64,000 nucleotides of DNA, taken from Bacteroidaceae bacterium. Lineage in GTDB: Bacteria > Bacteroidota > Bacteroidia > Bacteroidales > Bacteroidaceae. Under the pieces are notes generated by a model. That model was given only the letters and a program-made list of their open reading frames with translations. It ran no database searches and was not told the origin of the DNA. Both the position numbers and the translations under genes were made by a program. The number at the start of each line of letters is the position of its first letter. Position 1 is the stretch's first letter. Below, one piece after another: positions 1 to 64,000 of this stretch. The stretch covers positions 1 through 64,000 of the forward strand of contig JAFTXN010000009.1 of the NCBI GenBank assembly GCA_017461605.1, in the 5' to 3' direction.

Positions 1-90
1 CTTAGAAGTGCGAAAAAGTCCTTGATTATTTGCACAGCATATAGTCAAAGCACAGAAGTATATAGATATTGTTGTTAGTATTCGTTTCAT
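1..90 (-). CDS. Secreted or lipoprotein N-terminus, cut by window edge
   Basis: An ATG at position 90 on the minus strand opens a frame that stays open to base 1 (30 codons). It starts with Lys-Arg, then a hydrophobic stretch with small residues and cysteines (...LTICC), which reads as a signal peptide, possibly with a lipobox Cys near residue 18-19. A TAACTTTG -7 element lies just upstream on the same strand (104-111). The rest of the gene is outside the window, so no function can be given. Confidence 0.45.
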   Translation of the reverse strand, partial: MKRILTTISIYFCALTICCANNQGLFRTSK

Positions 91-313
91 AAACTTGGCT
101 TCACAAAGTTAGCAAAAACCTTATAACTCTGATGTGTTCATATTAAAACAATTACAAAAATAGCGATAATATTCAGACTTCAATTCAATTACCACTTTTT
201 TTAACTTATAACTCACAACCTTGATATTTCTAAGGATTTGCCTCTCTCGTATTTGGAAAAGTGACGCAGTAGTAAACGGGGGTGGATAAGGGATGCTTGA
301 TTCATCTTAAATA

Positions 314-369
314 ATGCAAAAACACCCAACTTTACATTTTTGGGTGTAAAATTGGGCGTTTGTTTTGCA
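314..369. terminator. Long hairpin, possible tRNA-Ser terminator
   Basis: Bases 315-336 and 345-369 form a long imperfect inverted repeat (TGCAAAA...TTTACA against TGTAAAA...TTTTGCA). It lies just downstream of the minus-strand tRNA-Ser and could end its transcript. A competing pairing of ACACCCA with TGGGTGT is also possible. Apart from this and the partial gene at the edge, I see nothing in bases 112-394. Confidence 0.4.
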
Positions 370-394
370 ATTTACTGATTTTCAGCGTTTATTG

Positions 395-479
395 CGGAGA
401 GAGAGGGATTCGAACCCCCGGTGCCTCTCAGCACGGCAGTTTTCAAGACTGCTGTAATCGACCACTCTACCATCTCTCC
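395..479 (-). tRNA. tRNA-Ser (anticodon UGA)
   Basis: On the minus strand a 7-bp acceptor stem (GGAGAGA with TCTCTCC), a D arm, an anticodon stem GCAGT/ACTGC with loop CTTGAAA, a long variable arm and a T arm with GTTCGAAT fold into a class II tRNA. The anticodon UGA reads UCA serine codons. The discriminator is G and CCA is not encoded. The 85-nt length and extra variable arm fit tRNA-Ser. Confidence 0.96.
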
Positions 480-503
480 TGAGGCTGGGCCTTAAATCGC
501 GTG

Positions 504-534
504 CAAAGGTACAACATTTTTTGTTACTTGCAAG
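504..534 (-). promoter_or_regulatory. Bacteroidetes-type promoter for tRNA-Ser
   Basis: On the minus strand a CTTG element (531-534) is followed after 19 bases by TACCTTTG (504-511). This matches the Bacteroidetes primary sigma pattern TTTG-N19-21-TAnnTTTG. It lies 25 bases upstream of the mature tRNA 5' end. Confidence 0.7.
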
Positions 535-687
535 AAAAAACTGCAAAATGTGCTTGAAAAGTATGATGAAGCCTGCAAAAAGTCGGAAAGTGCGACGCCG
601 AAATTCTGTTTTCACTCCCGACATACATACTCCGCATCAATGGGTATCCACCTGCTGTCGAGGGAATTCCGACCCGACATTTTGTTT

Positions 688-1737
688 TTACTTACTGCCA
701 ATCTCGTAAATCACACGCAGTTGTCCGGCCATCACAGTGCTTCCGTCGGTGTGTATGCAGTGCAGGGCAGGCTGCACACTGAATCCTGCACCTATCGGAC
801 AGTTGAAAGTGAGTTCCACATCCGTTTCGTTACCATCGGCATAGTAAGCACGATTTACGCCCAAGCCCAGCACGCCTCCATTGGCGGTAACATCTTCCAT
901 CACCACCGCACCGGCCCAATATCCCTTGCCGGCAGCGTTCTTCGTGAACTGCACGGCACCTTGTGCCAACAGGCCGAGCTGTGCACGCCCGATGCGGAAG
1001 AGCGGCTGCTCGACCACTGTCCAAAGTCCGAAGTCAACGCGTTCGCCACTGGCTTGGCGCGTAGCGAGATTGTACCCCAAGGTGTACGTGGCCGGTGTGC
1101 TTTCACCTTTTGCCACTTCGTACATCGCACTTCCGTAATTGAGGATACCGTCACGACCGGGGCGGAAGCGAAATTGCTCATCCAAGCGATCAGAGGCACG
1201 ACCATTGTACAGACTTTCGCGAAAGGTCCAACGAGCCGTCGGCCGATATTCCACGTGGAATCCCAGTGCTGAAACAGGAAACATTGGCACACCGGTATTT
1301 TCGGTGATGGTAGGCAAACCTCCATAAGACGAACCTGTAAACACTCCGGCATAGTCCGTACTGCAATAATCCTCGTCGGCTCCTCTCAGTCCAAGGAAGA
1401 GCAAAACCTTGCCATCGGCAAGCGTCTGTCCCAACCCGAGGTGCGTGAGGCGGAAACCAAAGTTCGGAGCATTGATATTGGAGAAGTCCTGGCGATCGTC
1501 CACTGCCGAAGCATTCACACCGTAGGTAGAAATGGCAGCTAAGTCAAACTGCGCTCCTTCCCACAATCGGACACCGGCATCCGCACTGATCAGGTTGGCC
1601 CAAGCGGCTTTCCCTTTTGTGATGTTCCACTGCCCTTCGGTGATAACTCCGGCGTTCCAACTGAAACGCGGTTCTTGCGCAAACGCGAATGCGCTGCACA
1701 GTGACGACAAAATGATTATCAGTAGTTTAGTTCTCAT
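688..1737 (-). CDS. OprB-like outer-membrane porin family protein
   Basis: 349-residue protein with a clear signal peptide (MRTKLLIIILSSLCSAFAFA, cleavage before Gln-Glu-Pro). The mature part is rich in Gly, Tyr and Phe with alternating polar and hydrophobic strands, as in an outer-membrane beta-barrel, and ends in an aromatic-containing strand (VIYEIGSK). Segments such as FGFRLTHLGLG, DYAGVFTGSSYGG and the repeated strand pattern resemble carbohydrate-selective porins of the OprB type found in Bacteroidetes. A role in diffusion of small solutes is inference from the family. It stands alone between tRNA-Ser and mnmA. An unrelated small barrel protein is the main alternative. Confidence 0.6.
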   Translation of the reverse strand: MRTKLLIIILSSLCSAFAFAQEPRFSWNAGVITEGQWNITKGKAAWANLISADAGVRLWEGAQFDLAAISTYGVNASAVDDRQDFSNINAPNFGFRLTHLGLGQTLADGKVLLFLGLRGADEDYCSTDYAGVFTGSSYGGLPTITENTGVPMFPVSALGFHVEYRPTARWTFRESLYNGRASDRLDEQFRFRPGRDGILNYGSAMYEVAKGESTPATYTLGYNLATRQASGERVDFGLWTVVEQPLFRIGRAQLGLLAQGAVQFTKNAAGKGYWAGAVVMEDVTANGGVLGLGVNRAYYADGNETDVELTFNCPIGAGFSVQPALHCIHTDGSTVMAGQLRVIYEIGSK

Positions 1738-1846
1738 GTTGGTTTCTTGTAAAATCAGTGTGCGAAAATACGAGAACTATCAAAGAATGACAACACCCAC
1801 ATTTGGGTATTTTATATAGAGTGAAATCCATTAAAAATCGCCATGC

Positions 1847-3007
1847 TCAGACACTGATTTCGCCTGAGCCAATGCAGACACGCGACGCAGCGTCATACAC
1901 CACGCCGAATTGACCGGGCGCCACGCCCTGTATCATGTCATCACCCACTACGCGAAATACGCCATTCGAGCGATAGAGTTTTCCCTTGCGGAAGCGGTCT
2001 GTATGGCGCACCTTGAAGGTTATGTCGAACTCGCCTTCCAAGGGCCAAGGATCGGCTGTGAGAAAATGGAAACCGGCCAGGGTGAACGCTTTGTTGTATT
2101 GCAAAATGGTGTCATAGCCTCGGCTGACGTAGAGAATGTTTTTCTCGATGTCCTTCTTCACTACAAACCACGGGCCACCGCCTAAGCCCAATCCCTTACG
2201 CTGTCCGATGGTGTGGAACCAGTATCCGCGATGTTCGCCAATCTTTCTGCCGGATTCTATCTCGATGACCGGTCCCGGCCGCTCGCCCAGGAAACGACGC
2301 ACAAAGTCGCTGTAATTGATCTTGCCCAAGAAGCAGATGCCCTGACTGTCTTTGCGGCGCGCCGGTGGCAGTTTGGCATCCAGCGCAATGCTTCTCACCT
2401 CGTCTTTCATGAGGTGGCCGATGGGCAGCATGATTTTGTCCATCTGCGCCAGGCTCAGCTGCGCCAGGAAGTCGGTTTGGTCTTTCACCGGATCGGGTGC
2501 TGTGCCCAGCCAACGCGTTTCTGCTGCCGGTGCATAGGCCGTCAGTTCCTTGCCTTCCACCAGGCTGACGGCCCGAGCGCCCGACAAGTCGAAGCCTTCC
2601 ACCGGCGCATTTTCCGGCAGGCTTGGCGTTGTGAGCACCCGCGCATAGTGTCCCGTGGCAATGCGGTCGTAGGCATGCCCCACCTTTTCCTCGAAAGCGC
2701 CAAACTTGATCAGCTTGTTGCACATCACATCGGGATTGGGCGTCAGGCCTTGCTTCACATGCTCCATCGTGTAGGCAACCACCCGATCCCAATACTCTTT
2801 TTGCAGGTCCACGACTTCAAGTTTCAAGCCATAGCGACGCGCCGTCGCCTCCGAGAGTTCGATATCCTCCTCCGCAGTGCAAGTCAGGTCGTCGGTATCC
2901 ATACCGATTTTGATATAGTAGAGATCGGGGCGAAAGCCTTGCTCGTAAAGCAAGTGCAAAGCCACGGCGCTGTCCACGCCTCCCGAGAGCAATAGAGCTA
3001 TGTTCAT
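1847..3007 (-). CDS. mnmA: tRNA-specific 2-thiouridylase MnmA
   Basis: 386 residues from the ATG at 3007, chosen because the family N-terminus begins directly before the PP-loop; an upstream ATG would add nine unconserved residues. The PP-loop SGGVDS is at residues 8-13. The catalytic cysteine pair is visible: Cys96 in NPDVMCN and Cys225 in SQGICFLG. The family makes the s2U34 modification in Lys, Glu and Gln tRNAs in the cytoplasm, using sulfur relayed to the second Cys. The segment between residues 123 and 170 looks longer than in E. coli MnmA. A TACCTTTG -7 element lies upstream (3065-3072, minus strand). Confidence 0.93.
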
Positions 3008-3064
3008 AGTTGTTGTCGTTGCGATGTGCGGCACTGAGCAAGCACATGGGTGTTAAACTGAGTG

Positions 3065-3072
3065 CAAAGGTA
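3065..3072 (-). promoter_or_regulatory. -7 element upstream of mnmA
   Basis: TACCTTTG on the minus strand, 58 bases before the mnmA start. It fits the TAnnTTTG -7 consensus; I do not see a well-spaced TTTG -33 element. Confidence 0.5.
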
Positions 3073-3145
3073 AGACTTTTTGCCCAATGCCGCATTCTGC
3101 ACATGCCGCAGACCTCAAGTTTTCTACAGAGTAAGGAGATACAAA

Positions 3146-3186
3146 AAAGCTCTGCCACATCCGCACGCCGGACATAGCAGAGCTTT
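3146..3186 (-). terminator. Terminator of groES-groEL
   Basis: A stem of AAAGCTCTGC with GCAGAGCTTT encloses a smaller inner stem (TCCG/CGGA). Read on the minus strand the hairpin follows the groEL stop by about 30 bases and ends in a run of six T, the form of a Rho-independent terminator. Confidence 0.8.
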
Positions 3187-3217
3187 CATTGGATATATAT
3201 GTTTCGTCAGGGGAAGA

Positions 3218-5178
<1,961 letters not shown>

Positions 5179-5285
5179 AATTTTTATGTTTAGGTTTTTA
5201 TTTATATGTAATGCTTTGCTAAGCATCCCCACGCCTTTCTGACAATTGCGGAAGAAGTTGTAGAGAAATGCCTCGCCCACCTCTA

Positions 5286-5301
5286 TGCCAAAAGTGTGCC
5301 A
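5286..5301 (-). promoter_or_regulatory. Sigma-54-like motif upstream of groES
   Basis: On the minus strand TGGCACACTTTTGGCA matches the -24/-12 pattern TGGCACR-N4-TTGCA with one mismatch at a less critical base; GG and GC have the canonical spacing. It lies 108 bases before the groES start. I see no activator site and this could be chance. Confidence 0.25.
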
Positions 5302-5377
5302 AAAGGCTTTCGGCGGGACATTTATTTTCGCCTCGCCAAGGTTTTCGCCATTTTGTCAGTTGCTTTTGGGAAATTTG

Positions 5378-8023
5378 TCAATACTCGTAGAAAACGAAAG
5401 TGCCATTCCGCGTGATGCCTCGCAGCGAAATGCGCAATCGCTGTTGCTCGCCGGCATTGCTGAAGAACACAGCCGAAGTACGTCCCTGCTTATCTGTGCG
5501 CAAGTTCGGGCACCAGAACAAAGTGCGCCGTGTGTCGGCATCGTCTCGCAAGGAATAGCGGCGATAGTCGGGCGAATAGAAACGTCGTGGCTCGCTGAAG
5601 CCATCCACATGGCGGTGCTGCACACCTTTGCGAGTACGCATCGAGCGATTGGGATGTGTATATACGAAGATGGCCGCCGGATTGAAAGTCATCAGTTCGG
5701 CTTCGTTCGTTCCCAACATGGTGCTCGGCAAGAACTTTCGCCAATCGTTGGGATTCTCCATCACAACGATGCTCTTCACCGCATCCGAGAAGATCAGCGG
5801 ATCATCGCCTTTGCGAAATTGCAAAAGCAGTTCGTTGTCCACGAAGACGATGGCCGGGCGTCCGCGATAGTAGAAAGTATATTTCTCACCGGCTTCCACC
5901 ACTTGCGCCGTATCACCGAAAGCCTCAAGAAAGGCTTTCATGCGTGCATCCTCTATATTGGCGATAGGGTCGTAAGTAAACTGCGAATTTTTATTGGCCA
6001 GCCAGCCCCATATAAGAGGGATGTCGCGTCCTTCGTCCTGCCAACGCTCGATTTCCTGCACCACGTTGTAGTAAACCTGTGCGTGCCGAAAACCGGCCTT
6101 CTCGCCTCCCTTGTAACTGTAGCGGTTGCCCACCAATCCCCGGTATCCGTTCTTCGCCACCACTTCAGCCATACCGAGATTTACATTGAGCGTCTGCGGA
6201 ATGGTGTCTTCCCATTCAAAGATCCCCGGAAGGCCGCCATGATTTCTTGCAGGCATGGCAGCCGGACGCAAATCCATTTCAGACAAATGAAAAGCGCGGG
6301 GTGAGAGTCCGAACCAGCGATCTAGCGCCACACGGCTCCATTTCCGCTTGCCATTTACCCGCGTGGAGAATTGTGCCACCCAGTCGCCCGAGAAGTCCAC
6401 GTTCGACACAAAGGCAAAACGTCCCAACGAATCGGTAACGGCCGTGGCTTCCAAGGCTCCGCCGTCGCGCGTGTACATTTTCAGTTCGAGCGTTGCATTG
6501 CTCCACACCTTTTCGGCCACTTCACCCTTGTCCTTGAGCACACGTCCGTTGAGTGTGAGATGTTCCTCGATGGGCTGCAGCAAGTCGAAACTGTCCTTTC
6601 CGCACATTGTCTCAAAGGCATTGGCCGTCCACCCTTGCACCAGCAAGAGCAGGTCAAGGGCTCTGCGATGGGCTGCATCATCTTTTTCGAAATAAAAACC
6701 GGGGTTGGCAATCCATCCGCGCAACTCCGAAGCCAACAACATCTCTGTGTAAAGGTCGGCACCGGGCGCAGCCACCATCTCGCCCACACTGTCACGCACC
6801 GACAACGAGAGCACAGCATCTTGCAAGGGCTTTCCTGCGGCATCGCACACCTCAAACTCCATCGCTATCGGGGAGAACGGGTCATATTCCGTCGCATTCC
6901 GAGTTACTGACACACGGGTCTGCCTCTCGGGAGCCGCCTTGAAAATTAAGCGCCGGCACAAGCTATGTCCTTTGGCATCGAACAGTTCTATGCGATTGAT
7001 GCCTCCATGAAAACTCTCGTTGGGTATAAACATTTCCACCGGCATTTCGCCTACTGTCAGAGTGTCGAAATAGCATGCCCGTTCCCTGCAGAACACAGCC
7101 AGACCCGTGAGTTGTTCCGGCTGCATAGCACTGCGCTGAATGAACAATGTTACGCCATCGTCCTGCACATCGGCCGTCAGGGCGTAGCCTGCCGGCTGTG
7201 CTGTTGGCAGAGGGAAACGCTGTTCGTCATCGCCCTCACCATATTTCACATATCCGCCTTGCACTTCCGGCAGTAGCATGAAGAGCCCCATGCCATCGTG
7301 TTCGGGGATGATGTCTTGCATCTTTTGCCCATCGGCGGTATGGAGCGACAATCCGCCGGTCAGTCCCGTGCCCTTGGCATCGTTCGCACGAAATGCCACG
7401 CGGCCTGCCAGTCCTGCCACGATGTTTCCTCCTTCGGGATAGAAGTCGACAGAGACCTCCTTGCGCGACTTGAAATCATACGGCCGCGGATGACCGGGAG
7501 CCAAGTCGTGTTCGTTCTCCGGACGCGGTATCTCCAGAGTTGTCTCAGCGCGTCCTTCGTTCTTCTCGAATATAGGCACAACACGCGAGAAGCAGGCTTC
7601 ACGCCCCCAGTTGAGCATCTCACGCGTATAGGCTCGTACCTCATAGAAGCCGGCACGAACCGGCATATCGAGCTTGAACTCTCCATAAGCTTGTCCTTCT
7701 TTCACCTGCAGCAACTTGCGTTCCACCAAGTCGCCATCCGCATTGAGCAACTCCACATAGAGCACACCGCTGAGCGTGGTGGGCTGCAACGAAGAGGCAC
7801 GCACCACATAGGCTTTCAGCCACATGGTCTCTCCAACCATGTAAGCATTGTTGTCAAGATGAAGATACACTTTCTCACGCGGAAACTCGTGATCGAATTG
7901 TGCCGCGGCCTTAAAGCGGTTGAAGAGTTGTTCGAAAGCTGTTGTCTGCGCCTGTACCGGCAAGGCGAAAAGCACCAGGACGGCCGGCATCAGACGGAGG
8001 AAAAACCTAAGCACGTGTTTCAT
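5378..8023 (-). CDS. Large exported MG2-like (macroglobulin-fold) protein
   Basis: 881 residues with a signal peptide (cleavage after PVQAQ, about residue 26). Residues 45-150 (REKVYLHLDNNAYMVGETMW...) match the MG2-like opening domain of Bacteroidetes surface proteins: an extended-strand domain about ligand or tension binding, followed by 'GFYEVRAYTREMLNWG'. Later segments look like repeated beta-sandwich domains (FDPFSPIAMEFEV..., LNGRVLKDKGEVAE...), and residues 700-760 resemble a TonB-receptor plug-like region (SIVVMENPNDWRKF). Such proteins are common in this phylum and uncharacterised; substrate handling at the cell surface is only a guess. It is followed on the same strand by no close gene, and is preceded 45 bases upstream by a nitroreductase. 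Confidence 0.6.
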   Translation of the reverse strand: MKHVLRFFLRLMPAVLVLFALPVQAQTTAFEQLFNRFKAAAQFDHEFPREKVYLHLDNNAYMVGETMWLKAYVVRASSLQPTTLSGVLYVELLNADGDLVERKLLQVKEGQAYGEFKLDMPVRAGFYEVRAYTREMLNWGREACFSRVVPIFEKNEGRAETTLEIPRPENEHDLAPGHPRPYDFKSRKEVSVDFYPEGGNIVAGLAGRVAFRANDAKGTGLTGGLSLHTADGQKMQDIIPEHDGMGLFMLLPEVQGGYVKYGEGDDEQRFPLPTAQPAGYALTADVQDDGVTLFIQRSAMQPEQLTGLAVFCRERACYFDTLTVGEMPVEMFIPNESFHGGINRIELFDAKGHSLCRRLIFKAAPERQTRVSVTRNATEYDPFSPIAMEFEVCDAAGKPLQDAVLSLSVRDSVGEMVAAPGADLYTEMLLASELRGWIANPGFYFEKDDAAHRRALDLLLLVQGWTANAFETMCGKDSFDLLQPIEEHLTLNGRVLKDKGEVAEKVWSNATLELKMYTRDGGALEATAVTDSLGRFAFVSNVDFSGDWVAQFSTRVNGKRKWSRVALDRWFGLSPRAFHLSEMDLRPAAMPARNHGGLPGIFEWEDTIPQTLNVNLGMAEVVAKNGYRGLVGNRYSYKGGEKAGFRHAQVYYNVVQEIERWQDEGRDIPLIWGWLANKNSQFTYDPIANIEDARMKAFLEAFGDTAQVVEAGEKYTFYYRGRPAIVFVDNELLLQFRKGDDPLIFSDAVKSIVVMENPNDWRKFLPSTMLGTNEAELMTFNPAAIFVYTHPNRSMRTRKGVQHRHVDGFSEPRRFYSPDYRRYSLRDDADTRRTLFWCPNLRTDKQGRTSAVFFSNAGEQQRLRISLRGITRNGTFVFYEY

Positions 8024-8068
8024 CTGTTTCGGTTACAACTTGTTTGTCCCTAAAGAAGTTTTACCACT

Positions 8069-8716
8069 TCACCAACGATTGTAGTGAATATTGGAGGCAT
8101 CATACTTATCCTTGGGGTGCGGCTCGCCTTTGGGATAACCAATAGGAATCACATTGAGCGGCACGATGTGTTCGGGCAAGCCCAATGCCGACTTCACAGC
8201 CACCAGCCGTTCTTCGTAGGGATGCACTCCGGTCCACACGGCTCCCAAGCCCATGGCCTCTGCCATGAGCAACAGGTTCTCGGTAGCCGCCGAACAATCG
8301 AAAGTCCAGTTGGTCGAAGGTTTGCCATGGCTGTCGGTAACACTCATATCGCCGCACACAATGATGGCTGCCGCAGCTTCGGTCAGCATCTTGGCATAGG
8401 GCAACCGCTGCGCCAAGCTGTCCATTTCGGCCCGGCCTTCCACCACCACAAACTTCCAGGGCCGCATATCGCGCCCGGTGGGAGCAGCCATGGCGGCACG
8501 CAGCAGCGTGTCGATCTGCTCACGACTGACCGGACGGTCGGCAAAGCTACGCACGCTCTTACGGCTCAGGATGTTCTGCAACACTACTCCGGACTTGCTC
8601 TCGGCCGAACACTTCTTGGCACAGCCGTGTCCTTCGTCTTGCGACACCATCAGATGTGTCAGACTGGCAAGGAGAGCAATGGCGAGTACCAAACTAACTA
8701 TTTTGTAACGATTCAT
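8069..8716 (-). CDS. Exported or membrane-anchored nitroreductase-family protein
   Basis: 215 residues. Residues 5-25 form a hydrophobic N-terminal segment (signal or anchor), followed by a short Cys-containing linker (HGCAKKC). The nitroreductase fold starts at about residue 46 with SRKSVRSFADRPV, and includes AAPTGRDMRPWKFVVVE and the late GLGAVWTGVHPY, which contribute to FMN binding in this family. The family uses FMN and NAD(P)H to reduce nitro groups, quinones or flavins. An exported form is unusual, because NAD(P)H is cytoplasmic; it may take electrons from the neighbouring FMN/Fe-S membrane protein encoded 71 bases upstream. That link is inference from the gene order. Confidence 0.8.
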   Translation of the reverse strand: MNRYKIVSLVLAIALLASLTHLMVSQDEGHGCAKKCSAESKSGVVLQNILSRKSVRSFADRPVSREQIDTLLRAAMAAPTGRDMRPWKFVVVEGRAEMDSLAQRLPYAKMLTEAAAAIIVCGDMSVTDSHGKPSTNWTFDCSAATENLLLMAEAMGLGAVWTGVHPYEERLVAVKSALGLPEHIVPLNVIPIGYPKGEPHPKDKYDASNIHYNRW

Positions 8717-8787
8717 AATGATGGTATGTCTTTGGATATTTCGGAAAAGCGAATTCTGTTGTTCTCAGCGTGCTCCTTGACTTGTCA

Positions 8788-9999
8788 TCAGTCTGCACGC
8801 GATGCCAAGTGCAGGGCTTCGCCAAGCGGACAAAGCGTTTTGCACCACGGACGGGGCACAAACAGGCCGGCAATCACAATGACCAATGCCAGCACCACCA
8901 CAACCGTCGATGCGGCTTCGGGGGTAAAAATGCTGAATGGTTCGTAGTCGAGCAGGAAAGCCCCGAAGCCCAACCACAATGCCAAGAGCAACACGGCAAA
9001 CACACCCAAACGGATGCGGTTCAGCACACGAAACACATGCGGCGCAATCTGTATTTTTCCCCACGGGCACATATAAATCAGTTCTTGGAGAGCGCCCAAC
9101 GGGCACACCCACTGGCAATAATGGGCCGGTTTGCCAAAGAATGGCATCACGACGGCCACCACCAGCATTGCCAACGTGGGAAGCACAATCAGGGGATCGC
9201 AACCGGAGGAAAGCCATCCACGAAGCAGGGACAGACTCAGGAATTGTCCACACCAGAAGCCCACTACCAAGACATTGAGCACGAGCATCGCGATGCGCAC
9301 CCATCGATGGCTGCGCTGCACGAAAGCTGCTACAACACCCAGCGCCAAGACCGCCAACACACACAGCGTCTTCAGCCAACCCACTGCCGGAGCCGCTGCT
9401 ACGCCCTGCGTGGTCTGCCTACAAACGGACAATGCAGCCTCCACGTTGCGAATCAGCGCATTCGAGGAGTAGGTAGCTCCACTCACCGCGTCCACTTTCG
9501 TGTCGGCAGCCTGAGTCAACGTCTTTCCTTTCCAGGATTCCAGCACTACCGAGGCGCGACGCAGGAAGTCGGGTGTTTCGGCATTATCGGCTATGGCGAT
9601 GTTTTGCACCACATCGGCCGTATCCACATATACATATACCGGCACCGGACCGGCATAGCCCGAAACTCCGGTCGCAAGGCGCTTACCGCCCACCACCAGT
9701 CCGAGCAAGCGCCCCGTTGTGGCCGATTGCACCGTCCACGACACGGTGTCGCGCGGCAGCCATCGGGCATCCGCAAGTCCCAAGGCTGTCCGGACATCCT
9801 GCGGAACATCGGGCGCCGAAGCCGTTGCCGACGCTGCAATGGCGGCAGTATCGGGGGCCGAGGCCTTCCCCAGGTCTTCGCCCCAAAGATGTCCCATCGG
9901 CACTGCGGCAGCCGAAATAAGCAAGAGCACCACCAAGAGGGAAAGTGCTCTCTCCAAAAATTGCTTCAGTTGATTCTTCATTTTCTGACTCATTGACAT
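8788..9999 (-). CDS. Membrane FMN-binding / 4Fe-4S electron-transfer protein (NosR/RnfG-like)
   Basis: 403 residues. A transmembrane segment (residues 17-35) precedes a periplasmic FMN-binding domain with SGATYSS at 173-179; Thr176 is the expected covalent flavin site as in RnfG and NosR. Then come about four further transmembrane segments and two Cys clusters, CQWVCPLG and WCKTLCPLG, of the kind found in NosR/NapH-type polyferredoxins; each cluster here has only two or three Cys, so cluster binding may be incomplete. It likely moves electrons across or along the inner membrane. The nitroreductase-like gene follows at 71 bases and aroB ends 12 bases upstream, so cotranscription is likely. Confidence 0.75.
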   Translation of the reverse strand: MSMSQKMKNQLKQFLERALSLLVVLLLISAAAVPMGHLWGEDLGKASAPDTAAIAASATASAPDVPQDVRTALGLADARWLPRDTVSWTVQSATTGRLLGLVVGGKRLATGVSGYAGPVPVYVYVDTADVVQNIAIADNAETPDFLRRASVVLESWKGKTLTQAADTKVDAVSGATYSSNALIRNVEAALSVCRQTTQGVAAAPAVGWLKTLCVLAVLALGVVAAFVQRSHRWVRIAMLVLNVLVVGFWCGQFLSLSLLRGWLSSGCDPLIVLPTLAMLVVAVVMPFFGKPAHYCQWVCPLGALQELIYMCPWGKIQIAPHVFRVLNRIRLGVFAVLLLALWLGFGAFLLDYEPFSIFTPEAASTVVVVLALVIVIAGLFVPRPWCKTLCPLGEALHLASRAD

Positions 10000-10011
10000 G
10001 ATTTGCGGGGC

Positions 10012-11052
10012 TTACCCTTCGCGCAGGAAGTCGAAGGCAGCAAACACATCCTCCTTGCTCACGCGACAGTCCAGCCGGATGTCGCCCACGTCTCCCAACA
10101 GAGTGAAGTTGATGTGTCCGGCCACGTTCTTCTTGTCGTGCTGCATATATGTGTAAAGGGTTTCGTAATCTCGACAATCGTAGTTGAAACATCCGTAGTG
10201 CTCGCGGACGAAGGCAAAGGTTTGTCGCATTTTCTCCACAGGGAAGCCGAAGCTTGTGCTGAGGTAGAGCTCGCAGACCAAGCCCCATGCCACGGCATAC
10301 CCATGGGGCACCGTGCATTGCTTCTGCAACGCCAGGCTCTCGAAGGCGTGTCCGATGGTGTGTCCCAGGTTCAGCGCTTTGCGCAGACCGCGCTCGTGTG
10401 GATCTTCCTTCACGATGCGCTGTTTCAGCACGATGCTTTCTTCCACCAGCGTTTGGAGTCGGGAGAAGTCGAACGAATAGACGTCGAAGGTCAAGTGCTC
10501 GGCCCACATTCGGTCTCCATCGAGCAGCGCATGCTTCAGCATCTCGGCATAGCCGGAGCGCATGTTGATGTCATCGAGCGTATGGAGGAAATCCGTGGAC
10601 ACAATCACGGCATCTGCCTCACGGAAGGCGCCGATTTCGTTCTTCAGTCCGTTGAAGTTGATTCCCGTCTTGCCACCCACAGCCGCATCGACCATCGACA
10701 GCAGTGTGGTGGGGATATTTACAAACTTGATGCCGCGCTTGAAGGTGGCAGCGGCGAAGCCTCCCAAATCGGTCACCATTCCTCCGCCCAGGCATACCAG
10801 CAACGAATGGCGCGTGGCACCGCCTTGGCACAGGGCCTGCCACACTGCCATCAGTGTTTCCGGTGTTTTGTGCTCATCGGTGGCACCGATCACAATGTTT
10901 TCGGCGTGTTCTGCCGGGCTTCCTTTCAACAGAGGACGGCACAACCGATGCGTGTTCTCATCGGTGAGCAGGAACAGGCGGTCGTAGTGTAATTCTGCCA
11001 ACAGCTTCGTCAGGTCGTCGGCTACGGTATGTGAATAGATGATGTGTTGCAT
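10012..11052 (-). CDS. aroB: 3-dehydroquinate synthase
   Basis: 346 residues from the ATG at 11052 (MQHIIYS); the upstream extension is not family-like. It shows the NAD-binding CLGGGMVTDLGGFAAATF, then FVNIPTTLLSMVDAAVGGKTGINF and the C-terminal metal-site region GHTIGHAFESL. AroB converts DAHP to 3-dehydroquinate, the second shikimate step, in the cytoplasm. It sits about 1.5 kb from the divergently oriented Phe/Tyr operon that encodes the first step, so the two units together cover both ends of aromatic synthesis. Confidence 0.95.
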   Translation of the reverse strand: MQHIIYSHTVADDLTKLLAELHYDRLFLLTDENTHRLCRPLLKGSPAEHAENIVIGATDEHKTPETLMAVWQALCQGGATRHSLLVCLGGGMVTDLGGFAAATFKRGIKFVNIPTTLLSMVDAAVGGKTGINFNGLKNEIGAFREADAVIVSTDFLHTLDDINMRSGYAEMLKHALLDGDRMWAEHLTFDVYSFDFSRLQTLVEESIVLKQRIVKEDPHERGLRKALNLGHTIGHAFESLALQKQCTVPHGYAVAWGLVCELYLSTSFGFPVEKMRQTFAFVREHYGCFNYDCRDYETLYTYMQHDKKNVAGHINFTLLGDVGDIRLDCRVSKEDVFAAFDFLREG

Positions 11053-11139
11053 AGTGTTCGAGCAGTGGGGCATCAGTTCTTCAGCCCTCTTTTTCAACAA
11101 TGATATTCGCTTGCAGACGCTCTTCTCTCCCGAGGAGAT

Positions 11140-11592
11140 TTATGGATGTTCGTTAGGGAAACTTTTCCCCTCGAAGCGCTCGATGGCCTCACGGAAGAAG
11201 TCGGGCATATCGGCCGAGCACTGTCCTTTCACCGAGAAGCACACCATCACGGTCTGGCAGCGGCAGAGCACGGCTCCCGTTTCGGTGTTCACCGCCTGCT
11301 GCGCCAAGGTGAAACTGCGCTTGCCGATGTGCGACACGGCTGTTTCGACGGCAATGGGGTCGCCATAGAAGATGGGAGACACGAAGTCAGCCTTGATACT
11401 CGCGATGACGGGCACCACGTCATTGGCACGATAATACTTGTCGAGCACGGTGCAGAGATAGTCCTCCTTGCCCAAATCGTAATAAGCGAAGTAAGAATTG
11501 TTGTTGACGTGGCCGTAACGGTCGACGTCGTTGAAACGAATCTGTATGGGCACGCTGTGATGATAGACCTGCGTTTCGATGTTTTGTTCCAT
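11140..11592 (-). CDS. 4-hydroxybenzoyl-CoA thioesterase-like hotdog protein
   Basis: 150 residues from the ATG at 11592; a longer frame upstream overlaps the next gene in another frame and has no homology features. The 4HBT motif is clear: IRFNDVDRYGHVNNNSYFAY, with Asp24 the expected catalytic acid and the HVNN pair typical of the family, followed by IKADFVSPIFYGDPIAV. These small tetrameric enzymes hydrolyse acyl-CoA or acyl-ACP thioesters; the substrate is unknown here. It lies between aroB and a small unknown gene on the same strand. Confidence 0.85.
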   Translation of the reverse strand: MEQNIETQVYHHSVPIQIRFNDVDRYGHVNNNSYFAYYDLGKEDYLCTVLDKYYRANDVVPVIASIKADFVSPIFYGDPIAVETAVSHIGKRSFTLAQQAVNTETGAVLCRCQTVMVCFSVKGQCSADMPDFFREAIERFEGKSFPNEHP

Positions 11593-11615
11593 AAAGTGTA
11601 GATTTTGAGAAAGTG

Positions 11616-11885
11616 TCAGAAGTAATTGCGAGCCACGCTCTCGATGCGTCCCCGGTCGGGAACGAACTCCATGGTCTCCTCGTCGATGCAACAGAGGTCG
11701 CGCAGAGCATATATGTCCTCGGTCTCGTCGGTGCTGCAAGCCCCGACGGAGCAGAACAAGAGGTTGCGTGCATCGACGATGCGCACGGCCATGCGGCAAT
11801 AGTCGGCTGCCTCGCCGCTGTCGCGCAGGGCAGAACGGACGTATGCCATGAGTGCTTCGACAAAGTTGTTTCTGACTTCTTTCAC
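11616..11885 (-). CDS. Small unknown protein (89 aa)
   Basis: 89 residues, acidic and slightly Cys-rich, with no signal peptide or membrane segment. It has a helical first half (MKEVRNNFVEALMAYVRSAL) and a second half with several Cys (LLFCSVGACS, DLCCIDEE). It ends 23 bases before the thioesterase start on the same strand, and an almost-consensus TAACTTCG element is seen upstream. I do not recognise the family. Coding is supported by the operon-like spacing and a sensible composition. Confidence 0.6.
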   Translation of the reverse strand: MKEVRNNFVEALMAYVRSALRDSGEAADYCRMAVRIVDARNLLFCSVGACSTDETEDIYALRDLCCIDEETMEFVPDRGRIESVARNYF

Positions 11886-12087
11886 GTTGGAATTCCAATG
11901 ATTTGATATGTCGGGGCGAAGTTACACAAAAGCCTGCGAAAGCCGGTGCACCAAGGACGAAAAGTTGCACACCGACTTGCAGAACCAACACAAACCACCT
12001 GTCAGCATTTCCACGCTTTTCGTTACATCAAGGCACGATGCCTGGGATTTCTCCTGACAATTTGTCAAAATCGCCCACAGCCTCCCG

Positions 12088-12119
12088 TTTGCTCATGTCG
12101 GCAAATATGATTATCTTTG
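12088..12119 (+). promoter_or_regulatory. Bacteroidetes-type promoter
   Basis: TTTG (12088-12091), 20 bases, then TATCTTTG (12112-12119), an exact match to the phylum's primary promoter. Transcription would start near 12126 and immediately meet the hairpin at 12128-12158. Confidence 0.65.
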
Positions 12120-12127
12120 TTTGAGAC

Positions 12128-12158
12128 AAGAGGAATGCCCATGGTGTTCCTCTTTTTT
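12128..12158 (+). terminator. Strong hairpin terminator right after a promoter
   Basis: GAGGAATGCC, loop CAT, GGTGTTCCTC (ten pairs including two G-U), extended by A-T pairs and followed by a run of six T. It begins at the expected transcription start of the promoter at 12088-12119, so transcripts would be about 30 nt unless it is read through. The stretch 12159-12471 holds only GCAGTGCTT-type repeats and no convincing gene. Confidence 0.6.
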
Positions 12159-12471
12159 CATACCCATTGTTCTCACGAAAGCACCGCACGGGCGCTTTTT
12201 CCGGAGGCTTTGCAGAAAATTCCGCAAGGCGTGCGCGTTTTTTTGCAGTGCTTGCGCATACACCTCGCGCCCAATCGGCAATTTCGCACACGCCATTCTG
12301 CCACTCGCCACCCCATCCGCAGTGCTTGCGGACGGCTCCCCCAACTTTTTAAGAAAGATTAAGGAAGTAACAAAATGTCAGATGAAGCATCTGCTTCGGA
12401 CGCCGAAAGACGGACACACACCGGCGAAAAAGCAAAAATCACACCATAAACCTAAAAAATCGAGCAAAATG

Positions 12472-12502
12472 TTTGTTAATACATCGAAAGATATTACATT
12501 TG
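12472..12502 (+). promoter_or_regulatory. Promoter of the Phe/Tyr operon
   Basis: TTTG (12472-12475), exactly 19 bases, then TACATTTG (12495-12502). Both elements are perfect to the Bacteroidetes consensus. The predicted start near 12509 leaves about 16 bases before the leader-peptide ATG. Confidence 0.8.
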
Positions 12503-12524
12503 CCGCCGAAACAAATCAAAAATC

Positions 12525-12620
12525 ATGACTCGCAACGCTGCATGCTTCCGCTATTACTTTAGCTTTTACTTTACGCAACACGTGAAGCGGGACGGCGCGC
12601 GCCGAAGTAGTGAGAAATAA
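12525..12620 (+). CDS. Phe/Tyr-rich attenuator leader peptide
   Basis: A 31-codon reading frame, too short for ordinary gene finders, lying between a consensus promoter and a terminator ahead of pheA. Residues 8-16 read F-R-Y-Y-F-S-F-Y-F: four Phe and three Tyr in nine codons, as in Phe attenuators. Codons 20-23 (bases 12584-12592, GAAGCGGGA) are complementary to the first arm of the terminator (12636-12644, TCCCGCTTC). Stalling on Phe or Tyr codons would leave this segment free to form an antiterminator, while normal translation covers it and lets the terminator form. The layout is seen directly; the mechanism is inferred from classical amino-acid attenuation. Confidence 0.8.
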   Translation: MTRNAACFRYYFSFYFTQHVKRDGARRSSEK

Positions 12621-12634
12621 ACCAACACAAATCC

Positions 12635-12665
12635 ATCCCGCTTCAAGACGAAGCGGGATTTTTTG
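12635..12665 (+). terminator. Attenuator terminator upstream of pheA
   Basis: Perfect 10-bp stem ATCCCGCTTC / GAAGCGGGAT with loop AAGAC, followed by a T run (12659-12664). It lies 15 bases after the leader-peptide stop and 29 bases before pheA. Its first arm also pairs perfectly over nine bases with 12584-12592 inside the leader. Confidence 0.85.
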
Positions 12666-12693
12666 TTAATACCCCCCGGAAGATTCAACAATC

Positions 12694-13524
12694 ATGAGAA
12701 AAATCGCTATACAAGGCATCAAAGGCTCGTTCCACGACATCGCCGCTCACCAATACTTTGCGGGCGAAGAGCTCGACATTGTGTGCTGTCGCGACTTCGA
12801 GAGCCTGTTTCGCGAAATGAAGAGCGATGACAACGTGCTCGGCTTGATGGCCATCGAAAACACCATCGCCGGAAGTCTGCTCCACAACTACGAACTGCTG
12901 CGCGAGAGCGGCATGACCATCGTAGGCGAACACAAACTCCACATCGAGCACAGCCTGATGTGCCTGCCCGACGACGATTTCGGCAGCATCACCGAGGTCA
13001 ACTCACACCCCGTGGCGCTGATGCAGTGCCGCGGCTACCTGGGTCGGCACCCGCAGATGAAAGTGGTGGAAGTGGACGACACTGCCGGAGCCGCCGAGCA
13101 AATCAGCCGACTGGGCTTGCGCGGACATGCCGCCATCTGTCACGTGGATGCCGCCCCACTCTACGGAATGCACGTATTGGAGCAGGGCATCGAGGACAAT
13201 AAGCACAACTACACACGCTTCCTCGTGCTGTGCGACCCATGGAACGCCGACCGCCTGCGCGACACACGAAAGACCGATAAAAGTTCTATCGTATTTACCC
13301 TGCCCCACGCCGAAGGCAGCCTCTCGCAAGTGCTGAGCATCTTCAGCTTCTACCGAATCAACCTCTCCAAGATACAATCGCTGCCCATCATCGGACGCGA
13401 ATGGCAATACCTGTTCTACGTTGACGTGTGCTACGACGACTACGTGCGATACCGCCAAAGCATCGATGCCGTGCGACCGCTGACCAAAGAATTGCATATA
13501 TTAGGAGAATACATAGGAAAATAA
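12694..13524 (+). CDS. pheA: Prephenate dehydratase with ACT domain
   Basis: 276 residues. The catalytic dehydratase part spans about residues 1-180, with the typical opening IAIQGIKGSFHD, the ENTIAGSLLHNYELL segment, and the signature around HNYTRFLVL at about 170-178. The C-terminal 80 residues are an ACT domain (SSIVFTLPHAEGSLSQVLSIFSFYRINLSKIQS), the Phe-binding feedback site in this family. It converts prephenate to phenylpyruvate. It has no fused chorismate mutase; that activity is fused to the DAHP synthase two genes downstream. First gene of a four-gene Phe/Tyr operon behind a leader-peptide attenuator. Confidence 0.95.
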   Translation: MRKIAIQGIKGSFHDIAAHQYFAGEELDIVCCRDFESLFREMKSDDNVLGLMAIENTIAGSLLHNYELLRESGMTIVGEHKLHIEHSLMCLPDDDFGSITEVNSHPVALMQCRGYLGRHPQMKVVEVDDTAGAAEQISRLGLRGHAAICHVDAAPLYGMHVLEQGIEDNKHNYTRFLVLCDPWNADRLRDTRKTDKSSIVFTLPHAEGSLSQVLSIFSFYRINLSKIQSLPIIGREWQYLFYVDVCYDDYVRYRQSIDAVRPLTKELHILGEYIGK

Positions 13525-13526
13525 CC

Positions 13527-14693
13527 ATGAACATAAAGCCTGCCGAAAGACTCAACAGCGTGAGCGAATACTACTTCTCGCGCAAACTGAAAGAAGTGGC
13601 GCGTCTCAATGCCGAGGGAAAGGACATCGTGAGCCTGGCCATCGGAAGCCCGGACATGCCGCCCTCGCCCGAAACCATCGAAACGCTCTGCCGTGAGGCT
13701 GCCCGCCCCGAGGCACACGGCTATCAGCCTACCGCCGGTATCAAGGAACTGCGCGAAGCCATGGCCGAGCACTACCAGCGTTGGTATGGCGTAACACTGA
13801 ACCCCGCCACCGAGATTCAACCGCTCATCGGGTCGAAAGAGGGCATTCTGCACACCACGCTGGCGCTCGTCAATCCCGGTGAGAAGGTGTTGGTACCCAA
13901 TCCGGGATACCCCACCTACACCTCGCTATCACGGCTGTTGGGTTGCGAAGTGGTGAACTACGACCTGAAAAGCGAAAACGGCTGGCAACCCGACTTCGAA
14001 ACGCTTGAAGCCATGGACCTCACGGGAGTGCGACTGATGTGGACCAACTACCCCAACATGCCCACGGGAGCGCCGGCACTGCGCAGCACTTACGAACGAT
14101 TGGTCGACTTTGCCCGACGTCACAACATCGTGGTGGTGAACGACAATCCCTACTCCCACATTCTGGCCAAGGAGCATCTGAGCATCTTGCAGGTACCCGG
14201 AGCTTTGGACTGTTGCATCGAATTCAACTCCATGAGCAAGAGCCACAACATGCCCGGCTGGCGCGTGGGTATGCTCGCCGGTAACGAAACCTTCGTGCGC
14301 TGGATTCTCACCGTGAAAAGCAACATCGACAGCGGAACCTTCCGCCCGTTGCAGCTGGCGGCCGCTCAGGCATTCCGCAACTCGGACGAATGGCATACCG
14401 AAGCCAACATCAACGTGTACGCACGCCGCCGCCAAACAGCTGAAAGCATCATGCAGGCACTGGGATGCAGCTACGATCCGTCGCAAGTGGGAATGTTCCT
14501 TTGGGGACGCATTCCGGAACATTATGCAGACGCAGAACAGCTCACCGAACGCGTACTGCACGAAGCGCGTGTGTTTATCACGCCCGGCTTCATCTTTGGC
14601 AGTAACGGCCAACGCTATATCCGCATTTCGCTCTGCGCCAATGAGCGCCGAATGAGCGAAGCGCTGCAACGCATCCGCAATGTGTTCGGCTGA
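13527..14693 (+). CDS. Class I/II PLP aminotransferase (aromatic or aspartate type)
   Basis: 388 residues from the ATG at 13527, two bases after the pheA stop; an upstream in-frame ATG would overlap pheA. It shows the fold type I opening SLAIGSPDMPPSPETIE, GYQPTAGIKELREAMAEHY, the NPGYPTY substrate region, NDNPYSHI and the PLP-lysine motif NSMSKSHNMPGWRVGML. Its position between pheA and the DAHP synthase-mutase points to transamination of phenylpyruvate and 4-hydroxyphenylpyruvate to Phe and Tyr. It also resembles LL-diaminopimelate and aspartate aminotransferases, so the substrate rests on context. Confidence 0.85.
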   Translation: MNIKPAERLNSVSEYYFSRKLKEVARLNAEGKDIVSLAIGSPDMPPSPETIETLCREAARPEAHGYQPTAGIKELREAMAEHYQRWYGVTLNPATEIQPLIGSKEGILHTTLALVNPGEKVLVPNPGYPTYTSLSRLLGCEVVNYDLKSENGWQPDFETLEAMDLTGVRLMWTNYPNMPTGAPALRSTYERLVDFARRHNIVVVNDNPYSHILAKEHLSILQVPGALDCCIEFNSMSKSHNMPGWRVGMLAGNETFVRWILTVKSNIDSGTFRPLQLAAAQAFRNSDEWHTEANINVYARRRQTAESIMQALGCSYDPSQVGMFLWGRIPEHYADAEQLTERVLHEARVFITPGFIFGSNGQRYIRISLCANERRMSEALQRIRNVFG

Positions 14694-14766
14694 GCTGCCC
14701 CACCCTATGCTTGCGCAAGCGAACCACAACCCTTGAACAACAAAACAAAAAAAACGAAATACAACT

Positions 14767-15834
14767 ATGGAACTCAACCTGACCCCACTCAATCTTCCCG
14801 GAATTGAGAACAAAAGACCCATCGTGATTGCCGGACCGTGCTCGGCCGAGACCGAAGAACAAGTGATGAACACAGCGACGCAGCTGTCGAAGAAAGGCAT
14901 CAAGATACTCCGTGCCGGAATATGGAAACCCCGCACAAAGCCCGGCGGATTCGAAGGCGTGGGCGAGATAGGCCTTCCCTGGCTCTCGCGCGTGCAGAAA
15001 GAACTTGGCATGCTCGTTTCCACCGAAGTGGCCACCCCACGCCACGTTGAAGCCGCCATGGAGGCAGGCATCGACATCCTTTGGGTAGGCGCACGCACCG
15101 TAGCCAACCCTTTCGCCATGCAGGAACTGGCCGACGCCATGAAGGGACTGGACGTGCCCGTGCTGGTCAAGAATCCGGTGAACCCCGACCTGGAACTCTG
15201 GATTGGCGGACTGCAACGCATCAACGGAGCCGGAATTACCCGCTTGGGAGTGATACATCGCGGATTCTCAAGCTACGATAAGCGACTCTATCGCAACCTT
15301 CCCATGTGGCACATCCCCATCGAGCTGCGCCGCAGAATTCCGAATCTGCCCATCTTCGGCGATCCCAGCCATATCGGGGGCGCACGCGAACTCATCGCGC
15401 CGCTTTGTCAGCAAGCACTGGACCTGGGCTTCGACGGACTGCTCATCGAGAGCCACTGCAACCCCGATACTGCATGGAGCGACGCCAAACAGCAGGTAAC
15501 ACCGGACGTACTCGATTTCATCCTTGACAAACTCACGGTGCGCAACACGAGCATCACCACTGAGAGTCTGGAAGCTCTGCGCCGACAGATCGACGAATGC
15601 GACGGCGCTCTCATCGAACTGCTCTCGAAGCGCATGCGCGTATGTCGCGAAATCGGACAATACAAGCGCGAACACAACATGACGGTGGTGCAGACAGGAC
15701 GTTACACAGAGATTTTGGACAAACGCGGAGCGCAAGGTGTGCTTTGCGGAATGGGTTCCGACTTTATGAAAACAGTCTTCGAAGCCATCCACGAAGAAAG
15801 CGTGCGTCAGCAAATAGACATTATGAACAAATAA
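14767..15834 (+). CDS. Fused DAHP synthase (type I-beta) / chorismate mutase
   Basis: 355 residues. Residues 1-255 are a KDO8P-like DAHP synthase: VIAGPCSAETEEQV, LRAGIWKPRTKPGGFEG, RTVANPFAMQEL, FGDPSHIGG and IESHCNPDTAWSD. These carry the phosphoenolpyruvate, erythrose 4-phosphate and metal ligands of the family. Residues about 265-355 form an AroQ chorismate mutase helix bundle (LEALRRQIDECDGALIELLSKRM..IGQYK). One protein therefore performs the first step of the shikimate pathway and the first branch step to Phe/Tyr. This fusion is usual in Bacteroidetes, where the mutase domain often mediates feedback control. Confidence 0.95.
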   Translation: MELNLTPLNLPGIENKRPIVIAGPCSAETEEQVMNTATQLSKKGIKILRAGIWKPRTKPGGFEGVGEIGLPWLSRVQKELGMLVSTEVATPRHVEAAMEAGIDILWVGARTVANPFAMQELADAMKGLDVPVLVKNPVNPDLELWIGGLQRINGAGITRLGVIHRGFSSYDKRLYRNLPMWHIPIELRRRIPNLPIFGDPSHIGGARELIAPLCQQALDLGFDGLLIESHCNPDTAWSDAKQQVTPDVLDFILDKLTVRNTSITTESLEALRRQIDECDGALIELLSKRMRVCREIGQYKREHNMTVVQTGRYTEILDKRGAQGVLCGMGSDFMKTVFEAIHEESVRQQIDIMNK

Positions 15835-15847
15835 AAGGCTTGCACAA

Positions 15848-16621
15848 ATGAAGATACTCATTCTAGGTGCCGGTAAGATGGGTTCGTTCTTCGTAGACCT
15901 GCTCAGCTTCGATCACGAAACGGCTGTATACGACGTTGACCTCAAGCGGCTGCGCTTCATGTACAACACGCAGCGCTTCACATCGCTTGAAGAAATTCGC
16001 GACTTCGCTCCCGAGCTGGTCATCAATGCGGTTACGCTGAAGCACACGCTCGACGTGTTTCGCCAGGTGATACCTTACCTACCTCAGGAGTGCATTCTCA
16101 GCGACATCGCTTCGGTGAAGACGGGGTTGCAAGCCTTCTACGAAGATTGCGGACGCAGATACGTCAGCACGCACCCCATGTTCGGTCCCACCTTCGCCAA
16201 CCTGGGAGCGTTGGCCTCGGAGAACGCGATTGTTATCAGCGAGGGCGATTACATGGGACGCATTTTCTTCAAGGATCTATACGGCAAATTGGGTCTCAAC
16301 ATCTGTGAATACACTTTCGACGAGCACGACGAAACCGTGGCCTACTCACTCAGCATCCCCTTTGTGAGCACTTTCGTTTTTGCCGCGGTAATGAAGCATC
16401 AAGACGCGCCGGGTACCACATTCAAGCGGCACATGGCGATTGCCAAAGGTGTGCTGGGCGAAGACGATTGCTTGTTGCGCGAAATTCTGTTCAATCCTCG
16501 CACGGGCGGGCAAGTGTCGAAAATTCGCGACGAGTTGAAGGAGATGCTTGAGATTATCGACCGCAAGGATGAAGAAGCACTCAACAATTATCTGAAAAAG
16601 ATTCGTGAGCACATCAAATAG
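15848..16621 (+). CDS. tyrA: Prephenate dehydrogenase
   Basis: 257 residues. The Rossmann motif ILGAGKMGSFF is at 5-15, followed by ECILSDIASVKTGL, and the catalytic-His segment YVSTHPMFGPTF typical of TyrA at about residues 99-110; then EHDETVAYSLSIPF. It oxidatively decarboxylates prephenate to 4-hydroxyphenylpyruvate using NAD+. It lies 13 bases after the DAHP synthase-mutase and ends before a strong terminator, closing the operon. Confidence 0.93.
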   Translation: MKILILGAGKMGSFFVDLLSFDHETAVYDVDLKRLRFMYNTQRFTSLEEIRDFAPELVINAVTLKHTLDVFRQVIPYLPQECILSDIASVKTGLQAFYEDCGRRYVSTHPMFGPTFANLGALASENAIVISEGDYMGRIFFKDLYGKLGLNICEYTFDEHDETVAYSLSIPFVSTFVFAAVMKHQDAPGTTFKRHMAIAKGVLGEDDCLLREILFNPRTGGQVSKIRDELKEMLEIIDRKDEEALNNYLKKIREHIK

Positions 16622-16641
16622 GCGCTCACAGACATAGACCA

Positions 16642-16686
16642 AAAGGAAGCCCCTTTCCATCGCATGGACGGAAAGGGGCTTCCTTT
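16642..16686. terminator. Bidirectional terminator after tyrA
   Basis: A perfect 17-bp stem (AAAGGAAGCCCCTTTCC with its complement) with an 11-base loop at 16659-16669. It separates the plus-strand Phe/Tyr operon from the convergent minus-strand DUF349 gene and can serve both. Confidence 0.9.
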
Positions 16687-16710
16687 ATCGATTGTTCCGC
16701 AAGGGAGAAA

Positions 16711-18558
16711 TCACTGCTGCTCTTCGGCCTTGATTTGCTCGTTCACGGTGTTGATTTTTTCGGCAAGCATTCCGAGATCTTCCTTGAGGCGTTCCACCTT
16801 CTTGGCAATCTCTTCCACCAAACTGTTGCCCGTCTTTGATTTGCTGCTAAAGAAGGTAAGATTGGTTTCATAGTTCTTGATTTCGGCTTTCTTGGCTTCG
16901 TAGGCCGTCATGAGGCGAGTACGTTCGCGCACAAGCTCGTTGCCACCCTTGTCGGCCACGTTCTTCTTGAAATTCTCCAAGTGACGACGACCGGCGCTCA
17001 GATGCAGCTCATTGTAGATGCGATCCACCACCTCACGATACTGCTTGTAGATTTTGTCTTTCTTGCGGAAAGGAACATGTCCGATGCCGCTCCATTCAGC
17101 CTGGAGTTCGCGCACCATCTGCTGAACATTGTCACCGGGATTTTCGAGAAGCGCCTGCAATTTTGCAATGACACCTTGTTTCTGTTCAAGATTGGCTTCT
17201 TCCTCCTTGCGTTGGCCTTGCGTAGCTGCGTTCTTCTGTTCGAAGAAATAGTTGCATGCTTCGTTGAAGCGCTTCCAAATGCTCTCAGAAACCTTGTGTG
17301 CCACCGGACCAATGGCCTTCCACTCTTTCTGCAACGCCACGAGCTTCGCAGTAGTGGCACTCCACTCGGTGCTGTCCTTGAGAGCCTCTGCCTTTTCGCA
17401 GAGTGCGGTCTTGGCTGCCAGATTCTCGGAGAGAGAATCGCGGAGTGACTTGTAGAATTCGGTCTTGGCCTTGAAGAAAGTGTCGCAAGCCGTGCGGAAA
17501 CGTTCGAATATCTTGGCGTTCATTTTCTTCGGTGTGAAGCCGATACCCTTCCACTCTGTCTGCGTTTCGAGAATGGTCTTGGTGGCCTCTTCCCATGCGG
17601 CATTGTTACTCAACGCTGCGAGGTCGATAGCCTCCACGCGCTCGCAAAGCGCGGTCTTGAGCACAAGGTTTTCCTCCTCACGGGCTTTCAGAGCTTCGAA
17701 GTGCGCCTGATGACGCTTGTTCACCACCGTGCTGGCTTCCTTGAAGCGGTTCCAAACTTCGTCGCGCAACTCCTTGCTCACAGGACCGATTTCGCGGAAC
17801 TCCTGATGCAGGTTTTGCAACTGATGGAAAGCCGATACGGGATCTTCGACCTCAGCGAGCTTTTCGGCAGCCTCACAGAGACGGGTCTTGGCCTCAAGAT
17901 TTTTCTTGAAGTCGTAGGCACGAAATTCGTGGTTCAGGCGCAGCTGATCGTAGAATTGCTCTACGTGCAAGTGATAGGTTTTCCAAAGTTCGGTAGCGCT
18001 CTCGGCGGGAACGAGCTTGATTTCTTTCCATGCTGCCTGAAGCGTTTTCACTTCTTCATATCCCTTGTCGGCCGTCTCAGGGTCAGCGCCCAAGGCCTTG
18101 ATACGCTCTATGATTTCTTGCTTCTTGCGCAGGTTTTCCTGCTTCAGCTGTTCTTGTTCTTCAGCCAGCTTGGCACGCATCTCTTTGACCAAGCCCAATT
18201 GTGCTTTGAATTCTTCTTCGAGCACGTCGGCTTCGGGCTGAAATTCCTCGGCAGCGCCACCGGCTGCGATAAAAGCATCGCGCGCGGCCACTACCTCGGC
18301 ATGATGAAGCCGATAGTATGTTTGTTTCAGTTGTTCAAGCTCTGCTCGCTCTGCCTTGTCGGCTTCCTGTACCAGTTCCTTGAGTCGGCTGATAACCTCC
18401 TCCTTGGTCTGCGGTTGCGCCTTGGCCGGTGTCTCTTCCGGCTGTTCGGCCGTAACTTCAGGAAGGCTTTCTGCCACTTCAGCAGGCTGTGCATCTTCTG
18501 CAGTGGGCACGTTTTCGTTTGTCACTTCTTCGGGAGCGATGTTTTTGATTTCTTCCAT
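16711..18558 (-). CDS. DUF349 repeat protein
   Basis: 615 residues from the ATG at 18558 (MEEIKN); a longer frame upstream is less likely. Residues 1-60 are acidic and Pro/Ala/Glu-rich, probably disordered. From about residue 170 to 540 there are several copies of a helical repeat with the pattern W..I..V....E.W..F...., for example LQAAWKEIKLVP, LHQEFREIGPVS, TEWKGIGFTPKK, KEWKAIGPVAHK and AEWSGIGHVPFR. This is the DUF349 pattern. The C-terminus is coiled coil. No signal peptide is present, so it acts in the cytoplasm. DUF349 proteins are widespread in Bacteroidetes and their role is not established. Confidence 0.85.
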   Translation of the reverse strand: MEEIKNIAPEEVTNENVPTAEDAQPAEVAESLPEVTAEQPEETPAKAQPQTKEEVISRLKELVQEADKAERAELEQLKQTYYRLHHAEVVAARDAFIAAGGAAEEFQPEADVLEEEFKAQLGLVKEMRAKLAEEQEQLKQENLRKKQEIIERIKALGADPETADKGYEEVKTLQAAWKEIKLVPAESATELWKTYHLHVEQFYDQLRLNHEFRAYDFKKNLEAKTRLCEAAEKLAEVEDPVSAFHQLQNLHQEFREIGPVSKELRDEVWNRFKEASTVVNKRHQAHFEALKAREEENLVLKTALCERVEAIDLAALSNNAAWEEATKTILETQTEWKGIGFTPKKMNAKIFERFRTACDTFFKAKTEFYKSLRDSLSENLAAKTALCEKAEALKDSTEWSATTAKLVALQKEWKAIGPVAHKVSESIWKRFNEACNYFFEQKNAATQGQRKEEEANLEQKQGVIAKLQALLENPGDNVQQMVRELQAEWSGIGHVPFRKKDKIYKQYREVVDRIYNELHLSAGRRHLENFKKNVADKGGNELVRERTRLMTAYEAKKAEIKNYETNLTFFSSKSKTGNSLVEEIAKKVERLKEDLGMLAEKINTVNEQIKAEEQQ

Positions 18559-18773
18559 AACAATGGTAGTAAGAGGGTTAATGTTTCTGCACAACTTTGG
18601 GCTGATGGCATGACGCACTTGGCTCGCAGCTGTGCCAATCGGTAATGATGAAAGCCTGCGGCACGAATGCTTACAGGCTGTTTTGCGAATTTTGCTTCGC
18701 TATTTCATTGCAAATGAAGACATTTTTATTGTCTCCCACAAGCGTTTTGCTCTTTTTTCAAGGCTTCGGCCTT

Positions 18774-19700
18774 TCAAATCCATGCTTTTCGGCGGAACAG
18801 GGCATAGAATATGGCTGTTACGAGCACGGAGCCGCCGGCTACGAGTGGGAAGCCCCACCACGAGGCCTCCATGCCGTTAATCAGGTTCATGCCGAAGATA
18901 CTTGCAATCAGCGTGGGGAACATCAGGATGATGGAGACGGAAGTCATCTGCTTCATGACGCCGGCCATACTGTTGTTGATGATGTTGGCGTAAGTCTCCA
19001 TGGTGGAGTCTAAGATGTTTGTGTAAATGTTGGTAGTCTCTCTGGCCTGATTCATCTCAATGGTAACGTCCTCGATAAGGTCGGCATCCACTTCGTCGAC
19101 GGGCAGCTTGAACTTCAGCTTCGATAGCAGCGTTTCGTTACCGCGGATGGAGGTAATGAAATAGGTGAGACTATCCTGCAGACGCGACAGCCCGATCAAG
19201 TCCTCGTTGTCAATCTTACGGTCGAGGTTACGCTTGGCCTCGTCCACCAAAACTCCGATTTGCTTCAAGCGCTTCAGATACCACACAGCCGAGGAGAGGA
19301 AAAGCCGGAACACCATGTCCACGGAGTCGGTGAAGCCCTGGTTACGTTTCTGTTGGTAGCTGACAAAATCAATCATCATGTTGGTTTCGTAGTTACAAAC
19401 CGTGACGCACACACCCTTGTTGAGAATGATGCCCAACGGGATGGTGGTGTGTGGAGTGCGCGACTGCACTTCCTTCACATAGGGTATGCGCAGAATGATG
19501 AGCGTCCAGCCGTCGTCGTAGTCGTAACGGGCACGCTCGTCCTTGTCTCGGATGTCATCCAAAAAGTAATCGGGAATTTTCAGGTCCTCTTGCAAAAAAG
19601 TTTCGTCGTCCGGCGTGGGACACGTAACTTGCACCCAGCAGCCGGGTGTCCATTCCTCCTGCGTGCGGAGTGTGTGGTCGGTATTCCAATAGGTTCGCAT
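18774..19700 (-). CDS. corA: CorA-type magnesium/cobalt transporter
   Basis: 308 residues. The long cytoplasmic N-terminal domain includes DDGWTLIILRIPY and helices rich in charged residues. Two C-terminal transmembrane helices are separated by a short loop; the first ends in the family signature GMN (IFGMNLIN) and the second is followed by a basic tail (FRRKAW). CorA forms a pentameric channel for Mg2+ in the inner membrane. It stands alone, with about 215 bases to the DUF349 gene and over 900 bases to the next upstream gene. Confidence 0.93.
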   Translation of the reverse strand: MRTYWNTDHTLRTQEEWTPGCWVQVTCPTPDDETFLQEDLKIPDYFLDDIRDKDERARYDYDDGWTLIILRIPYVKEVQSRTPHTTIPLGIILNKGVCVTVCNYETNMMIDFVSYQQKRNQGFTDSVDMVFRLFLSSAVWYLKRLKQIGVLVDEAKRNLDRKIDNEDLIGLSRLQDSLTYFITSIRGNETLLSKLKFKLPVDEVDADLIEDVTIEMNQARETTNIYTNILDSTMETYANIINNSMAGVMKQMTSVSIILMFPTLIASIFGMNLINGMEASWWGFPLVAGGSVLVTAIFYALFRRKAWI

Positions 19701-20023
19701 AGGCGTTCTCCATGTATTTGCTGACGGGAAGAACGCACATTGCGTTTCTCCCGGTCTATCCTACGTATGCCGAGTGATAGTCGTCCATTGGTGATTGATA
19801 CTTCTGCTAATTCTTAAATGCCTGACATACATGCCGCTCCCCACTGCGGAGAGCAAAAGAGCGCATCTGCCCAACTGCAGTGCCGCTCCGGAGCATTGTA
19901 GGCGCGGCAAAAATACAAATTTTATTGTTTCAACGAACTTTTTCGCTTTTTTTTTGCTCTTCGGAGCCGAAAGCACAGCTTCCGCAACATCATGTGCGAA
20001 AAGCCGGACGCCGCGTGGGAAAA

Positions 20024-20067
20024 TCTGCAGTGCTTGCAGAATTTTCCACAAGCACTGCAGAATTTTC
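20024..20067. repeat. GCAGTGCTTG-type intergenic repeat
   Basis: Two inverted copies of GCAGTGCTTG(C/T)-GAA: TCTGCAGTGCTTGCAGAA, then TTTTCC, then ACAAGCACTGCAGAA. The same unit recurs at 38862-38926 and in weaker form at 12200-12330, always between genes. Confidence 0.6.
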
Positions 20068-20199
20068 TAAACGCCGTGTAAATTTCTGCACACTTCCGGC
20101 CCTGTTTTCAGACAAAGTGTAAGCCACAATACGGCATGACGCAAGAAACACGCGGCTCAACTCCACTTCCTTTTTCATCGCTCGTTAAAAAATCCTTAT

Positions 20200-20207
20200 T
20201 ATCTTTG
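20200..20207 (+). promoter_or_regulatory. -7 element of the lipoprotein operon transcript
   Basis: TATCTTTG fits the TAnnTTTG consensus. The -33 element is poor. A transcript from here would carry a leader of about 420 bases including a small hairpin (ACGAAC-TCC-GTTCGT) and the large structured region at 20461-20594. Bases 19701-20199 hold only the repeat above. Confidence 0.5.
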
Positions 20208-20460
20208 CCTCCGTCAAAAGGAGGGCGACGAACTCCGTTCGTGCGGACCACACCGCCCCCACCGGCACACAGAGAAATTCATCCACATTGTTTCATCTCC
20301 TAAACCCATTTTTCAAGAAACAGACAGACATTGCAAACAGAAACGCACACGCGACACAAGGCCCGGGGCCAAATGTCGAAAAGTCAACGATGAGCCTCAA
20401 CTCATCTCATTATTAACTAAGCGTTTCCGTTCCAAACATACTACATTGAGCTTTTAGCTC

Positions 20461-20594
20461 TTGTTCTCCACTACCGAATACCACCAATGTTCTGACCCGA
20501 GAGCAAGCAGCCTGAAGGTTCACGTCCGAAGGGCGTGAGCCGTTTGGCACTTGTTGGGTAAAGGGTAACGTGGTGGTAACCCGGTAGTGAACAA
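20461..20594 (+). ncRNA. Candidate structured RNA, rod-like with central bubble
   Basis: The segment folds into a long rod. A closing stem pairs 20461-20486 (TTGTTC..CACTACCG..TACCACCA) with 20571-20594. An internal bubble follows. A second stem pairs ACCC..AGCAAG with CTTGTT..GGGT. It is capped by an 11-bp hairpin around 20518-20540 (GGTTCACGTCC / GGGCGTGAGCC, two G-U pairs). The shape recalls 6S RNA, but I cannot confirm the family. It could be a stand-alone RNA or the 5' leader of the lipoprotein gene that begins 42 bases later. A short weak hairpin and a T run follow at 20603-20618. Confidence 0.55.
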
Positions 20595-20636
20595 GTACGA
20601 ACGGTTTCGCGCCTTTTTAATTACCACCACAAACAA

Positions 20637-21509
20637 ATGAAAATTCTGAAAATCTTCACCGGTTGTGCTGTCCTATGCCTCACTATGGCATCGTGTTCCT
20701 CTGCCGGTCAACTGACGGTTAGCAGTGTGGCTTATCAATCTGTTAAAACGAGACACATGCAACCCACCACCGAACGTCCTATTCCCGACAAAGCCAAAAT
20801 AGCCGTGGCCTATAGCATCTCAGGGGATGGGAAGTTAACTGCCATTGTTTACAATCGCACATCAGAAATCATGGTTATCGACCAAACAAAGTCTTTTTTT
20901 GTTAATTCCGATGGTACTTCCACTTCTTACTACGACCCAACGGTACGCACAACTTCCACTACGACAACATCATCTTCCACGACCGGAGCTTCGCTAAACC
21001 TTGGGGCATTGGCCGGTGCATTCGGCATAGGTGGAGCACTCGGCACACTTGCCAGCGGCATCAACGTAGGAGGTTCCGGAACCGATGGCGTATCTACAAC
21101 CAACACCACTTATGTTGCAGACTTGCCACAAGTATCCCTGGCACCACGAAGTAACGGAGCAATGTCGAAAGTGTTTCACGTGACAGGCTTGGGTGCATCA
21201 AGTATGGGCGACATGGAAGCTCTGCACACTCATCTCAACGAGGCACAATCCTACTGCCGTTTCAGTGTCTGCATTACCTACTCTGTGGACAATGGAAAGA
21301 CTTTTGAGAAACTTGTTACTGACTTTTACGCCAATTCCATGGTGATTGTACCCATACAGCACAAAGGGAAAGTTAACGATGCCCTACGTCAAGTCTACGC
21401 CGCGAAGTCTGATCTTTTATATGAGCCTTGGTGGTTACTCCACTTCAATAGCAACATTCCCTCCGGCGTACGTAACATGACACAAGGAGTACTATTTGAT
21501 TATCAATAA
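20637..21509 (+). CDS. Lipoprotein of unknown function
   Basis: 290 residues. Signal peptide with lipobox MASC; the lipidated Cys is residue 20. Residues 105-120 are almost only Thr and Ser, and 121-150 are Gly/Ala-rich (GALAGAFGIGGALGTLASG), suggesting a flexible or membrane-interacting middle. The first and last thirds look globular, with conserved-looking LAPRSNGAMSKVFHVTG and WLLHFNSNIPSGVRN. It should be anchored in the outer membrane. The next lipoprotein gene starts ten bases later, so they are cotranscribed and may work together. I do not recognise the family. Confidence 0.75.
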   Translation: MKILKIFTGCAVLCLTMASCSSAGQLTVSSVAYQSVKTRHMQPTTERPIPDKAKIAVAYSISGDGKLTAIVYNRTSEIMVIDQTKSFFVNSDGTSTSYYDPTVRTTSTTTTSSSTTGASLNLGALAGAFGIGGALGTLASGINVGGSGTDGVSTTNTTYVADLPQVSLAPRSNGAMSKVFHVTGLGASSMGDMEALHTHLNEAQSYCRFSVCITYSVDNGKTFEKLVTDFYANSMVIVPIQHKGKVNDALRQVYAAKSDLLYEPWWLLHFNSNIPSGVRNMTQGVLFDYQ

Positions 21510-21519
21510 AGACACTACC

Positions 21520-22536
21520 ATGAAACATCTCATATTCAAGCTCTTTTTGCTCGCAGGTACAACGTTTACAATGTTCTCTTGCACCACATCACAAACAATG
21601 ACGATTGAAGGTCAACCGGGAACAGAGATATTAACTCCAGGCTTGAAAAATCTTGGAACCATCGGAAATAACCGCAAAGTCAACATAAAAATCCCAAGCG
21701 ACGACTACTACGCATTTCTGTTAGCTCGCAGCAATGGTTCGAAAGAACTTGTACCTTTTGCCTTGGACTATAGGAATAAAAAGTATAGTGGCACAAAAAC
21801 ACAGCATGCAGTTGGAATAGGCTTGGCGGTTGCTGGACTTACTGGACTTATTCCTGGATTTGCGATGATTGCCGCAGACAGCGAAAGTGAAGTCGGGGGA
21901 TATATTATTGCCGGTAGTTTTGGAACTGCAGGTATCGGCTGTGCCATCGGAATGCCCGCTTACTTTCGCTTACAGCAGACCCAATATCAATACCAATACA
22001 AGTATCTTTCCCACCAAAGCACCAACGAAGATTTCACTTTCACCCGTCCGGTAGATAACGGCTTCGTCAGAACGGTAGGACATGAGCTACAACACCATGA
22101 AACCCATGTAGAAAATTCTGAGGGCATAGCGGCCGCCACCTCCGCAGCCATACGAAGACGTGGAAAGACATCGGCTGCCACACGCAATCTGCGTGATTAT
22201 GGCCAACAAGTATCCGGCACCTTCATCGGCACCGGCAAACTGCTGCTCGCCGGCGAGGAAGTGGAGAGCTATGCGGACATCAAAGTCGTGATTAAGCGTG
22301 TAGACAAAAACAATGTGCTTGTAGAAGTGTACGAAAGCGGCGAACCATTCTTCAATGCTGCCGACAAGTATTCCGTCAAGCAAAACGGGAAGAAGAAATA
22401 CATGCTTTCGTTAAAGGGAATACCCTCTGCCACCATCTCCATCAGCAATCAGAAGAACATGGTGTATCTCCATCCGAAAGTAAACATCGACGGAGAAATC
22501 TACACCCTGAGCATCACAGCATCCATGCAGGAGTGA
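21520..22536 (+). CDS. Lipoprotein with Gly-rich membrane-like segment
   Basis: 338 residues from the ATG at 21520, which begins a proper signal peptide with lipobox FSC (Cys21). Residues about 93-155 form two Gly/Ala-rich hydrophobic stretches (GIGLAVAGLTGLIPGF, GYIIAGSFGTAGIGCAIGMPAYF) that could be membrane segments. A basic, Ala/Arg-rich stretch follows (AATSAAIRRRGKTSAATRN), and the C-terminal third looks beta-rich. It resembles no family I can name. It is the second gene of a two-lipoprotein operon, ten bases after the first. Confidence 0.7.
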   Translation: MKHLIFKLFLLAGTTFTMFSCTTSQTMTIEGQPGTEILTPGLKNLGTIGNNRKVNIKIPSDDYYAFLLARSNGSKELVPFALDYRNKKYSGTKTQHAVGIGLAVAGLTGLIPGFAMIAADSESEVGGYIIAGSFGTAGIGCAIGMPAYFRLQQTQYQYQYKYLSHQSTNEDFTFTRPVDNGFVRTVGHELQHHETHVENSEGIAAATSAAIRRRGKTSAATRNLRDYGQQVSGTFIGTGKLLLAGEEVESYADIKVVIKRVDKNNVLVEVYESGEPFFNAADKYSVKQNGKKKYMLSLKGIPSATISISNQKNMVYLHPKVNIDGEIYTLSITASMQE

Positions 22537-22575
22537 GTTAACGGCACAAGCCGCATTGCATACTTTCCTCCACGA

Positions 22576-22613
22576 CAAAGGCGAACCTCCGTGCTTCCGG
22601 AGATTCGCCTTTG
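22576..22613. terminator. Bidirectional terminator between lipoproteins and GH16
   Basis: CAAAGGCGAA..CTCCG pairs with CGGAG..TTCGCCTTTG. It lies between convergent genes and can end both transcripts. Confidence 0.75.
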
Positions 22614-22645
22614 CTATATAAATAGATATGTATTGGTTCGGAAAG

Positions 22646-25600
22646 TTACTTCACCGCAACCTTATGACCGTTCACCACATACACGCCGGCTGGCAGGGCT
22701 ATGCGAACATTGCCCTCCACTTGCTGACGGTGCACCAAGCGGCCGGCTGCATCGTAGATTCCTACGGGAAGCGTGCGTGCAGCACTTACTAATACACCAC
22801 CGGCAACGGGCATCACGCTGATGGGCTGGTGAGCCTCCAGGCTTCCGATGCCCACATTCGGGTCTTCCTGATACACGCGCACCCAGTCGAAGCGAGTTTC
22901 GTACGTATGGCCGGTATCGGCATTGGCAGCCCAAGAGCCATTGCCCACCGATTGGTTCAGGATGAGATAGAAAGCCTTGTCGAAAGGCCATTGTCCCTTG
23001 TCCAAAGCGTTCTGATCGGTGGCACGAGCATAGCTGCCCACTTGCTTGCCATCAACATACCACTTGAGCAAACCATCCACCCACTCCAGTCCGTAGGTGT
23101 GCCACTGGGCCATATCGCAAGACTCGCTGAACGATGACTGCGGTGTGTTCTTATTGCCCAGGTTGTAGGTCCAGTTACTGTGGATGGTGTGATAAGCTGT
23201 GTTCTGCGTATCAATCTGTTCCCAAATATCGATTTCGCCATCGTTGGGCCAGCCTTTGCTTTGGTCGGAAGGCATCATCCAAAAAGCCGGAAAGTTGCCT
23301 GTATGCGGATTGGTGAGGATGCGAGCCTCAATCTTACCATAGAGAAAATCGTGCAGCCCTTGTGTCTTCACGCCACCGGTAATCATGGGTACGTTGTCGG
23401 TAGCGGTGTCGGGATTGGGTATGGCGCGTGTTACGAGATGTCCATCTTGTACATATACCACCGCCTCGCTGTCGGACAGCCAACGATTCCAAGTGGCTCC
23501 CTGACGCTCACAGCGCTTCCACTTCTTGGCGTCGGGCTGTGTGCCATCTTCCTGGTCGAACTCATCACTGAAGACGAGCGCATGGGTAGCCTCAGACGTG
23601 GGTTGGAAGTTGACGGTGATGATTACGTCTCCATTGACACTGTCTTTGGGAATGACGATCTTCTCTGCACTGCGCGTGAACTCGCTCCACTGACGATTTC
23701 CGCGAATGAATTGCGGCCCGTCAAAATTGTGTCCGTGCTTTATAGTTACCTGTTCTGCCTCATATCCCGAGACTGCAGCCGTAGGAACAACTGTCAAAGC
23801 CTTAAAGGGAGTTACGGTAGGAGCAAGACCGGTGTTGGCATTGCCGTTTACACTTCCGTTGGTACTATTCACGATGAGCCGGTGTGTTGCATGGTGAACG
23901 TTCAGCAGGAAATCGACCACAGCACCGCCGTTGTCGTTAATCTTGTTTGTACCTTCTTCACTCCACTGGCCGGCAGGATCTCCGTTGTTCCAGTCCACCT
24001 TGAAACGGGCGCGATATACGCCCACGGGCAACATCTCGGGCAACTTAAAAACCGGCAGCGCATTCACAGGCACATTGCCCGGAGCATCCGTGATGGCAGT
24101 GCCGAGGCTGTTGTAGCCGTTAAGATAGCTGTAGGAGATGAGTTCGCTGTTCATCGACGGGATGCCGGTGCTTCCCAAGTCGGAAGTGAACTGTCCGTCT
24201 TGGTTGAAGTCGACATACAGATACATGTGCATGGCGCGTCCGGTGTATCCCACCGTAGTGGTGATGGTTTCGCCGGGTTGAAAACCCACCGCCTTATTGG
24301 TCATGTCGCGATAAACATAATTGGGGGCCGCTGTGGTCAAGGTAACACGTTGTGCCACGGTATTCTTGTCTCCGGTGAAAGAGAAGTTGTTCAGCTTGCG
24401 GTCAGTGCGGTCATTCGCCAAATCGTCAGAGAAGTTGCGCGGATAATCGTTGCCACCCGTTTCGCCTGTTCCGGGATCGATGAAGTAGGGTTCGATATGC
24501 ACGTTGCCATCGATATACTCGCCGGGGATGGTAATCTTGTTGTTTTGGAAAAGATAAGACGGGAACACCACATCTTGATACTGCGGATTGCCGTGTACCA
24601 GACTATCGCCCTCAAGATTGTAACCATGACGTACACGAATGTGGGATATCACGAAGTTGTCGGAGGCCGGCTTTGCCACAACTATGAAGGGCTGTCCGAA
24701 AGCATGCTTCACGGTGGTGAGTTCGGCTCCATCCTCTGTGAGTAAGTCACCATTGAGTCCGCCGGTACGCGAAACGGTTACCTGATCTTCGTGAATGTTC
24801 ATCATCACATCGGCAATCACACCACCATTGCTCACAATGTCATTGGTAGATGTGTTACGTCCTGCCGGGTCCACGCTACCCCAGTCCACTTTGAAGCGCA
24901 TGCGATAGAAACCGGGCTTCAGGTCAGCGGGAACTTTGAAGGCGGGCGGATTGATGAAGTTACGAGCATTGCCGGAAATCTTTGTTCCGTCGCTCTTGTA
25001 TCCTTCTGTGTTTTCCACCGTTTCCACATACGAATAAGTCATAATGTCGCTACCCTCCGGAATGGTGTAGTCGGCATTCAGTTCTGCCGAGAACTTACCA
25101 TCGTTATCGCGGTCAAGATATACGTATCCGTTCATCCAGCCGGAAGTAAACGAGAAGTTCGGTGTGAGTGTTTCGCCGGCCTTGGCCACAAACGACTTGT
25201 TGAGCAACGAACGATAGATGAGCTGCGGCGAAACGCTACCCACTGCGATGGTTTGATTGCCATCGGCAGAGCCATTGAGCGCAATGCTGTTAAGATAGTT
25301 TCCACTCTTGCCCGAAGCTTGTGTCTCCTCATAATTGATGGGATAATCACCATAGATGACACGCGGGGTGGGACTGTCGGTGATCTCGATCTCATCGATG
25401 TAAGCAGCAAAGTCCTCTGTGAGACGGTGGGGTGCTTCACAGTCGGGCACCACCACAAGGCTATGAATGTCGATGCCGCCTGCACCCTTGATGGCGAACA
25501 CAGCATCGCTCCACTTGCCGGGGATAACTTTTGAAGAAGAGAGCACCCAGAACTGTTCTGCTTCGGGCGACTGACCGGCACGCTCGGTGCGTTTTCCGAG

Positions 25601-25981
25601 ACCGATAAGCATCACTCTGCCCTCGACAGGCTTATGGATGAACACGTGAACGTATTTTGTCTTCGTGGTAAGTTCGAAAGTCTGCTTCAGGTCGATGCGT
25701 GCACCAAACGTGTTGCTACCGAAGCGAGAGCGCTGCACGGCCAGCATCTTGGCGGAGGCATTGGGAGCGCGTCCCAGTATTTCGTCTTCCTGATTGAGTT
25801 CGTTGGTTATCACCGCCACATTGCCTTGCAACTGCTTGGTGCGGAAGGGCGACTCCTCCCAAGTGTCATAAACGCCCAATGCGGTGTAAGCCTCGTCCGT
25901 CTCAAAATTTATCGTGGTCTGTGCAGAGGCAAGCATCGGGAGTGCCACGGCTGCACAACTGAGGTATTTCTTGAAATTCAT
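22646..25981 (-). CDS. Secreted multidomain glycoside hydrolase family 16 enzyme with C-terminal sorting domain
   Basis: 1111 residues from the ATG at 25981 (MNFKKYLSC), which opens a signal peptide. Two repeated blocks at about residues 240-400 and 530-700 contain the GEVED-like beta-sandwich pattern (YVYLDRDNDGKFS, YLYVDFNQDGQFT, each with a Pro-Gly-Arg-rich partner GFYRMRFKVDWG / GVYRARFKVDWN). The GH16 catalytic domain spans about 790-1040, with the signature DGEIDIWEQID; Glu916 and Glu921 are the expected nucleophile and acid/base, with Asp918 between. The last 70 residues end in VGIYDAAGRLVHRQ...LPAGVYVV, a type IX-like sorting domain. It would cleave beta-glycan or host glycan chains outside the cell. 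It follows a GH29 gene by 17 bases. Confidence 0.88.
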   Translation of the reverse strand: MNFKKYLSCAAVALPMLASAQTTINFETDEAYTALGVYDTWEESPFRTKQLQGNVAVITNELNQEDEILGRAPNASAKMLAVQRSRFGSNTFGARIDLKQTFELTTKTKYVHVFIHKPVEGRVMLIGLGKRTERAGQSPEAEQFWVLSSSKVIPGKWSDAVFAIKGAGGIDIHSLVVVPDCEAPHRLTEDFAAYIDEIEITDSPTPRVIYGDYPINYEETQASGKSGNYLNSIALNGSADGNQTIAVGSVSPQLIYRSLLNKSFVAKAGETLTPNFSFTSGWMNGYVYLDRDNDGKFSAELNADYTIPEGSDIMTYSYVETVENTEGYKSDGTKISGNARNFINPPAFKVPADLKPGFYRMRFKVDWGSVDPAGRNTSTNDIVSNGGVIADVMMNIHEDQVTVSRTGGLNGDLLTEDGAELTTVKHAFGQPFIVVAKPASDNFVISHIRVRHGYNLEGDSLVHGNPQYQDVVFPSYLFQNNKITIPGEYIDGNVHIEPYFIDPGTGETGGNDYPRNFSDDLANDRTDRKLNNFSFTGDKNTVAQRVTLTTAAPNYVYRDMTNKAVGFQPGETITTTVGYTGRAMHMYLYVDFNQDGQFTSDLGSTGIPSMNSELISYSYLNGYNSLGTAITDAPGNVPVNALPVFKLPEMLPVGVYRARFKVDWNNGDPAGQWSEEGTNKINDNGGAVVDFLLNVHHATHRLIVNSTNGSVNGNANTGLAPTVTPFKALTVVPTAAVSGYEAEQVTIKHGHNFDGPQFIRGNRQWSEFTRSAEKIVIPKDSVNGDVIITVNFQPTSEATHALVFSDEFDQEDGTQPDAKKWKRCERQGATWNRWLSDSEAVVYVQDGHLVTRAIPNPDTATDNVPMITGGVKTQGLHDFLYGKIEARILTNPHTGNFPAFWMMPSDQSKGWPNDGEIDIWEQIDTQNTAYHTIHSNWTYNLGNKNTPQSSFSESCDMAQWHTYGLEWVDGLLKWYVDGKQVGSYARATDQNALDKGQWPFDKAFYLILNQSVGNGSWAANADTGHTYETRFDWVRVYQEDPNVGIGSLEAHQPISVMPVAGGVLVSAARTLPVGIYDAAGRLVHRQQVEGNVRIALPAGVYVVNGHKVAVK

Positions 25982-25998
25982 GTCTGAGGTTTTTGAGA

Positions 25999-27519
25999 TT
26001 AATAAACTGAAACGGTATGAATGAGCGGACAAGCCTTGCTATCGTCGATGGTGATGCGAACGGCCTTCACCTTAAAGCCGTTTCCATAGGTCGAGGTGCT
26101 ACCATTGAGCGGCACAATGCGCTTATAGCCGATGGTGGTCAGCTCTGTGCCGGTGGCACGCTTCACCCACGTGGAGCCATCTGCGGATGTCTCGATGGTA
26201 AAGCCTTTCACACGCTGGCCTTTGCGAACATACTCCATCAACGATACATAATGGATGGTCTGAGCCTCATCCCACGTCAAGGTGATGGTGGCTGTGTTCA
26301 CGCCGTCGTCAGTGGCCCAATAGGTGTCCTTATCTCCATCTGTGAGATGAGCAGCTTCATAGGTGCGGTTGGCACCGGCTGCACGTGTAGCCGAAACTTC
26401 CACCTTGGCTTGCGGAGCGAGGTCAGTTCCCAAACGGGTGGTCAGCAAGTTGCCGAGCTCTTTCAGCTTAGCCACATAGGTGTCGGGCAGAACGCCTGCC
26501 TTGTTGGGCGGGAAGTTAAGAATAAGCGTGGCGTTGCGACCCACGGTTTCGAGATAGAACTTATAGAGTTGCTCTGCGCTTTTGCAATCGCCATCGCTGT
26601 GCCAGAACCAACCTCCATTGGTGGCTTTGGCATCGCTCTCACCGGGCAGCCAATACCATCCGTCCTCTTCACCATTTTCGGCACGGCCTTTCTCTGCACC
26701 ACGGTTGCGGGGCGACCAGTTGGTCTCGCCGGCCCATCCGGCCTCGTTACCAATCCAGCGGGCTTCGCCTCCCACTCCCCACATCACGCAGTTGGGCATC
26801 ACTTTGTGCACAGAGTCGCGCAGGTTGGGAATGTCGTAATAGGTGGAATTGTCGATGCTGCGCGTCGTGTTGGCTCCTCCATAGTAGCCATCGCCACCAT
26901 TGGCGCCGTCAAACCACATCTCGAACTGGTCGTCTCCATACTTCACGAGCTCGGTGCACTGACGCAGGAACACATCTTTCACATAGCGGTTGGTTCCGTC
27001 GCCATAGTATGCGCTGTTGCGGTCCCAAGGAGAGATGTAGAAGCCATACTTCATGCCCAAATCCTTGGCTGCAGCGGCAAAATCGCGGGGAATGTTGGTG
27101 GCACGTCCGAAGTCGTTGCCCGAATTGGTTACGTTGTGGTCGGTCGATTCTGTGGGCCAGAGGCAGAAACCGTCGTGGTGTTTCACCACCGCGATACCGC
27201 CCTTCATGCCGGCCGCCTTCACGGCTTCGAGCCATTGGCGTGGGTTGGGAGCGGCTGTCGGTGCGAAGGTACTTCGGTCTTCATTGCCGTAGCCCCACTC
27301 CTTGCCGGTGTAGGTGTTCATTCCATAGTGGAAGAATGCATAAAACTCGGTTTCCTGCCACATCATCTGCCGTTCGTGCGGAACGGGATGCACGGGAGCA
27401 GGTTCGTTGTCAGGATTGGAGAGCGTCTGCTGTTCCATACGGAATTCGCTCTGTGCCTGCACCAAGAACGGGCATGCAGCCAATCCTACTGTGAGTAAGA
27501 ACTGCTTTGTCTTTTTCAT
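25999..27519 (-). CDS. Secreted alpha-L-fucosidase (GH29) with discoidin-like C-terminus
   Basis: 506 residues with a signal peptide (cleavage near VQAQ, residue 23). The GH29 barrel covers about residues 40-360: FYAFFHYGMNTYTGKEWG, KHHDGFCLWPTE, YGFYISPWDRN and FEMWFDGANGG, where Asp is the expected nucleophile. LILNFPPNKAGVLPD closes the barrel. Residues 385-506 resemble an F5/8 type C (discoidin) carbohydrate-binding domain (AAHLTDGDKDTYWATDDG). It removes terminal alpha-fucose from glycans in the periplasm or outside. Transcribed with the GH16 gene; with no SusC/D pair in view, this is not a full utilisation locus. Host or mucin glycans are a reasonable but unproven target. Confidence 0.92.
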   Translation of the reverse strand: MKKTKQFLLTVGLAACPFLVQAQSEFRMEQQTLSNPDNEPAPVHPVPHERQMMWQETEFYAFFHYGMNTYTGKEWGYGNEDRSTFAPTAAPNPRQWLEAVKAAGMKGGIAVVKHHDGFCLWPTESTDHNVTNSGNDFGRATNIPRDFAAAAKDLGMKYGFYISPWDRNSAYYGDGTNRYVKDVFLRQCTELVKYGDDQFEMWFDGANGGDGYYGGANTTRSIDNSTYYDIPNLRDSVHKVMPNCVMWGVGGEARWIGNEAGWAGETNWSPRNRGAEKGRAENGEEDGWYWLPGESDAKATNGGWFWHSDGDCKSAEQLYKFYLETVGRNATLILNFPPNKAGVLPDTYVAKLKELGNLLTTRLGTDLAPQAKVEVSATRAAGANRTYEAAHLTDGDKDTYWATDDGVNTATITLTWDEAQTIHYVSLMEYVRKGQRVKGFTIETSADGSTWVKRATGTELTTIGYKRIVPLNGSTSTYGNGFKVKAVRITIDDSKACPLIHTVSVY

Positions 27520-27733
27520 AGTTTGTAATTATTGTAATAGGTTTTCAGAGTTTCCAAACCTCGTAGGCGCAAGAAAGCACTACTTCCTGCGTGGCTAAGA
27601 TATGCAATAATATAAAAAAGAAAAGGCTTCTTGATCTTCATTTTAACATACCTAAACTTTGAGTCTTGCTTTTTGATAACTCCAAATGGCATTTATTATG
27701 TTAACAACTACTCCCCAAAAAATAAAAGTGGCT

Positions 27734-29659
27734 TCAAGGCATTCGTTCGATGTGACAACGCGAATGCAACTTGGCATAAAACTTATGGCGGCACAATGTC
27801 TCGGCATCGCCCAGCAGGATGAGCTTCATCTTGGCACGGGTCATGGCCACATTCATGCGACGCAAGTCGTTGAGAAATCCGATGTTGCCCTGCTCATTGG
27901 CACGCACCAGGGATACCACCACGACGTCGCGCTCCTGCCCCTGGAAGGCGTCGACTGTGTTCACCGTGATGCATCGGCGCAACGGGCGAAGATAGTCGTC
28001 GCGTCGCAACAGCGAGCGGAGCAATTGCACCTGGGCACGATAGGGAGAGATGATACCGAAGTCCACACGCTCGTCCAACAATCGGCTGCGGCCGACGCGT
28101 TTCACATAGGCACGGAGGGCAGAGAGCGTGCGCACTGCCTCGGCGCGGTTGGTCAGGCTTCGTCCCGTCAACTCCTCATGGTCGGTTTCGGGGATATCGC
28201 TTGTTATCTCCGACAAGGGAGCGGCATCTCCGTACGCGGCCTCTGCAGGCACATCGCCGGCTTCCACCCACACCAGAGGCCAATCCATGTCGTCCAACAG
28301 GCTGCGTTGCTTCACCTCGGGAGCAGCCACGAGTTTTCCCTCATAGAACCATTCGGACGAAAATCGCATCAGCGTTTCGTTCATGCGGTATTGCATGGTG
28401 AGCAGACGCACCACATCGGGATGGCGCACTGCCAGTTGCTCCATCAGCGTGCAGCCCAGCCCGGCCCGCTGTGCTTCCGGACATTTCACCGTGGGCGGCA
28501 GCTGACAGTGGTCGCCAGCCAGCACCACGCGGTCGGCTTTTGCCATGGCTATCCAGCAGGCGGCTTCGAGCGCCTGTGCGGCTTCATCGATGAAGAGGGT
28601 GTGGAAATGGTGTCCCATGAGCAGCGGATGTGCAGCACCGGCCAGTGTGGAAGCGATGACGCGTGCCCCATCAAACAAACTGTGACGTATGCGCAGTTCC
28701 AATTCGTCGGCACGCTCACGCAGTCGGGCTATCTTCTGATGAACGTTTTCCGCACGTCCCTTGCGAGGGGTGGCATAAAGCTGGCGGATGCTCCGACGTA
28801 TGGCCTACAAGGCCGGATAATCGGGGTGTGCTTCGAAACGTCGCTCGTAGGTATTGGCCAACATCTTGTCTGTAACGCGAGTGGGATTTCCCATGCGCAG
28901 CACGGCCACGCCTCGGTCAGCCAATTGTCCCGTAATCCAGTCGACAGCCGTGTTGCTCTGTGCACAGACCAGCACCTGCGGTTCGCGTCGCAACACTTCG
29001 CATACGGCTTCCACCAGCGTGGTGGTCTTGCCTGTCCCCGGCGGACCATGCACCACCAGCACATCACGGGCACGCAACACATCGGCCACTGCAGATTCCT
29101 GCGCAGCATTCAGCCAAGGCAACCGGGGAGGCAACAGACTGCCGGCGCCCCACGTCGGTTTGCCTGAACCATGCACAAGGTCGCGCAGGGCGGCCAGCCG
29201 ATTGTCCTTGGCCGACAGCACATGGTCGAGGGCATCGAACATCAGGCGGTAGGTGGTTTCGTCGAAATGAAGTGCTACACCGGGGCGCTCGATACGTTCC
29301 AACTCGCTTAGTGCAGCCTCATCGGGAAGCGACACCACCATGCGATGTTCCTCTGCATAGCTCACCACCGCAGCAAAATGGCTGAAATGCAACATACCAC
29401 TGCCGTCCATGCCGAAGAAGCACACGGAGCGTCCATACTCGAAGTTGTGCTCGGCATCCTCCTCTTCCTGCCGCGAGATTTCCACCACCAAACGGTCGAG
29501 TGAATTATAGTAGTGCCGCCCCACTGCAATGGGGAACCAGGCATCACCACGCCTCACACGCCGCTCTATGCCCGAAGCTTCCACTTCGCGACGATAAGCA
29601 GCTTTTTCGTACTCGTATTCCAAGCGCAACAGTTCGCGCTGACGGAGCAATGAGGGCAT
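27734..29659 (-). pseudogene. UPF1/DNA2-like superfamily 1 helicase interrupted by an in-frame amber codon
   Basis: A single frame of 642 codons is interrupted once, by TAG at 28805-28807. The upstream part (284 residues) holds Walker [11 protein letters not shown] and motif Ia; the downstream part (after 102 further in-frame bases) holds motif II FIDEAAQALE, motif III VVLAGDHCQLPP, and motif VI NVAMTRAKMKLILLGD. Joined, they give a typical bacterial UPF1/IGHMBP2-type helicase of this phylum. The interruption lies between motifs I and II, after YPAL, where a Trp (TGG) would be one base away. With the stop in place only the N-terminal ATP-binding part can be made. Unless the stop is suppressed or is a sequencing error, the gene is a recent pseudogene. 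Confidence 0.85.
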
Positions 29660-29707
29660 GGCAAAAAGAGAGGACTGAAGATTTGATTACTGAGCAACGA
29701 ACCGCTG

Positions 29708-30391
29708 TCATCTGTATCGGCTCGTGGGAAAATCACTTCCATTCGGAGAGAAGCCGAAACCGCGGGACGGAGCACTATTGCGCTCTACGCTGATTTGTAT
29801 CATGGCATTGTCGCCAATTTTAAACTCGGCCATGGCACCTATCCGATCGCGAAACGGCTCATCGTATAGGGGAAAAGGTCCGGGTGGAAGCGTTGCGTGA
29901 GAGAAAAAGCTCTTGGCGAGATAAGCATAAAGCCCTATGCGCTCGTTCACGCTGTAGCGCAAGGCGGCGGCCAAACCTACGTCCGTGCGTCGCATGGCTC
30001 CCCAGTCCATGTTGTCGGCATAGACACCTGCCGCCACCGACAGGCGCGACGTGAGGGGTGCGGCATAGGCAAAGGCGGCATGCTGGCCGAAACCCACACC
30101 ACGCGGTGCGTGCTTGCCCAACCCTACCGAGACGCCCAGCGAAAAGGTGGCGTTGAAGCCTTGATGCAACGACCACAAATCATCTCCGCACCAAGGCGAA
30201 GCACCCGACCATCCGGGAGCCGTCAGCAGCGTCTTGTCCGGACGCACCTCGCCGATGGGCAGCGCAGGGAGTTCGGGGGTCGATGGAGTCAGCGTGTCGG
30301 CCAACTCGTACACACCATCTTCATGCTGTGCCAACAAGGGAAGGAATACCGACATCAGGAGGCTGAACATCAGGAAGCGCATCTTTTGCAT
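29708..30391 (-). CDS. Small outer-membrane barrel-like protein
   Basis: 227 residues with a signal peptide (cleavage near LLAQ, residue 21). The mature part alternates beta-type strands (ATFSLGVSVGLG, FAYAAPLTSRLSVAAGVYAD, LAAALRYSVNERIGLYAYLAKSFF, AMAEFKIGDNAMIQISVE) and looks like an 8-10-strand barrel, though the last strand is followed by a Ser/Gly-rich, charged tail (FGFSPNGSDFPTSRYR), unusual for an outer-membrane barrel. It lies 48 bases upstream of the helicase gene on the same strand and 88 bases from the palindrome array, which may control it. Unknown family. Confidence 0.6.
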   Translation of the reverse strand: MQKMRFLMFSLLMSVFLPLLAQHEDGVYELADTLTPSTPELPALPIGEVRPDKTLLTAPGWSGASPWCGDDLWSLHQGFNATFSLGVSVGLGKHAPRGVGFGQHAAFAYAAPLTSRLSVAAGVYADNMDWGAMRRTDVGLAAALRYSVNERIGLYAYLAKSFFSHATLPPGPFPLYDEPFRDRIGAMAEFKIGDNAMIQISVERNSAPSRGFGFSPNGSDFPTSRYR

Positions 30392-30478
30392 ATCGTCCGC
30401 AGTTTTTCAGTTTCTGGCAGTGCCTCCGGCGTAAACCGAGAGGGCTTTAGGGTTCGATGCTTGTGCGACGTAATTCAA

Positions 30479-30562
30479 TTATCATGCGCATGAGAAGAAT
30501 TTATCATCCGCATGATAAGAACTTATCATCCACATGAGAAGGATTTATCATGCGCATGATAA
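30479..30562. repeat. Array of four 18-bp palindromes at exact 22-bp period
   Basis: Units at 30479-30496, 30501-30518, 30523-30540 and 30545-30562 follow TTATCATgCGCATGAtAA (consensus near-perfect palindrome), separated by 4-base spacers GAAT, GAAC and GGAT. The start-to-start distance is exactly 22 bases, two helical turns. The array lies between a minus-strand gene starting at 30391 and the plus-strand AlkD-like gene starting at 30737. It looks like tandem operators for a dimeric DNA-binding protein. Confidence 0.8.
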
Positions 30563-30704
30563 TTCATCGAGAAGCACTGCGAAGATACAACAAAGCCACG
30601 AAAGCCACTCGCAAGGTGCTCGAAAGTTTATGCCTTATTAACTTTTCGTTTTCTCCGACGACACTAAAAGCCGGTCTCTTCTCATTATTGCAAGCAAAAA
30701 GCCC

Positions 30705-30712
30705 TATCTTTG
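30705..30712 (+). promoter_or_regulatory. -7 element of the AlkD-like gene
   Basis: TATCTTTG, 24 bases upstream of the ATG at 30737. No good TTTG -33 is seen at proper spacing, so the promoter may need help from the palindrome array 150 bases upstream. Confidence 0.5.
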
Positions 30713-30736
30713 TTCCGGCTTTCCCAATGCTCATTC

Positions 30737-31462
30737 ATGAACATCACAGCTCACGACATCCGCACCCGTCTTCAGACCATGGCCACACCCGGGTTGGCAG
30801 CCTTCTCCGCATCGCTCATCCCGGGGCTGCAACTCCCCATGCTCGGAGTGCGCATCCCTGCCCTCCGCAGCTTGGCACGCGAGGTGGCAAAGGCCGACTG
30901 GCGCACAGCCCTGCGTGAGGCGCTTCCGCCGGACACCTTTGAGCAGGTGATGCTGCGCGGCCTCGTCATAGGATATGCGCGGATGGATTGGGAGGAACGC
31001 TTCCGGCTTGTCGGAGATTTCGTGCCGCTCATCACCAACTGGAGCGTGTGCGACACCGTGTGCTCCACCCTGACCGACGTCCGCAAGCACCGTGACGAAT
31101 GGTGGCCGCAGCTGCTTCGGCACCTGGAGAGCCGAGAGGAGTATGCCCAGCGCTTTGGCGCGGCGATGCTGATGGACCACTTCATGACCCCATCGCACAT
31201 TCGCCCGATGCTCGAAGCCTTTGCCGCCACGCATCCACAGGGCTACTATGCCGAGATGGGCATCGCCTGGGCCGTATCGGTATGTTTTGTGAAACATCCG
31301 GACATCACACTCCCTTGGCTGGAAGAGCACCGCTTCCCCAACAGCGTGCATCGCCTGGCTTGCCGCAAAATCCAGGAGTCGCTCCGCACACCCCAGGAGA
31401 TGCGCCCCCTCATACGGGCACTGGCCAAGCAAACACCCACACACGACACTCAAAATCCCTGA
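30737..31462 (+). CDS. AlkD-like DNA alkylation-repair HEAT-repeat protein
   Basis: 241 residues from the ATG at 30737. The protein is all-helical with the AlkD signature region LITNWSVCDTVCSTL (Trp and Asp in the base-contact positions), then AQRFGAAMLMDHFM and YAEMGIAWAVSVCFVKHP, typical of the HEAT-like repeats of this family. AlkD removes alkylated purines such as N3- and N7-methyladducts without base flipping. A DNA-repair gene beside a dense operator array suggests damage- or stress-inducible control; this is inference. Confidence 0.85.
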   Translation: MNITAHDIRTRLQTMATPGLAAFSASLIPGLQLPMLGVRIPALRSLAREVAKADWRTALREALPPDTFEQVMLRGLVIGYARMDWEERFRLVGDFVPLITNWSVCDTVCSTLTDVRKHRDEWWPQLLRHLESREEYAQRFGAAMLMDHFMTPSHIRPMLEAFAATHPQGYYAEMGIAWAVSVCFVKHPDITLPWLEEHRFPNSVHRLACRKIQESLRTPQEMRPLIRALAKQTPTHDTQNP

Positions 31463-31489
31463 CACACCAACCGATAACACTGATACATC

Positions 31490-32593
31490 ATGCGCATCAT
31501 CTTCTTTATATTATTATATGTGTGCACCCTCCCCATGCTTTTCGCTGTCGAGCCTCTGAAAAAGCCCCTGCGCTTCATCCCTGCCGACAGCGTGATCTGC
31601 TGGGATGAAGATTGGAGCAACTTGCAGCACACTGCCGTCAGTGTCGGCGCCGGCAGCATGGCATATTCCCTCGCCACCACTCCCATGAAGCGGAAAGCAC
31701 TGCGCCAACTTGCCGAGCAATGGGACAATGAGATGGCAGCGCAGATGACCCTCACCGGTGCCCTCCTCGGCACTGCCACCGGCGAGCACGCTTATGCCGC
31801 AGCACGCACCATCGACGCATCTGCCCGACTGCTGGCCGGCACAGGGCTAGCCCACTATGCCGAACCCCTGGAGCGTTTGGCCTTCAACCTGCTGCCACAA
31901 TTAGCCACGGACGACAGCGATGCCCCCGCCCGACACATGGCCGGCCGCCTGCTGCTCTCGCTTGTCGGGACAGCCTATGCCGTCGACGACGAGGGCGTTT
32001 TTGTCAACCTCTACACCAACTCCTTTGCCCGCACCACCATCGGAACACGCTCGGTGAGCATCGACATGGTTACCGCCATGCCTCACGATGCCCGCATCAA
32101 GCTCCGCATCGGGCTGTCGCGCGGCACACAGCATCTCAAAGTGCGCCTGCGCCTTCCCCACTGGGCATGCCGCAAAGCCTTCCCGGCATCGGCCTATTCC
32201 TCCGACGAGACGACACCTCCCGAGATGGAAGTGTTCGTCAACGGCCGAAGCGAGCAACTCCCCGTCGAAAACGGCTACATCATTGTGGACCGCTATTGGA
32301 ACAACGGAGATGAAGTATACCTCGATTTCCCCTTCTCCCCGATGTATCTGCGCAGCCTGCGTCCCACCGAGACCGGTGCTCCAATCTCCGTACAAAGAGG
32401 TCCGCTGCTCTATGTCCCCTTTGGCCAAACCTCATCCGACCGGCCGCTTCGGTCGGGAAGCCTCGTCGAAGCCGACGAACCCGGGCCGATGGGCCACTCT
32501 GTGCTGGTGGAAACCTCGGCAGACACCACCGACACCGATGCACTGCGCATATTCATCCCCTACGTCGATGCAGCCATGGCCGGAAGGCACTGA
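31490..32593 (+). CDS. GH127-like (DUF1680) protein lacking the catalytic cysteines
   Basis: 367 residues with a signal peptide (MRIIFFILLYVCTLPMLFA). The C-terminal two thirds match the beta-domain of DUF1680/GH127 beta-L-arabinofuranosidases: DDEGVFVNLYTNSFA, LKVRLRLPHWACRK, MEVFVNGRSEQLPVENGYIIVDRYWNNGDEVYLDFPF and PISVQRGPLLYV. GH127 enzymes are usually about 600-650 residues with an (alpha/alpha)6 barrel and a CCPPN motif for Zn and nucleophile; here the equivalent place reads DAPARHMAGRL, with no Cys pair, and the N-terminal barrel is shortened. It is probably not a glycosidase and may be a remnant or a repurposed binding protein. Confidence 0.65.
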   Translation: MRIIFFILLYVCTLPMLFAVEPLKKPLRFIPADSVICWDEDWSNLQHTAVSVGAGSMAYSLATTPMKRKALRQLAEQWDNEMAAQMTLTGALLGTATGEHAYAAARTIDASARLLAGTGLAHYAEPLERLAFNLLPQLATDDSDAPARHMAGRLLLSLVGTAYAVDDEGVFVNLYTNSFARTTIGTRSVSIDMVTAMPHDARIKLRIGLSRGTQHLKVRLRLPHWACRKAFPASAYSSDETTPPEMEVFVNGRSEQLPVENGYIIVDRYWNNGDEVYLDFPFSPMYLRSLRPTETGAPISVQRGPLLYVPFGQTSSDRPLRSGSLVEADEPGPMGHSVLVETSADTTDTDALRIFIPYVDAAMAGRH

Positions 32594-32821
32594 GACACTC
32601 CCGACCCTCACCGCCGGAGCTGCAAACGGATTTCAAAAAATTACAGCTTTTAACGATTTGCAGCACAACCCCTTACCAAGATATTGACAAGGCCGAGGTA
32701 AAATCTCCTTGTCGGAATCAAAAAAAATTAAGACCTTTGCCCTCCCGATTGAGCAAGGTTTCAGATTTCCGCTTCAGGAAAAAGAAACGGCTCATCACAA
32801 TGTGAAAACACACTTCATCGA

Positions 32822-34165
32822 ATGGAAACAAACGAAGCAGGCAGATGGCAAATCTGCCTTGAGGAAATACGCCGGCAAACGACGGGCCAAGCTTTTGATA
32901 CTTGGTTCGCGCCTCTGCACTTTGTGGCGTTCAAATCCGGGACGCTCACTGTGAGTGTGCCCAACCGCTTCGTGTATGAAATGATTGAGGAGCAATACAT
33001 CAACGAACTCCGACAAGCCATCGAGAAAGTGTATGGAAAAGGCATCAAGCTGAACTACAGCATTCGTGCAGAGCAGCCCGACGCAGCCCCAAAGCCGGCA
33101 ACCGACACGCCCAAGGCAACAAAGCAATCACAGCAGCCACCCCTCGATCCGCAACTCAATGCCTGCTACACCTTCGAGGGATTTGTCGAAGGTGTCAGCA
33201 ACAAGTTGGCACGCACCGTGGCACTCTCGATAGCCGAGAAACCGGGGCAGGCCACTTTCAACCCCTTCTTCCTTTACGGACCTTCGGGGGTAGGAAAGAC
33301 CCACTTGGCCAACGCCATCGGAGTGCGCATCCGCGAACTCTATCCCGAGAAGCGTGTGCTCTTCGTTTCGGCCCACGTTTTCCGCACACAATACACCGAC
33401 TCCGTCATCCGCAACACGCAAAACGAGTTCATCCACTTCTATCAGTCCATCGACGTTCTGATTATCGACGATATCCAGGAGATTACCACGGCTCGCACGC
33501 AGCAAGCCTTCTTCCACATCTTCAATCATCTGCAACAGAATGGCCGACAGCTCGTCATCACTTGCGACCGTCCGCCCGTGCTTTTCGAAGGAATCGAAGA
33601 GCGTATGCTGACACGCTTCAAGTGGGGTATGGTGGCCGAACTCGAACGCCCAGACACCGAACTGCGGAAGGCTATTCTCCACTCCAAAATCAGACGCGAC
33701 GGACTCTCAATCCCAGAAGAGGTCATACAATATATCGCACAGAACGTCAGTGATAGCGTTCGCGACCTCGAGGGCGTGGTCAACTCCCTCATGGCCTACT
33801 CCGTGGTCTACAACTGCGAAATCGACCTGCAGCTCACCGCAAGAATCGTGGCGCGAACCGTGAATTTGGAGAAGAAGGAGCTGACGATCGAAGACATCAT
33901 CCAAAAAGTCTGCGCGCACTACGGAATCAAGCAAAAGGAAATCCACTCCAAGAGCCGCAAGGCCTCGATTGTGCTGGCGCGACAGGTGGCCATGTTCCTT
34001 TGCCGCAAATACACCGACCTGCCCACGTCGCAAATCGGACAACGCATCGGCCGACGTGACCACAGCACCGTGCTCCACGCCTGCAAACAGGTGGAACACC
34101 GCATCGCCACGGACAAGGTTTTCCGTCGCGAAATGGAAGAGCTGGAAGCCTCGTTGAAAAAATAA
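32822..34165 (+). CDS. dnaA: Chromosomal replication initiator DnaA
   Basis: 447 residues. Domain I (1-85) binds partner proteins; a Pro/Ala/Lys linker follows (residues 85-110). The AAA+ domain has Walker A GPSGVGKTHLANAIG, Walker B VLIIDDIQEI and the initiator-specific motif region. Domain IV carries the DNA-binding signature RRDHSTVLHACKQVE near the C-terminus. DnaA-ATP opens the origin at oriC. I looked for DnaA boxes (TTATCCACA type) in the 230 bases upstream and just downstream and saw none, so this copy is probably not next to oriC. It is followed by a terminator. Confidence 0.97.
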   Translation: METNEAGRWQICLEEIRRQTTGQAFDTWFAPLHFVAFKSGTLTVSVPNRFVYEMIEEQYINELRQAIEKVYGKGIKLNYSIRAEQPDAAPKPATDTPKATKQSQQPPLDPQLNACYTFEGFVEGVSNKLARTVALSIAEKPGQATFNPFFLYGPSGVGKTHLANAIGVRIRELYPEKRVLFVSAHVFRTQYTDSVIRNTQNEFIHFYQSIDVLIIDDIQEITTARTQQAFFHIFNHLQQNGRQLVITCDRPPVLFEGIEERMLTRFKWGMVAELERPDTELRKAILHSKIRRDGLSIPEEVIQYIAQNVSDSVRDLEGVVNSLMAYSVVYNCEIDLQLTARIVARTVNLEKKELTIEDIIQKVCAHYGIKQKEIHSKSRKASIVLARQVAMFLCRKYTDLPTSQIGQRIGRRDHSTVLHACKQVEHRIATDKVFRREMEELEASLKK

Positions 34166-34181
34166 GAAAGGAAATCAACAC

Positions 34182-34218
34182 ATCCCAAATCGTTAGAGCG
34201 GTTTGGGATTCTTTTTTT
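34182..34218 (+). terminator. Terminator after dnaA
   Basis: ATCCCAAATCG, loop TTAGAG, CGGTTTGGGAT, then TCTTTTTTT. It lies between dnaA and the convergent DUF2752 gene and can serve both. Confidence 0.85.
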
Positions 34219-34224
34219 GAAAAA

Positions 34225-34617
34225 TCACACCCCCAACACATTGCGCAACACCCACCATGCCAAATAAAGCGCAACGTAGGCATAGAGCACGTAGCGGTGG
34301 TAAAGCACTCGTCGGAGGCGCAAGTGTTTCTCGCCACTCGTAAACCATTCCATGTACATCACTGCCAAAACATACGGAATGCCGAGCAGCAGGAAATAAT
34401 TGTATTGAACAGCTTCCCAAAAGCGTCCGTGCAACAGCGCATGCACCGCCCGCTGCAGTCCACAGCCTGGGCAGTCCCATCCGGTGAGCATCCGGAATAT
34501 GCACTTGGGCATAAAAACATATTGAGCAGGGTCGAGCCAATACAGCACAACCCCACTCAATATCACAACAAGCGTGAAGATGACACGACGCCTCATGGTC
34601 ATGGTCTCCCTCCGCAT
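34225..34617 (-). CDS. DUF2752 membrane protein
   Basis: 130 residues from the ATG at 34617 (MRRETMTM); a later ATG at 34602 or 34596 is possible. It has three transmembrane segments and the family signature CIFRMLTGWDCPGCGLQRAVH, whose Cys pair and Gly-Leu-Gln-Arg define DUF2752. Such small inner-membrane proteins are common in Bacteroidetes and Gram-positives; the role is unknown. It starts four bases after the pepD stop, so translation is probably coupled to pepD. Confidence 0.85.
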   Translation of the reverse strand: MRRETMTMRRRVIFTLVVILSGVVLYWLDPAQYVFMPKCIFRMLTGWDCPGCGLQRAVHALLHGRFWEAVQYNYFLLLGIPYVLAVMYMEWFTSGEKHLRLRRVLYHRYVLYAYVALYLAWWVLRNVLGV

Positions 34618-34621
34618 TCTG

Positions 34622-36079
34622 TTATTTCTTCGGTGTATTTTCGAGTGTAGCCAACACAAACTGCCAGTAGCGTTCCACACTGGGAATATGGCAACGCTCG
34701 TCGGGTGTATGCGGTGAACGCATGGTGGGACCGAAGCTCACCATGTCCATGTTGGGATACTTGGCTCCGATAACTCCACACTCCAGTCCGGCGTGCACTA
34801 CCTGCACCTTGTTTTCCTTACCAAAGAGTTCGAGATACACGCGCTTCATCACCTCAACGATTTCGCTGTTGGGGTTGGGCTGCCATGCGGGGTAGTCGCC
34901 GTCGAGTTCCACCTTCATTCCAGCCATTGCGAAGACGCTTTCCAAAGTCTCAGCGCAGCATTCACGCATTGAGTCGCGCGAAGAGCGCACCAGCACCTTG
35001 AACATCACCTTTCCACCTTCGATTTCGACAATGGCCAAGTTGGACGATGTCTCCACGATGTGAGGGATTTCGGGAATGAAGCGCATCACGCCGTTGTGGC
35101 ATCCGCAAAGTGCGTTGACCAATGCATCCTGTATCTCGGCAGGAACGATGGCTGCCGGCAGTGCCACTTCTTCGCACGTCAGTGTGAAAGCAGGTTCGAT
35201 GGCAGCATACTCGCCCTTGAAGGTCTCACGCCATTCATCCACCACCTCAACAAAGGCTTCCACATTCTCCTTCGGCAATGTCAGCACCACTTCGCAGTCG
35301 CGCGGAATGGCATTGCGCATATTTCCGCCGCGCCAGCTCGAGAGGCAAGCCTCGAAGTTGGCAATGGCATCCTGCACGAGGCGAGCCATCATCTTGTTGG
35401 CGTTACCACGGCCTTCGTTGATTTCGAGTCCGGAGTGGCCTCCGCGCAGTTGGTGAATCTCCACCTTCACTGCCACGTCGCCTTCTTCGGGAGCGATTTC
35501 CTTATATTCGGATGTCGCGGTGAGGTTCACGCCACCGGCCGAGCCTATCATCATTTCGCCCTCGGTCTCGTTGTCAAGGTTCAACAGGATGTCGCCTTTC
35601 AGTGTGTCGCAATCCATATCGTTCACACCGCCCATGGTCGATTCCTCGTCCACCGTGATAAATCCTTCGAGCGGTCCGTGCTTCAGCGTATTGTCCTCCA
35701 TGATAGCCATGATAGTAGCCACCGCCATGCCGTCGTCTGCGCCAAGCGTTGTACCTTTGGCCTTCACCCATTCGCCATCAATATAGGTCTGTATGGGGTC
35801 GGTCTCGAAGTTGTGGGTTGAGTCTGCCGTTTTCTGGGGCACCATGTCCATGTGTCCCTGCAGTGTAACAATTTTTCTATCCTCCATGCCGGGAGATGCA
35901 GGCTTGTGCATCACGATGTTTCCGGCCTTGTCCTGATAAGCCTCAATGCCTTTTTCCTTGGCCCAATCGAGCAGGAATTTCTGTATCTTCTCCATGTAGC
36001 CCGACGGACGCGGTACTTGTGTCAACATGTCGAAGTTTTGCCAAATGGCAGCAGGTTGCAGATTTCTGATTTCGCTCAT
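34622..36079 (-). CDS. pepD: Aminoacyl-histidine dipeptidase (Xaa-His, M20 family)
   Basis: 485 residues, the PepD length. Metal-site and catalytic landmarks of M20 peptidases are present: LQGHMDMVPQK (His, Asp), LGADDGMAVA (bridging Asp), FITVDEESTMGG (catalytic Glu and metal Glu), and a later H in SFGPTMRSPHTPDERC (His metal ligand). The dimerisation lid domain lies between residues 200 and 390. It cleaves carnosine-type Xaa-His dipeptides in the cytoplasm. It lies four bases upstream of the DUF2752 gene. Confidence 0.93.
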   Translation of the reverse strand: MSEIRNLQPAAIWQNFDMLTQVPRPSGYMEKIQKFLLDWAKEKGIEAYQDKAGNIVMHKPASPGMEDRKIVTLQGHMDMVPQKTADSTHNFETDPIQTYIDGEWVKAKGTTLGADDGMAVATIMAIMEDNTLKHGPLEGFITVDEESTMGGVNDMDCDTLKGDILLNLDNETEGEMMIGSAGGVNLTATSEYKEIAPEEGDVAVKVEIHQLRGGHSGLEINEGRGNANKMMARLVQDAIANFEACLSSWRGGNMRNAIPRDCEVVLTLPKENVEAFVEVVDEWRETFKGEYAAIEPAFTLTCEEVALPAAIVPAEIQDALVNALCGCHNGVMRFIPEIPHIVETSSNLAIVEIEGGKVMFKVLVRSSRDSMRECCAETLESVFAMAGMKVELDGDYPAWQPNPNSEIVEVMKRVYLELFGKENKVQVVHAGLECGVIGAKYPNMDMVSFGPTMRSPHTPDERCHIPSVERYWQFVLATLENTPKK

Positions 36080-36143
36080 AGTATTTATTAGGTATTAAGT
36101 GAGTATTATTTTCAGTGTTTCTATTCTCCTCGCCGGTGTGTCT

Positions 36144-36932
36144 TCACTTCTCTTCGCGAAAAGCAGGCGTCCAGGCTTGCCGTGTGAGTTTCAGCGTTTC
36201 CCATCCATGATTGCAGTCGTCAAAGGCTGGTTCTTCCGTATCGTAGTATTCGCTCCGCGTAGGCCGGACGTCGGCATACCACCATGCCTGGCGCAGTTCG
36301 TGGTCTGCCGCGTGAGTTGTGGTCTCCGCATCATTGCTTCGCTGCAATTGCTTCGGCAACCGAGGGCTTGCCATGAAGTCACTCTGCCACAGCTCTTGCG
36401 ATTTTCCTGAAGCGATGCTGCATGAACGCAGGGGACGATCCTCGTTTTCGCCATAGAGCACGTCATACACCACCACGGGATGCGAAGATGCATTGACCAC
36501 ACAGTCTGTGCCCCAAGCAACATCGACGCGATGCGAGCATCCTTGTTCGGTGTACGTATAAGAGTCAATGCATCGGTCTTTCTCTGCCTTGAAGTCATCG
36601 CGAACGACCATGACGTCAGTCACAATGCAGAACTCGAATATCAGGACGGCGACAAAGGCCATGACGATGAGGAGCACAAAGCCGGCCACAGCCTCCGAAA
36701 GTCTGAGCACGGCCACAAGCTTTCCACGGAAGCCGTTTGCATCCTGCACTACCCGGTTCTGCATTCTGCGCTCAAACCACGTCAGTATGTTCCAACACTT
36801 TCGGTCTCCCTCGGAAACCGATTTCGCAGTCGAACCGGCAGCACCTTGTCCTATCAACGCCCCTATTAGATATAGTCCCAGCAGGGCGAAGCCAACGACA
36901 AAGGCTATTTCGATTAGCAGACAGGCAATCAT
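36144..36932 (-). CDS. Membrane protein of unknown function
   Basis: 262 residues with two transmembrane segments, at residues 3-28 and 83-108. Between them is a short loop, and the C-terminal 150 residues are soluble and Cys-containing (SCSIASGKSQELW, WWYADVRPTRSEYYDTEEP), probably outside the cytoplasm. No family is recognised. It overlaps the preceding flippase-like gene by four bases (ATGA-type overlap), so they are translationally coupled and perhaps functionally linked. Confidence 0.6.
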   Translation of the reverse strand: MIACLLIEIAFVVGFALLGLYLIGALIGQGAAGSTAKSVSEGDRKCWNILTWFERRMQNRVVQDANGFRGKLVAVLRLSEAVAGFVLLIVMAFVAVLIFEFCIVTDVMVVRDDFKAEKDRCIDSYTYTEQGCSHRVDVAWGTDCVVNASSHPVVVYDVLYGENEDRPLRSCSIASGKSQELWQSDFMASPRLPKQLQRSNDAETTTHAADHELRQAWWYADVRPTRSEYYDTEEPAFDDCNHGWETLKLTRQAWTPAFREEK

Positions 36933-37927
36933 GATTTTTCGGTTTTACGCCGAAGCAGTGTCAAGTCGGCCCAAGCGTATGCGCCGAGCAGCACCACTTC
37001 CATGGTCTGTATGGTGTGCACCACGAGAGCGAAGAGGATGGCTTGCGGCTCGGCGATGCCATAAAGCACCAGCATGGTTTTCACCGCAAAATGCCACGGG
37101 CCGGCTCCGTTGGGCGTCGGCACAAGCACGGCAAAGGTTCCCACACAGAATATGAGGAATGCAGCCACCGGATCGATGCCACTCGTGAAGTCGAAACAGA
37201 AGAACGCGATGTAGAAGTGCAAGTAATAGCCCACCCAGATGCCCAGCGAATAAAACAGATAGAGCGGCAGGTTGTTGATGCCGCGGAGTGAGAGAATGCC
37301 TGCCCACACATTGCGCGCTATCTCTTTGCTCTTGCTGAAGAGCGAAAGGTTCTTGAACAGATAATAGCCGAAGCCAATCACCGCCACCAAGCAGAGAATG
37401 GTCACGAGGTAGCCCGTACCGGTGAAGCGGTGCAGCACCTGATCGAAACTCATGCCCGTAGTTTTCAGAAATTGCAGCAGCACCGGCAACTGGCTGAGCA
37501 CAGCCACAGCCGTGAGCAGCAGCATCAGGGCAGAGTCGACCATACGTTCGGAAACGACTGTTCCCAACGACTTGGAAAAGGATGTGCCATCATACCGCTT
37601 CAGTGTGCCACAACGAGCTACCTCTCCGATGCGAGGCACCACCAAACTGGAGGCATACGACAAGAATATGGCATCCACGCAGGTGCGACTGCGAGGCACT
37701 TCGCCCAAGGGCTTCAGCGCCATGCGCCACCGCCAGGCCCTAAAGAGCTGCGGCACAATGCCAAAGAGCAACGAAAGTGCCATCCAGCCCCAATGCATCT
37801 CATGGAACACACAATGCAGGAAGTCCCGCCAATCCGTACCGCGGTACATCCACCACAATATGCCGATTCCAAGCACAAAGGGCAGAACAATCTTCAGTAT
37901 GTTTGCAACTATCTTTCCCACTGACAT
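36929..37927 (-). CDS. Lysylphosphatidylglycerol-synthase transmembrane-domain (UPF0104/AglD-like) protein
   Basis: 332 residues from the ATG at 37927 (MSVGKIVANILKIVLPFV), the usual start for this family; a longer upstream frame overlaps the divergent rsmA leader. It has eight or so transmembrane helices and the conserved EVARCGTLKRYDGTSFSKSLGTVVSERMVDSALML, the YLFKN..LFSKSKEIARNVWAG segment and the late PTPNGAGPWHFAVKTMLVLYGI, typical of the MprF-like flippase-domain family. It has no synthase domain. It may flip a lipid-linked substrate, but no substrate can be given. Confidence 0.85.
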   Translation of the reverse strand: MSVGKIVANILKIVLPFVLGIGILWWMYRGTDWRDFLHCVFHEMHWGWMALSLLFGIVPQLFRAWRWRMALKPLGEVPRSRTCVDAIFLSYASSLVVPRIGEVARCGTLKRYDGTSFSKSLGTVVSERMVDSALMLLLTAVAVLSQLPVLLQFLKTTGMSFDQVLHRFTGTGYLVTILCLVAVIGFGYYLFKNLSLFSKSKEIARNVWAGILSLRGINNLPLYLFYSLGIWVGYYLHFYIAFFCFDFTSGIDPVAAFLIFCVGTFAVLVPTPNGAGPWHFAVKTMLVLYGIAEPQAILFALVVHTIQTMEVVLLGAYAWADLTLLRRKTEKS

Positions 37928-37948
37928 CGTGTGATAAGGCTTTTTTGG

Positions 37949-37956
37949 TATCTTCG
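37949..37956 (+). promoter_or_regulatory. -7 element of rsmA
   Basis: TATCTTCG, one base from the consensus TAnnTTTG, 52 bases before the rsmA ATG at 38008. It lies in the divergent space with the flippase-like gene. Confidence 0.4.
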
Positions 37957-38007
37957 CAGCATCATTGCATGCCTTTAGAAAGCAAAAGTAAGAAAAAAAC
38001 ATTGCAC

Positions 38008-38823
38008 ATGAAATCCGTACGTCCCAAAAAACAACTTGGACAACATTTCTTGAAAGATTTAAGCGTGGCACGGCGCATTGCCGACACCGTCGACGCTTGT
38101 CCCGACATCCCCGTGCTGGAGGTAGGTCCCGGCATGGGAGTGCTCACACAATATCTCATTCCCAAAGGCCGCCTGCTCAAGGTGGTGGAAATCGACGACG
38201 AGAGTGTGAGCTGGTTGCGCCACAACCATCCCTCGCTGGAGGAGCACATCATCGCCGACGACTTTCTCAAGATGCACCTGGAGAACACTTTTGACGGCTC
38301 TCCCTTTGTGCTGACCGGCAACTATCCCTACAACATCAGCAGTCAGATTTTCTTCAAGATGCTTGACTATCGCCACCTCATCCCTTGCTGCACCGGCATG
38401 ATACAGAAGGAGGTGGCCGAACGCCTGGCGGCAAAACCCGGCAACAAGGCCTACGGCATTCTGAGTGTGCTGGTACAATTGTGGTACGACGTGGAATATC
38501 TCTTCACCGTCGAACCCGGAGTCTTCAATCCACCTCCGAAAGTACAGAGTGCCGTGATACGCATGACGCGCAATGACACCGAGGATCCGGGATGCGATGC
38601 CCGACTCCTGCGTCGCCTGGTCAAGACTGTTTTCAACCAACGTCGCAAAATGATGCGCGGTTCTATTAAACCCCTGTTGGCTGCTCTTGACGCCGAGCGC
38701 GGAGGCAACAACGATCACGCCGAGTTCTTGTCACTGCCCCTGCTGACACGCCGTCCCGAACAGCTCTCCGTGCAGGAATTTGTGGAACTGACCAACATGG
38801 TGGAGGGCTTATACAAACCATAA
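38008..38823 (+). CDS. rsmA: 16S rRNA dimethyladenosine transferase (KsgA)
   Basis: 271 residues from the ATG at 38008 (MKSVRPKKQLGQHFL); an ATG at 37969 would add 13 residues and is less typical. It shows the SAM motif VLEVGPGMGVLTQYL, then NYPYNISSQIFFKML (the catalytic NYPY as NLPY-type motif), and the C-terminal VFNPPPKVQSAVIRM with VKTVFNQRRKMMRGSI. It dimethylates two adenosines in helix 45 of 16S rRNA. Good length and all motifs present. Confidence 0.96.
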   Translation: MKSVRPKKQLGQHFLKDLSVARRIADTVDACPDIPVLEVGPGMGVLTQYLIPKGRLLKVVEIDDESVSWLRHNHPSLEEHIIADDFLKMHLENTFDGSPFVLTGNYPYNISSQIFFKMLDYRHLIPCCTGMIQKEVAERLAAKPGNKAYGILSVLVQLWYDVEYLFTVEPGVFNPPPKVQSAVIRMTRNDTEDPGCDARLLRRLVKTVFNQRRKMMRGSIKPLLAALDAERGGNNDHAEFLSLPLLTRRPEQLSVQEFVELTNMVEGLYKP

Positions 38824-38861
38824 CGCCACACGCCTGTCAGGCCGCTCCCACTGCATAAAAA

Positions 38862-38926
38862 TCTGCAGTGCTTCCGGAAAATTCCGCAGTGCTTGTTGAA
38901 AATTCTGCAAGCACTGCGGAATTTCT
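38862..38926. repeat. GCAGTGCTTG-type intergenic repeat cluster
   Basis: Three copies: TCTGCAGTGCTTCCGGAAAA, TTCCGCAGTGCTTGTTGAAAA, and an inverted TCTGCAAGCACTGCGGAATT. The 390-base gap between rsmA and cstA holds nothing else except the cstA promoter. A related block is at 20024-20067. Confidence 0.6.
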
Positions 38927-39127
38927 CACATCCCATGGCTGTTTTCGTAGCTTCTCTATAGGCCTTTGTGCATGCTTGCTACGCTTTGCAAGAATGGCAC
39001 AAGTAGCACATCGACCAAAGGCATAGCATTTCACGACAAAAGACACATCTTCTCGCTTAGGTTCCTCAAAGAATACCCAACAGAGAAAAAAAGCATAGCT
39101 ACGGTACACACAAAAGCAAAAAGCACT

Positions 39128-39135
39128 AAATTTGC
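39128..39135 (+). promoter_or_regulatory. -7 element of cstA
   Basis: TAAATTTG fits the TAnnTTTG consensus, 78 bases before the cstA start. No clear TTTG -33 is seen. Confidence 0.45.
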
Positions 39136-39213
39136 CGGCGGCGCAGAAGCCATAGAGCCTTCAAAGTAGACACACTTCGTGCCATCCATTATTACATTTC
39201 ATCCATACAGCTT

Positions 39214-40671
39214 ATGATTTCTTTTGCTATCTGTCTGGTTGCCCTCGTTGTGGGTTATTTCACATACGGAAAGTTTCTCGAAAAGACCTTTGGTCCCGAC
39301 AATCGCCCCACCCCCGTCCAGAAATATGCCGACGGTGTGGACTACATCCGCATGCCGTCATGGAAAATTTTCATGATACAGTTTCTGAACATCGCCGGCT
39401 TAGGCCCGATTTTTGGTGCCATCCTCGGAGCCAAGTTTGGTGTAAGTTGCTTCTTGTGGATTGTGTTGGGTAGCATCTTTGCCGGTGCCATGCACGACTA
39501 TTTGTCGGCCATGATTTCGCTGCGGCACAACGGAGAGAGCCTCCCCGAAATCGTAGGCCACTATTTGGGCTCGGGCACCAAACAGGTGATGCGCACATTC
39601 AGCGTGGTGCTACTGGTGCTCGTGGGCGCCGTGTTTGTGTCGAGTCCGGCCGCATTGCTGCAAAACATGATGCCCGACCTGCTTACACTGCAATGGTGGA
39701 TTATAATCATTTTCCTCTACTACCTGTTGGCAGCCGTGCTTCCCATTGACAAAATCATCGGTCGCATTTATCCGCTCTTTGCTGCCGCCTTGCTATTCAT
39801 GGCCGGCGGTTTGCTCATCATGCTTTTCGTCCACCACCCAGTGCTTCCCGAGTTCTGGGACGGCATTGGCAATGCACACCCACAGGCCGAGAGTCTGCCT
39901 ATCTTCCCCATCCTTTTTGTCAGTGTGGCATGCGGAGCTATCTCAGGCTTTCACGCCACACAGAGCCCCATGATGTGTCGTTGCATGCAGCGTGGAAGCA
40001 TGGGTCGCCCCATCTTCTATGGTTCTATGATTGTGGAAGGAATCGTTGCACTGATTTGGGCAGCTGTGGCCACCTATTTCTTCCATTATGCCGGCGGCAC
40101 CGATAGTGTTCCGGCCGATGCCTATAGTGTAGCTGAGCCTGTGATTGTTCAGCACATGGCAGTGAAGTGGTTGGGCGTCGTCGGTGGCGCTTTGGCCGTG
40201 CTCGGTGTGATAGCCGCCCCCATCACCACCGGTGACACAGCCCTGCGATCGGCACGCCTCATCGTGGCCGACATGTTGCACATCGACCAAAGCAAATTGG
40301 GCAAGCGCCTGGCTGTCAGCGCAGTGCTTTTTGGTATCACCATGAGTATCATTCTCTATAGCCAAAACGACAAAGAAGGTTTCAGCGTGATATGGCGCTA
40401 CTTCTCATGGGCCAACCAAACCTTGTCAGTCTTCACGCTGTGGATGATCACTGTCTATCTGGTTCGTCACAAGAAGTGTTACTACATCTCCCTGTTGCCG
40501 GCACTCTTCATGACATGGGTCAGCGCCACGTACATCTGCATTGCCAAAGAATGTATGGGCCTACCGGCTATTGTATCACACACGGTGGGAGTAGCCGCCG
40601 TGATACTTTCTCTCCTATGGTTCGTGCGATGGAAATCGAGAAATTCAGGTATAGAGAGACTTGATGCTTAG
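39214..40671 (+). CDS. cstA: CstA-family (carbon starvation) transporter
   Basis: 485 residues, almost entirely transmembrane helices (about 12-14). Conserved features: MPSWKIFMIQFLNIAGLGPIFGAILGAKFG, GAMHDYLSAMISLRHNGESLPEI and FHATQSPMMCRCM, all typical of CstA. It is shorter than E. coli CstA (about 700 residues), as usual for Bacteroidetes members. The family imports peptides or pyruvate with protons. It is followed 54 bases later by the nitrous-oxide-stimulated promoter-family gene. Confidence 0.93.
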   Translation: MISFAICLVALVVGYFTYGKFLEKTFGPDNRPTPVQKYADGVDYIRMPSWKIFMIQFLNIAGLGPIFGAILGAKFGVSCFLWIVLGSIFAGAMHDYLSAMISLRHNGESLPEIVGHYLGSGTKQVMRTFSVVLLVLVGAVFVSSPAALLQNMMPDLLTLQWWIIIIFLYYLLAAVLPIDKIIGRIYPLFAAALLFMAGGLLIMLFVHHPVLPEFWDGIGNAHPQAESLPIFPILFVSVACGAISGFHATQSPMMCRCMQRGSMGRPIFYGSMIVEGIVALIWAAVATYFFHYAGGTDSVPADAYSVAEPVIVQHMAVKWLGVVGGALAVLGVIAAPITTGDTALRSARLIVADMLHIDQSKLGKRLAVSAVLFGITMSIILYSQNDKEGFSVIWRYFSWANQTLSVFTLWMITVYLVRHKKCYYISLLPALFMTWVSATYICIAKECMGLPAIVSHTVGVAAVILSLLWFVRWKSRNSGIERLDA

Positions 40672-40725
40672 CCGAAAAGCACAAAGCACTGCTTGTCTTT
40701 TGCAAAACACAACCTCTCTACCCAC

Positions 40726-41040
40726 ATGACACGCATCGAACGCGAAAAGGAGACCGTATCACACATGATACGCATCTATTGCCGGTATAAAGAGGGCAAC
40801 AAAACGCTCTGCCCCAACTGCCAACAACTTCTTACCTATGCGCACAAGCGGTTGGAGGGCTGCAAATTTGGAGAACACAAGCCCACCTGCAAGCGATGCC
40901 CCATCCATTGCTATCGCCCCGACATGAAACAAAAGATACAGGAAGTGATGCGCTACTCCGGCCCTCGCATGCTGTTGTTTCACCCTTGGGCCGCCATACG
41001 TCATCTATGGCAAGAAAGAAAGAGACGTTTCGAACAATGA
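40726..41040 (+). CDS. Nitrous oxide-stimulated promoter family protein (small Cys-rich)
   Basis: 104 residues from the ATG at 40726 (MTRIEREKETVSHMI). It carries CPNCQQLLTYAHKRLEGCKFGE and CKRCPIHCYRPDMK, a Cys array matching the family named for a nitrous oxide-responsive promoter (PF11756), plus RYSGPRMLLFHPWAA. The Cys pattern suggests metal binding. The function is unknown. It lies 54 bases after cstA and is likely cotranscribed. Confidence 0.75.
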   Translation: MTRIEREKETVSHMIRIYCRYKEGNKTLCPNCQQLLTYAHKRLEGCKFGEHKPTCKRCPIHCYRPDMKQKIQEVMRYSGPRMLLFHPWAAIRHLWQERKRRFEQ

Positions 41041-41205
41041 CACACCTCTCTCCACAAGCGTAACAACCGGAGAAAACTCAGAGACAGGCCTGTCGCATTT
41101 TCCACAACCTTAGCTGCCCTTTAGTAAACGCGAAACGTAATAAAGGGAAATGATTACCGGATAGCAAGAACTACCATCCCAAAAACTACGCATAGGTTAT
41201 ACAAA

Positions 41206-41230
41206 GAGCCTGACCATAGCGATCAGGCTT
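41206..41230 (-). terminator. Hairpin after the thiamine pyrophosphokinase gene
   Basis: GAGCCTGA / TCAGGCTT stem with a 9-base loop, 22 bases after the stop of the minus-strand pyrophosphokinase gene and followed on that strand by CTCTTTGT. Probably a terminator. Confidence 0.6.
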
Positions 41231-41251
41231 CATCTCGTAAACCCCAACATC

Positions 41252-41863
41252 TTACAGCGCATCGACATAATCGAGCAGCACCAAATAATCGCCTTCGGCA
41301 CAGATGGTAACTTCATCAGATAGCGCTTCGTTCAGTGTGCCCTGCCACCAGGCATCGAAGCTATAGATGGGATAACGAAGCCCCTCGCTGCCCAAGAGTT
41401 TTGCGCCGAAGTTGATGATGGAAATCTGTTGGCGAGGATGCACCCGGAAGGTCTGAGTATCGGTCAGAGGGCGAATTTCACAATGATCCGTCAACATCTT
41501 GACACGGATGCCCCGACGATGATACTCCATCAACAGCGCGATGTTTCCCAAAGTATGGCACTCGCGTTTTCCCGTTGCGCCAAGAATTACAATCTCGGTT
41601 TCGCCCATGTTGCATATATGGTTCACGGCTTTTGTGAGGTCATTGGTCTCCTGCTCCCTCACAATATGCAAACGGTCGGCAAAGCGAGAGCGTACTTCCG
41701 GAAGCAAAGAGTCGCCATCACCCACGATGGCCACAGGGACGCCCCCTTCGGCCACAAAACGATTGGCTGCGCCATCGCAGCACACCACAGGTTCGCCGGA
41801 ATGTAACAAACGGAGTGGTTTGGGATGTATTGGATAGTTGCCGTCGGCCAAAAGGATTGTCAT
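41252..41863 (-). CDS. Thiamine pyrophosphokinase
   Basis: 203 residues from the ATG at 41863 (MTILLADGNYP). TPK motifs are VVCCDGAANRF, AIVGDGDSLLPEV, REQETNDLTKAVNHI (the Asp-Leu-Thr-Lys catalytic motif) and VILGATGKRECHTLGNIALLMEY. The enzyme transfers pyrophosphate from ATP to thiamine in the cytoplasm. It overlaps the upstream PnuC-family transporter gene by four bases, so the pair imports and traps thiamine. No TPP riboswitch is visible upstream of the pair. Confidence 0.9.
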   Translation of the reverse strand: MTILLADGNYPIHPKPLRLLHSGEPVVCCDGAANRFVAEGGVPVAIVGDGDSLLPEVRSRFADRLHIVREQETNDLTKAVNHICNMGETEIVILGATGKRECHTLGNIALLMEYHRRGIRVKMLTDHCEIRPLTDTQTFRVHPRQQISIINFGAKLLGSEGLRYPIYSFDAWWQGTLNEALSDEVTICAEGDYLVLLDYVDAL

Positions 41864-42438
41864 AATGCAGATGGGTTGTTGAGAGTTTGAGAAGTGCACA
41901 TACGCCGTTTCCAATCGTAATAACCATAGATGGCGATGAGCGCGTAAACGGCATAAAGCACCGCCGTGAAATACAGGTCCTTGTAAACATAGAGAGCCAC
42001 GTAGAGCGCATCCACGAAGCACCACACAAGCCACTGCTCCACATATTTACGCGACAGCATCCACATGGCAACAATGCTCAGCGACGTGGTAAAAGCGTCG
42101 CTATAAGGAACCGTGCTATCTGTGCAGTGGATGAGTAACCAGGCAAGGGCAACAAAACAGACCAGAGCCACAAGAGCAAGGGGCAAGACATAGCGACGAG
42201 GAGTGCTGAGGATAGGTGTTTCCTGTTTCTCGCCATGCCTGAAAGCCCAAGCCCACCAGCCATAAACCGCGGCCAGAATATAGTAAATCTGAATGCCGCA
42301 GTCGGCGTAAAGACCGGCATCAAAATAAACCAGGGCATAAACCGCCGGCATGATGGCACCGACAATCCACAGATAGATACTGGCTCGGAGTTCGAGCCAA
42401 AGGTATAGGAAACCAAGAACAAAACCTAATATCTCCAT
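41860..42438 (-). CDS. pnuT: PnuC-family vitamin transporter, probably thiamine (PnuT)
   Basis: 192 residues with seven or so transmembrane helices: LGFVLGFLYLWLELRASIYLW opens it, and YILAAVYGWWAWAF carries the Trp-rich motif of PnuC proteins, with YVEQWLVWCFVDALYVALYVYKDLYFTAVLYAVY in the second half. PnuC-type carriers move nicotinamide riboside, riboflavin or thiamine by facilitated diffusion trapped by phosphorylation. The four-base overlap with thiamine pyrophosphokinase points to thiamine. The thiamine assignment is inference from context; the family call is firm. Confidence 0.85.
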   Translation of the reverse strand: MEILGFVLGFLYLWLELRASIYLWIVGAIMPAVYALVYFDAGLYADCGIQIYYILAAVYGWWAWAFRHGEKQETPILSTPRRYVLPLALVALVCFVALAWLLIHCTDSTVPYSDAFTTSLSIVAMWMLSRKYVEQWLVWCFVDALYVALYVYKDLYFTAVLYAVYALIAIYGYYDWKRRMCTSQTLNNPSAL

Positions 42439-42527
42439 GACTTATTTGACAGTTTTCCTGCCCCGTGTTTCAGATGTGTATTGACTTTCCGGAAGTGTCC
42501 AGAGGCACCGTGGCAATTCAAAAGAAC

Positions 42528-42562
42528 GGCCGCAATGCCTATTAGCGAAAGGCATTGCGGCC
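42528..42562. terminator. Terminator between cdsA and pnuT
   Basis: A perfect 13-bp stem GGCCGCAATGCCT / AGGCATTGCGGCC with loop ATTAGCGAA. On the minus strand it follows the cdsA stop by 20 bases and leads into TTCTTTT, so it ends the rsfS-ftsH-cdsA transcript. Confidence 0.8.
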
Positions 42563-42581
42563 ATAGAGTTGTTTTTTGTGT

Positions 42582-43427
42582 TCAGAATCCGATTAGATAG
42601 AAATAGAGTACGGCACCGGGAATAGCCACAAGGGCAGAATCGAAGCGGTCGAGCATGCCACCATGCCCCGGCAGTATGTTACCACTGTCCTTAATGCCGA
42701 GTTGACGCTTGAGCAAGCTTTCCACCAAGTCGCCCCAGGTGCCAAACACGCACACCGTCAGACCCAAGCCCATCCACTGCCAGAGCTGCATCTTTTCGGG
42801 GCAGAACCACCACAGCACCACCGCTGCCACAAGACAGAGCACACCGCCACCGATGCTGCCCACCCACGATTTCTTGGGCGAAATGCGTTCAAACAATTTG
42901 GCCGGGAAGCGCTTGTGCAACGCACTGCCCACCAAATATGCACCGGTGTCGCTCGTCCAGATGAAAATGAACACTGACAAAGGATAAATCCACTCGAAGC
43001 AAACCTTACCACAGAATGGGTCCAAACGGAAAGCCAACACCGAAAGCAACGCAAAAGGAAGCGCCACATAGAGTTGTGATGCAAAAGCATACGCCCAGTT
43101 CTTGAGCGGATGAGGCTCTTTGCGATAGAGTTCGCTCACAAGCAGATATATCAGCGTCAGCACGTAGGGAATAAACTCTTTAGGCCCTGTGAGTTCCGAG
43201 ACATATCCGGTGATGGCTGCCACCAAATAAAATCCGGCCACAGTCGTAATGAGACGATTGACCTGTGCTCCGTCATAGGCATTCACCAACGAAGTGAATT
43301 CCCAAACGCTCAGCACTGTTACCAACAGGAACAGCACCAAGAAACTAATGGGCGAAGCCACTGTGCATCCTATAACCGCCAACAAGAAGAACGTTCCTGT
43401 AATAGCGCGAACCAACATGTTGCTCAT
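42582..43427 (-). CDS. cdsA: Phosphatidate cytidylyltransferase
   Basis: 281 residues with eight or so transmembrane helices and the C-terminal signature SLLKRQLGIKDSGNILPGHGGMLDRFDS, including the DR..D pair of the active site. It makes CDP-diacylglycerol from phosphatidate and CTP in the inner membrane, the entry to phospholipid synthesis. It overlaps ftsH by four bases, giving the Bacteroidetes order rsfS-ftsH-cdsA. Confidence 0.95.
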   Translation of the reverse strand: MSNMLVRAITGTFFLLAVIGCTVASPISFLVLFLLVTVLSVWEFTSLVNAYDGAQVNRLITTVAGFYLVAAITGYVSELTGPKEFIPYVLTLIYLLVSELYRKEPHPLKNWAYAFASQLYVALPFALLSVLAFRLDPFCGKVCFEWIYPLSVFIFIWTSDTGAYLVGSALHKRFPAKLFERISPKKSWVGSIGGGVLCLVAAVVLWWFCPEKMQLWQWMGLGLTVCVFGTWGDLVESLLKRQLGIKDSGNILPGHGGMLDRFDSALVAIPGAVLYFYLIGF

Positions 43428-45493
43428 TGCTTGTCCTCCGTATCTTTTGTATCCTTGTTATCCAAATCTCTGCAAGCCTCGGCTGAAACTTCCACGACCT
43501 CGGCTCTCTCGGCTTCGGCTTGAGGATTTTCCGTAATAGCAGTCTCTGCATCCGGCTCAGCACTGTCGGACTCTGCCGCTTTCTTCTCAGCACTTTCCTC
43601 CAACAACACTTCGGCACGGCTCTTCCAGGGACGTTTTCCGAAGATGTTCTCCACATCCTCCGTATAGATTACCTCTCGTTCCACCAACAGGTCGGTCAGT
43701 TGCCCGTGCTTTTCGCCATTCTCACTCAGTATGGCCTTCGCACGCTCATACTGTTCAGCAATCAGTCGACGCACCTCGCCGTCAATAAGTTCGGCCGTCT
43801 TGTCAGAATAAGGACGTTGGAAATAGTTCTCCTGCGTGCTGTAATAGCTCACATTGGGCAGCAAGTCGCTCATACCCAAATAAGCAACCATAGCCGTCAC
43901 ACGTTTGGTAACCACTTCCAAGTCGTTGAGTGCACCAAACGAAATGTGACCGGTGAAGAGTTCCTCGGCAGCCCGACCGCCCAAAGTGGCACAGACCTCA
44001 TCAAGCATCTGCTCCTTCGTGGTATTGGTGCGTTCCTCCGGCAGATACCATGCAGCCCCAAGGGCACGGCCACGAGGCACAATGGTAACCTTGACCAACG
44101 GATTGGCATGTTCGAGCAACCACGACACGGTGGCATGACCGGCTTCGTGAATGGCAGTGGTACGCTTCTCCTCGGCCGTCATCACCTGTGTTTTGCGCTC
44201 CAAACCTCCAATGATGCGGTCCACAGCATCCAAGAAATCCTGTTTGGCCACCTGCTTCTTGTCGTGACGAGCGGCAATCAGTGCTGCCTCGTTACAAACA
44301 TTGGCTATATCGGCTCCCGAGAAGCCGGCCGTCTGTCGAGCCAGGAACTCGATGTCAAGTCCTTCCTCCAACTTGAGCGGACGCAAGTGCACGCCAAAGA
44401 TGTCAATACGCTCCGACAAATTGGGCAAATCCACTTGAATCTGTCGGTCGAAACGTCCGGCACGGAGCAAGGCTTCGTCAAGTATCTCCACGCGGTTGGT
44501 AGCAGCGATAATGATAACACCGGAATTGTTGGCGAAGCCGTCCATTTCGGTAAGCAACTGGTTGAGTGTGCTCTCACGCTCGTCGTTGCTATTGAATGTG
44601 GGATTCTTGCCACGGGCACGACCTATGGCATCGATCTCGTCTATGAAAATGATACAAGGTGCTTTCTCCTTGGCCTGGCGGAACAAATCGCGCACACGAC
44701 TGGCACCAACACCTACAAACATCTCAACAAAGTCGGAACCGGCCAAAGAGAAGAAAGGCACATCTGCTTCACCGGCCATCGCCTTAGCCAAGAGCGTCTT
44801 ACCAGTTCCCGGAGGACCTATAAGAAGTGCTCCCTTGGGAATTTTGCCACCCAGCTCGGTATATTTCTGCGGATTCTTCAGAAAGTCTACAATCTCACGA
44901 ACCTCTTGCTTGGCCCCTTCCTGACCGGCCACATCCTTAAACGTAACCTGCGGAGCACCATTGGTTTTCTCAAACAGTTTTGCTTTGCTCTTGCCCACAC
45001 TGAAGATGCCGGACTGTCCACCACCACTCATACGGCGCATGAAGAACATCCAGATAGCCACCAAGATAATAAGCGGCAACAGGCTTCCCAGCAAACTGAT
45101 GAAGAAGTTGCTACTCTCCTCATAGCGCACTTTACCCTTGTAGCCCGAAGTCTCCAGAAACTCCTGCAGTCGGTCCACACTGGGATATTTGGTGGTGCAA
45201 GTAGGCTTCGCACCTGTGTTTTTCGTTCCGGTTTTGAACACATCGCGCACATGCTGTCCTTGCACAATCATGCGTGCCACGCCTTCGGTCTTATCGACGG
45301 TAATATCGGCCGTATAGCCTTTCTGCACATATTCCTTGAAGACGGAATAATCGATCATCTTGTTTTGTCCGCCGCCCTCGCTGTCGCCCTGATAGAGCAT
45401 ATAGCCCAACAAGCCAATGATGACTATGTAGAGCCAATTCAGGTTGAAGCGCGGCATGCCGGTTCCCTTTTGGGGCGTTTTTTCTTTACTCAT
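43424..45493 (-). CDS. ftsH: ATP-dependent membrane zinc metalloprotease FtsH
   Basis: 689 residues. Two transmembrane helices flank a periplasmic domain (about residues 18-35 and 127-150). The AAA+ domain has Walker [15 protein letters not shown], Walker [14 protein letters not shown] and the second-region-of-homology arginines ([20 protein letters not shown]). The protease domain has the HEAGH zinc motif and a third ligand Asp in the following helix. The C-terminal 60 residues are acidic and Ala/Glu-rich, longer than in E. coli. FtsH degrades membrane and short-lived proteins. It lies between rsfS and cdsA. Confidence 0.98.
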
Positions 45494-45579
45494 GCAGTTT
45501 TCTCTTTTGTTGTGTGGAGGTAAGGTGTTTGCGTGGCAAAATAAGCACGCCGTTCGAGTACCTCCGTTTGTTGTTTAGT

Positions 45580-45951
45580 TTAGTCCAAATCGGGCACTTC
45601 TGTCAGTTGTGCATCGTCCCACAAGTGCTCCAAGTCGTAGTGTTCGCGTGCTTCGGGCAGGAAGATATGTACCATCACCGTACCGTAATCCATGGCCACC
45701 CATTCGGCATTGCCACGCCCCACCACAGCTGCAGGTTTTTCACCTTCCAATTCACGTGCCATGTCGCTTACACTCTCGGCAATGGCCTCAACCTGCTGCG
45801 GCGATCCGCCTTGACCGATTACAAAATAGCGGCTTGGTGCCGTCGGAATGTTCTCCATATTTACCACCACGATACCGCGACCTTTCTTTTCCTGTATGCC
45901 TTGCACAATGGCACGTACCAAAGCTTCTGTATCTTTTGTCTGATTGTTCAT
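45580..45951 (-). CDS. rsfS: Ribosomal silencing factor RsfS
   Basis: 123 residues. The RsfS/DUF143 core reads ALVRAIVQGIQEKKGRGIVVVNMENI, SRYFVIGQGGSPQQVEAIAESV and AEWVAMDYGTVMVHIFLPEAREHYDLEHLWDDAQ, all conserved. RsfS binds uL14 and blocks subunit joining when nutrients are short. It is the first gene of rsfS-ftsH-cdsA; a TAACTTTG -7 element sits upstream. Confidence 0.95.
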   Translation of the reverse strand: MNNQTKDTEALVRAIVQGIQEKKGRGIVVVNMENIPTAPSRYFVIGQGGSPQQVEAIAESVSDMARELEGEKPAAVVGRGNAEWVAMDYGTVMVHIFLPEAREHYDLEHLWDDAQLTEVPDLD

Positions 45952-45984
45952 GTTTTATATGTAGGAATATACTGATATAGGGTG

Positions 45985-45992
45985 CAAAGTTA
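45985..45992 (-). promoter_or_regulatory. -7 element upstream of rsfS
   Basis: TAACTTTG on the minus strand, 34 bases before the rsfS start; fits TAnnTTTG. Confidence 0.55.
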
Positions 45993-46126
45993 AAACGATT
46001 TCTCAGATTGGTAAAACCGCCTTGCCATTATGCCATGCATTTTTTCGTTTTTTATAACTTCTCCTCCGTTTTTAGACAAATAAACGGTGAATTTCATCAA
46101 AGCCATATTGAGTCTACCAATTCATG

Positions 46127-46272
46127 TCGCTCCGCGCAAGGTAGGCGGCGGCTCGGGAATGCTCAAATAAATTTGGCTTTCCGCTCGCCTTGCACACTTT
46201 CGCTCTGCGCAAGGTAGGCGGCGGCTCGGGAATGCTCAAATAAATTTGGCATTCCGCTCGCCTTGCACTACC
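46127..46272. repeat. 73-bp tandem duplication carrying promoter elements
   Basis: Two copies of a 73-base unit (about 46127-46199 and 46200-46272) differ at only a few bases. Each contains TCGGGAATGCTCAAATAAA, TTTGG and CGCTCGCCTTGCAC. The second copy ends in a working -7 (TACCTTTG); the first copy has the degenerate CACTTTCG in its place. Confidence 0.8.
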
Positions 46273-46276
46273 TTTG
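46245..46276 (+). promoter_or_regulatory. Promoter of the PIF1-like helicase gene
   Basis: TTTG (46245-46248), 20 bases, TACCTTTG (46269-46276): a full Bacteroidetes consensus, located in the second copy of the 73-bp repeat, with a start site near 46283 and the gene ATG at 46294, so the leader is very short. Confidence 0.75.
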
Positions 46277-46293
46277 TCCCAAAGAAAAGAGAT

Positions 46294-48810
46294 ATGGCCG
46301 AACATTTCAACCCCGAACTTTCGTTGGCACGACAGATAGTAGAGCAGACCGGTACGCACCTTTTTCTCACGGGGAAAGCAGGTACGGGCAAAACAACATT
46401 CCTGAAACGTCTGAAGGCAGAAAGTCCCAAGCGCTTGGTGGTGCTCGCTCCCACCGGCATTGCAGCCATCAATGCCGGCGGAGTCACGATACACTCATTC
46501 TTCCAGCTGCCCTTTGCGCCCTATGTGCCGGGCACCAATTTTGCTCGCGATGCTTACAAAATGGGGAAGCAGAAACAAAAGATTATTCGCAGCATCGATC
46601 TGTTGGTCATCGATGAAATCAGCATGGTGCGAGCCGACCTGCTGGATGCTGTCGATATGGTGATGCGCCGATACCGCAAGCACGACCGCCCCTTTGGAGG
46701 AGTGCAGCTGCTACTCATTGGCGACCTGCAACAGCTATCGCCTGTGGTGAAAGAAGACGAATGGCAATTGCTGCGACAACACTACACATCCCCCTACTTC
46801 TTCTCCAGCCGAGCCCTCGGGATGACGCGCTTTGCCACTATTGAGTTGCAGACCGTATACCGCCAAAACGATATCCAATTTATCACACTGCTCAATGCCA
46901 TCCGAGAGGGGAAGGCCGATGCCACAACACTCGCAGCCCTCAACGCACGCTATCGGCCGGACTTTGTGCCACAGCAGAAAGATGGTTACATCCGATTGGT
47001 AACACACAACCGGCAAGCCGAACAGATCAACTGCGCAGAGATGGACCGACTTCCGGCCAAGCTACATACATACCGTGCCACAATACGAGGCAATTTTCCT
47101 GAATACTCCTACCCCACTGCCGAACAACTGGAGCTGAAAGAAGGCGCACAAGTGATGTTCGTGAAAAATGCTACTGACCATAGCTACTACAACGGCATGA
47201 TTGGCGAAGTGGCTCGCATCACAACTGAAGGAGTAAAGGTACGCACCCAAGACGGAGCTACCATTGAGGTTGAAGCCGAAGAATGGACCAACAGCCGCTA
47301 TGTGCTTGACGAGAAAAGCAAAGAGATTCGCGAAGAAGTGGAAGGCACTTTCACCCAGCTCCCACTGAAACTTGCTTGGGCCATCACCATACACAAGAGC
47401 CAAGGCCTCACTTTCGACCGTGCCATCATCGATGCTTCTGCGGCATTTACACACGGGCAGACGTATGTTGCCCTGAGTCGATGTCGCACACTTGAGGGAC
47501 TATTGCTATCCTCCCCCATACCACCTCATGCCATCATCACCGACACCACCGTACACCATTTTCATCAGCAGATGGCACAATTATCGCCCGGTCGCGACGA
47601 GGTGGAGCAAATGCGCAGAGGATATGTAAGTGAATTGCTCGACGACCTTTTCGACTTCAACCACATACACGAATGCTATGAACGCACCCTGCGCATCATG
47701 CATGAACATTTCTCACGCATCTTCCCAAGCCTCATCAGCAATTACGAAGCTCTGCAGCCCCTGTTAGAGCAAGAGCTGAAAGCCGTTTCCCAACGCTTCC
47801 GGACGCAGTACACACGCCTCGTCTGCGACAACAGCAACATCGAGCGACACGAGGAACTTCAGGAACGCATCCGAAAGGGAGCAACCTATTTCTCCGAGAA
47901 ACTGCAACCACTGACCGAATTCGTACGCCACCTGCAGCTCCCCACCGACAACAAAGAGGTGCTCCGCAAGACAGAGTTAGCCCTCACCGATTTTCGCGAA
48001 GCCACCACACAGAAGCAACGGTTGCTGGAATATGTCAAGGAAAATGATTTCCGTCTGAAAGAATACTTGCAAAAGAAAGCCGTGCAAGCCATCAGCGAAG
48101 AACGAGATAACAAGGGAAACAAAAAGACAAAAAAAGAGGCTGCCCCCAAAGGCAGCCAAAAGGTCGTTTTACCCACAGACATACTGCATCCCCAACTCTA
48201 CCAACAACTCACCGAATGGCGTTTGCAGAAATCACGCGAACAAGGCCTACCGGCCTTCACCATCTTGCAACAGCGCGCCTTGCTGGGTATCGTCAATCTG
48301 CTTCCGCAAACTCCGGAAGCACTCATGCTCATCCCCTATATAGGCAAGCGAGGCGTTGAAAAATACGGAGAAGAAATACTGGTAATCGTCAACCACTACG
48401 TCAGCAAAAACCATGTGAAACGCCCGGAGATACAGACCGAATTCGTACCAAGGGGAAAACGCATCGACACCTATGCCGAAACACTGCGTCTCTTTATCGA
48501 AGGACATGGCATCAGTGCCATCGCCACGCAACGTCAACTTACCGAAGAAACCATCTTCCGACACTTGGCCCGCTCAGTTAGAGAAGGTAGCATCACCTTG
48601 GATAAACTCATCCCCCAAAAACTACAACAACTCATACGTCATGCCATACAACAAGCGCAACAACGCAGAACAACAGACCCAAATTTTGAAACATCCATCG
48701 TTACTGAAGCCGTGAAAGAGCTGAACGGACAAGCCACGTATGAACAAGTACGATTTATTGCGGGGTTGAATGATAAAAGTGCGAAAAGAGGTCAGAAGCC
48801 AACAACATAG
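46294..48810 (+). CDS. PIF1/RecD2-like helicase with HRDC and helix-turn-helix C-terminus
   Basis: 838 residues from the ATG at 46294 (MAEHFNPE); the longer frame upstream runs through the promoter. Motif I is GKAGTGKTTFLK near residue 28 and motif II is DEISMV near residue 108. LLIGDLQQLSPVV is motif III and THGQTYVALSRCRTLEGL is motif VI, giving a superfamily 1B helicase of the PIF1 type. Residues about 640-715 form an HRDC-like domain, and 730-820 a helix-turn-helix region of the kind found in bacterial PIF1/RecQ relatives (AETLRLFIEGHGISAIA). It unwinds DNA 5' to 3', probably at forks or G-quadruplexes. The C-terminal additions are typical for Bacteroidetes. Confidence 0.9.
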   Translation: MAEHFNPELSLARQIVEQTGTHLFLTGKAGTGKTTFLKRLKAESPKRLVVLAPTGIAAINAGGVTIHSFFQLPFAPYVPGTNFARDAYKMGKQKQKIIRSIDLLVIDEISMVRADLLDAVDMVMRRYRKHDRPFGGVQLLLIGDLQQLSPVVKEDEWQLLRQHYTSPYFFSSRALGMTRFATIELQTVYRQNDIQFITLLNAIREGKADATTLAALNARYRPDFVPQQKDGYIRLVTHNRQAEQINCAEMDRLPAKLHTYRATIRGNFPEYSYPTAEQLELKEGAQVMFVKNATDHSYYNGMIGEVARITTEGVKVRTQDGATIEVEAEEWTNSRYVLDEKSKEIREEVEGTFTQLPLKLAWAITIHKSQGLTFDRAIIDASAAFTHGQTYVALSRCRTLEGLLLSSPIPPHAIITDTTVHHFHQQMAQLSPGRDEVEQMRRGYVSELLDDLFDFNHIHECYERTLRIMHEHFSRIFPSLISNYEALQPLLEQELKAVSQRFRTQYTRLVCDNSNIERHEELQERIRKGATYFSEKLQPLTEFVRHLQLPTDNKEVLRKTELALTDFREATTQKQRLLEYVKENDFRLKEYLQKKAVQAISEERDNKGNKKTKKEAAPKGSQKVVLPTDILHPQLYQQLTEWRLQKSREQGLPAFTILQQRALLGIVNLLPQTPEALMLIPYIGKRGVEKYGEEILVIVNHYVSKNHVKRPEIQTEFVPRGKRIDTYAETLRLFIEGHGISAIATQRQLTEETIFRHLARSVREGSITLDKLIPQKLQQLIRHAIQQAQQRRTTDPNFETSIVTEAVKELNGQATYEQVRFIAGLNDKSAKRGQKPTT

Positions 48811-48852
48811 AATGCACACTTCTTATCCACGCCACTAGCCGGTATCACAAAA

Positions 48853-48883
48853 AAGCATCTCCCTATGTCCTAAGGAGATGCTT
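48853..48883 (-). terminator. Terminator at the end of the polysaccharide operon
   Basis: AAGCATCTCC / GGAGATGCTT stem with an 11-base loop. On the minus strand it is followed by seven T, 42 bases after the WbuC remnant stop, so it ends the long minus-strand transcript. Confidence 0.8.
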
Positions 48884-48924
48884 ATCAATTCAAAAAAACA
48901 CGTCTGATGTTTCAGGTGGAGGTT

Positions 48925-49170
48925 TTAGCGTGGAACATACGCTCCATCTTTTGCTTCAAAGATAATGGAAGGTTCGTACACAATCACCTTGTGCCAAGCC
49001 CCCTGCGGCACTTGTAGTCCATACATACCCTCGGCCGGACAAAGAAGATGACGTTCCACCTCACAAAAGTCTCCCTCCGCTTCTTCATAAATCACTTCCT
49101 CCAAGCGACCTTGCAGGCAAATCACCGTTTCTGCGGTATCCTCATGACGATGGAACAGTCTTTCCTTACT
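48925..49170 (-). pseudogene. wbuC: WbuC-family cupin remnant lacking its N-terminal half
   Basis: An open frame of about 80 codons carries the second half of a WbuC cupin: LFHRHEDTAETVICLQGR (the metal-binding His motif), then GMYGLQVPQGAWHKVIV and FEAKDGAYVP at the end, all typical of WbuC. The first 40-60 residues of the family are missing, and the frame is open only back to a stop at 49171-49173, overlapping the end of the aminotransferase gene. There is no upstream ATG; the first usable start is a GTG at 49125, inside the domain. WbuC genes belong to O-antigen loci, which fits the place. It is probably a truncated remnant, although translational coupling with a non-AUG start cannot be excluded. 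Confidence 0.6.
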
Positions 49171-50941
49171 TTACAATCGCCTCTTTGATACATTCCACTA
49201 TGTAGTGCACATCTTCATCCGTAACATAAGGACCTGCGGGGAGGCAGAAACCCACCTTGAAGATTTCTTCCGACACACCATTCACATACGCTACAGCATC
49301 GGCATATACCGGCTGCTTGTGCATAGGCTTCCACACTGGACGGCATTCCACTTTCTTCGCCAACATAAACACGCGGAGTGCCTCAACATTATCATTGGGT
49401 TGACAGTCCGTTGTAGCACTTTCCACCGCCTTAATCACACCGGCAGCACCACCCACCGCACTCTTGATGACTTCTTTGTAAGCATTTTCCTGTCCTACGA
49501 TTTTCACATCCGCATCCAATGTGGCAGCACACAACCAGAAGTTGCTATCATAACGAGGATCCGCAGGTTGCTCATGCAAAGTAACCCCCTGCACATCCTT
49601 CAACAGTTCCTTGTAAAGTTCCTGCACATGCTTGTGGTGAGCGATATGCGCATCAAGCACCGTCATCTGTCCGCGACCGATACCTGCACACACATTGCTC
49701 ATGCGATAATTGTAACCAATCGCCGTATGCTCGTAATAAGGATAAGCATCGCGAGCCTGAGTGGCATACCACATCACGTTGTTAGCGTCTTCCGTAGGTG
49801 TGGCAGCCCCTCCTAAATCCTCCCCTGAAGGGGCGGACTTACCATTCGGATTGCAAGAATCCAATGCTTCACATGTTTCTTTAATTACATCAAGAACAGC
49901 ATCTGTATTAGCAAGAACTTCTTCATTGGTAAATCTAAGTTCCTTACATCCCAACTGTTCCAAATACAAGGTTCGTTCTTTATCTTTCTTTATTTGAGAG
50001 GGTACATTGTGATATCCACCATCAATTTCTATGCACAAATTCTTTTCACAACAAAAGAAATCAACAATACAATCTCCAATAATATGTTGTCTACGGAATT
50101 TAAAATCCAATCCCTTCTTACGAAGCATTTCCCACAAAGCCATCTCTGCATCAGTAGGATTTTCACGATTCTTCTTTGCAAATTCCTTTAAAACTCCATA
50201 TAACATCGGATCTGCAGAGTGTACCCCTATAGCCTTTTCATCCGCATGGAAAACCTCACCCTTTAGGGGGAGGCAGGAGGGGGCATTCCATCCGTTACAG
50301 ATAAGTGCACCACCCCCGGAAGTCGTAATCATTTTATTACCATTGAAGGAGAGCACACCGAAGCGTCCAAACGTACCGAGCACCTGACCGTCGAAGCGAG
50401 AACCCATACCTTCCGCAGCATCTTCAATCACGGGGATACCATATTTATTAGCCACCGCCATAATCTTCTCACAGTCGTAAGGCATACCATAGAGCGCCAC
50501 AGGAATAATCGCCTTCGGATACTTACCCGTAGCCTCCTTGCGCTCAACAATCGCCTTCTCCAACAACTCAGGGTCCATATTCCACGTATCACGCTCCGAG
50601 TCAATAAACACAGGCTTCGCCCCGAGATACGTAATAGGATGCGAAGAAGCACAGAAGGTAAACGACTGCACACACACTTCATCACCTGATTGCACACCAC
50701 AAGCGAGCAATGCCAAATGCACCGCAGCCGTACCGGCAGACAAGCACACCACCTTGCGATCCAACATCGTACCATCGGTCTTCTTGTTAGAGAAGTCTGC
50801 CAAATCCTGCTCAAAGGCATTCACATTCGGCCCCATCGGCACCACCCAATTGGTGTCAAAAGCCTCCTTTACATATTTTTGTTCCGCTCCATCCTCGCTC
50901 ATGTGAGCCAAACAGAGATAAATCATCTCTCTTTCTTCCAT
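49166..50941 (-). CDS. DegT/DnrJ/EryC1-type sugar aminotransferase carrying an internal DUF559 cassette
   Basis: 591 residues, about 170 more than the family. Residues 1-216 and 386-591 form a sugar-nucleotide aminotransferase (PglE/ArnB type): CLSAGTAAVHLALLACGV, VIEDAAEGMGSRF (PLP Asp), LSFNGNKMITTSGGG with the Schiff-base Lys203, and AIGYNYRMSNVCAGIGRGQM. The extra block follows Lys203 by 13 residues, after GALIC, and the family sequence resumes at NNVMWYATQARDAYPYY. The block itself is a DUF559 domain, described separately. If the fold tolerates the loop, the enzyme would transfer an amino group to a 4-keto sugar nucleotide in the cytoplasm. Neighbours are the ATP-grasp gene and the initiating sugar transferase. 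Confidence 0.85.
   Translation of the reverse strand: MEEREMIYLCLAHMSEDGAEQKYVKEAFDTNWVVPMGPNVNAFEQDLADFSNKKTDGTMLDRKVVCLSAGTAAVHLALLACGVQSGDEVCVQSFTFCASSHPITYLGAKPVFIDSERDTWNMDPELLEKAIVERKEATGKYPKAIIPVALYGMPYDCEKIMAVANKYGIPVIEDAAEGMGSRFDGQVLGTFGRFGVLSFNGNKMITTSGGGALICNGWNAPSCLPLKGEVFHADEKAIGVHSADPMLYGVLKEFAKKNRENPTDAEMALWEMLRKKGLDFKFRRQHIIGDCIVDFFCCEKNLCIEIDGGYHNVPSQIKKDKERTLYLEQLGCKELRFTNEEVLANTDAVLDVIKETCEALDSCNPNGKSAPSGEDLGGAATPTEDANNVMWYATQARDAYPYYEHTAIGYNYRMSNVCAGIGRGQMTVLDAHIAHHKHVQELYKELLKDVQGVTLHEQPADPRYDSNFWLCAATLDADVKIVGQENAYKEVIKSAVGGAAGVIKAVESATTDCQPNDNVEALRVFMLAKKVECRPVWKPMHKQPVYADAVAYVNGVSEEIFKVGFCLPAGPYVTDEDVHYIVECIKEAIVK
49806..50284 (-). mobile_element. In-frame DUF559 endonuclease cassette with imperfect inverted repeats
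   Basis: Within the aminotransferase, ends at 49806-49833 (GCCCCTCCTAAATCCTCCCC..AAGGGG) and 50259-50284 (complement GCCCCCTCCTGCCTCCCCCTAAAGGG) form imperfect terminal inverted repeats. Between them lies a DUF559 (Vsr/PD-(D/E)xK-like) domain, residues about 250-352: EFAKKNRENPTDAEMALWEML, FRRQHIIGD, DFFCCEKNLCIEIDGGYH and LRFTNEEVLANTD. Putative catalytic residues are Asp294, Glu305 and Asp307. The whole insertion is about 169 codons and keeps the reading frame. It has more A+T than the flanking gene. There are no intein splice residues. I found no clear target-site duplication. Confidence 0.75.
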
Positions 50942-50947
50942 GGTAAG

Positions 50948-51955
50948 TTATTTAATTTCCATCAAATAATCGTTCTTTGAAAACATACGTCCATACTCAG
51001 GTTGAAGCATTTGAGGCTCCACCTCTTCACCCTTCACCCACTGAATAATGGCTTTGGGCATATTCACACCAGCCTCATAACTGAAGGGGAACCCTCCACC
51101 AAAACGAGGATTCAATTCCAATACGCAATAATCACCATTAGCACGTTGCATGATGTCCACATCAAGGTTGCCAATATGCTTCAAGGCTTCACCAATCTTT
51201 CGTCCCATTTCACGCACTTCGGGCAAGTCTCGTGTTACGGCCTTATCCGTTTCGCCTGCACGCATTGCTAATTTTTGCTTCACAGACACACCTACGTTAT
51301 TACCCTCAAGGTCGTTCATGACATCAAGTCCAAACTCGTTTCCTGTCAGTTTTTCCTGAATCATGATATACTCATCACCTACCGAAGCAGTTGCAAGAAT
51401 TGTTTTCTTAATCTTCTTCATCAACAAATGGTAGTAGATATCCAATTCCTCCATGTCAGCAATAGATTCCAATCCGATAGAGCCAGACCCCCAACGTGGT
51501 TTCATGAATAAGGGAAAATGAATTTCACCTTTTGCCAAAGCGTCCTTCACGTCTTGCAATCTGACATAAGTCTTAGGGGATTTTAACCCCAATGATTCCA
51601 CCCACTGAGCCGTTTTATATTTATCGAAACAAATATCAATTACTTCCGGATCAGAAACTATAACCTTCACGCCCAAATCCTCAAATCGTGCTTTGTTTTC
51701 GGCCAAGATAGGAAGTTCCAGGTCATTCAAACTAATCAGAACATTGATATTATGTTCCTTACAAATTCCAAGCGTTATATCCACGTAATCTGCGGCATAC
51801 ACCGCAGGAACTTGAATTTTAACATCAGCCACCTGCAATGCTGGAGCAGACAACTGCATATCCGTAGCAAAGACCTTGTCACCTTCAGACAAGTTCTCTT
51901 TAAAGTACTTCAGCAAGTACGTGCGACGTCCCGCACAAGTAAATAAAATATTCAT
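50948..51955 (-). CDS. ATP-grasp carboxylate-amine ligase-like enzyme
   Basis: 335 residues. The N-terminal pre-ATP-grasp domain begins MNILFTCAGRRTYLL. The ATP-grasp core shows FPLFMKPRWGSGSIGL (ATP-binding Lys), EYIMIQEKLTGNEFGLDVM, and the Mg2+-binding VLELNPRFGGGFPF. It resembles carbamoyl-phosphate synthase-like and PylC-like ATP-grasp enzymes found in capsule loci, which join an acid to an amine or phosphate. The substrate is unknown. It lies six bases upstream of the aminotransferase gene, so they are probably coupled. Confidence 0.85.
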   Translation of the reverse strand: MNILFTCAGRRTYLLKYFKENLSEGDKVFATDMQLSAPALQVADVKIQVPAVYAADYVDITLGICKEHNINVLISLNDLELPILAENKARFEDLGVKVIVSDPEVIDICFDKYKTAQWVESLGLKSPKTYVRLQDVKDALAKGEIHFPLFMKPRWGSGSIGLESIADMEELDIYYHLLMKKIKKTILATASVGDEYIMIQEKLTGNEFGLDVMNDLEGNNVGVSVKQKLAMRAGETDKAVTRDLPEVREMGRKIGEALKHIGNLDVDIMQRANGDYCVLELNPRFGGGFPFSYEAGVNMPKAIIQWVKGEEVEPQMLQPEYGRMFSKNDYLMEIK

Positions 51956-51995
51956 AATTACTTATTTATTATATTCATAAGATATTATATAGGAA

Positions 51996-52655
51996 TCAAT
52001 CCTTGATGATAGCATCTTCAATGGAGGTAAATAAATGCCCCTTTGATTGTTCTATACGATATTCATCAAAATCCATTAGATTAGGAGCCACTTCTATATC
52101 TTTTCTATTCAGTATGTTCTTGATTGTACTTAAAACAATCTTAATATCAAGCATCAAAGACATATGCTCCACGTAATACACATCCAGGTCGAATCTTTCT
52201 TCCCATAAAACATGGTTTCTACCATTCACTTGTGCCCATCCCGTAATACCTGGACGCACAGTATGACGCAGTTGTTCCCGTTCTGTATAATACGGTAGAT
52301 ATTTCACCAATAACGGCCGCGGTCCAATGAGTGCCATATCCCCCTTCAATACATTGAAGAGTTGTGGTAACTCATCTATAGATGTCTTTCTCACAAAAGC
52401 GCCCACCTTAGTCAATCGCTGTACATCGGGTAGCAGGTTACCCTCCGCATCGCGTTCATCCGTCATAGACTTGAACTTGATAACCTTAAAGATCTTACCA
52501 TCCTTACCCGGACGCTCCTGATAAAATAGCGCCCCCGCGCCCTTATTCGCAATGGTCAACCATATATAAATGATGAGCAAAAAGGGCCAGATAATCAATA
52601 AAGCCAAAAGAACAATCATAAAATCGATTGCCCGCTTGAAAAAGTTTTTATACAT
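51996..52655 (-). CDS. Initiating sugar-1-phosphate transferase (PglC/WcaJ-like)
   Basis: 219 residues. One membrane-embedded helix (RAIDFMIVLLALLIIWPFLLIIYIW) is followed by the bacterial sugar-transferase domain: FYQERPGKDGKIFKVIKFKSM, RKTSIDELPQLFNVLKGDMALIGPRPLL and RPGITGWAQVNGRN. The Asp-Glu pair in DELPQLFNVL is the catalytic dyad in monotopic phosphoglycosyl transferases. It loads the first sugar phosphate onto undecaprenyl phosphate and so begins the repeat unit. The small size and PglE-like neighbour suggest a di-amino or amino-deoxy sugar, which is inference. Confidence 0.92.
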   Translation of the reverse strand: MYKNFFKRAIDFMIVLLALLIIWPFLLIIYIWLTIANKGAGALFYQERPGKDGKIFKVIKFKSMTDERDAEGNLLPDVQRLTKVGAFVRKTSIDELPQLFNVLKGDMALIGPRPLLVKYLPYYTEREQLRHTVRPGITGWAQVNGRNHVLWEERFDLDVYYVEHMSLMLDIKIVLSTIKNILNRKDIEVAPNLMDFDEYRIEQSKGHLFTSIEDAIIKD

Positions 52656-52668
52656 AAAATTTGAAATC

Positions 52669-53757
52669 TTAATATTCTTCCAATCGTATATCCCTCTTCA
52701 TATAAGAACTGAATGCAAATGAATTCCAAAGCATCATGGGTACACTCTCTATGGCCAATTCACGAAAACGCCACATACGCTTAAAACGAGCACATATTCT
52801 TCTCGTTTTGTGCCAGATGCTCTCCTTCGGGATTAAATAATTCCCATCCCTGAGAGTATCCATCAGCACTCGATCCACCAATGGAGAGTCGTTGCTTGAG
52901 AGCAACTTCTCATTGGTCAGTTTCAGCCCAAAGTATTCCACACAAACTCCGGTTAACACCTCTGCAAAATTCCTCAATCCACACTCTTCCAGATCGGCAT
53001 ATAATTGATGGCAGTCCAAATTGGATTGTTCTCCCCTTAAGAAAACGGCCCAATCATAAATCATTCTTAGGGTCATACCCCCAAGCATCAAATTCCCATG
53101 CGCATGCCGCAACAAATGTATCGCATTAAAATGCGCGTTAGGACGCACAAGCGCTGTTCCATTGATGAGGCTTCCTGGCATTTTGGCATACTTTTGCAAC
53201 ATCTGTTCCAATTTCACCCCTTTTTTAGTGCCATGGAAATCTGTTATGTAGCGATGGTTTTCTATCAACAACCCATTCAGGTGCAAGTGCGAATGTTTAT
53301 AGGTCCCCCATTCTGCACTTCCTCCGATATCACACACCACCTGATTACCCACCTCGAAATGCTCCCCCAAATAAATATCGCAATCCCCACATTCTCGCAA
53401 CTCAGGCTTATGATAATATGTGCTAAATGAGATACCTTTAAGCACCTTCATCTGCACTCCTTTCTCCTTGAGAGCTTCGGCCAACATGTTAGCCGTCTGC
53501 AATTGCCACCTATAACGCTTTTCTTGCTGGAGGAGATGCCCGACCAAAGACATTATGATTTGCTTGGAAGGACGCTTTTCTGCCGGAAAATTTTGCAACT
53601 GATCAGTCACCAAACTTGCAACACCATGAGACTGGGCCAATTTCAGGAAGTCCTTCCAATCTGCCTCTGATAAAGAAATATCTAAGGGCAATCTATCTAC
53701 GGAAGAACTAACTGAAGTTGCCAAGATGGCTAACAAGAGTCTTTCAAAGTCCTTCAT
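52669..53757 (-). CDS. Nucleotidyltransferase-family protein (PF14907-like)
   Basis: 362 residues, soluble. The core KVLKGISFSTYYHKPELRECGDCDIYLG matches the uncharacterised nucleotidyltransferase family seen in polysaccharide loci; the Gly and two Asp (GDCDIYL) are the expected metal-binding positions. The C-terminal part is helical and basic (RRICARFKRMWRF). It lies between the sugar transferase and the aldolase-like gene, both close. The substrate is not known. Confidence 0.75.
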   Translation of the reverse strand: MKDFERLLLAILATSVSSSVDRLPLDISLSEADWKDFLKLAQSHGVASLVTDQLQNFPAEKRPSKQIIMSLVGHLLQQEKRYRWQLQTANMLAEALKEKGVQMKVLKGISFSTYYHKPELRECGDCDIYLGEHFEVGNQVVCDIGGSAEWGTYKHSHLHLNGLLIENHRYITDFHGTKKGVKLEQMLQKYAKMPGSLINGTALVRPNAHFNAIHLLRHAHGNLMLGGMTLRMIYDWAVFLRGEQSNLDCHQLYADLEECGLRNFAEVLTGVCVEYFGLKLTNEKLLSSNDSPLVDRVLMDTLRDGNYLIPKESIWHKTRRICARFKRMWRFRELAIESVPMMLWNSFAFSSYMKRDIRLEEY

Positions 53758-53765
53758 GAAGAATA

Positions 53766-54593
53766 CTATTTACCCGCTATTTTAGCAATCACTGCCTCCA
53801 CGGCCAATTCTATTTTTTTTCGATTTTCTGTATATGCCGCCTCATCCCACTTCTCAATCTCAGCCATCCGGTTTCTTACCTTCTCCACTTCTTCCTTCAG
53901 ATCAACAGGGCGAGCATTCGCATCTACCCCAACAACCCCCTTGAATGTTCTGGATAATATAACAGAAGATGAGCCTAAACGAGCATGTTCACCCAAAATA
54001 TAGTCAGAAGGTAGCATACCTTCTCCGATGCGGGCAATACCACCAAAGCCAAAAGGCACACCGGCCTTATCGCATTTTTCGGAAATATATTCCACCAAGC
54101 CATCACTCAACAACTCAAACATAAATGTGAGTCCCATTGAGATATGTAGGTCATTCAAACCGATAAACAACTCATCTACCCCGGGAACGGTAAGAATCTT
54201 ATCCAATCTGGCCATAGCTGCGGCCGTTTCAACCATGATGCACACCTTTGCTCTTCCGTTGACCAGTTTCACATAGGTTTCCACATCGTGATGATCCATC
54301 ACCATCGGCAGCATTAAGATGTCCGCTCCGTAGGCAATTGCCTTTTCCACCTCCATTGCCGTATAGGCATGAATTGGGTTCGTGCGCACCAACAACTGAG
54401 AGGTCGTCACAACCTCTCTGATGGCAGGTAAATCTTCTATATCATTTTGCGACAACACCGTATTACGCCCATGTTGGCGTTCAGCTTTTCCCACATATTC
54501 CAAATCATAGAATATACGGTCCACTCCGGCCTCTTGAGCATTCATGGCTGCTGATGGTGTATCAACCAATATCATCAGATTTAAGTGTTTCAT
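53766..54593 (-). CDS. HpcH/HpaI-type aldolase family enzyme
   Basis: 275 residues, TIM-barrel type. It shows VDRIFYDLEYVGKAERQHGR (which places the conserved Arg/His region), ADILMLPMV, VCIMVETAAAMARLDKIL (the metal-binding Glu) and VDELFIGLNDLHISMGL, where the Asp-Leu-His follows the pattern of HpaI-type aldolases and CitE-like lyases. It may cleave or form a keto-acid linkage for an unusual sugar. It lies in a tight operon between two polysaccharide genes. The start at 54593 gives MKHLNLMILVDTPSAAMNA, a good family N-terminus. An A8 run lies near the C-terminus but leaves the frame intact. Confidence 0.78.
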   Translation of the reverse strand: MKHLNLMILVDTPSAAMNAQEAGVDRIFYDLEYVGKAERQHGRNTVLSQNDIEDLPAIREVVTTSQLLVRTNPIHAYTAMEVEKAIAYGADILMLPMVMDHHDVETYVKLVNGRAKVCIMVETAAAMARLDKILTVPGVDELFIGLNDLHISMGLTFMFELLSDGLVEYISEKCDKAGVPFGFGGIARIGEGMLPSDYILGEHARLGSSSVILSRTFKGVVGVDANARPVDLKEEVEKVRNRMAEIEKWDEAAYTENRKKIELAVEAVIAKIAGK

Positions 54594-54602
54594 ACCACTT
54601 TA

Positions 54603-55739
54603 TTATGAATTTATGATACTTTCTCTGTCTTCTAACGTAAGTTGCAACATACGTTCCCGAGTGAAATGCTTTTCACAACGCACTCTTCCTGCCTTACCCA
54701 TCGCAACACGTTGCTCCGGATGTTCCACCATCCATGCCATAGCCTCATAGAGGGTATCCACATCGCGTGGCTCGGCAAGCACTCCTGTTACATCTTTTTC
54801 AATCACCTCTGAGGGGCCGGGAATATTGGTTGTTACCACAGGAATTTCCATTGCCATTGCCTGCTGTATCACCATACTGAATCCTTCACGATAACTTGGA
54901 TGCACAAGTACGTCTATAGCAGAGATATACTTAGGCACTTCATTAGTACGTCCCATGCTAATGATATTTGGATGTTTTGCAAAATATTGCGTGTATAAAG
55001 AAGAATCCCCATCCATTCCTCCGATTAACAGCAACGCCGCATTTTCGTATTTACTCTCAACACGAATAAATGCCTCAAGAAGTTCACCTATTCCCTTATC
55101 TTTATTGATTCGCCCCACAAAACCAAAAACCAATTTGTTTTTTAACTGTGGGAATTGCTCTAACACTTCGACTCTTGAAGGCCCTTTCTTTTCTATATCA
55201 AATTGCTTCAGGTCAATACCAATAGTACCGCCATCACCTATGGCTGCCGCCTTCTCGCGTTCATACAGTCCCTCCTCTACGGCAAAATCCAGATTCTTCC
55301 AACTGGCAGGACGTATATGAGTCGAGCACATGCAGGATATCTTTTCGAAGAACTTAAGCAACCTGCGCATCACACCCTCGTTTCCCACATAGCGTATTCC
55401 CCATTGGCAATATACTCTTTTGGGCACCTTTGCCATCTTGGCACCTAATGCAGCATATAGCGAAGCGTTGGGAGTCGCATATTGAACGTAATCAAAACGG
55501 CATCTCTTGAATAGTCTTCTAAACACAAACGGCATCTTTATCAAGTCGGTCAGCGACGCACCTCTCTTCATGGGAATATTAATGCAATGGAATTCCTCAG
55601 AGTTTTTCTTATAGAACTCCTCGCTCATATTGCACACTAAGGTCACATCATACCCATGCTCCTTCATGATTCGCATAGCGGGAATAATGAAACTATTCAT
55701 AGTTCCTTCAACTGTCGATATAGCACAAATCTTTTTCAT
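54603..55739 (-). CDS. Family 4 glycosyltransferase (GT-B)
   Basis: 378 residues. The N-terminal Rossmann domain opens MKKICAISTVEGTMNSFIIPAMRIM. The C-terminal domain has KLVFGFVGRINKDKGIGELLEAFI, a typical GT4 hinge, and DVLVHPSYREGFSMVIQQAMAMEIPVVTTNIPGPSEV with the E-x7-E-like donor-binding signature. It transfers a sugar from a nucleotide donor to a lipid-linked acceptor on the cytoplasmic face. Donor and acceptor are unknown. Confidence 0.92.
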   Translation of the reverse strand: MKKICAISTVEGTMNSFIIPAMRIMKEHGYDVTLVCNMSEEFYKKNSEEFHCINIPMKRGASLTDLIKMPFVFRRLFKRCRFDYVQYATPNASLYAALGAKMAKVPKRVYCQWGIRYVGNEGVMRRLLKFFEKISCMCSTHIRPASWKNLDFAVEEGLYEREKAAAIGDGGTIGIDLKQFDIEKKGPSRVEVLEQFPQLKNKLVFGFVGRINKDKGIGELLEAFIRVESKYENAALLLIGGMDGDSSLYTQYFAKHPNIISMGRTNEVPKYISAIDVLVHPSYREGFSMVIQQAMAMEIPVVTTNIPGPSEVIEKDVTGVLAEPRDVDTLYEAMAWMVEHPEQRVAMGKAGRVRCEKHFTRERMLQLTLEDRESIINS

Positions 55740-55743
55740 ACGA

Positions 55744-57033
55744 CTATCTTAAGGTTTTACACATGGTATCGATAAATCGCTGTTCCATCATCTGTTTCTC
55801 ATGATTTCTCACCGCACAATTGTAGGCTTTCTCTCCATATTCGTCTACAACGATGGGATTATCCACAATCTGCTTCACACACTGCCTTATTTCTTCTGCA
55901 CTATGTGCTATAATGGCAGCATCGTTCCTTTGGAAATAATCAATAGGGGCTATATAGTCCTTACCTATAGCCAACACACATTTTCCATTAGAGATATAAT
56001 CTGTAATCTTGGTTGAGAAGGAGAGTTTTGCCACATTGGCCTCCTTTCCCTCCAAGGCCTCGGCAAATACGACCACATCGGCCTCTTGCTGTACTTTCAG
56101 CACCTCGTCACGCCCTATTCTTCCACAAAAATGGGCGGCCCCGACATTGATATGTCCCAGAATCTCATCATTGGGTGTCGTTTGCGAATATATGTATAGT
56201 TCTGCCTTTAGGCCATCCTTGTTGACTGCATTAATCGCATCCGCCAATAGTGATAGTGTCTTGTCTCGGCCAATAACCAAACTACCCGTGTAAACAAATT
56301 TCAACGGGCTATTGGGGGTATGATGCGTATAACTCTTACCTGAGAAGTCTATACTTTTAGTCAAGATTACACTATCCGTACCAAAACGAGTGTCGGTATC
56401 CTCCTTCTCCTTATCTACAATTACAAACATCTCCTTACAGTCCTTTGCTATCGGGCCAACATGCTTACGCAACCAAAAGCGATGGATATACTGCCAGAAG
56501 TTCGAACAGGCATCGTAACTATAGTTATCATCAGCCAAATAGCATACGGTAGGCTTCCCTGTGAGTTTGGTTATATAGCGTTGTATCCTTCCCATATATG
56601 CAGTTGGATATATGGGAACAAAAATGACATCAGGATTGAAGTCCTCTACAAACTGCTTCAGCGCAGGTGTCTTCCACCGTCCCAATTTCCAGACTACCTC
56701 ACGCACCAGTGGCAATATGGCTGAAGGCTTCTTGTGTGCCTTGGCATAGCGTTCACGTTCCGTTGTTATCTCCTCGGTATTGCCATTAGGGGTGTTCTCC
56801 ACTACACGCCCCACCTTCATCCAAGGTTTCAGTACACTTTTGATTATCTGACTTTCGCTAATCTGAAAGAAGCGTTTACAAGCCAATGTATTGGGCAAGT
56901 CGGCACGTGTATACACCAATGCCACTTTCTCTGGATCCCAACAACTGAATATATCCATCAGTGTATGCGCCGTACCATCAGTACGCCACGCATTGATACC
57001 TACTACAAGTACTTTAGGTAAATTACTATTCAT
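55744..57033 (-). CDS. GT-B glycosyltransferase of the polysaccharide locus
   Basis: 429 residues. The fold shows a long N-terminal domain and a C-terminal domain with LKFVYTGSLVIGRDKTLSLLADAI and FCGRIGRDEVLKVQQEADVVVFAEALEGKEANVAKLSFSTKITDYISNGKCVLAIG, the pattern of GT4-like transferases. The donor-binding Glu region reads EGKEANVAKLSFSTKI. It lies four bases upstream of the next GT4 gene. Donor unknown. Confidence 0.82.
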   Translation of the reverse strand: MNSNLPKVLVVGINAWRTDGTAHTLMDIFSCWDPEKVALVYTRADLPNTLACKRFFQISESQIIKSVLKPWMKVGRVVENTPNGNTEEITTERERYAKAHKKPSAILPLVREVVWKLGRWKTPALKQFVEDFNPDVIFVPIYPTAYMGRIQRYITKLTGKPTVCYLADDNYSYDACSNFWQYIHRFWLRKHVGPIAKDCKEMFVIVDKEKEDTDTRFGTDSVILTKSIDFSGKSYTHHTPNSPLKFVYTGSLVIGRDKTLSLLADAINAVNKDGLKAELYIYSQTTPNDEILGHINVGAAHFCGRIGRDEVLKVQQEADVVVFAEALEGKEANVAKLSFSTKITDYISNGKCVLAIGKDYIAPIDYFQRNDAAIIAHSAEEIRQCVKQIVDNPIVVDEYGEKAYNCAVRNHEKQMMEQRFIDTMCKTLR

Positions 57034-57046
57034 AACAACATCTGCT

Positions 57047-58099
57047 TTACCAAAGATTTTTTAATACCTTACATCTATTCGAGAGTTTGATAATTAGAAA
57101 CGAGAATCCCAACACGACAACTACGAAATATACATATACCCCCCCCTCAGAGAACCCGCCAATCCATTTAGCCATGGCCGGGAACATACCAGGAAGTGCT
57201 GTCAAGAATAATCTCTGTCCCAAGAATATAAGCATACTGAGATTACGACAATAGGTCCAAACGATAGACGTAGGCAACGTTATTTGAGGAGAAACCAAGA
57301 ACTTCATCATAAAATAGATGGCAGGGGCCATCATAAATCCCATATCCGTAGCACTGCTTAATTTGAATCGACTTATACAGAACGCCTCACATATAAATGC
57401 AAAAGCGAACAACACAGCCAACAGTGCAGAGACCTTTAAAGAAATATTCTTACCCCATCCCTCGGCAACCAAGATACCAATAAAGACATATGGTGCACCA
57501 TTAAAAACTCCATTTCTCCAAGTGATAAACCAATCCATATATCCATCATAGAATGAAACTATTCCAGGACATGACTCCAAAATCACATTTGAATAGCTGC
57601 CGAACAAATTACCTATAACCATAAGCAGCACCATAGCAATCCACATCAACATGCTGCTACAATGCTTTTTCATCCAATAACAAATGCTCACCCCCACCCA
57701 TAAAGCAGGAAGGAACCATATGGTGGCATAGGTAGAGAACACTATTACCCGATGTAAATATCTCCCTATCCCTTCAATGGTCACTCCACGATCAATCCAT
57801 CCATAGAGTACGAAGACAAAATAGATTAAAGACCATAGCAGATACATCTTTCCTATGCGCAGAGACCACTTTTTATAGTACCCTTTCTGCTCATCAGCGG
57901 ATAATGTATTTAGTTTTGAGAAGAATAGGAATCCCGAACAAGCGAAGAAGAAGGGAACCGCAAAATTACCCAATCCAAAGAATGCATGCACCAATCCCGT
58001 GGAATGTGCCCACTCATTTGACGTATGCTGAGTAAGTATCAGCATAGCCATGATGAATTTCATTAAATCTAACGAAGCATACTGTTTCCTTTCTGCCAT
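57047..58099 (-). CDS. Acyltransferase family 3 membrane protein with a G8 tract
   Basis: 350 residues with ten or so transmembrane helices. The opening KQYASLDLMKFIMAMLILTQHTSNEW places the conserved catalytic-type His region of acyltransferase-3 proteins, and RNGVFNGAPYVFIGILVAEGWG is also typical. These proteins O-acetylate surface polysaccharide at the inner membrane. A run of eight G on the coding strand (57139-57146) codes for the Gly-Gly in FSEGGVYVY, just before the last helix. The present length keeps the frame; a change of one G would remove the last helix, so this gene can switch by slippage. It is presently ON. Confidence 0.88.
   Translation of the reverse strand: MAERKQYASLDLMKFIMAMLILTQHTSNEWAHSTGLVHAFFGLGNFAVPFFFACSGFLFFSKLNTLSADEQKGYYKKWSLRIGKMYLLWSLIYFVFVLYGWIDRGVTIEGIGRYLHRVIVFSTYATIWFLPALWVGVSICYWMKKHCSSMLMWIAMVLLMVIGNLFGSYSNVILESCPGIVSFYDGYMDWFITWRNGVFNGAPYVFIGILVAEGWGKNISLKVSALLAVLFAFAFICEAFCISRFKLSSATDMGFMMAPAIYFMMKFLVSPQITLPTSIVWTYCRNLSMLIFLGQRLFLTALPGMFPAMAKWIGGFSEGGVYVYFVVVVLGFSFLIIKLSNRCKVLKNLW
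57139..57146 (-). repeat. G8 homopolymer in acyltransferase gene
   Basis: Eight C on the plus strand, eight G in the coding strand, in frame at present. Mononucleotide G runs of this size are prone to slippage. Confidence 0.85.
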
Positions 58100-58104
58100 A
58101 TCTG

Positions 58105-59016
58105 TTATTTTATTACGTTCAACAAAGGTTCACCACACGCTAAACGTCTGAGGTTCTCCCCTATCAGTTCCTTTAACTTCTGATTGATTTCTTGGGAAAT
58201 CGCCGTCACGCCAGGCAAGACCAACACATTGGACAATCTACGATAGGGATTCGTTATCGGGTTAGGAATCTTCTCGAACATATCCAATATCGCAGTAGCA
58301 TTCTTATTCTGCTTAAGAAATGATATAAAATCCTTATCGTTGATTAGTTGCTTGCGCCCCACATTCACTATTGTCACATCCTTCTTCATAAGGTCAAACC
58401 AATCTTTACAAAGCATACCCTCAGTTTCCTTGAAGAGGGGCATACAATTTACCACATAGTCACAGGATTCTAACAATTCTGCCAGTCCCTCTTGGTTATA
58501 TATTTTCTCAAAATAAGGTCTATCATCTGTTTTCAAATCATATCCCAGTACATGCATATCAAAAGCTGCTAATCGCTTGGCCACTTGAGAGCCTATATTA
58601 CCAGCCCCCAATATACCCACAGTCTTCCCAGCCAATTCTGTAATATACCGGTAATTACGCAGAGGACGAAGATTCCGGTTCTTAATGCTACGATTATAAC
58701 GCTTTGCCCTCATGAGCATGGCATATACGATAAACTCTGCCATTCCCACATTGTACACATTAGCAGCATTACATAATAGCACTCCTTTCGAGTATAACAA
58801 TTGGGGGTCAATATGATCAAAACCAGCACTGAAGAGTTGGATGAGTCGCAGATTAGGTATATCCAAATGCTGGCATACCTGTGCCACATCGCGAGAACAC
58901 ACCAATGCCACTACATCTTTATTGCCCTCGTATTGCTTTATAGTCGTAGCATCGACCAACGTTAGTCCCTCTACGGAAGGACATTTGCGTGTATCAGAAG
59001 TTAAAATTAATTGCAT
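58105..59016 (-). CDS. D-isomer-specific 2-hydroxyacid dehydrogenase family protein
   Basis: 303 residues. The NAD(H)-binding domain has GKTVGILGAGNIGSQVAKRLAAFDMHVLGYD, the fold-defining GxGxxG. Later YVVNCMPLFKETEGMLCKDWFDLMKKDVTIVNVGRKQLIND carries the conserved Asp/Gly segment near the substrate, and the Arg-Glu-His set of the family is only partly visible. It may reduce a keto acid or keto sugar precursor. It lies five bases upstream of the acyltransferase gene and 15 bases after the acetyltransferase, so it belongs to the operon. Confidence 0.85.
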   Translation of the reverse strand: MQLILTSDTRKCPSVEGLTLVDATTIKQYEGNKDVVALVCSRDVAQVCQHLDIPNLRLIQLFSAGFDHIDPQLLYSKGVLLCNAANVYNVGMAEFIVYAMLMRAKRYNRSIKNRNLRPLRNYRYITELAGKTVGILGAGNIGSQVAKRLAAFDMHVLGYDLKTDDRPYFEKIYNQEGLAELLESCDYVVNCMPLFKETEGMLCKDWFDLMKKDVTIVNVGRKQLINDKDFISFLKQNKNATAILDMFEKIPNPITNPYRRLSNVLVLPGVTAISQEINQKLKELIGENLRRLACGEPLLNVIK

Positions 59017-59031
59017 TACTTATGCTTTAAT

Positions 59032-59491
59032 TTAAACAATAGACCTAATAAACTTTGCAGGAACTCCTGCATAAACACTATTGTCAGGCACATCTACATT
59101 TACAAAACTATTAGCCCCTATTATACAATTATCACCAATCCGAATATTTCCCACCACAACGCTATTTGCATAAATAGTCACATTGTTTCCTATAATAGGG
59201 TATCCACCCTTTCCTGCTCCGATGGTTACATGTTGGTATATCCGACAATCATTACCTATTATTGCAAGCCTAGAAATAACAACACCTAACCCGTTATGTT
59301 CCAGCGAATTACCCCCCCCATTTAACAGGCAAAGCGACATCACAAGAAAACACGTATCTTAAAACAAGACGTGCAATTCTACGCAAATAAGTCCTTTTAT
59401 TTGCTACATAAATGATTCTTGACGCAAGACTTGAATTCTTCATAATACAAACATTTATCCAAAAAGATTGTGCATCAGAATATAAATCCAA
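59032..59491 (-). pseudogene. Phase-variable serine-acetyltransferase-like O-acetyltransferase, presently OFF
   Basis: Two frames overlap at a G8 tract (59312-59319). The upstream frame (TTG at 59491 or ATG at 59443, to 59309) gives DVALPVKWGG and then stops at TAA right after the tract. The downstream frame continues GNSLEHNGLGVVISRLAIIGNDCRIYQHVTIG, the left-handed beta-helix of serine-acetyltransferase-type enzymes, ending NSVYAGVPAKFIRSIV. With seven or ten G the two join into one 152-residue protein (WGGNSLEHNG...). With eight, only about 60 residues are made. This is a typical slipped-strand switch for a polysaccharide O- or N-acetyltransferase. Confidence 0.85.
59312..59319 (-). repeat. 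G8 homopolymer frameshift switch
   Basis: Eight C on the plus strand, eight G in the coding strand, at the frame break of the acetyltransferase. Loss of one G restores the frame. Confidence 0.9.
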
Positions 59492-59492
59492 T

Positions 59493-60458
59493 TTACTTCT
59501 TCAGTTTTTTTACAAGTTTCAACAAACATATCAACCCTCTCACTCCAAAGAAGCATTGCAACCATCTAAAAATAACAACTCGCTTATTGCGACTATATTT
59601 CAACAAATACTTTTTCTGAAGGATTCGAGGCAATAAGTCTTTTACATTGTCCATACTCGCATAGATAATCAAAGCACTACAATACTGTTTCGCCAGACTT
59701 CCCCATACCACTTGAGTTCTATTGTCATCTGATAGTCCCTTGAGTTTTTCCTCCCACTTGTCAAGTACGAATAATTGGTCCAGTAGGTGTTTCCGATTGT
59801 TAGTAGTGGTTATTGATCCTTGTCTTCTCCTGTAGACGTATAGAGGTTCATCTATCAATACTAAACTCTGAGCCACCATTACCACATGATAGTACCACTC
59901 ATTATCCTCACCCACGATGCCCTCATGGAAACGTATGCTATTTTCTTGTAAAAGTTGCCTTCTGATGACCTTACTCCAAGCACTATTGTAATATGCATCT
60001 TTATCAACGAGGTCACTATACATCTCCGCAGGAGTTCGTCCATCAGTCGGTATTTTATAATCAAAATAACAATCTGCAATATGTCCATCACTTTCGAACC
60101 ACTCGACAAACTTATAATGAATGATGTCAGGATGAGACTCCGATGCATCAGCAATTTTTTGTAGGACGTTATTGTCGATCAGATAATCATCACTATCCAC
60201 ATAGCATATATATTCTCCTTGGGCAATATCCAATCCTGCATTTCTTGCAGCAGCCAAACCACCATTCTGCTGATGAATAACTCTTACTCGAGCATCATTA
60301 GCAGCATACTCATCACATATCTGAGGACAAGAATCAGGAGACCCATCATCCACTAAGATGATTTCAAAATCTTGAAAGGTCTGAGATAAGACACTATCAA
60401 CACAAGGTCGTAAATATTTTTCTACCTTATAAATGGGTAAAATAATGCTGAATTTCAT
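59493..60458 (-). CDS. Family 2 glycosyltransferase (GT-A)
   Basis: 321 residues. The GT2 fold is clear: MKFSIILPIYKVEKYLRPCVDSVLSQTFQDFEIILVDDGSPDSCPQI, then VIHQQNGGLAAARNAGLDIAQGEYICYVDSDDYL, with the DxD-type metal motif as DSDD. It adds a sugar from a nucleotide donor to the growing repeat unit. The C-terminus is basic with a hydrophobic stretch. It lies 56 bases downstream of the next GT4 gene and one base before the acetyltransferase start. Confidence 0.93.
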   Translation of the reverse strand: MKFSIILPIYKVEKYLRPCVDSVLSQTFQDFEIILVDDGSPDSCPQICDEYAANDARVRVIHQQNGGLAAARNAGLDIAQGEYICYVDSDDYLIDNNVLQKIADASESHPDIIHYKFVEWFESDGHIADCYFDYKIPTDGRTPAEMYSDLVDKDAYYNSAWSKVIRRQLLQENSIRFHEGIVGEDNEWYYHVVMVAQSLVLIDEPLYVYRRRQGSITTTNNRKHLLDQLFVLDKWEEKLKGLSDDNRTQVVWGSLAKQYCSALIIYASMDNVKDLLPRILQKKYLLKYSRNKRVVIFRWLQCFFGVRGLICLLKLVKKLKK

Positions 60459-60514
60459 ATAATTTTAGTATCAAGACGAGAATAAATTTAAACTAGTATA
60501 ATCTCTTACTTATG

Positions 60515-61726
60515 CTACATAGTATAACCCATTATTTCATTATACAATGATATATATTTGCTATAATTGAGTTCCTTTTCATAATCCTTTGCGACCATCA
60601 CCCCACAGAATTCGCCAAAAGACTCCTTCCCCTGTATACGCACAGACTTCACAGTTTCATACAAAAGTTCGCTATCACCTACGTGCACAGCATATCCACA
60701 CTCCCCGTCCACTGTTTCCTTAGGTCCTGTTTCATCAAAGGTTACAACCGGAGTACCACAAGCCTGAGCCTCTACATTAATCAGTGACAAAGAATCTTCG
60801 CGAGTTGTATTAACAAAGACATCAGCACACGTATACAACGCTGCCAATTCTTCACGGTCTTTTGTATAACCATAAAGACGAACATTCTCTGGCATAGGTA
60901 TCGAACAATCTGTCGCACCAAAAAGCAACAACACCTCATCGGCTTGCATATGCTCACTAAAATAATTCAAGACAGACTTGTTCATAGGCTGTAGCCATTT
61001 ACTTGCAGGACCAAGAATAATGTACCTATCTTCCAACCCCAAACGACTTCTAAAATCAGAAGGAGTCGGTTTAAAGACATCTAAGTCGACTCCATTACGT
61101 ATGGTCACAACAGGCGTATCAGCAAAGAATGTACGCTTCGCCTCATTGGAAATCCATTCCGAAACTCCGGTCACCGTCAAGCGAGGTATCGCCAAAAGAT
61201 ATTTCTTACGATCGGCAAGAATACTTGCTGAACAATCCCACAGGTAGGCAGGAGTGTCTTGCCTCTTTTTAGGACAATTACCACAACCTTCTAACCAACG
61301 CATACATCTTGCGGCCGTATAGTGAAAACATCCTCCTGTGTAGAACCAACAATCGTGCAAAGTTACTATCGTGCGGATATCTTTCTTTGCAAGATAGTGA
61401 AGCAACATATTGAGATGAATATAGTTGCTGTGCAAGTTATGTAAATGGACAACGTCGGGCTCTATCTCATCAATAAAATTTAACAATCGTCTTGTTGCCC
61501 ACCGACTAAAATAGGCTTGTTTACCATTGATGCGCGAAAGTAGAGCATGTAACTTATGGTCAAAAGTATTCCCTATCAGAAACCCACGTTTAGCATCACG
61601 TACATTAGGGTCAGGACTTGCCACATGGCATTCTATGTCATCTCGTTCGCACATTTGCTCAATGTCACGAACTATGACACCCGTACTTCCATGGCCATAA
61701 ACGGCGTTAATTTGAAGGACTTTCAT
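60515..61726 (-). CDS. Family 4 glycosyltransferase (GT-B)
   Basis: 403 residues. Opens MKVLQINAVYGHGSTGVIVRDIEQM. The donor-binding region reads LAALYTCADVFVNTTREDSLSLINVEAQACGTPVVTFDETGPKETV, a standard GT4 E-x7-E signature. A His in DCWFYTGGCFHYTAARC and several Cys (CMRWLEGCGNCPKK) give an unusual Cys-rich loop near residue 130. The same Cys cluster occurs in related WcaC/WbdM-like transferases. Likely adds a sugar on the cytoplasmic face. Confidence 0.92.
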   Translation of the reverse strand: MKVLQINAVYGHGSTGVIVRDIEQMCERDDIECHVASPDPNVRDAKRGFLIGNTFDHKLHALLSRINGKQAYFSRWATRRLLNFIDEIEPDVVHLHNLHSNYIHLNMLLHYLAKKDIRTIVTLHDCWFYTGGCFHYTAARCMRWLEGCGNCPKKRQDTPAYLWDCSASILADRKKYLLAIPRLTVTGVSEWISNEAKRTFFADTPVVTIRNGVDLDVFKPTPSDFRSRLGLEDRYIILGPASKWLQPMNKSVLNYFSEHMQADEVLLLFGATDCSIPMPENVRLYGYTKDREELAALYTCADVFVNTTREDSLSLINVEAQACGTPVVTFDETGPKETVDGECGYAVHVGDSELLYETVKSVRIQGKESFGEFCGVMVAKDYEKELNYSKYISLYNEIMGYTM

Positions 61727-61753
61727 TTTTATGCAGTTTATTTACATTCTAGA

Positions 61754-62863
61754 TTATAAGTATCTTTCATGTAGTTCCATCATTTGCCACATAAAGAAAT
61801 AATTATCATTAACAGAAATTGAACGATAAAGGAATGCAGCAAATAACAATGGGAACAGAAAACGTATTTCTTTATTATATGACAAACTCGCTCCTACAAT
61901 TATACCCATACAGGGAGCAAAATATGAAATAACTCGAATTGCTGCTGGATCAGACCAAATTAACGGAATAAGCATAAAAGTTAAAGCGCACCCCAAGAAA
62001 AGCAATTTCATCCTTTGTTTAATAAATGTCATAGTTAGTTTCCTAATATAAACCCACCCTATTATATAGAATAATGTTATCAAAAGGATAATAACATATG
62101 GTTTACTACCTTGATTGTTTTCATAATAACTTCCATCGCTATAACCAGAGTAGACTTCGTTACTTCCAACTAATAACTGAGCTATCGTTTCAGGAAACAT
62201 TAAAGTAACTATAAATGGAAGCAATATGCACTTGTATACTTTTTGAATATTTTTTAAATATAGAATTGGGATTAATACTAAGACTATTAAAGCAGTCTTA
62301 TGAAACGTAGCTCCAACTACAATTAAACAAACCCCCTTAAAGATTTTTTTATTACAAAGAAATAAATATGCCCATAGAATAAAAGATAACGCTAAAGATT
62401 GACGAATAGCACTATTGGGAAGATAACCATAAAACAACGTTAGATAAAAGCCAAAAGCAAATAAAACTGTTTTTAGATTTTTAGAATTTTGATATGTAAA
62501 AATTCCAAATGGAACTATGGTTAACGTTGCTATAATGAACAAGAAGATTCTTTTATTAATGTGAAATGTGTGTAACAATTTCAAAAAAACAAAATATCCT
62601 GGATCTTTACTATTATCTACTGAGGGAAAAAAGAAACGTGTAAAGAAATTATCAAAAACATCCGCCCAAGAAAGATTTGCATTATTCTCAAAATTTCTCA
62701 AATAAGCTAATGTATCTATTCCTACTCCCTCATGTCTTAGTCCTGATAACAATATTAATACAATACACATAATTGTAATAAATACTCTCGAACCTAGCTC
62801 ATATTTCTTGTTGCATAATTTATAATAAAGCAACAACATAAAGATTAATACTATAAAAGTCAT
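61754..62863 (-). CDS. EpsG-family membrane protein (O-antigen polymerase type)
   Basis: 369 residues with eleven or so transmembrane helices. The pattern GVGIDTLAYLRNF (Arg-His-Glu-Gly-Val-Gly-x-Asp before it) and NSAIRQSLALSFILWAYLFL is that of EpsG/Wzy-like polymerases in exopolysaccharide loci. It probably joins repeat units on the periplasmic side. The gene is more AT-rich than the operon's left part. Confidence 0.85.
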   Translation of the reverse strand: MTFIVLIFMLLLYYKLCNKKYELGSRVFITIMCIVLILLSGLRHEGVGIDTLAYLRNFENNANLSWADVFDNFFTRFFFPSVDNSKDPGYFVFLKLLHTFHINKRIFLFIIATLTIVPFGIFTYQNSKNLKTVLFAFGFYLTLFYGYLPNSAIRQSLALSFILWAYLFLCNKKIFKGVCLIVVGATFHKTALIVLVLIPILYLKNIQKVYKCILLPFIVTLMFPETIAQLLVGSNEVYSGYSDGSYYENNQGSKPYVIILLITLFYIIGWVYIRKLTMTFIKQRMKLLFLGCALTFMLIPLIWSDPAAIRVISYFAPCMGIIVGASLSYNKEIRFLFPLLFAAFLYRSISVNDNYFFMWQMMELHERYL

Positions 62864-62885
62864 TTTTTCTTCTTAGCAATATTTA

Positions 62886-63947
62886 TTAAATGCGAGATAA
62901 AAAGGTCCCTCCTATTTTGCTATAGTTTTCTAAAATATCATCTATTTTATCCCAATTATAAATTTCATCAAAGAATTTTGAAAAGCAATTAATGTTTTTC
63001 TTGTTGATTAAGACCTTATCTAATAACATTTTTTCTAAAAGAGTATAAAATCGGTCATTCATCCCTACATTACCTTCTTTTTCTGTCACTACCACAAAAG
63101 GTTTATGAAGTTTAAGACACATTACCATACAGTGAAACGAATCAGTTATTACAAATTGAGAATTCTTTATTTTTGATAGCCATCCTTGCATTGTGTAATC
63201 ACCATCTTCGTTATTCCAAAGTATGTTTTTTTTAGTTAATTGTTCATTGATTGCAAGTTTACGTTCTTTGACATTTCTAATAAAGAAACTATAAATATAA
63301 CTATCATTCTTATTAGGACATTCATCTGCTAAGTGATGATAAAAAGAGGGTGTCATCAAAAGTGTTGGGTCTGGCACCACAACTGCATCGTCCCTCCCCA
63401 TTGATTTTACAATATCAACTCCAGACTCCTCTCGAACGCTAATTGCATCAAAATGTTTTATATATTTTGACGCAACAGGTAGTGCCTTTTGAGGATATTC
63501 CACGCAACCAAAGCTAAGTGCATAACCGATTTTCCTACCTTTAAAGTCAAAACCTAAAAAATAGGTAGGCGCTTCAGTTCCTCTACCTTCACCACTTAAT
63601 AAGAACGAAGGATTCACAACTTGATCACTTCCTGAGATGATTGCATCAAATTCATCTAAGTTACCTGACATATCCTTAAACGAATAGAATCTCTGGATCT
63701 TCTTTAGTTTTTGATTCCTAAATATCGAAAGTGACGCCTCTTTTTTCTTATTTTCTAAATAATTTCCTACATTTAGAAATTTTCGAAACCTAAAAAAAGC
63801 ATAGAGAGTGTCATCATATTGTTTCGGCTTATAGTCAATAACCTTAACATCATGTCCTAAACTTTCTAAATATGTTTGTAACGCATAGCATTGTAAGATT
63901 GCACCATAATTAGTTGCCCAATGAAAAGTTAGAATTCCTATTTTCAT
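62886..63947 (-). CDS. Polysaccharide pyruvyl transferase family protein
   Basis: 353 residues. Opens MKIGILTFHWATNYGAILQCYALQTYLESLGHDVKVIDYKP, the family N-terminus; then DAIISGSDQVVNPSF, FKGRKIGYALSFGCVEYPQ, ISVREESGVDIVKSMG and FVITDSFHCMVMCLKLHKPFVVV, where the Asp-Ser-Phe-His motif is characteristic. It adds a pyruvate ketal to a sugar in the chain. It lies 22 bases upstream of the EpsG-like gene, and is AT-rich like its neighbours. Confidence 0.9.
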   Translation of the reverse strand: MKIGILTFHWATNYGAILQCYALQTYLESLGHDVKVIDYKPKQYDDTLYAFFRFRKFLNVGNYLENKKKEASLSIFRNQKLKKIQRFYSFKDMSGNLDEFDAIISGSDQVVNPSFLLSGEGRGTEAPTYFLGFDFKGRKIGYALSFGCVEYPQKALPVASKYIKHFDAISVREESGVDIVKSMGRDDAVVVPDPTLLMTPSFYHHLADECPNKNDSYIYSFFIRNVKERKLAINEQLTKKNILWNNEDGDYTMQGWLSKIKNSQFVITDSFHCMVMCLKLHKPFVVVTEKEGNVGMNDRFYTLLEKMLLDKVLINKKNINCFSKFFDEIYNWDKIDDILENYSKIGGTFLSRI

Positions 63948-63950
63948 GTC

Positions 63951-64000
63951 TTATCGTCTTATTATTTGTTTGATGAATTGTTTTGTTTGTCGATTCAGCA
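63951..64000 (-). CDS. C-terminal fragment of the next polysaccharide gene, cut by window edge
   Basis: On the minus strand the last 15 codons of an open frame read LNRQTKQFIKQIIRR and stop at 63951-63953, three bases before the pyruvyl transferase ATG. The basic amphipathic end and close spacing suggest a real gene that continues past the window. Function unknown. Confidence 0.4.
   Translation of the reverse strand, partial: LNRQTKQFIKQIIRR

Follow-up and report, generated by a model that had tools for sequence, protein, structure and literature searches.

Results

An aminotransferase gene interrupted in frame by a nuclease domain

The window, by which we mean the whole stretch of 64,000 nucleotides that was analysed, carries on its minus strand a stop-free open reading frame (ORF) of 591 amino acids at positions 49166-50941 (ORF list of the window). 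Pfam recognized a DegT/DnrJ/EryC1/StrS aminotransferase (DegT, 266.6 bits) split in two parts around a DUF559 domain (PF04480), which matched at residues 252-357 with 104.1 bits, the curated cut-off being 20.6 bits. The same domain scored 108.1 bits when the genome was searched. With the frame free of stop codons and both domains recognized, we could confirm that an in-frame DUF559 cassette lies inside the aminotransferase, as an earlier note on this DNA had claimed. The features of the locus are listed below.

49166..50941, minus strand: host ORF, DegT/DnrJ/EryC1/StrS aminotransferase with in-frame insert, 591 residues (ORF, Pfam; best Foldseek match PglE, 4ztc)
50297..50941, minus strand: N-terminal part of the aminotransferase, residues 1-215 (91.8% nucleotide identity to the empty-site genome G263)
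50333..50335, minus strand: codon of Lys203, presumed PLP lysine (motif SFNGNK; role as in the DegT family)
49793..50296, minus strand: insert of 504 nt, against 9 nt in the empty allele (alignment with G263)
50254..50284, minus strand: 5' terminal inverted repeat, encoding residues 220-230 (repeat alignment; pLDDT below 50 at 220-246)
49871..50188, minus strand: DUF559 nuclease domain (Pfam, 104.1 bits; residues 245-363 mostly at pLDDT 80-96)
49973..50146, minus strand: conserved residues E266, D294, E305, D307, H311, D320 and R323 (at least 99% in 142 copies, 100% in 16 in-frame copies)
49806..49836, minus strand: 3' terminal inverted repeat, encoding residues ~369-379 (repeat alignment; pLDDT below 50 at 363-378)
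49166..49792, minus strand: C-terminal part of the aminotransferase, from residue 384 (94.7% nucleotide identity to G263)

The insert starts at residue 216, 13 residues past Lys203, just where the earlier note had placed it. Judging from its role in the DegT family, we take Lys203 of the SFNGNK motif to be the PLP lysine. The imperfect inverted repeats proposed to bound the cassette were also found; in local alignments of the end regions, their score was equalled by 1 of 2,000 mononucleotide shuffles. The insert is indeed AT-richer than its host, with a GC fraction of 0.40 (0.34 in the nuclease core) against 0.49 and 0.50 in the two host halves. As about 9% of the 479-nt stretches across the 64 kb are equally AT-rich, this property alone is weak evidence. 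Between the repeats, DUF559 was the only domain recognized from ORFs and Pfam, and a transposase gene was not found there.

An AlphaFold model of the protein (mean pLDDT 80, pTM 0.70) has a recognizable DegT fold. The nuclease domain (residues 245-363) is predicted to form a folded unit of its own, linked to the DegT unit by two disordered stretches, residues 220-246 and 363-378, which include the residues encoded by the repeats. Confidence of the model is also low at residues 201-208, near the presumed PLP lysine, and at 397-409 and 496-506.

Alleles without the insert

The aminotransferase was then compared with insert-free relatives. In genome G263, the protein is 97% identical to that of the window over residues 1-216 and 98% identical over residues 383-591, and the site is empty, with 9 nt (encoding QNA) in place of 504 nt. 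The inserted stretch thus corresponds to 168 codons, rather than the roughly 169 estimated earlier, and the net gain relative to G263 is 165 codons. At an E value of 1e-60 or below, the gene was present in 13 of 41 genomes sampled from the genus, and the insert was visible in that of the window alone. Of the remaining 12, G261 cannot be judged because no more than its C-terminal half is visible, leaving at least 11 of the 12 relatives empty. The domain is therefore not fixed at this site among the relatives; its fixation there would, according to the earlier note, have refuted mobility. In another genus, a DUF559 insert was found at the same place of DegT in two of the five genomes harbouring the gene (L103 and L104; 19 genomes searched), and the remaining three were empty.

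In the DegT sequences of L104, L054, L247 and L248 (4 of 18 aligned), we noticed a short in-frame insert of about 23 residues following QPVY, in a different loop.

Hosts and sites of the DUF559 element

Within the bacterial family, 91 of 251 genomes have a DUF559 match; in a sample from across the phylum, 138 of 247 do. The family set consists of at least 150 matches; the matches listed gave 149 non-identical rows, from which 142 intact copies were kept and seven dropped (five with an internal stop, two cut at locus edges). Among the matches listed, in-frame insertion within a host ORF is a minority form (16 of 142 intact copies). Stand-alone copies at gene junctions are commoner, with 105 copies in a class that may take in some splitting a gene out of frame, and 15 N-terminal and 6 C-terminal fusions make up the remainder.

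The 16 in-frame hosts are of seven kinds: SpoIID (5), DegT (3), NAD-dependent epimerase (3), CapF-like epimerase with Polysacc_synt_C (2, interrupted at different places), and one each of a MiaB-like radical SAM enzyme, a PIF1/RecD-like helicase and UvrA. Pfam named 11 of these and flank homology or alignment the others; CapF-like, MiaB-like and RecD-like are our own labels. The element was present in UvrA in only 1 of 17 genomes having a match. The empty UvrA genes of four genomes (L253-L256, L269-L272) were seen to be variable over 40-58 nt at the place of the element in L102, and in some alleles this stretch consists of short repeats such as CAAGTCAACGAGTCTA.

The range of hosts was also examined across the phylum. 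These loci were picked mainly for long open frames, and thus illustrate breadth rather than frequency, with a bias to long hosts. By the threshold of our script, 29 of 40 loci fetched were read through, and 17 of the 29 proteins were put to Pfam. Their hosts include leucyl-tRNA synthetase (LeuRS), MetH, RecG, methylmalonyl-CoA mutase, UvrD-like helicases, HsdR, HsdM, Eco57I-, ISP- and (weakly) MmeI-type restriction-modification proteins, an N6/N4 methylase and an M23 peptidase. LeuRS is interrupted at two different places, near residues 320 and 560. In all seven genomes searched, each listed as 100% complete, the interrupted LeuRS was the sole one found at an E value of 1e-10. A further weak match in G329 (31% identity over 151 residues, in a frame of 896 amino acids) is probably another synthetase.

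Two side observations were made on these loci. Restriction-modification genes were frequent in-frame hosts (L205, L206, L208, L210, L211, L213, L216, L223 and L233), which may reflect the bias of a long-frame sample. A SAM riboswitch (Rfam RF00162, 82.5 bits) lies 5' of the interrupted metH, at L212:7250-7365 on the minus strand.

Grouped by homology of their flanks, the 142 copies among the matches listed represent 74 sites, of which 21 recur and account for 89 copies; copies in the same gene can still differ in the exact point of insertion (L008, L098). On reading by eye, multiply used junctions include leuA-leuC, argG-argC, korA-korB and etf-acyl-CoA dehydrogenase. Occupied and empty alleles occur at one and the same site, and the same site can be occupied in different genera. 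Identity between elements is often lower than that between their flanks, and a single site can carry distant lineages. In the tree, eight in-frame copies, including that of the window, form one set (SH-aLRT 85) residing in DegT, UvrA, epimerase and CapF-like hosts. A single clade for all 16 was not rejected (p 0.888), on 107 columns with 68 of 138 inner branches open. DUF559 matches at an E value of 1e-5 were found in 38 of 72,556 plasmid records and in 2 of 50,697 phage records, the latter count indicating that the element is not a common phage cargo.

The nuclease domain is conserved

Residues E266, D294, E305, D307, H311, D320 and R323 are retained in at least 99% of the 142 copies among the matches listed, and in all 16 in-frame copies. 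The dN/dS ratio, which could be calculated for 23 of 42 close pairs, was 0.03-0.42, with 0.23 in the one in-frame pair (L091/L092), values that indicate purifying selection on the nuclease. In an hmmsearch against PDB sequences, the DUF559 profile matched 3hrl (1.5e-27), 3r3p, entitled 'Mobile intron protein' (7e-7), and PvuRts1I (9e-4). We take 3r3p to be I-Bth0305I, the type enzyme of the EDxHD homing endonucleases. A review assigns I-Bth0305I to the EDxHD family (PMC3943268). As for stand-alone relatives, a study on Caulobacter reports that the DUF559 protein VsrA is responsible for the SOS response in a cytosine methyltransferase mutant (PMC12907096).

Matched ends and evidence of mobility

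In most readable copies, each end is composed of an outer arm and an inner hairpin. The earlier note had proposed that the repeats of a mobile element should recur next to other DUF559 genes, and this was what we found in the family loci. We compared the two ends of each copy with the ends of other elements. Among the matches listed, the median score was 49 for a copy's own two ends and 20 for ends of different elements, and 104 of 149 copies scored above all ten controls. When the comparison was made with other elements of the same genome, the medians were 52 and 22, and 75 of 85 copies scored above all. Element ends obtained automatically from local alignment were often wrong, and were not used for sizes.

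Mobility is indicated by L118 and L133. Their elements, at different sites, are 83% identical over 509 nt, but the flanks are unrelated: similarity is lost at the repeats (AGACC...GGGTC), and the two loci have no duplication in common. Among four related pairs at different sites, this was the one with a clean break at both repeats; the alignment of L120/L123 falls into two pieces and extends about 13 nt beyond the 3' repeat, and the other two pairs are too diverged. A target-site duplication was not visible at DegT, UvrA, SpoIID or L118/L133, where the empty alleles are diverged at the junctions.

Ends also occur without the nuclease. In the DegT genes of L103 and L104, a second in-frame insert consists of both ends alone, in tandem in L104, and in the latter gene a lone hairpin also lies close to the N-terminus. 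In the SpoIID loop, G053 carries fused ends only, and SpoIID of L288 has DUF559-less ends in frame. In DegT of L104 (residues ~474-540), a nuclease-free end repeat was seen to be triplicated in tandem, lengthening the protein stepwise. The SpoIID loop used by the DUF559 element in relatives harbours, in L287 and L298 (G072), a different inverted-repeat insert (AATTGAAAATTGAAAATT... and its complement).

We then counted the hairpin CCCCTCCN2-8GGAGGGG in whole genomes. In 16 hand-picked DUF559-carrying genomes outside the genus of the window, it was present in 3-172 copies per genome, with 0 of the reversed control in 16 of 16, whereas 20 DUF559-free genomes contained 2 in total (control, 5 in total). 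In three DUF559-carrying genomes of the window's genus, it was seen once. In an unpicked sample of the bacterial family, 78 genomes had a strong DUF559 match (best E value below 1e-20), and 49 of these contained at least five copies; so did 2 of 13 genomes with a weak match and 10 of 160 without DUF559 (Fisher p 1e-20 for strong versus none, ignoring relatedness). The hairpin is absent from 22 of the 78, including the genome of the window. Of 43 nuclease-free hairpins in 117 loci, seven lie within coding frames. On these patterns, the hairpins together with the DUF559 element resemble a repeat family with an enzyme-coding member.

The genome of the window (81% complete) contains one aminotransferase locus at an E value of 1e-60 or below, a single DUF559 copy, and none of the exact hairpins tested. 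The end score of its element, 42, is below those of most other copies. Taking into account the single DUF559 copy and the lack of exact hairpins in its genome, the copy in the window may be old or stranded. Palindromes of this genome collected with CCTCCCCNNNAAGGGG as repeat copies proved on reading to be mostly a different repeat family and were not used. A palindrome family of this genome (G000) that is unlike the DUF559 ends (CTTCCCCTTTCAGGGGAGT) has about 15 copies among them (for example L033-L038, L040-L042 and L044-L050), several of which share the neighbouring stretch AGCTTAGGGCAACGCCC.

These results bear on which enzyme moves the element. One possibility is that a MITE- or REP-type repeat is moved by a RAYT or some other transposase, with DUF559 as a passenger or an enzyme recruited by the host, an explanation that overlaps with the one we prefer and differs from it in the motor. 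The nuclease-free ends in DegT and SpoIID, single or paired, would fit this, as would the dispersed hairpins and their enrichment in DUF559-carrying genomes. On the other hand, the two ends of a DUF559 copy match each other better than the ends of other copies, also within one genome, the active site is nearly invariant, and the element in the window has no transposase. We therefore consider a foreign motor rather unlikely, and favour mobility by the nuclease itself.

Most stand-alone copies tested leave the downstream gene translatable

Orientation was called with a codon model. Among the matches listed, 102 of the 105 stand-alone copies had both neighbours called, and 96 of the 102 were in the sense direction of both. 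The exceptions were one +/-, one -/+ and four -/-; five of the six belong to a divergent group of 25 tree rows, the sixth being L111. A count based on ORF length alone (70 of the 105 sense to both, 26 mixed, 7 antisense to both, 2 uncalled) was replaced by this one because long antisense open frames confound it, for instance at genes judged by eye to be sense. Neighbours are generally co-directional in these loci (432 of 521), but random orientation of the element would give equal numbers of -/- and +/+.

Among main-clade copies that are stand-alone or C-terminally fused (matches listed), the frame of the downstream gene is open through the 3' hairpin and contains an ATG within the element in 64 of 83 cases. 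In the two other frames, this was so in 11 of 166; under another definition, the restart count was 65 of 85. Counted from the end of the stop codon, this ATG is most often at -4 or -8. The korA-korB junction, which we read in detail, is empty in 28 of 30 loci: an ATG lies a short way 5' of korB, and the stretch read has no GC-rich repeat. In the two occupied genomes, G246 and G550, korB is instead opened through the 3' repeat by an ATG that belongs to the element and lies next to the nuclease stop. Given this restart arrangement at junctions, the in-frame form can be regarded as the extreme of a range of arrangements in which the neighbours stay translatable.

We also considered cryptic splicing, in which the insert would be removed after translation, as a new type of intein, or from the mRNA, as a new intron, so that the host is produced in its empty form. 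Insertion in conserved enzymes, including the sole LeuRS found, is typical of inteins and introns, and the nuclease domain is related to that of a mobile-intron protein (3r3p). However, the intein (Hint) domain was absent from the Pfam matches of 28 proteins scanned, introns were absent among the Rfam matches in 14 loci (the SAM riboswitch being the only match), and positions 48800-51300 of the window had no Rfam match at an E value of 0.1. Excision from RNA does not require the host frame to be open on both sides of the element, a spliced element has no need of a downstream restart at junctions, and the ends translate as Pro/Gly/Ser-rich stretches. With no Hint domain, no intron match, the frame kept on both sides and restart codons present, we regard hidden splicing as improbable. 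An immobile, useful fusion with a regulatory or defence nuclease domain would account for the purifying selection and for sites recurring across genera (21 sites with 89 of 142 copies among the matches listed), but is highly improbable in view of the patchy distribution within genera at DegT, UvrA and the korB junction, and of the eight in-frame copies that form one set over four host proteins, hosts that have no obvious function in common.

Discussion

Taken together, the element is probably a mobile, selfish nuclease cassette that lives in host genes without blocking their translation. It consists of about 0.5 kb, with structured GC-rich inverted repeats as its ends and a single nuclease gene of the DUF559 type (Vsr/EDxHD-homing-endonuclease superfamily). 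The element would reside inside transcribed genes and persist there because translation of the neighbours is not stopped. In the form seen in the window, both ends and the nuclease are open in the frame of the host, which would make the nuclease an extra domain of the host protein that hangs on two flexible linkers partly encoded by the repeats. In the commoner form, between two genes of an operon, the nuclease has start and stop codons of its own, and the downstream gene is re-opened through the 3' repeat by a start codon that overlaps or adjoins the nuclease stop. We infer that the nuclease cuts DNA and thereby drives homing or transposition, with the hairpin ends as its substrate, and that the host protein functions without splicing. 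Whether the full scheme applies, we judge to be an even question: a parasite of essential genes that is never removed, spreads by its own nuclease, uses its ends both as recombination substrate and as linker codons, relies on read-through or on stop and restart, and is the autonomous partner of in-frame coding palindromes.

In REP/RAYT systems, hairpin repeats are dispersed in the genome and an enzyme-coding copy is flanked by similar hairpins. The DUF559 family likewise combines dispersed hairpins with an enzyme-coding copy between similar hairpins, but its enzyme is PD-(D/E)XK-like and not a Y1/HUH transposase. To our knowledge, the source of mobility of the in-frame palindromes of Rickettsia is still open. 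The Rickettsia palindromic elements are described in a review as in-frame palindromic mobile DNA in unrelated genes that is tolerated by the protein (PMC10969869). The DUF559 cassette resembles them as an in-frame palindromic insertion in unrelated coding genes, and ends without the nuclease exist in DegT of L103/L104 and in SpoIID. The cassette differs from the Rickettsia elements in size and content, 504 nt with a complete nuclease domain as opposed to about 150 bp with a conserved peptide and no enzyme gene (PMC10969869), and the DUF559 family also has a stop-restart form at junctions.

Homing nucleases occur both within spliced elements and as free-standing genes, according to a review (PMC3943268). 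As in homing endonuclease elements, namely inteins, group I introns and free-standing homing endonuclease genes, we found a nuclease in conserved genes, empty alleles and recurrent sites, as well as a profile match to a structure, 3r3p, that is presumably the EDxHD enzyme I-Bth0305I. Unlike them, the DUF559 element has no sign of a self-splicing intein or intron, bears terminal inverted repeats, and keeps its nuclease within the host or translationally beside it. With stand-alone DUF559/Vsr-like nucleases such as Caulobacter VsrA and the protein of PDB entry 3hrl, it has the catalytic domain in common; these are single genes, whereas here DUF559 is the cargo of a mobile cassette.

In searches of the open-access literature, and in passages of PMC10969869, PMC3943268, PMC3733652 and PMC12907096, we found no description of DUF559 as an in-frame mobile element, and none of an element that carries a nuclease and remains part of the host protein or re-opens the gene after it. 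An earlier description is possible, with subscription papers and bioRxiv preprints mostly outside this body of literature. Enzyme-less in-frame palindromes and homing nucleases are thus known, and what appears to be new, as far as the open-access literature goes, is a nuclease-bearing cassette that is kept in the protein or restarts its neighbour.

Splicing is the usual explanation of how parasitic DNA can reside in conserved genes. The hosts described here, of which there are dozens, among them MetH, RecG, UvrA, the MiaB-like enzyme and the sole LeuRS found in seven genomes, appear to contain an entire nuclease domain. If our interpretation is correct, the element would represent a third way, beside introns and inteins, for nuclease-driven parasites to live in essential genes, and a route by which new domains enter proteins without breaking them. 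Its insertions would be natural maps of insertion-tolerant loops, the element would suggest an engine for coding palindromes, and nuclease and hairpin would make a small, testable pair.
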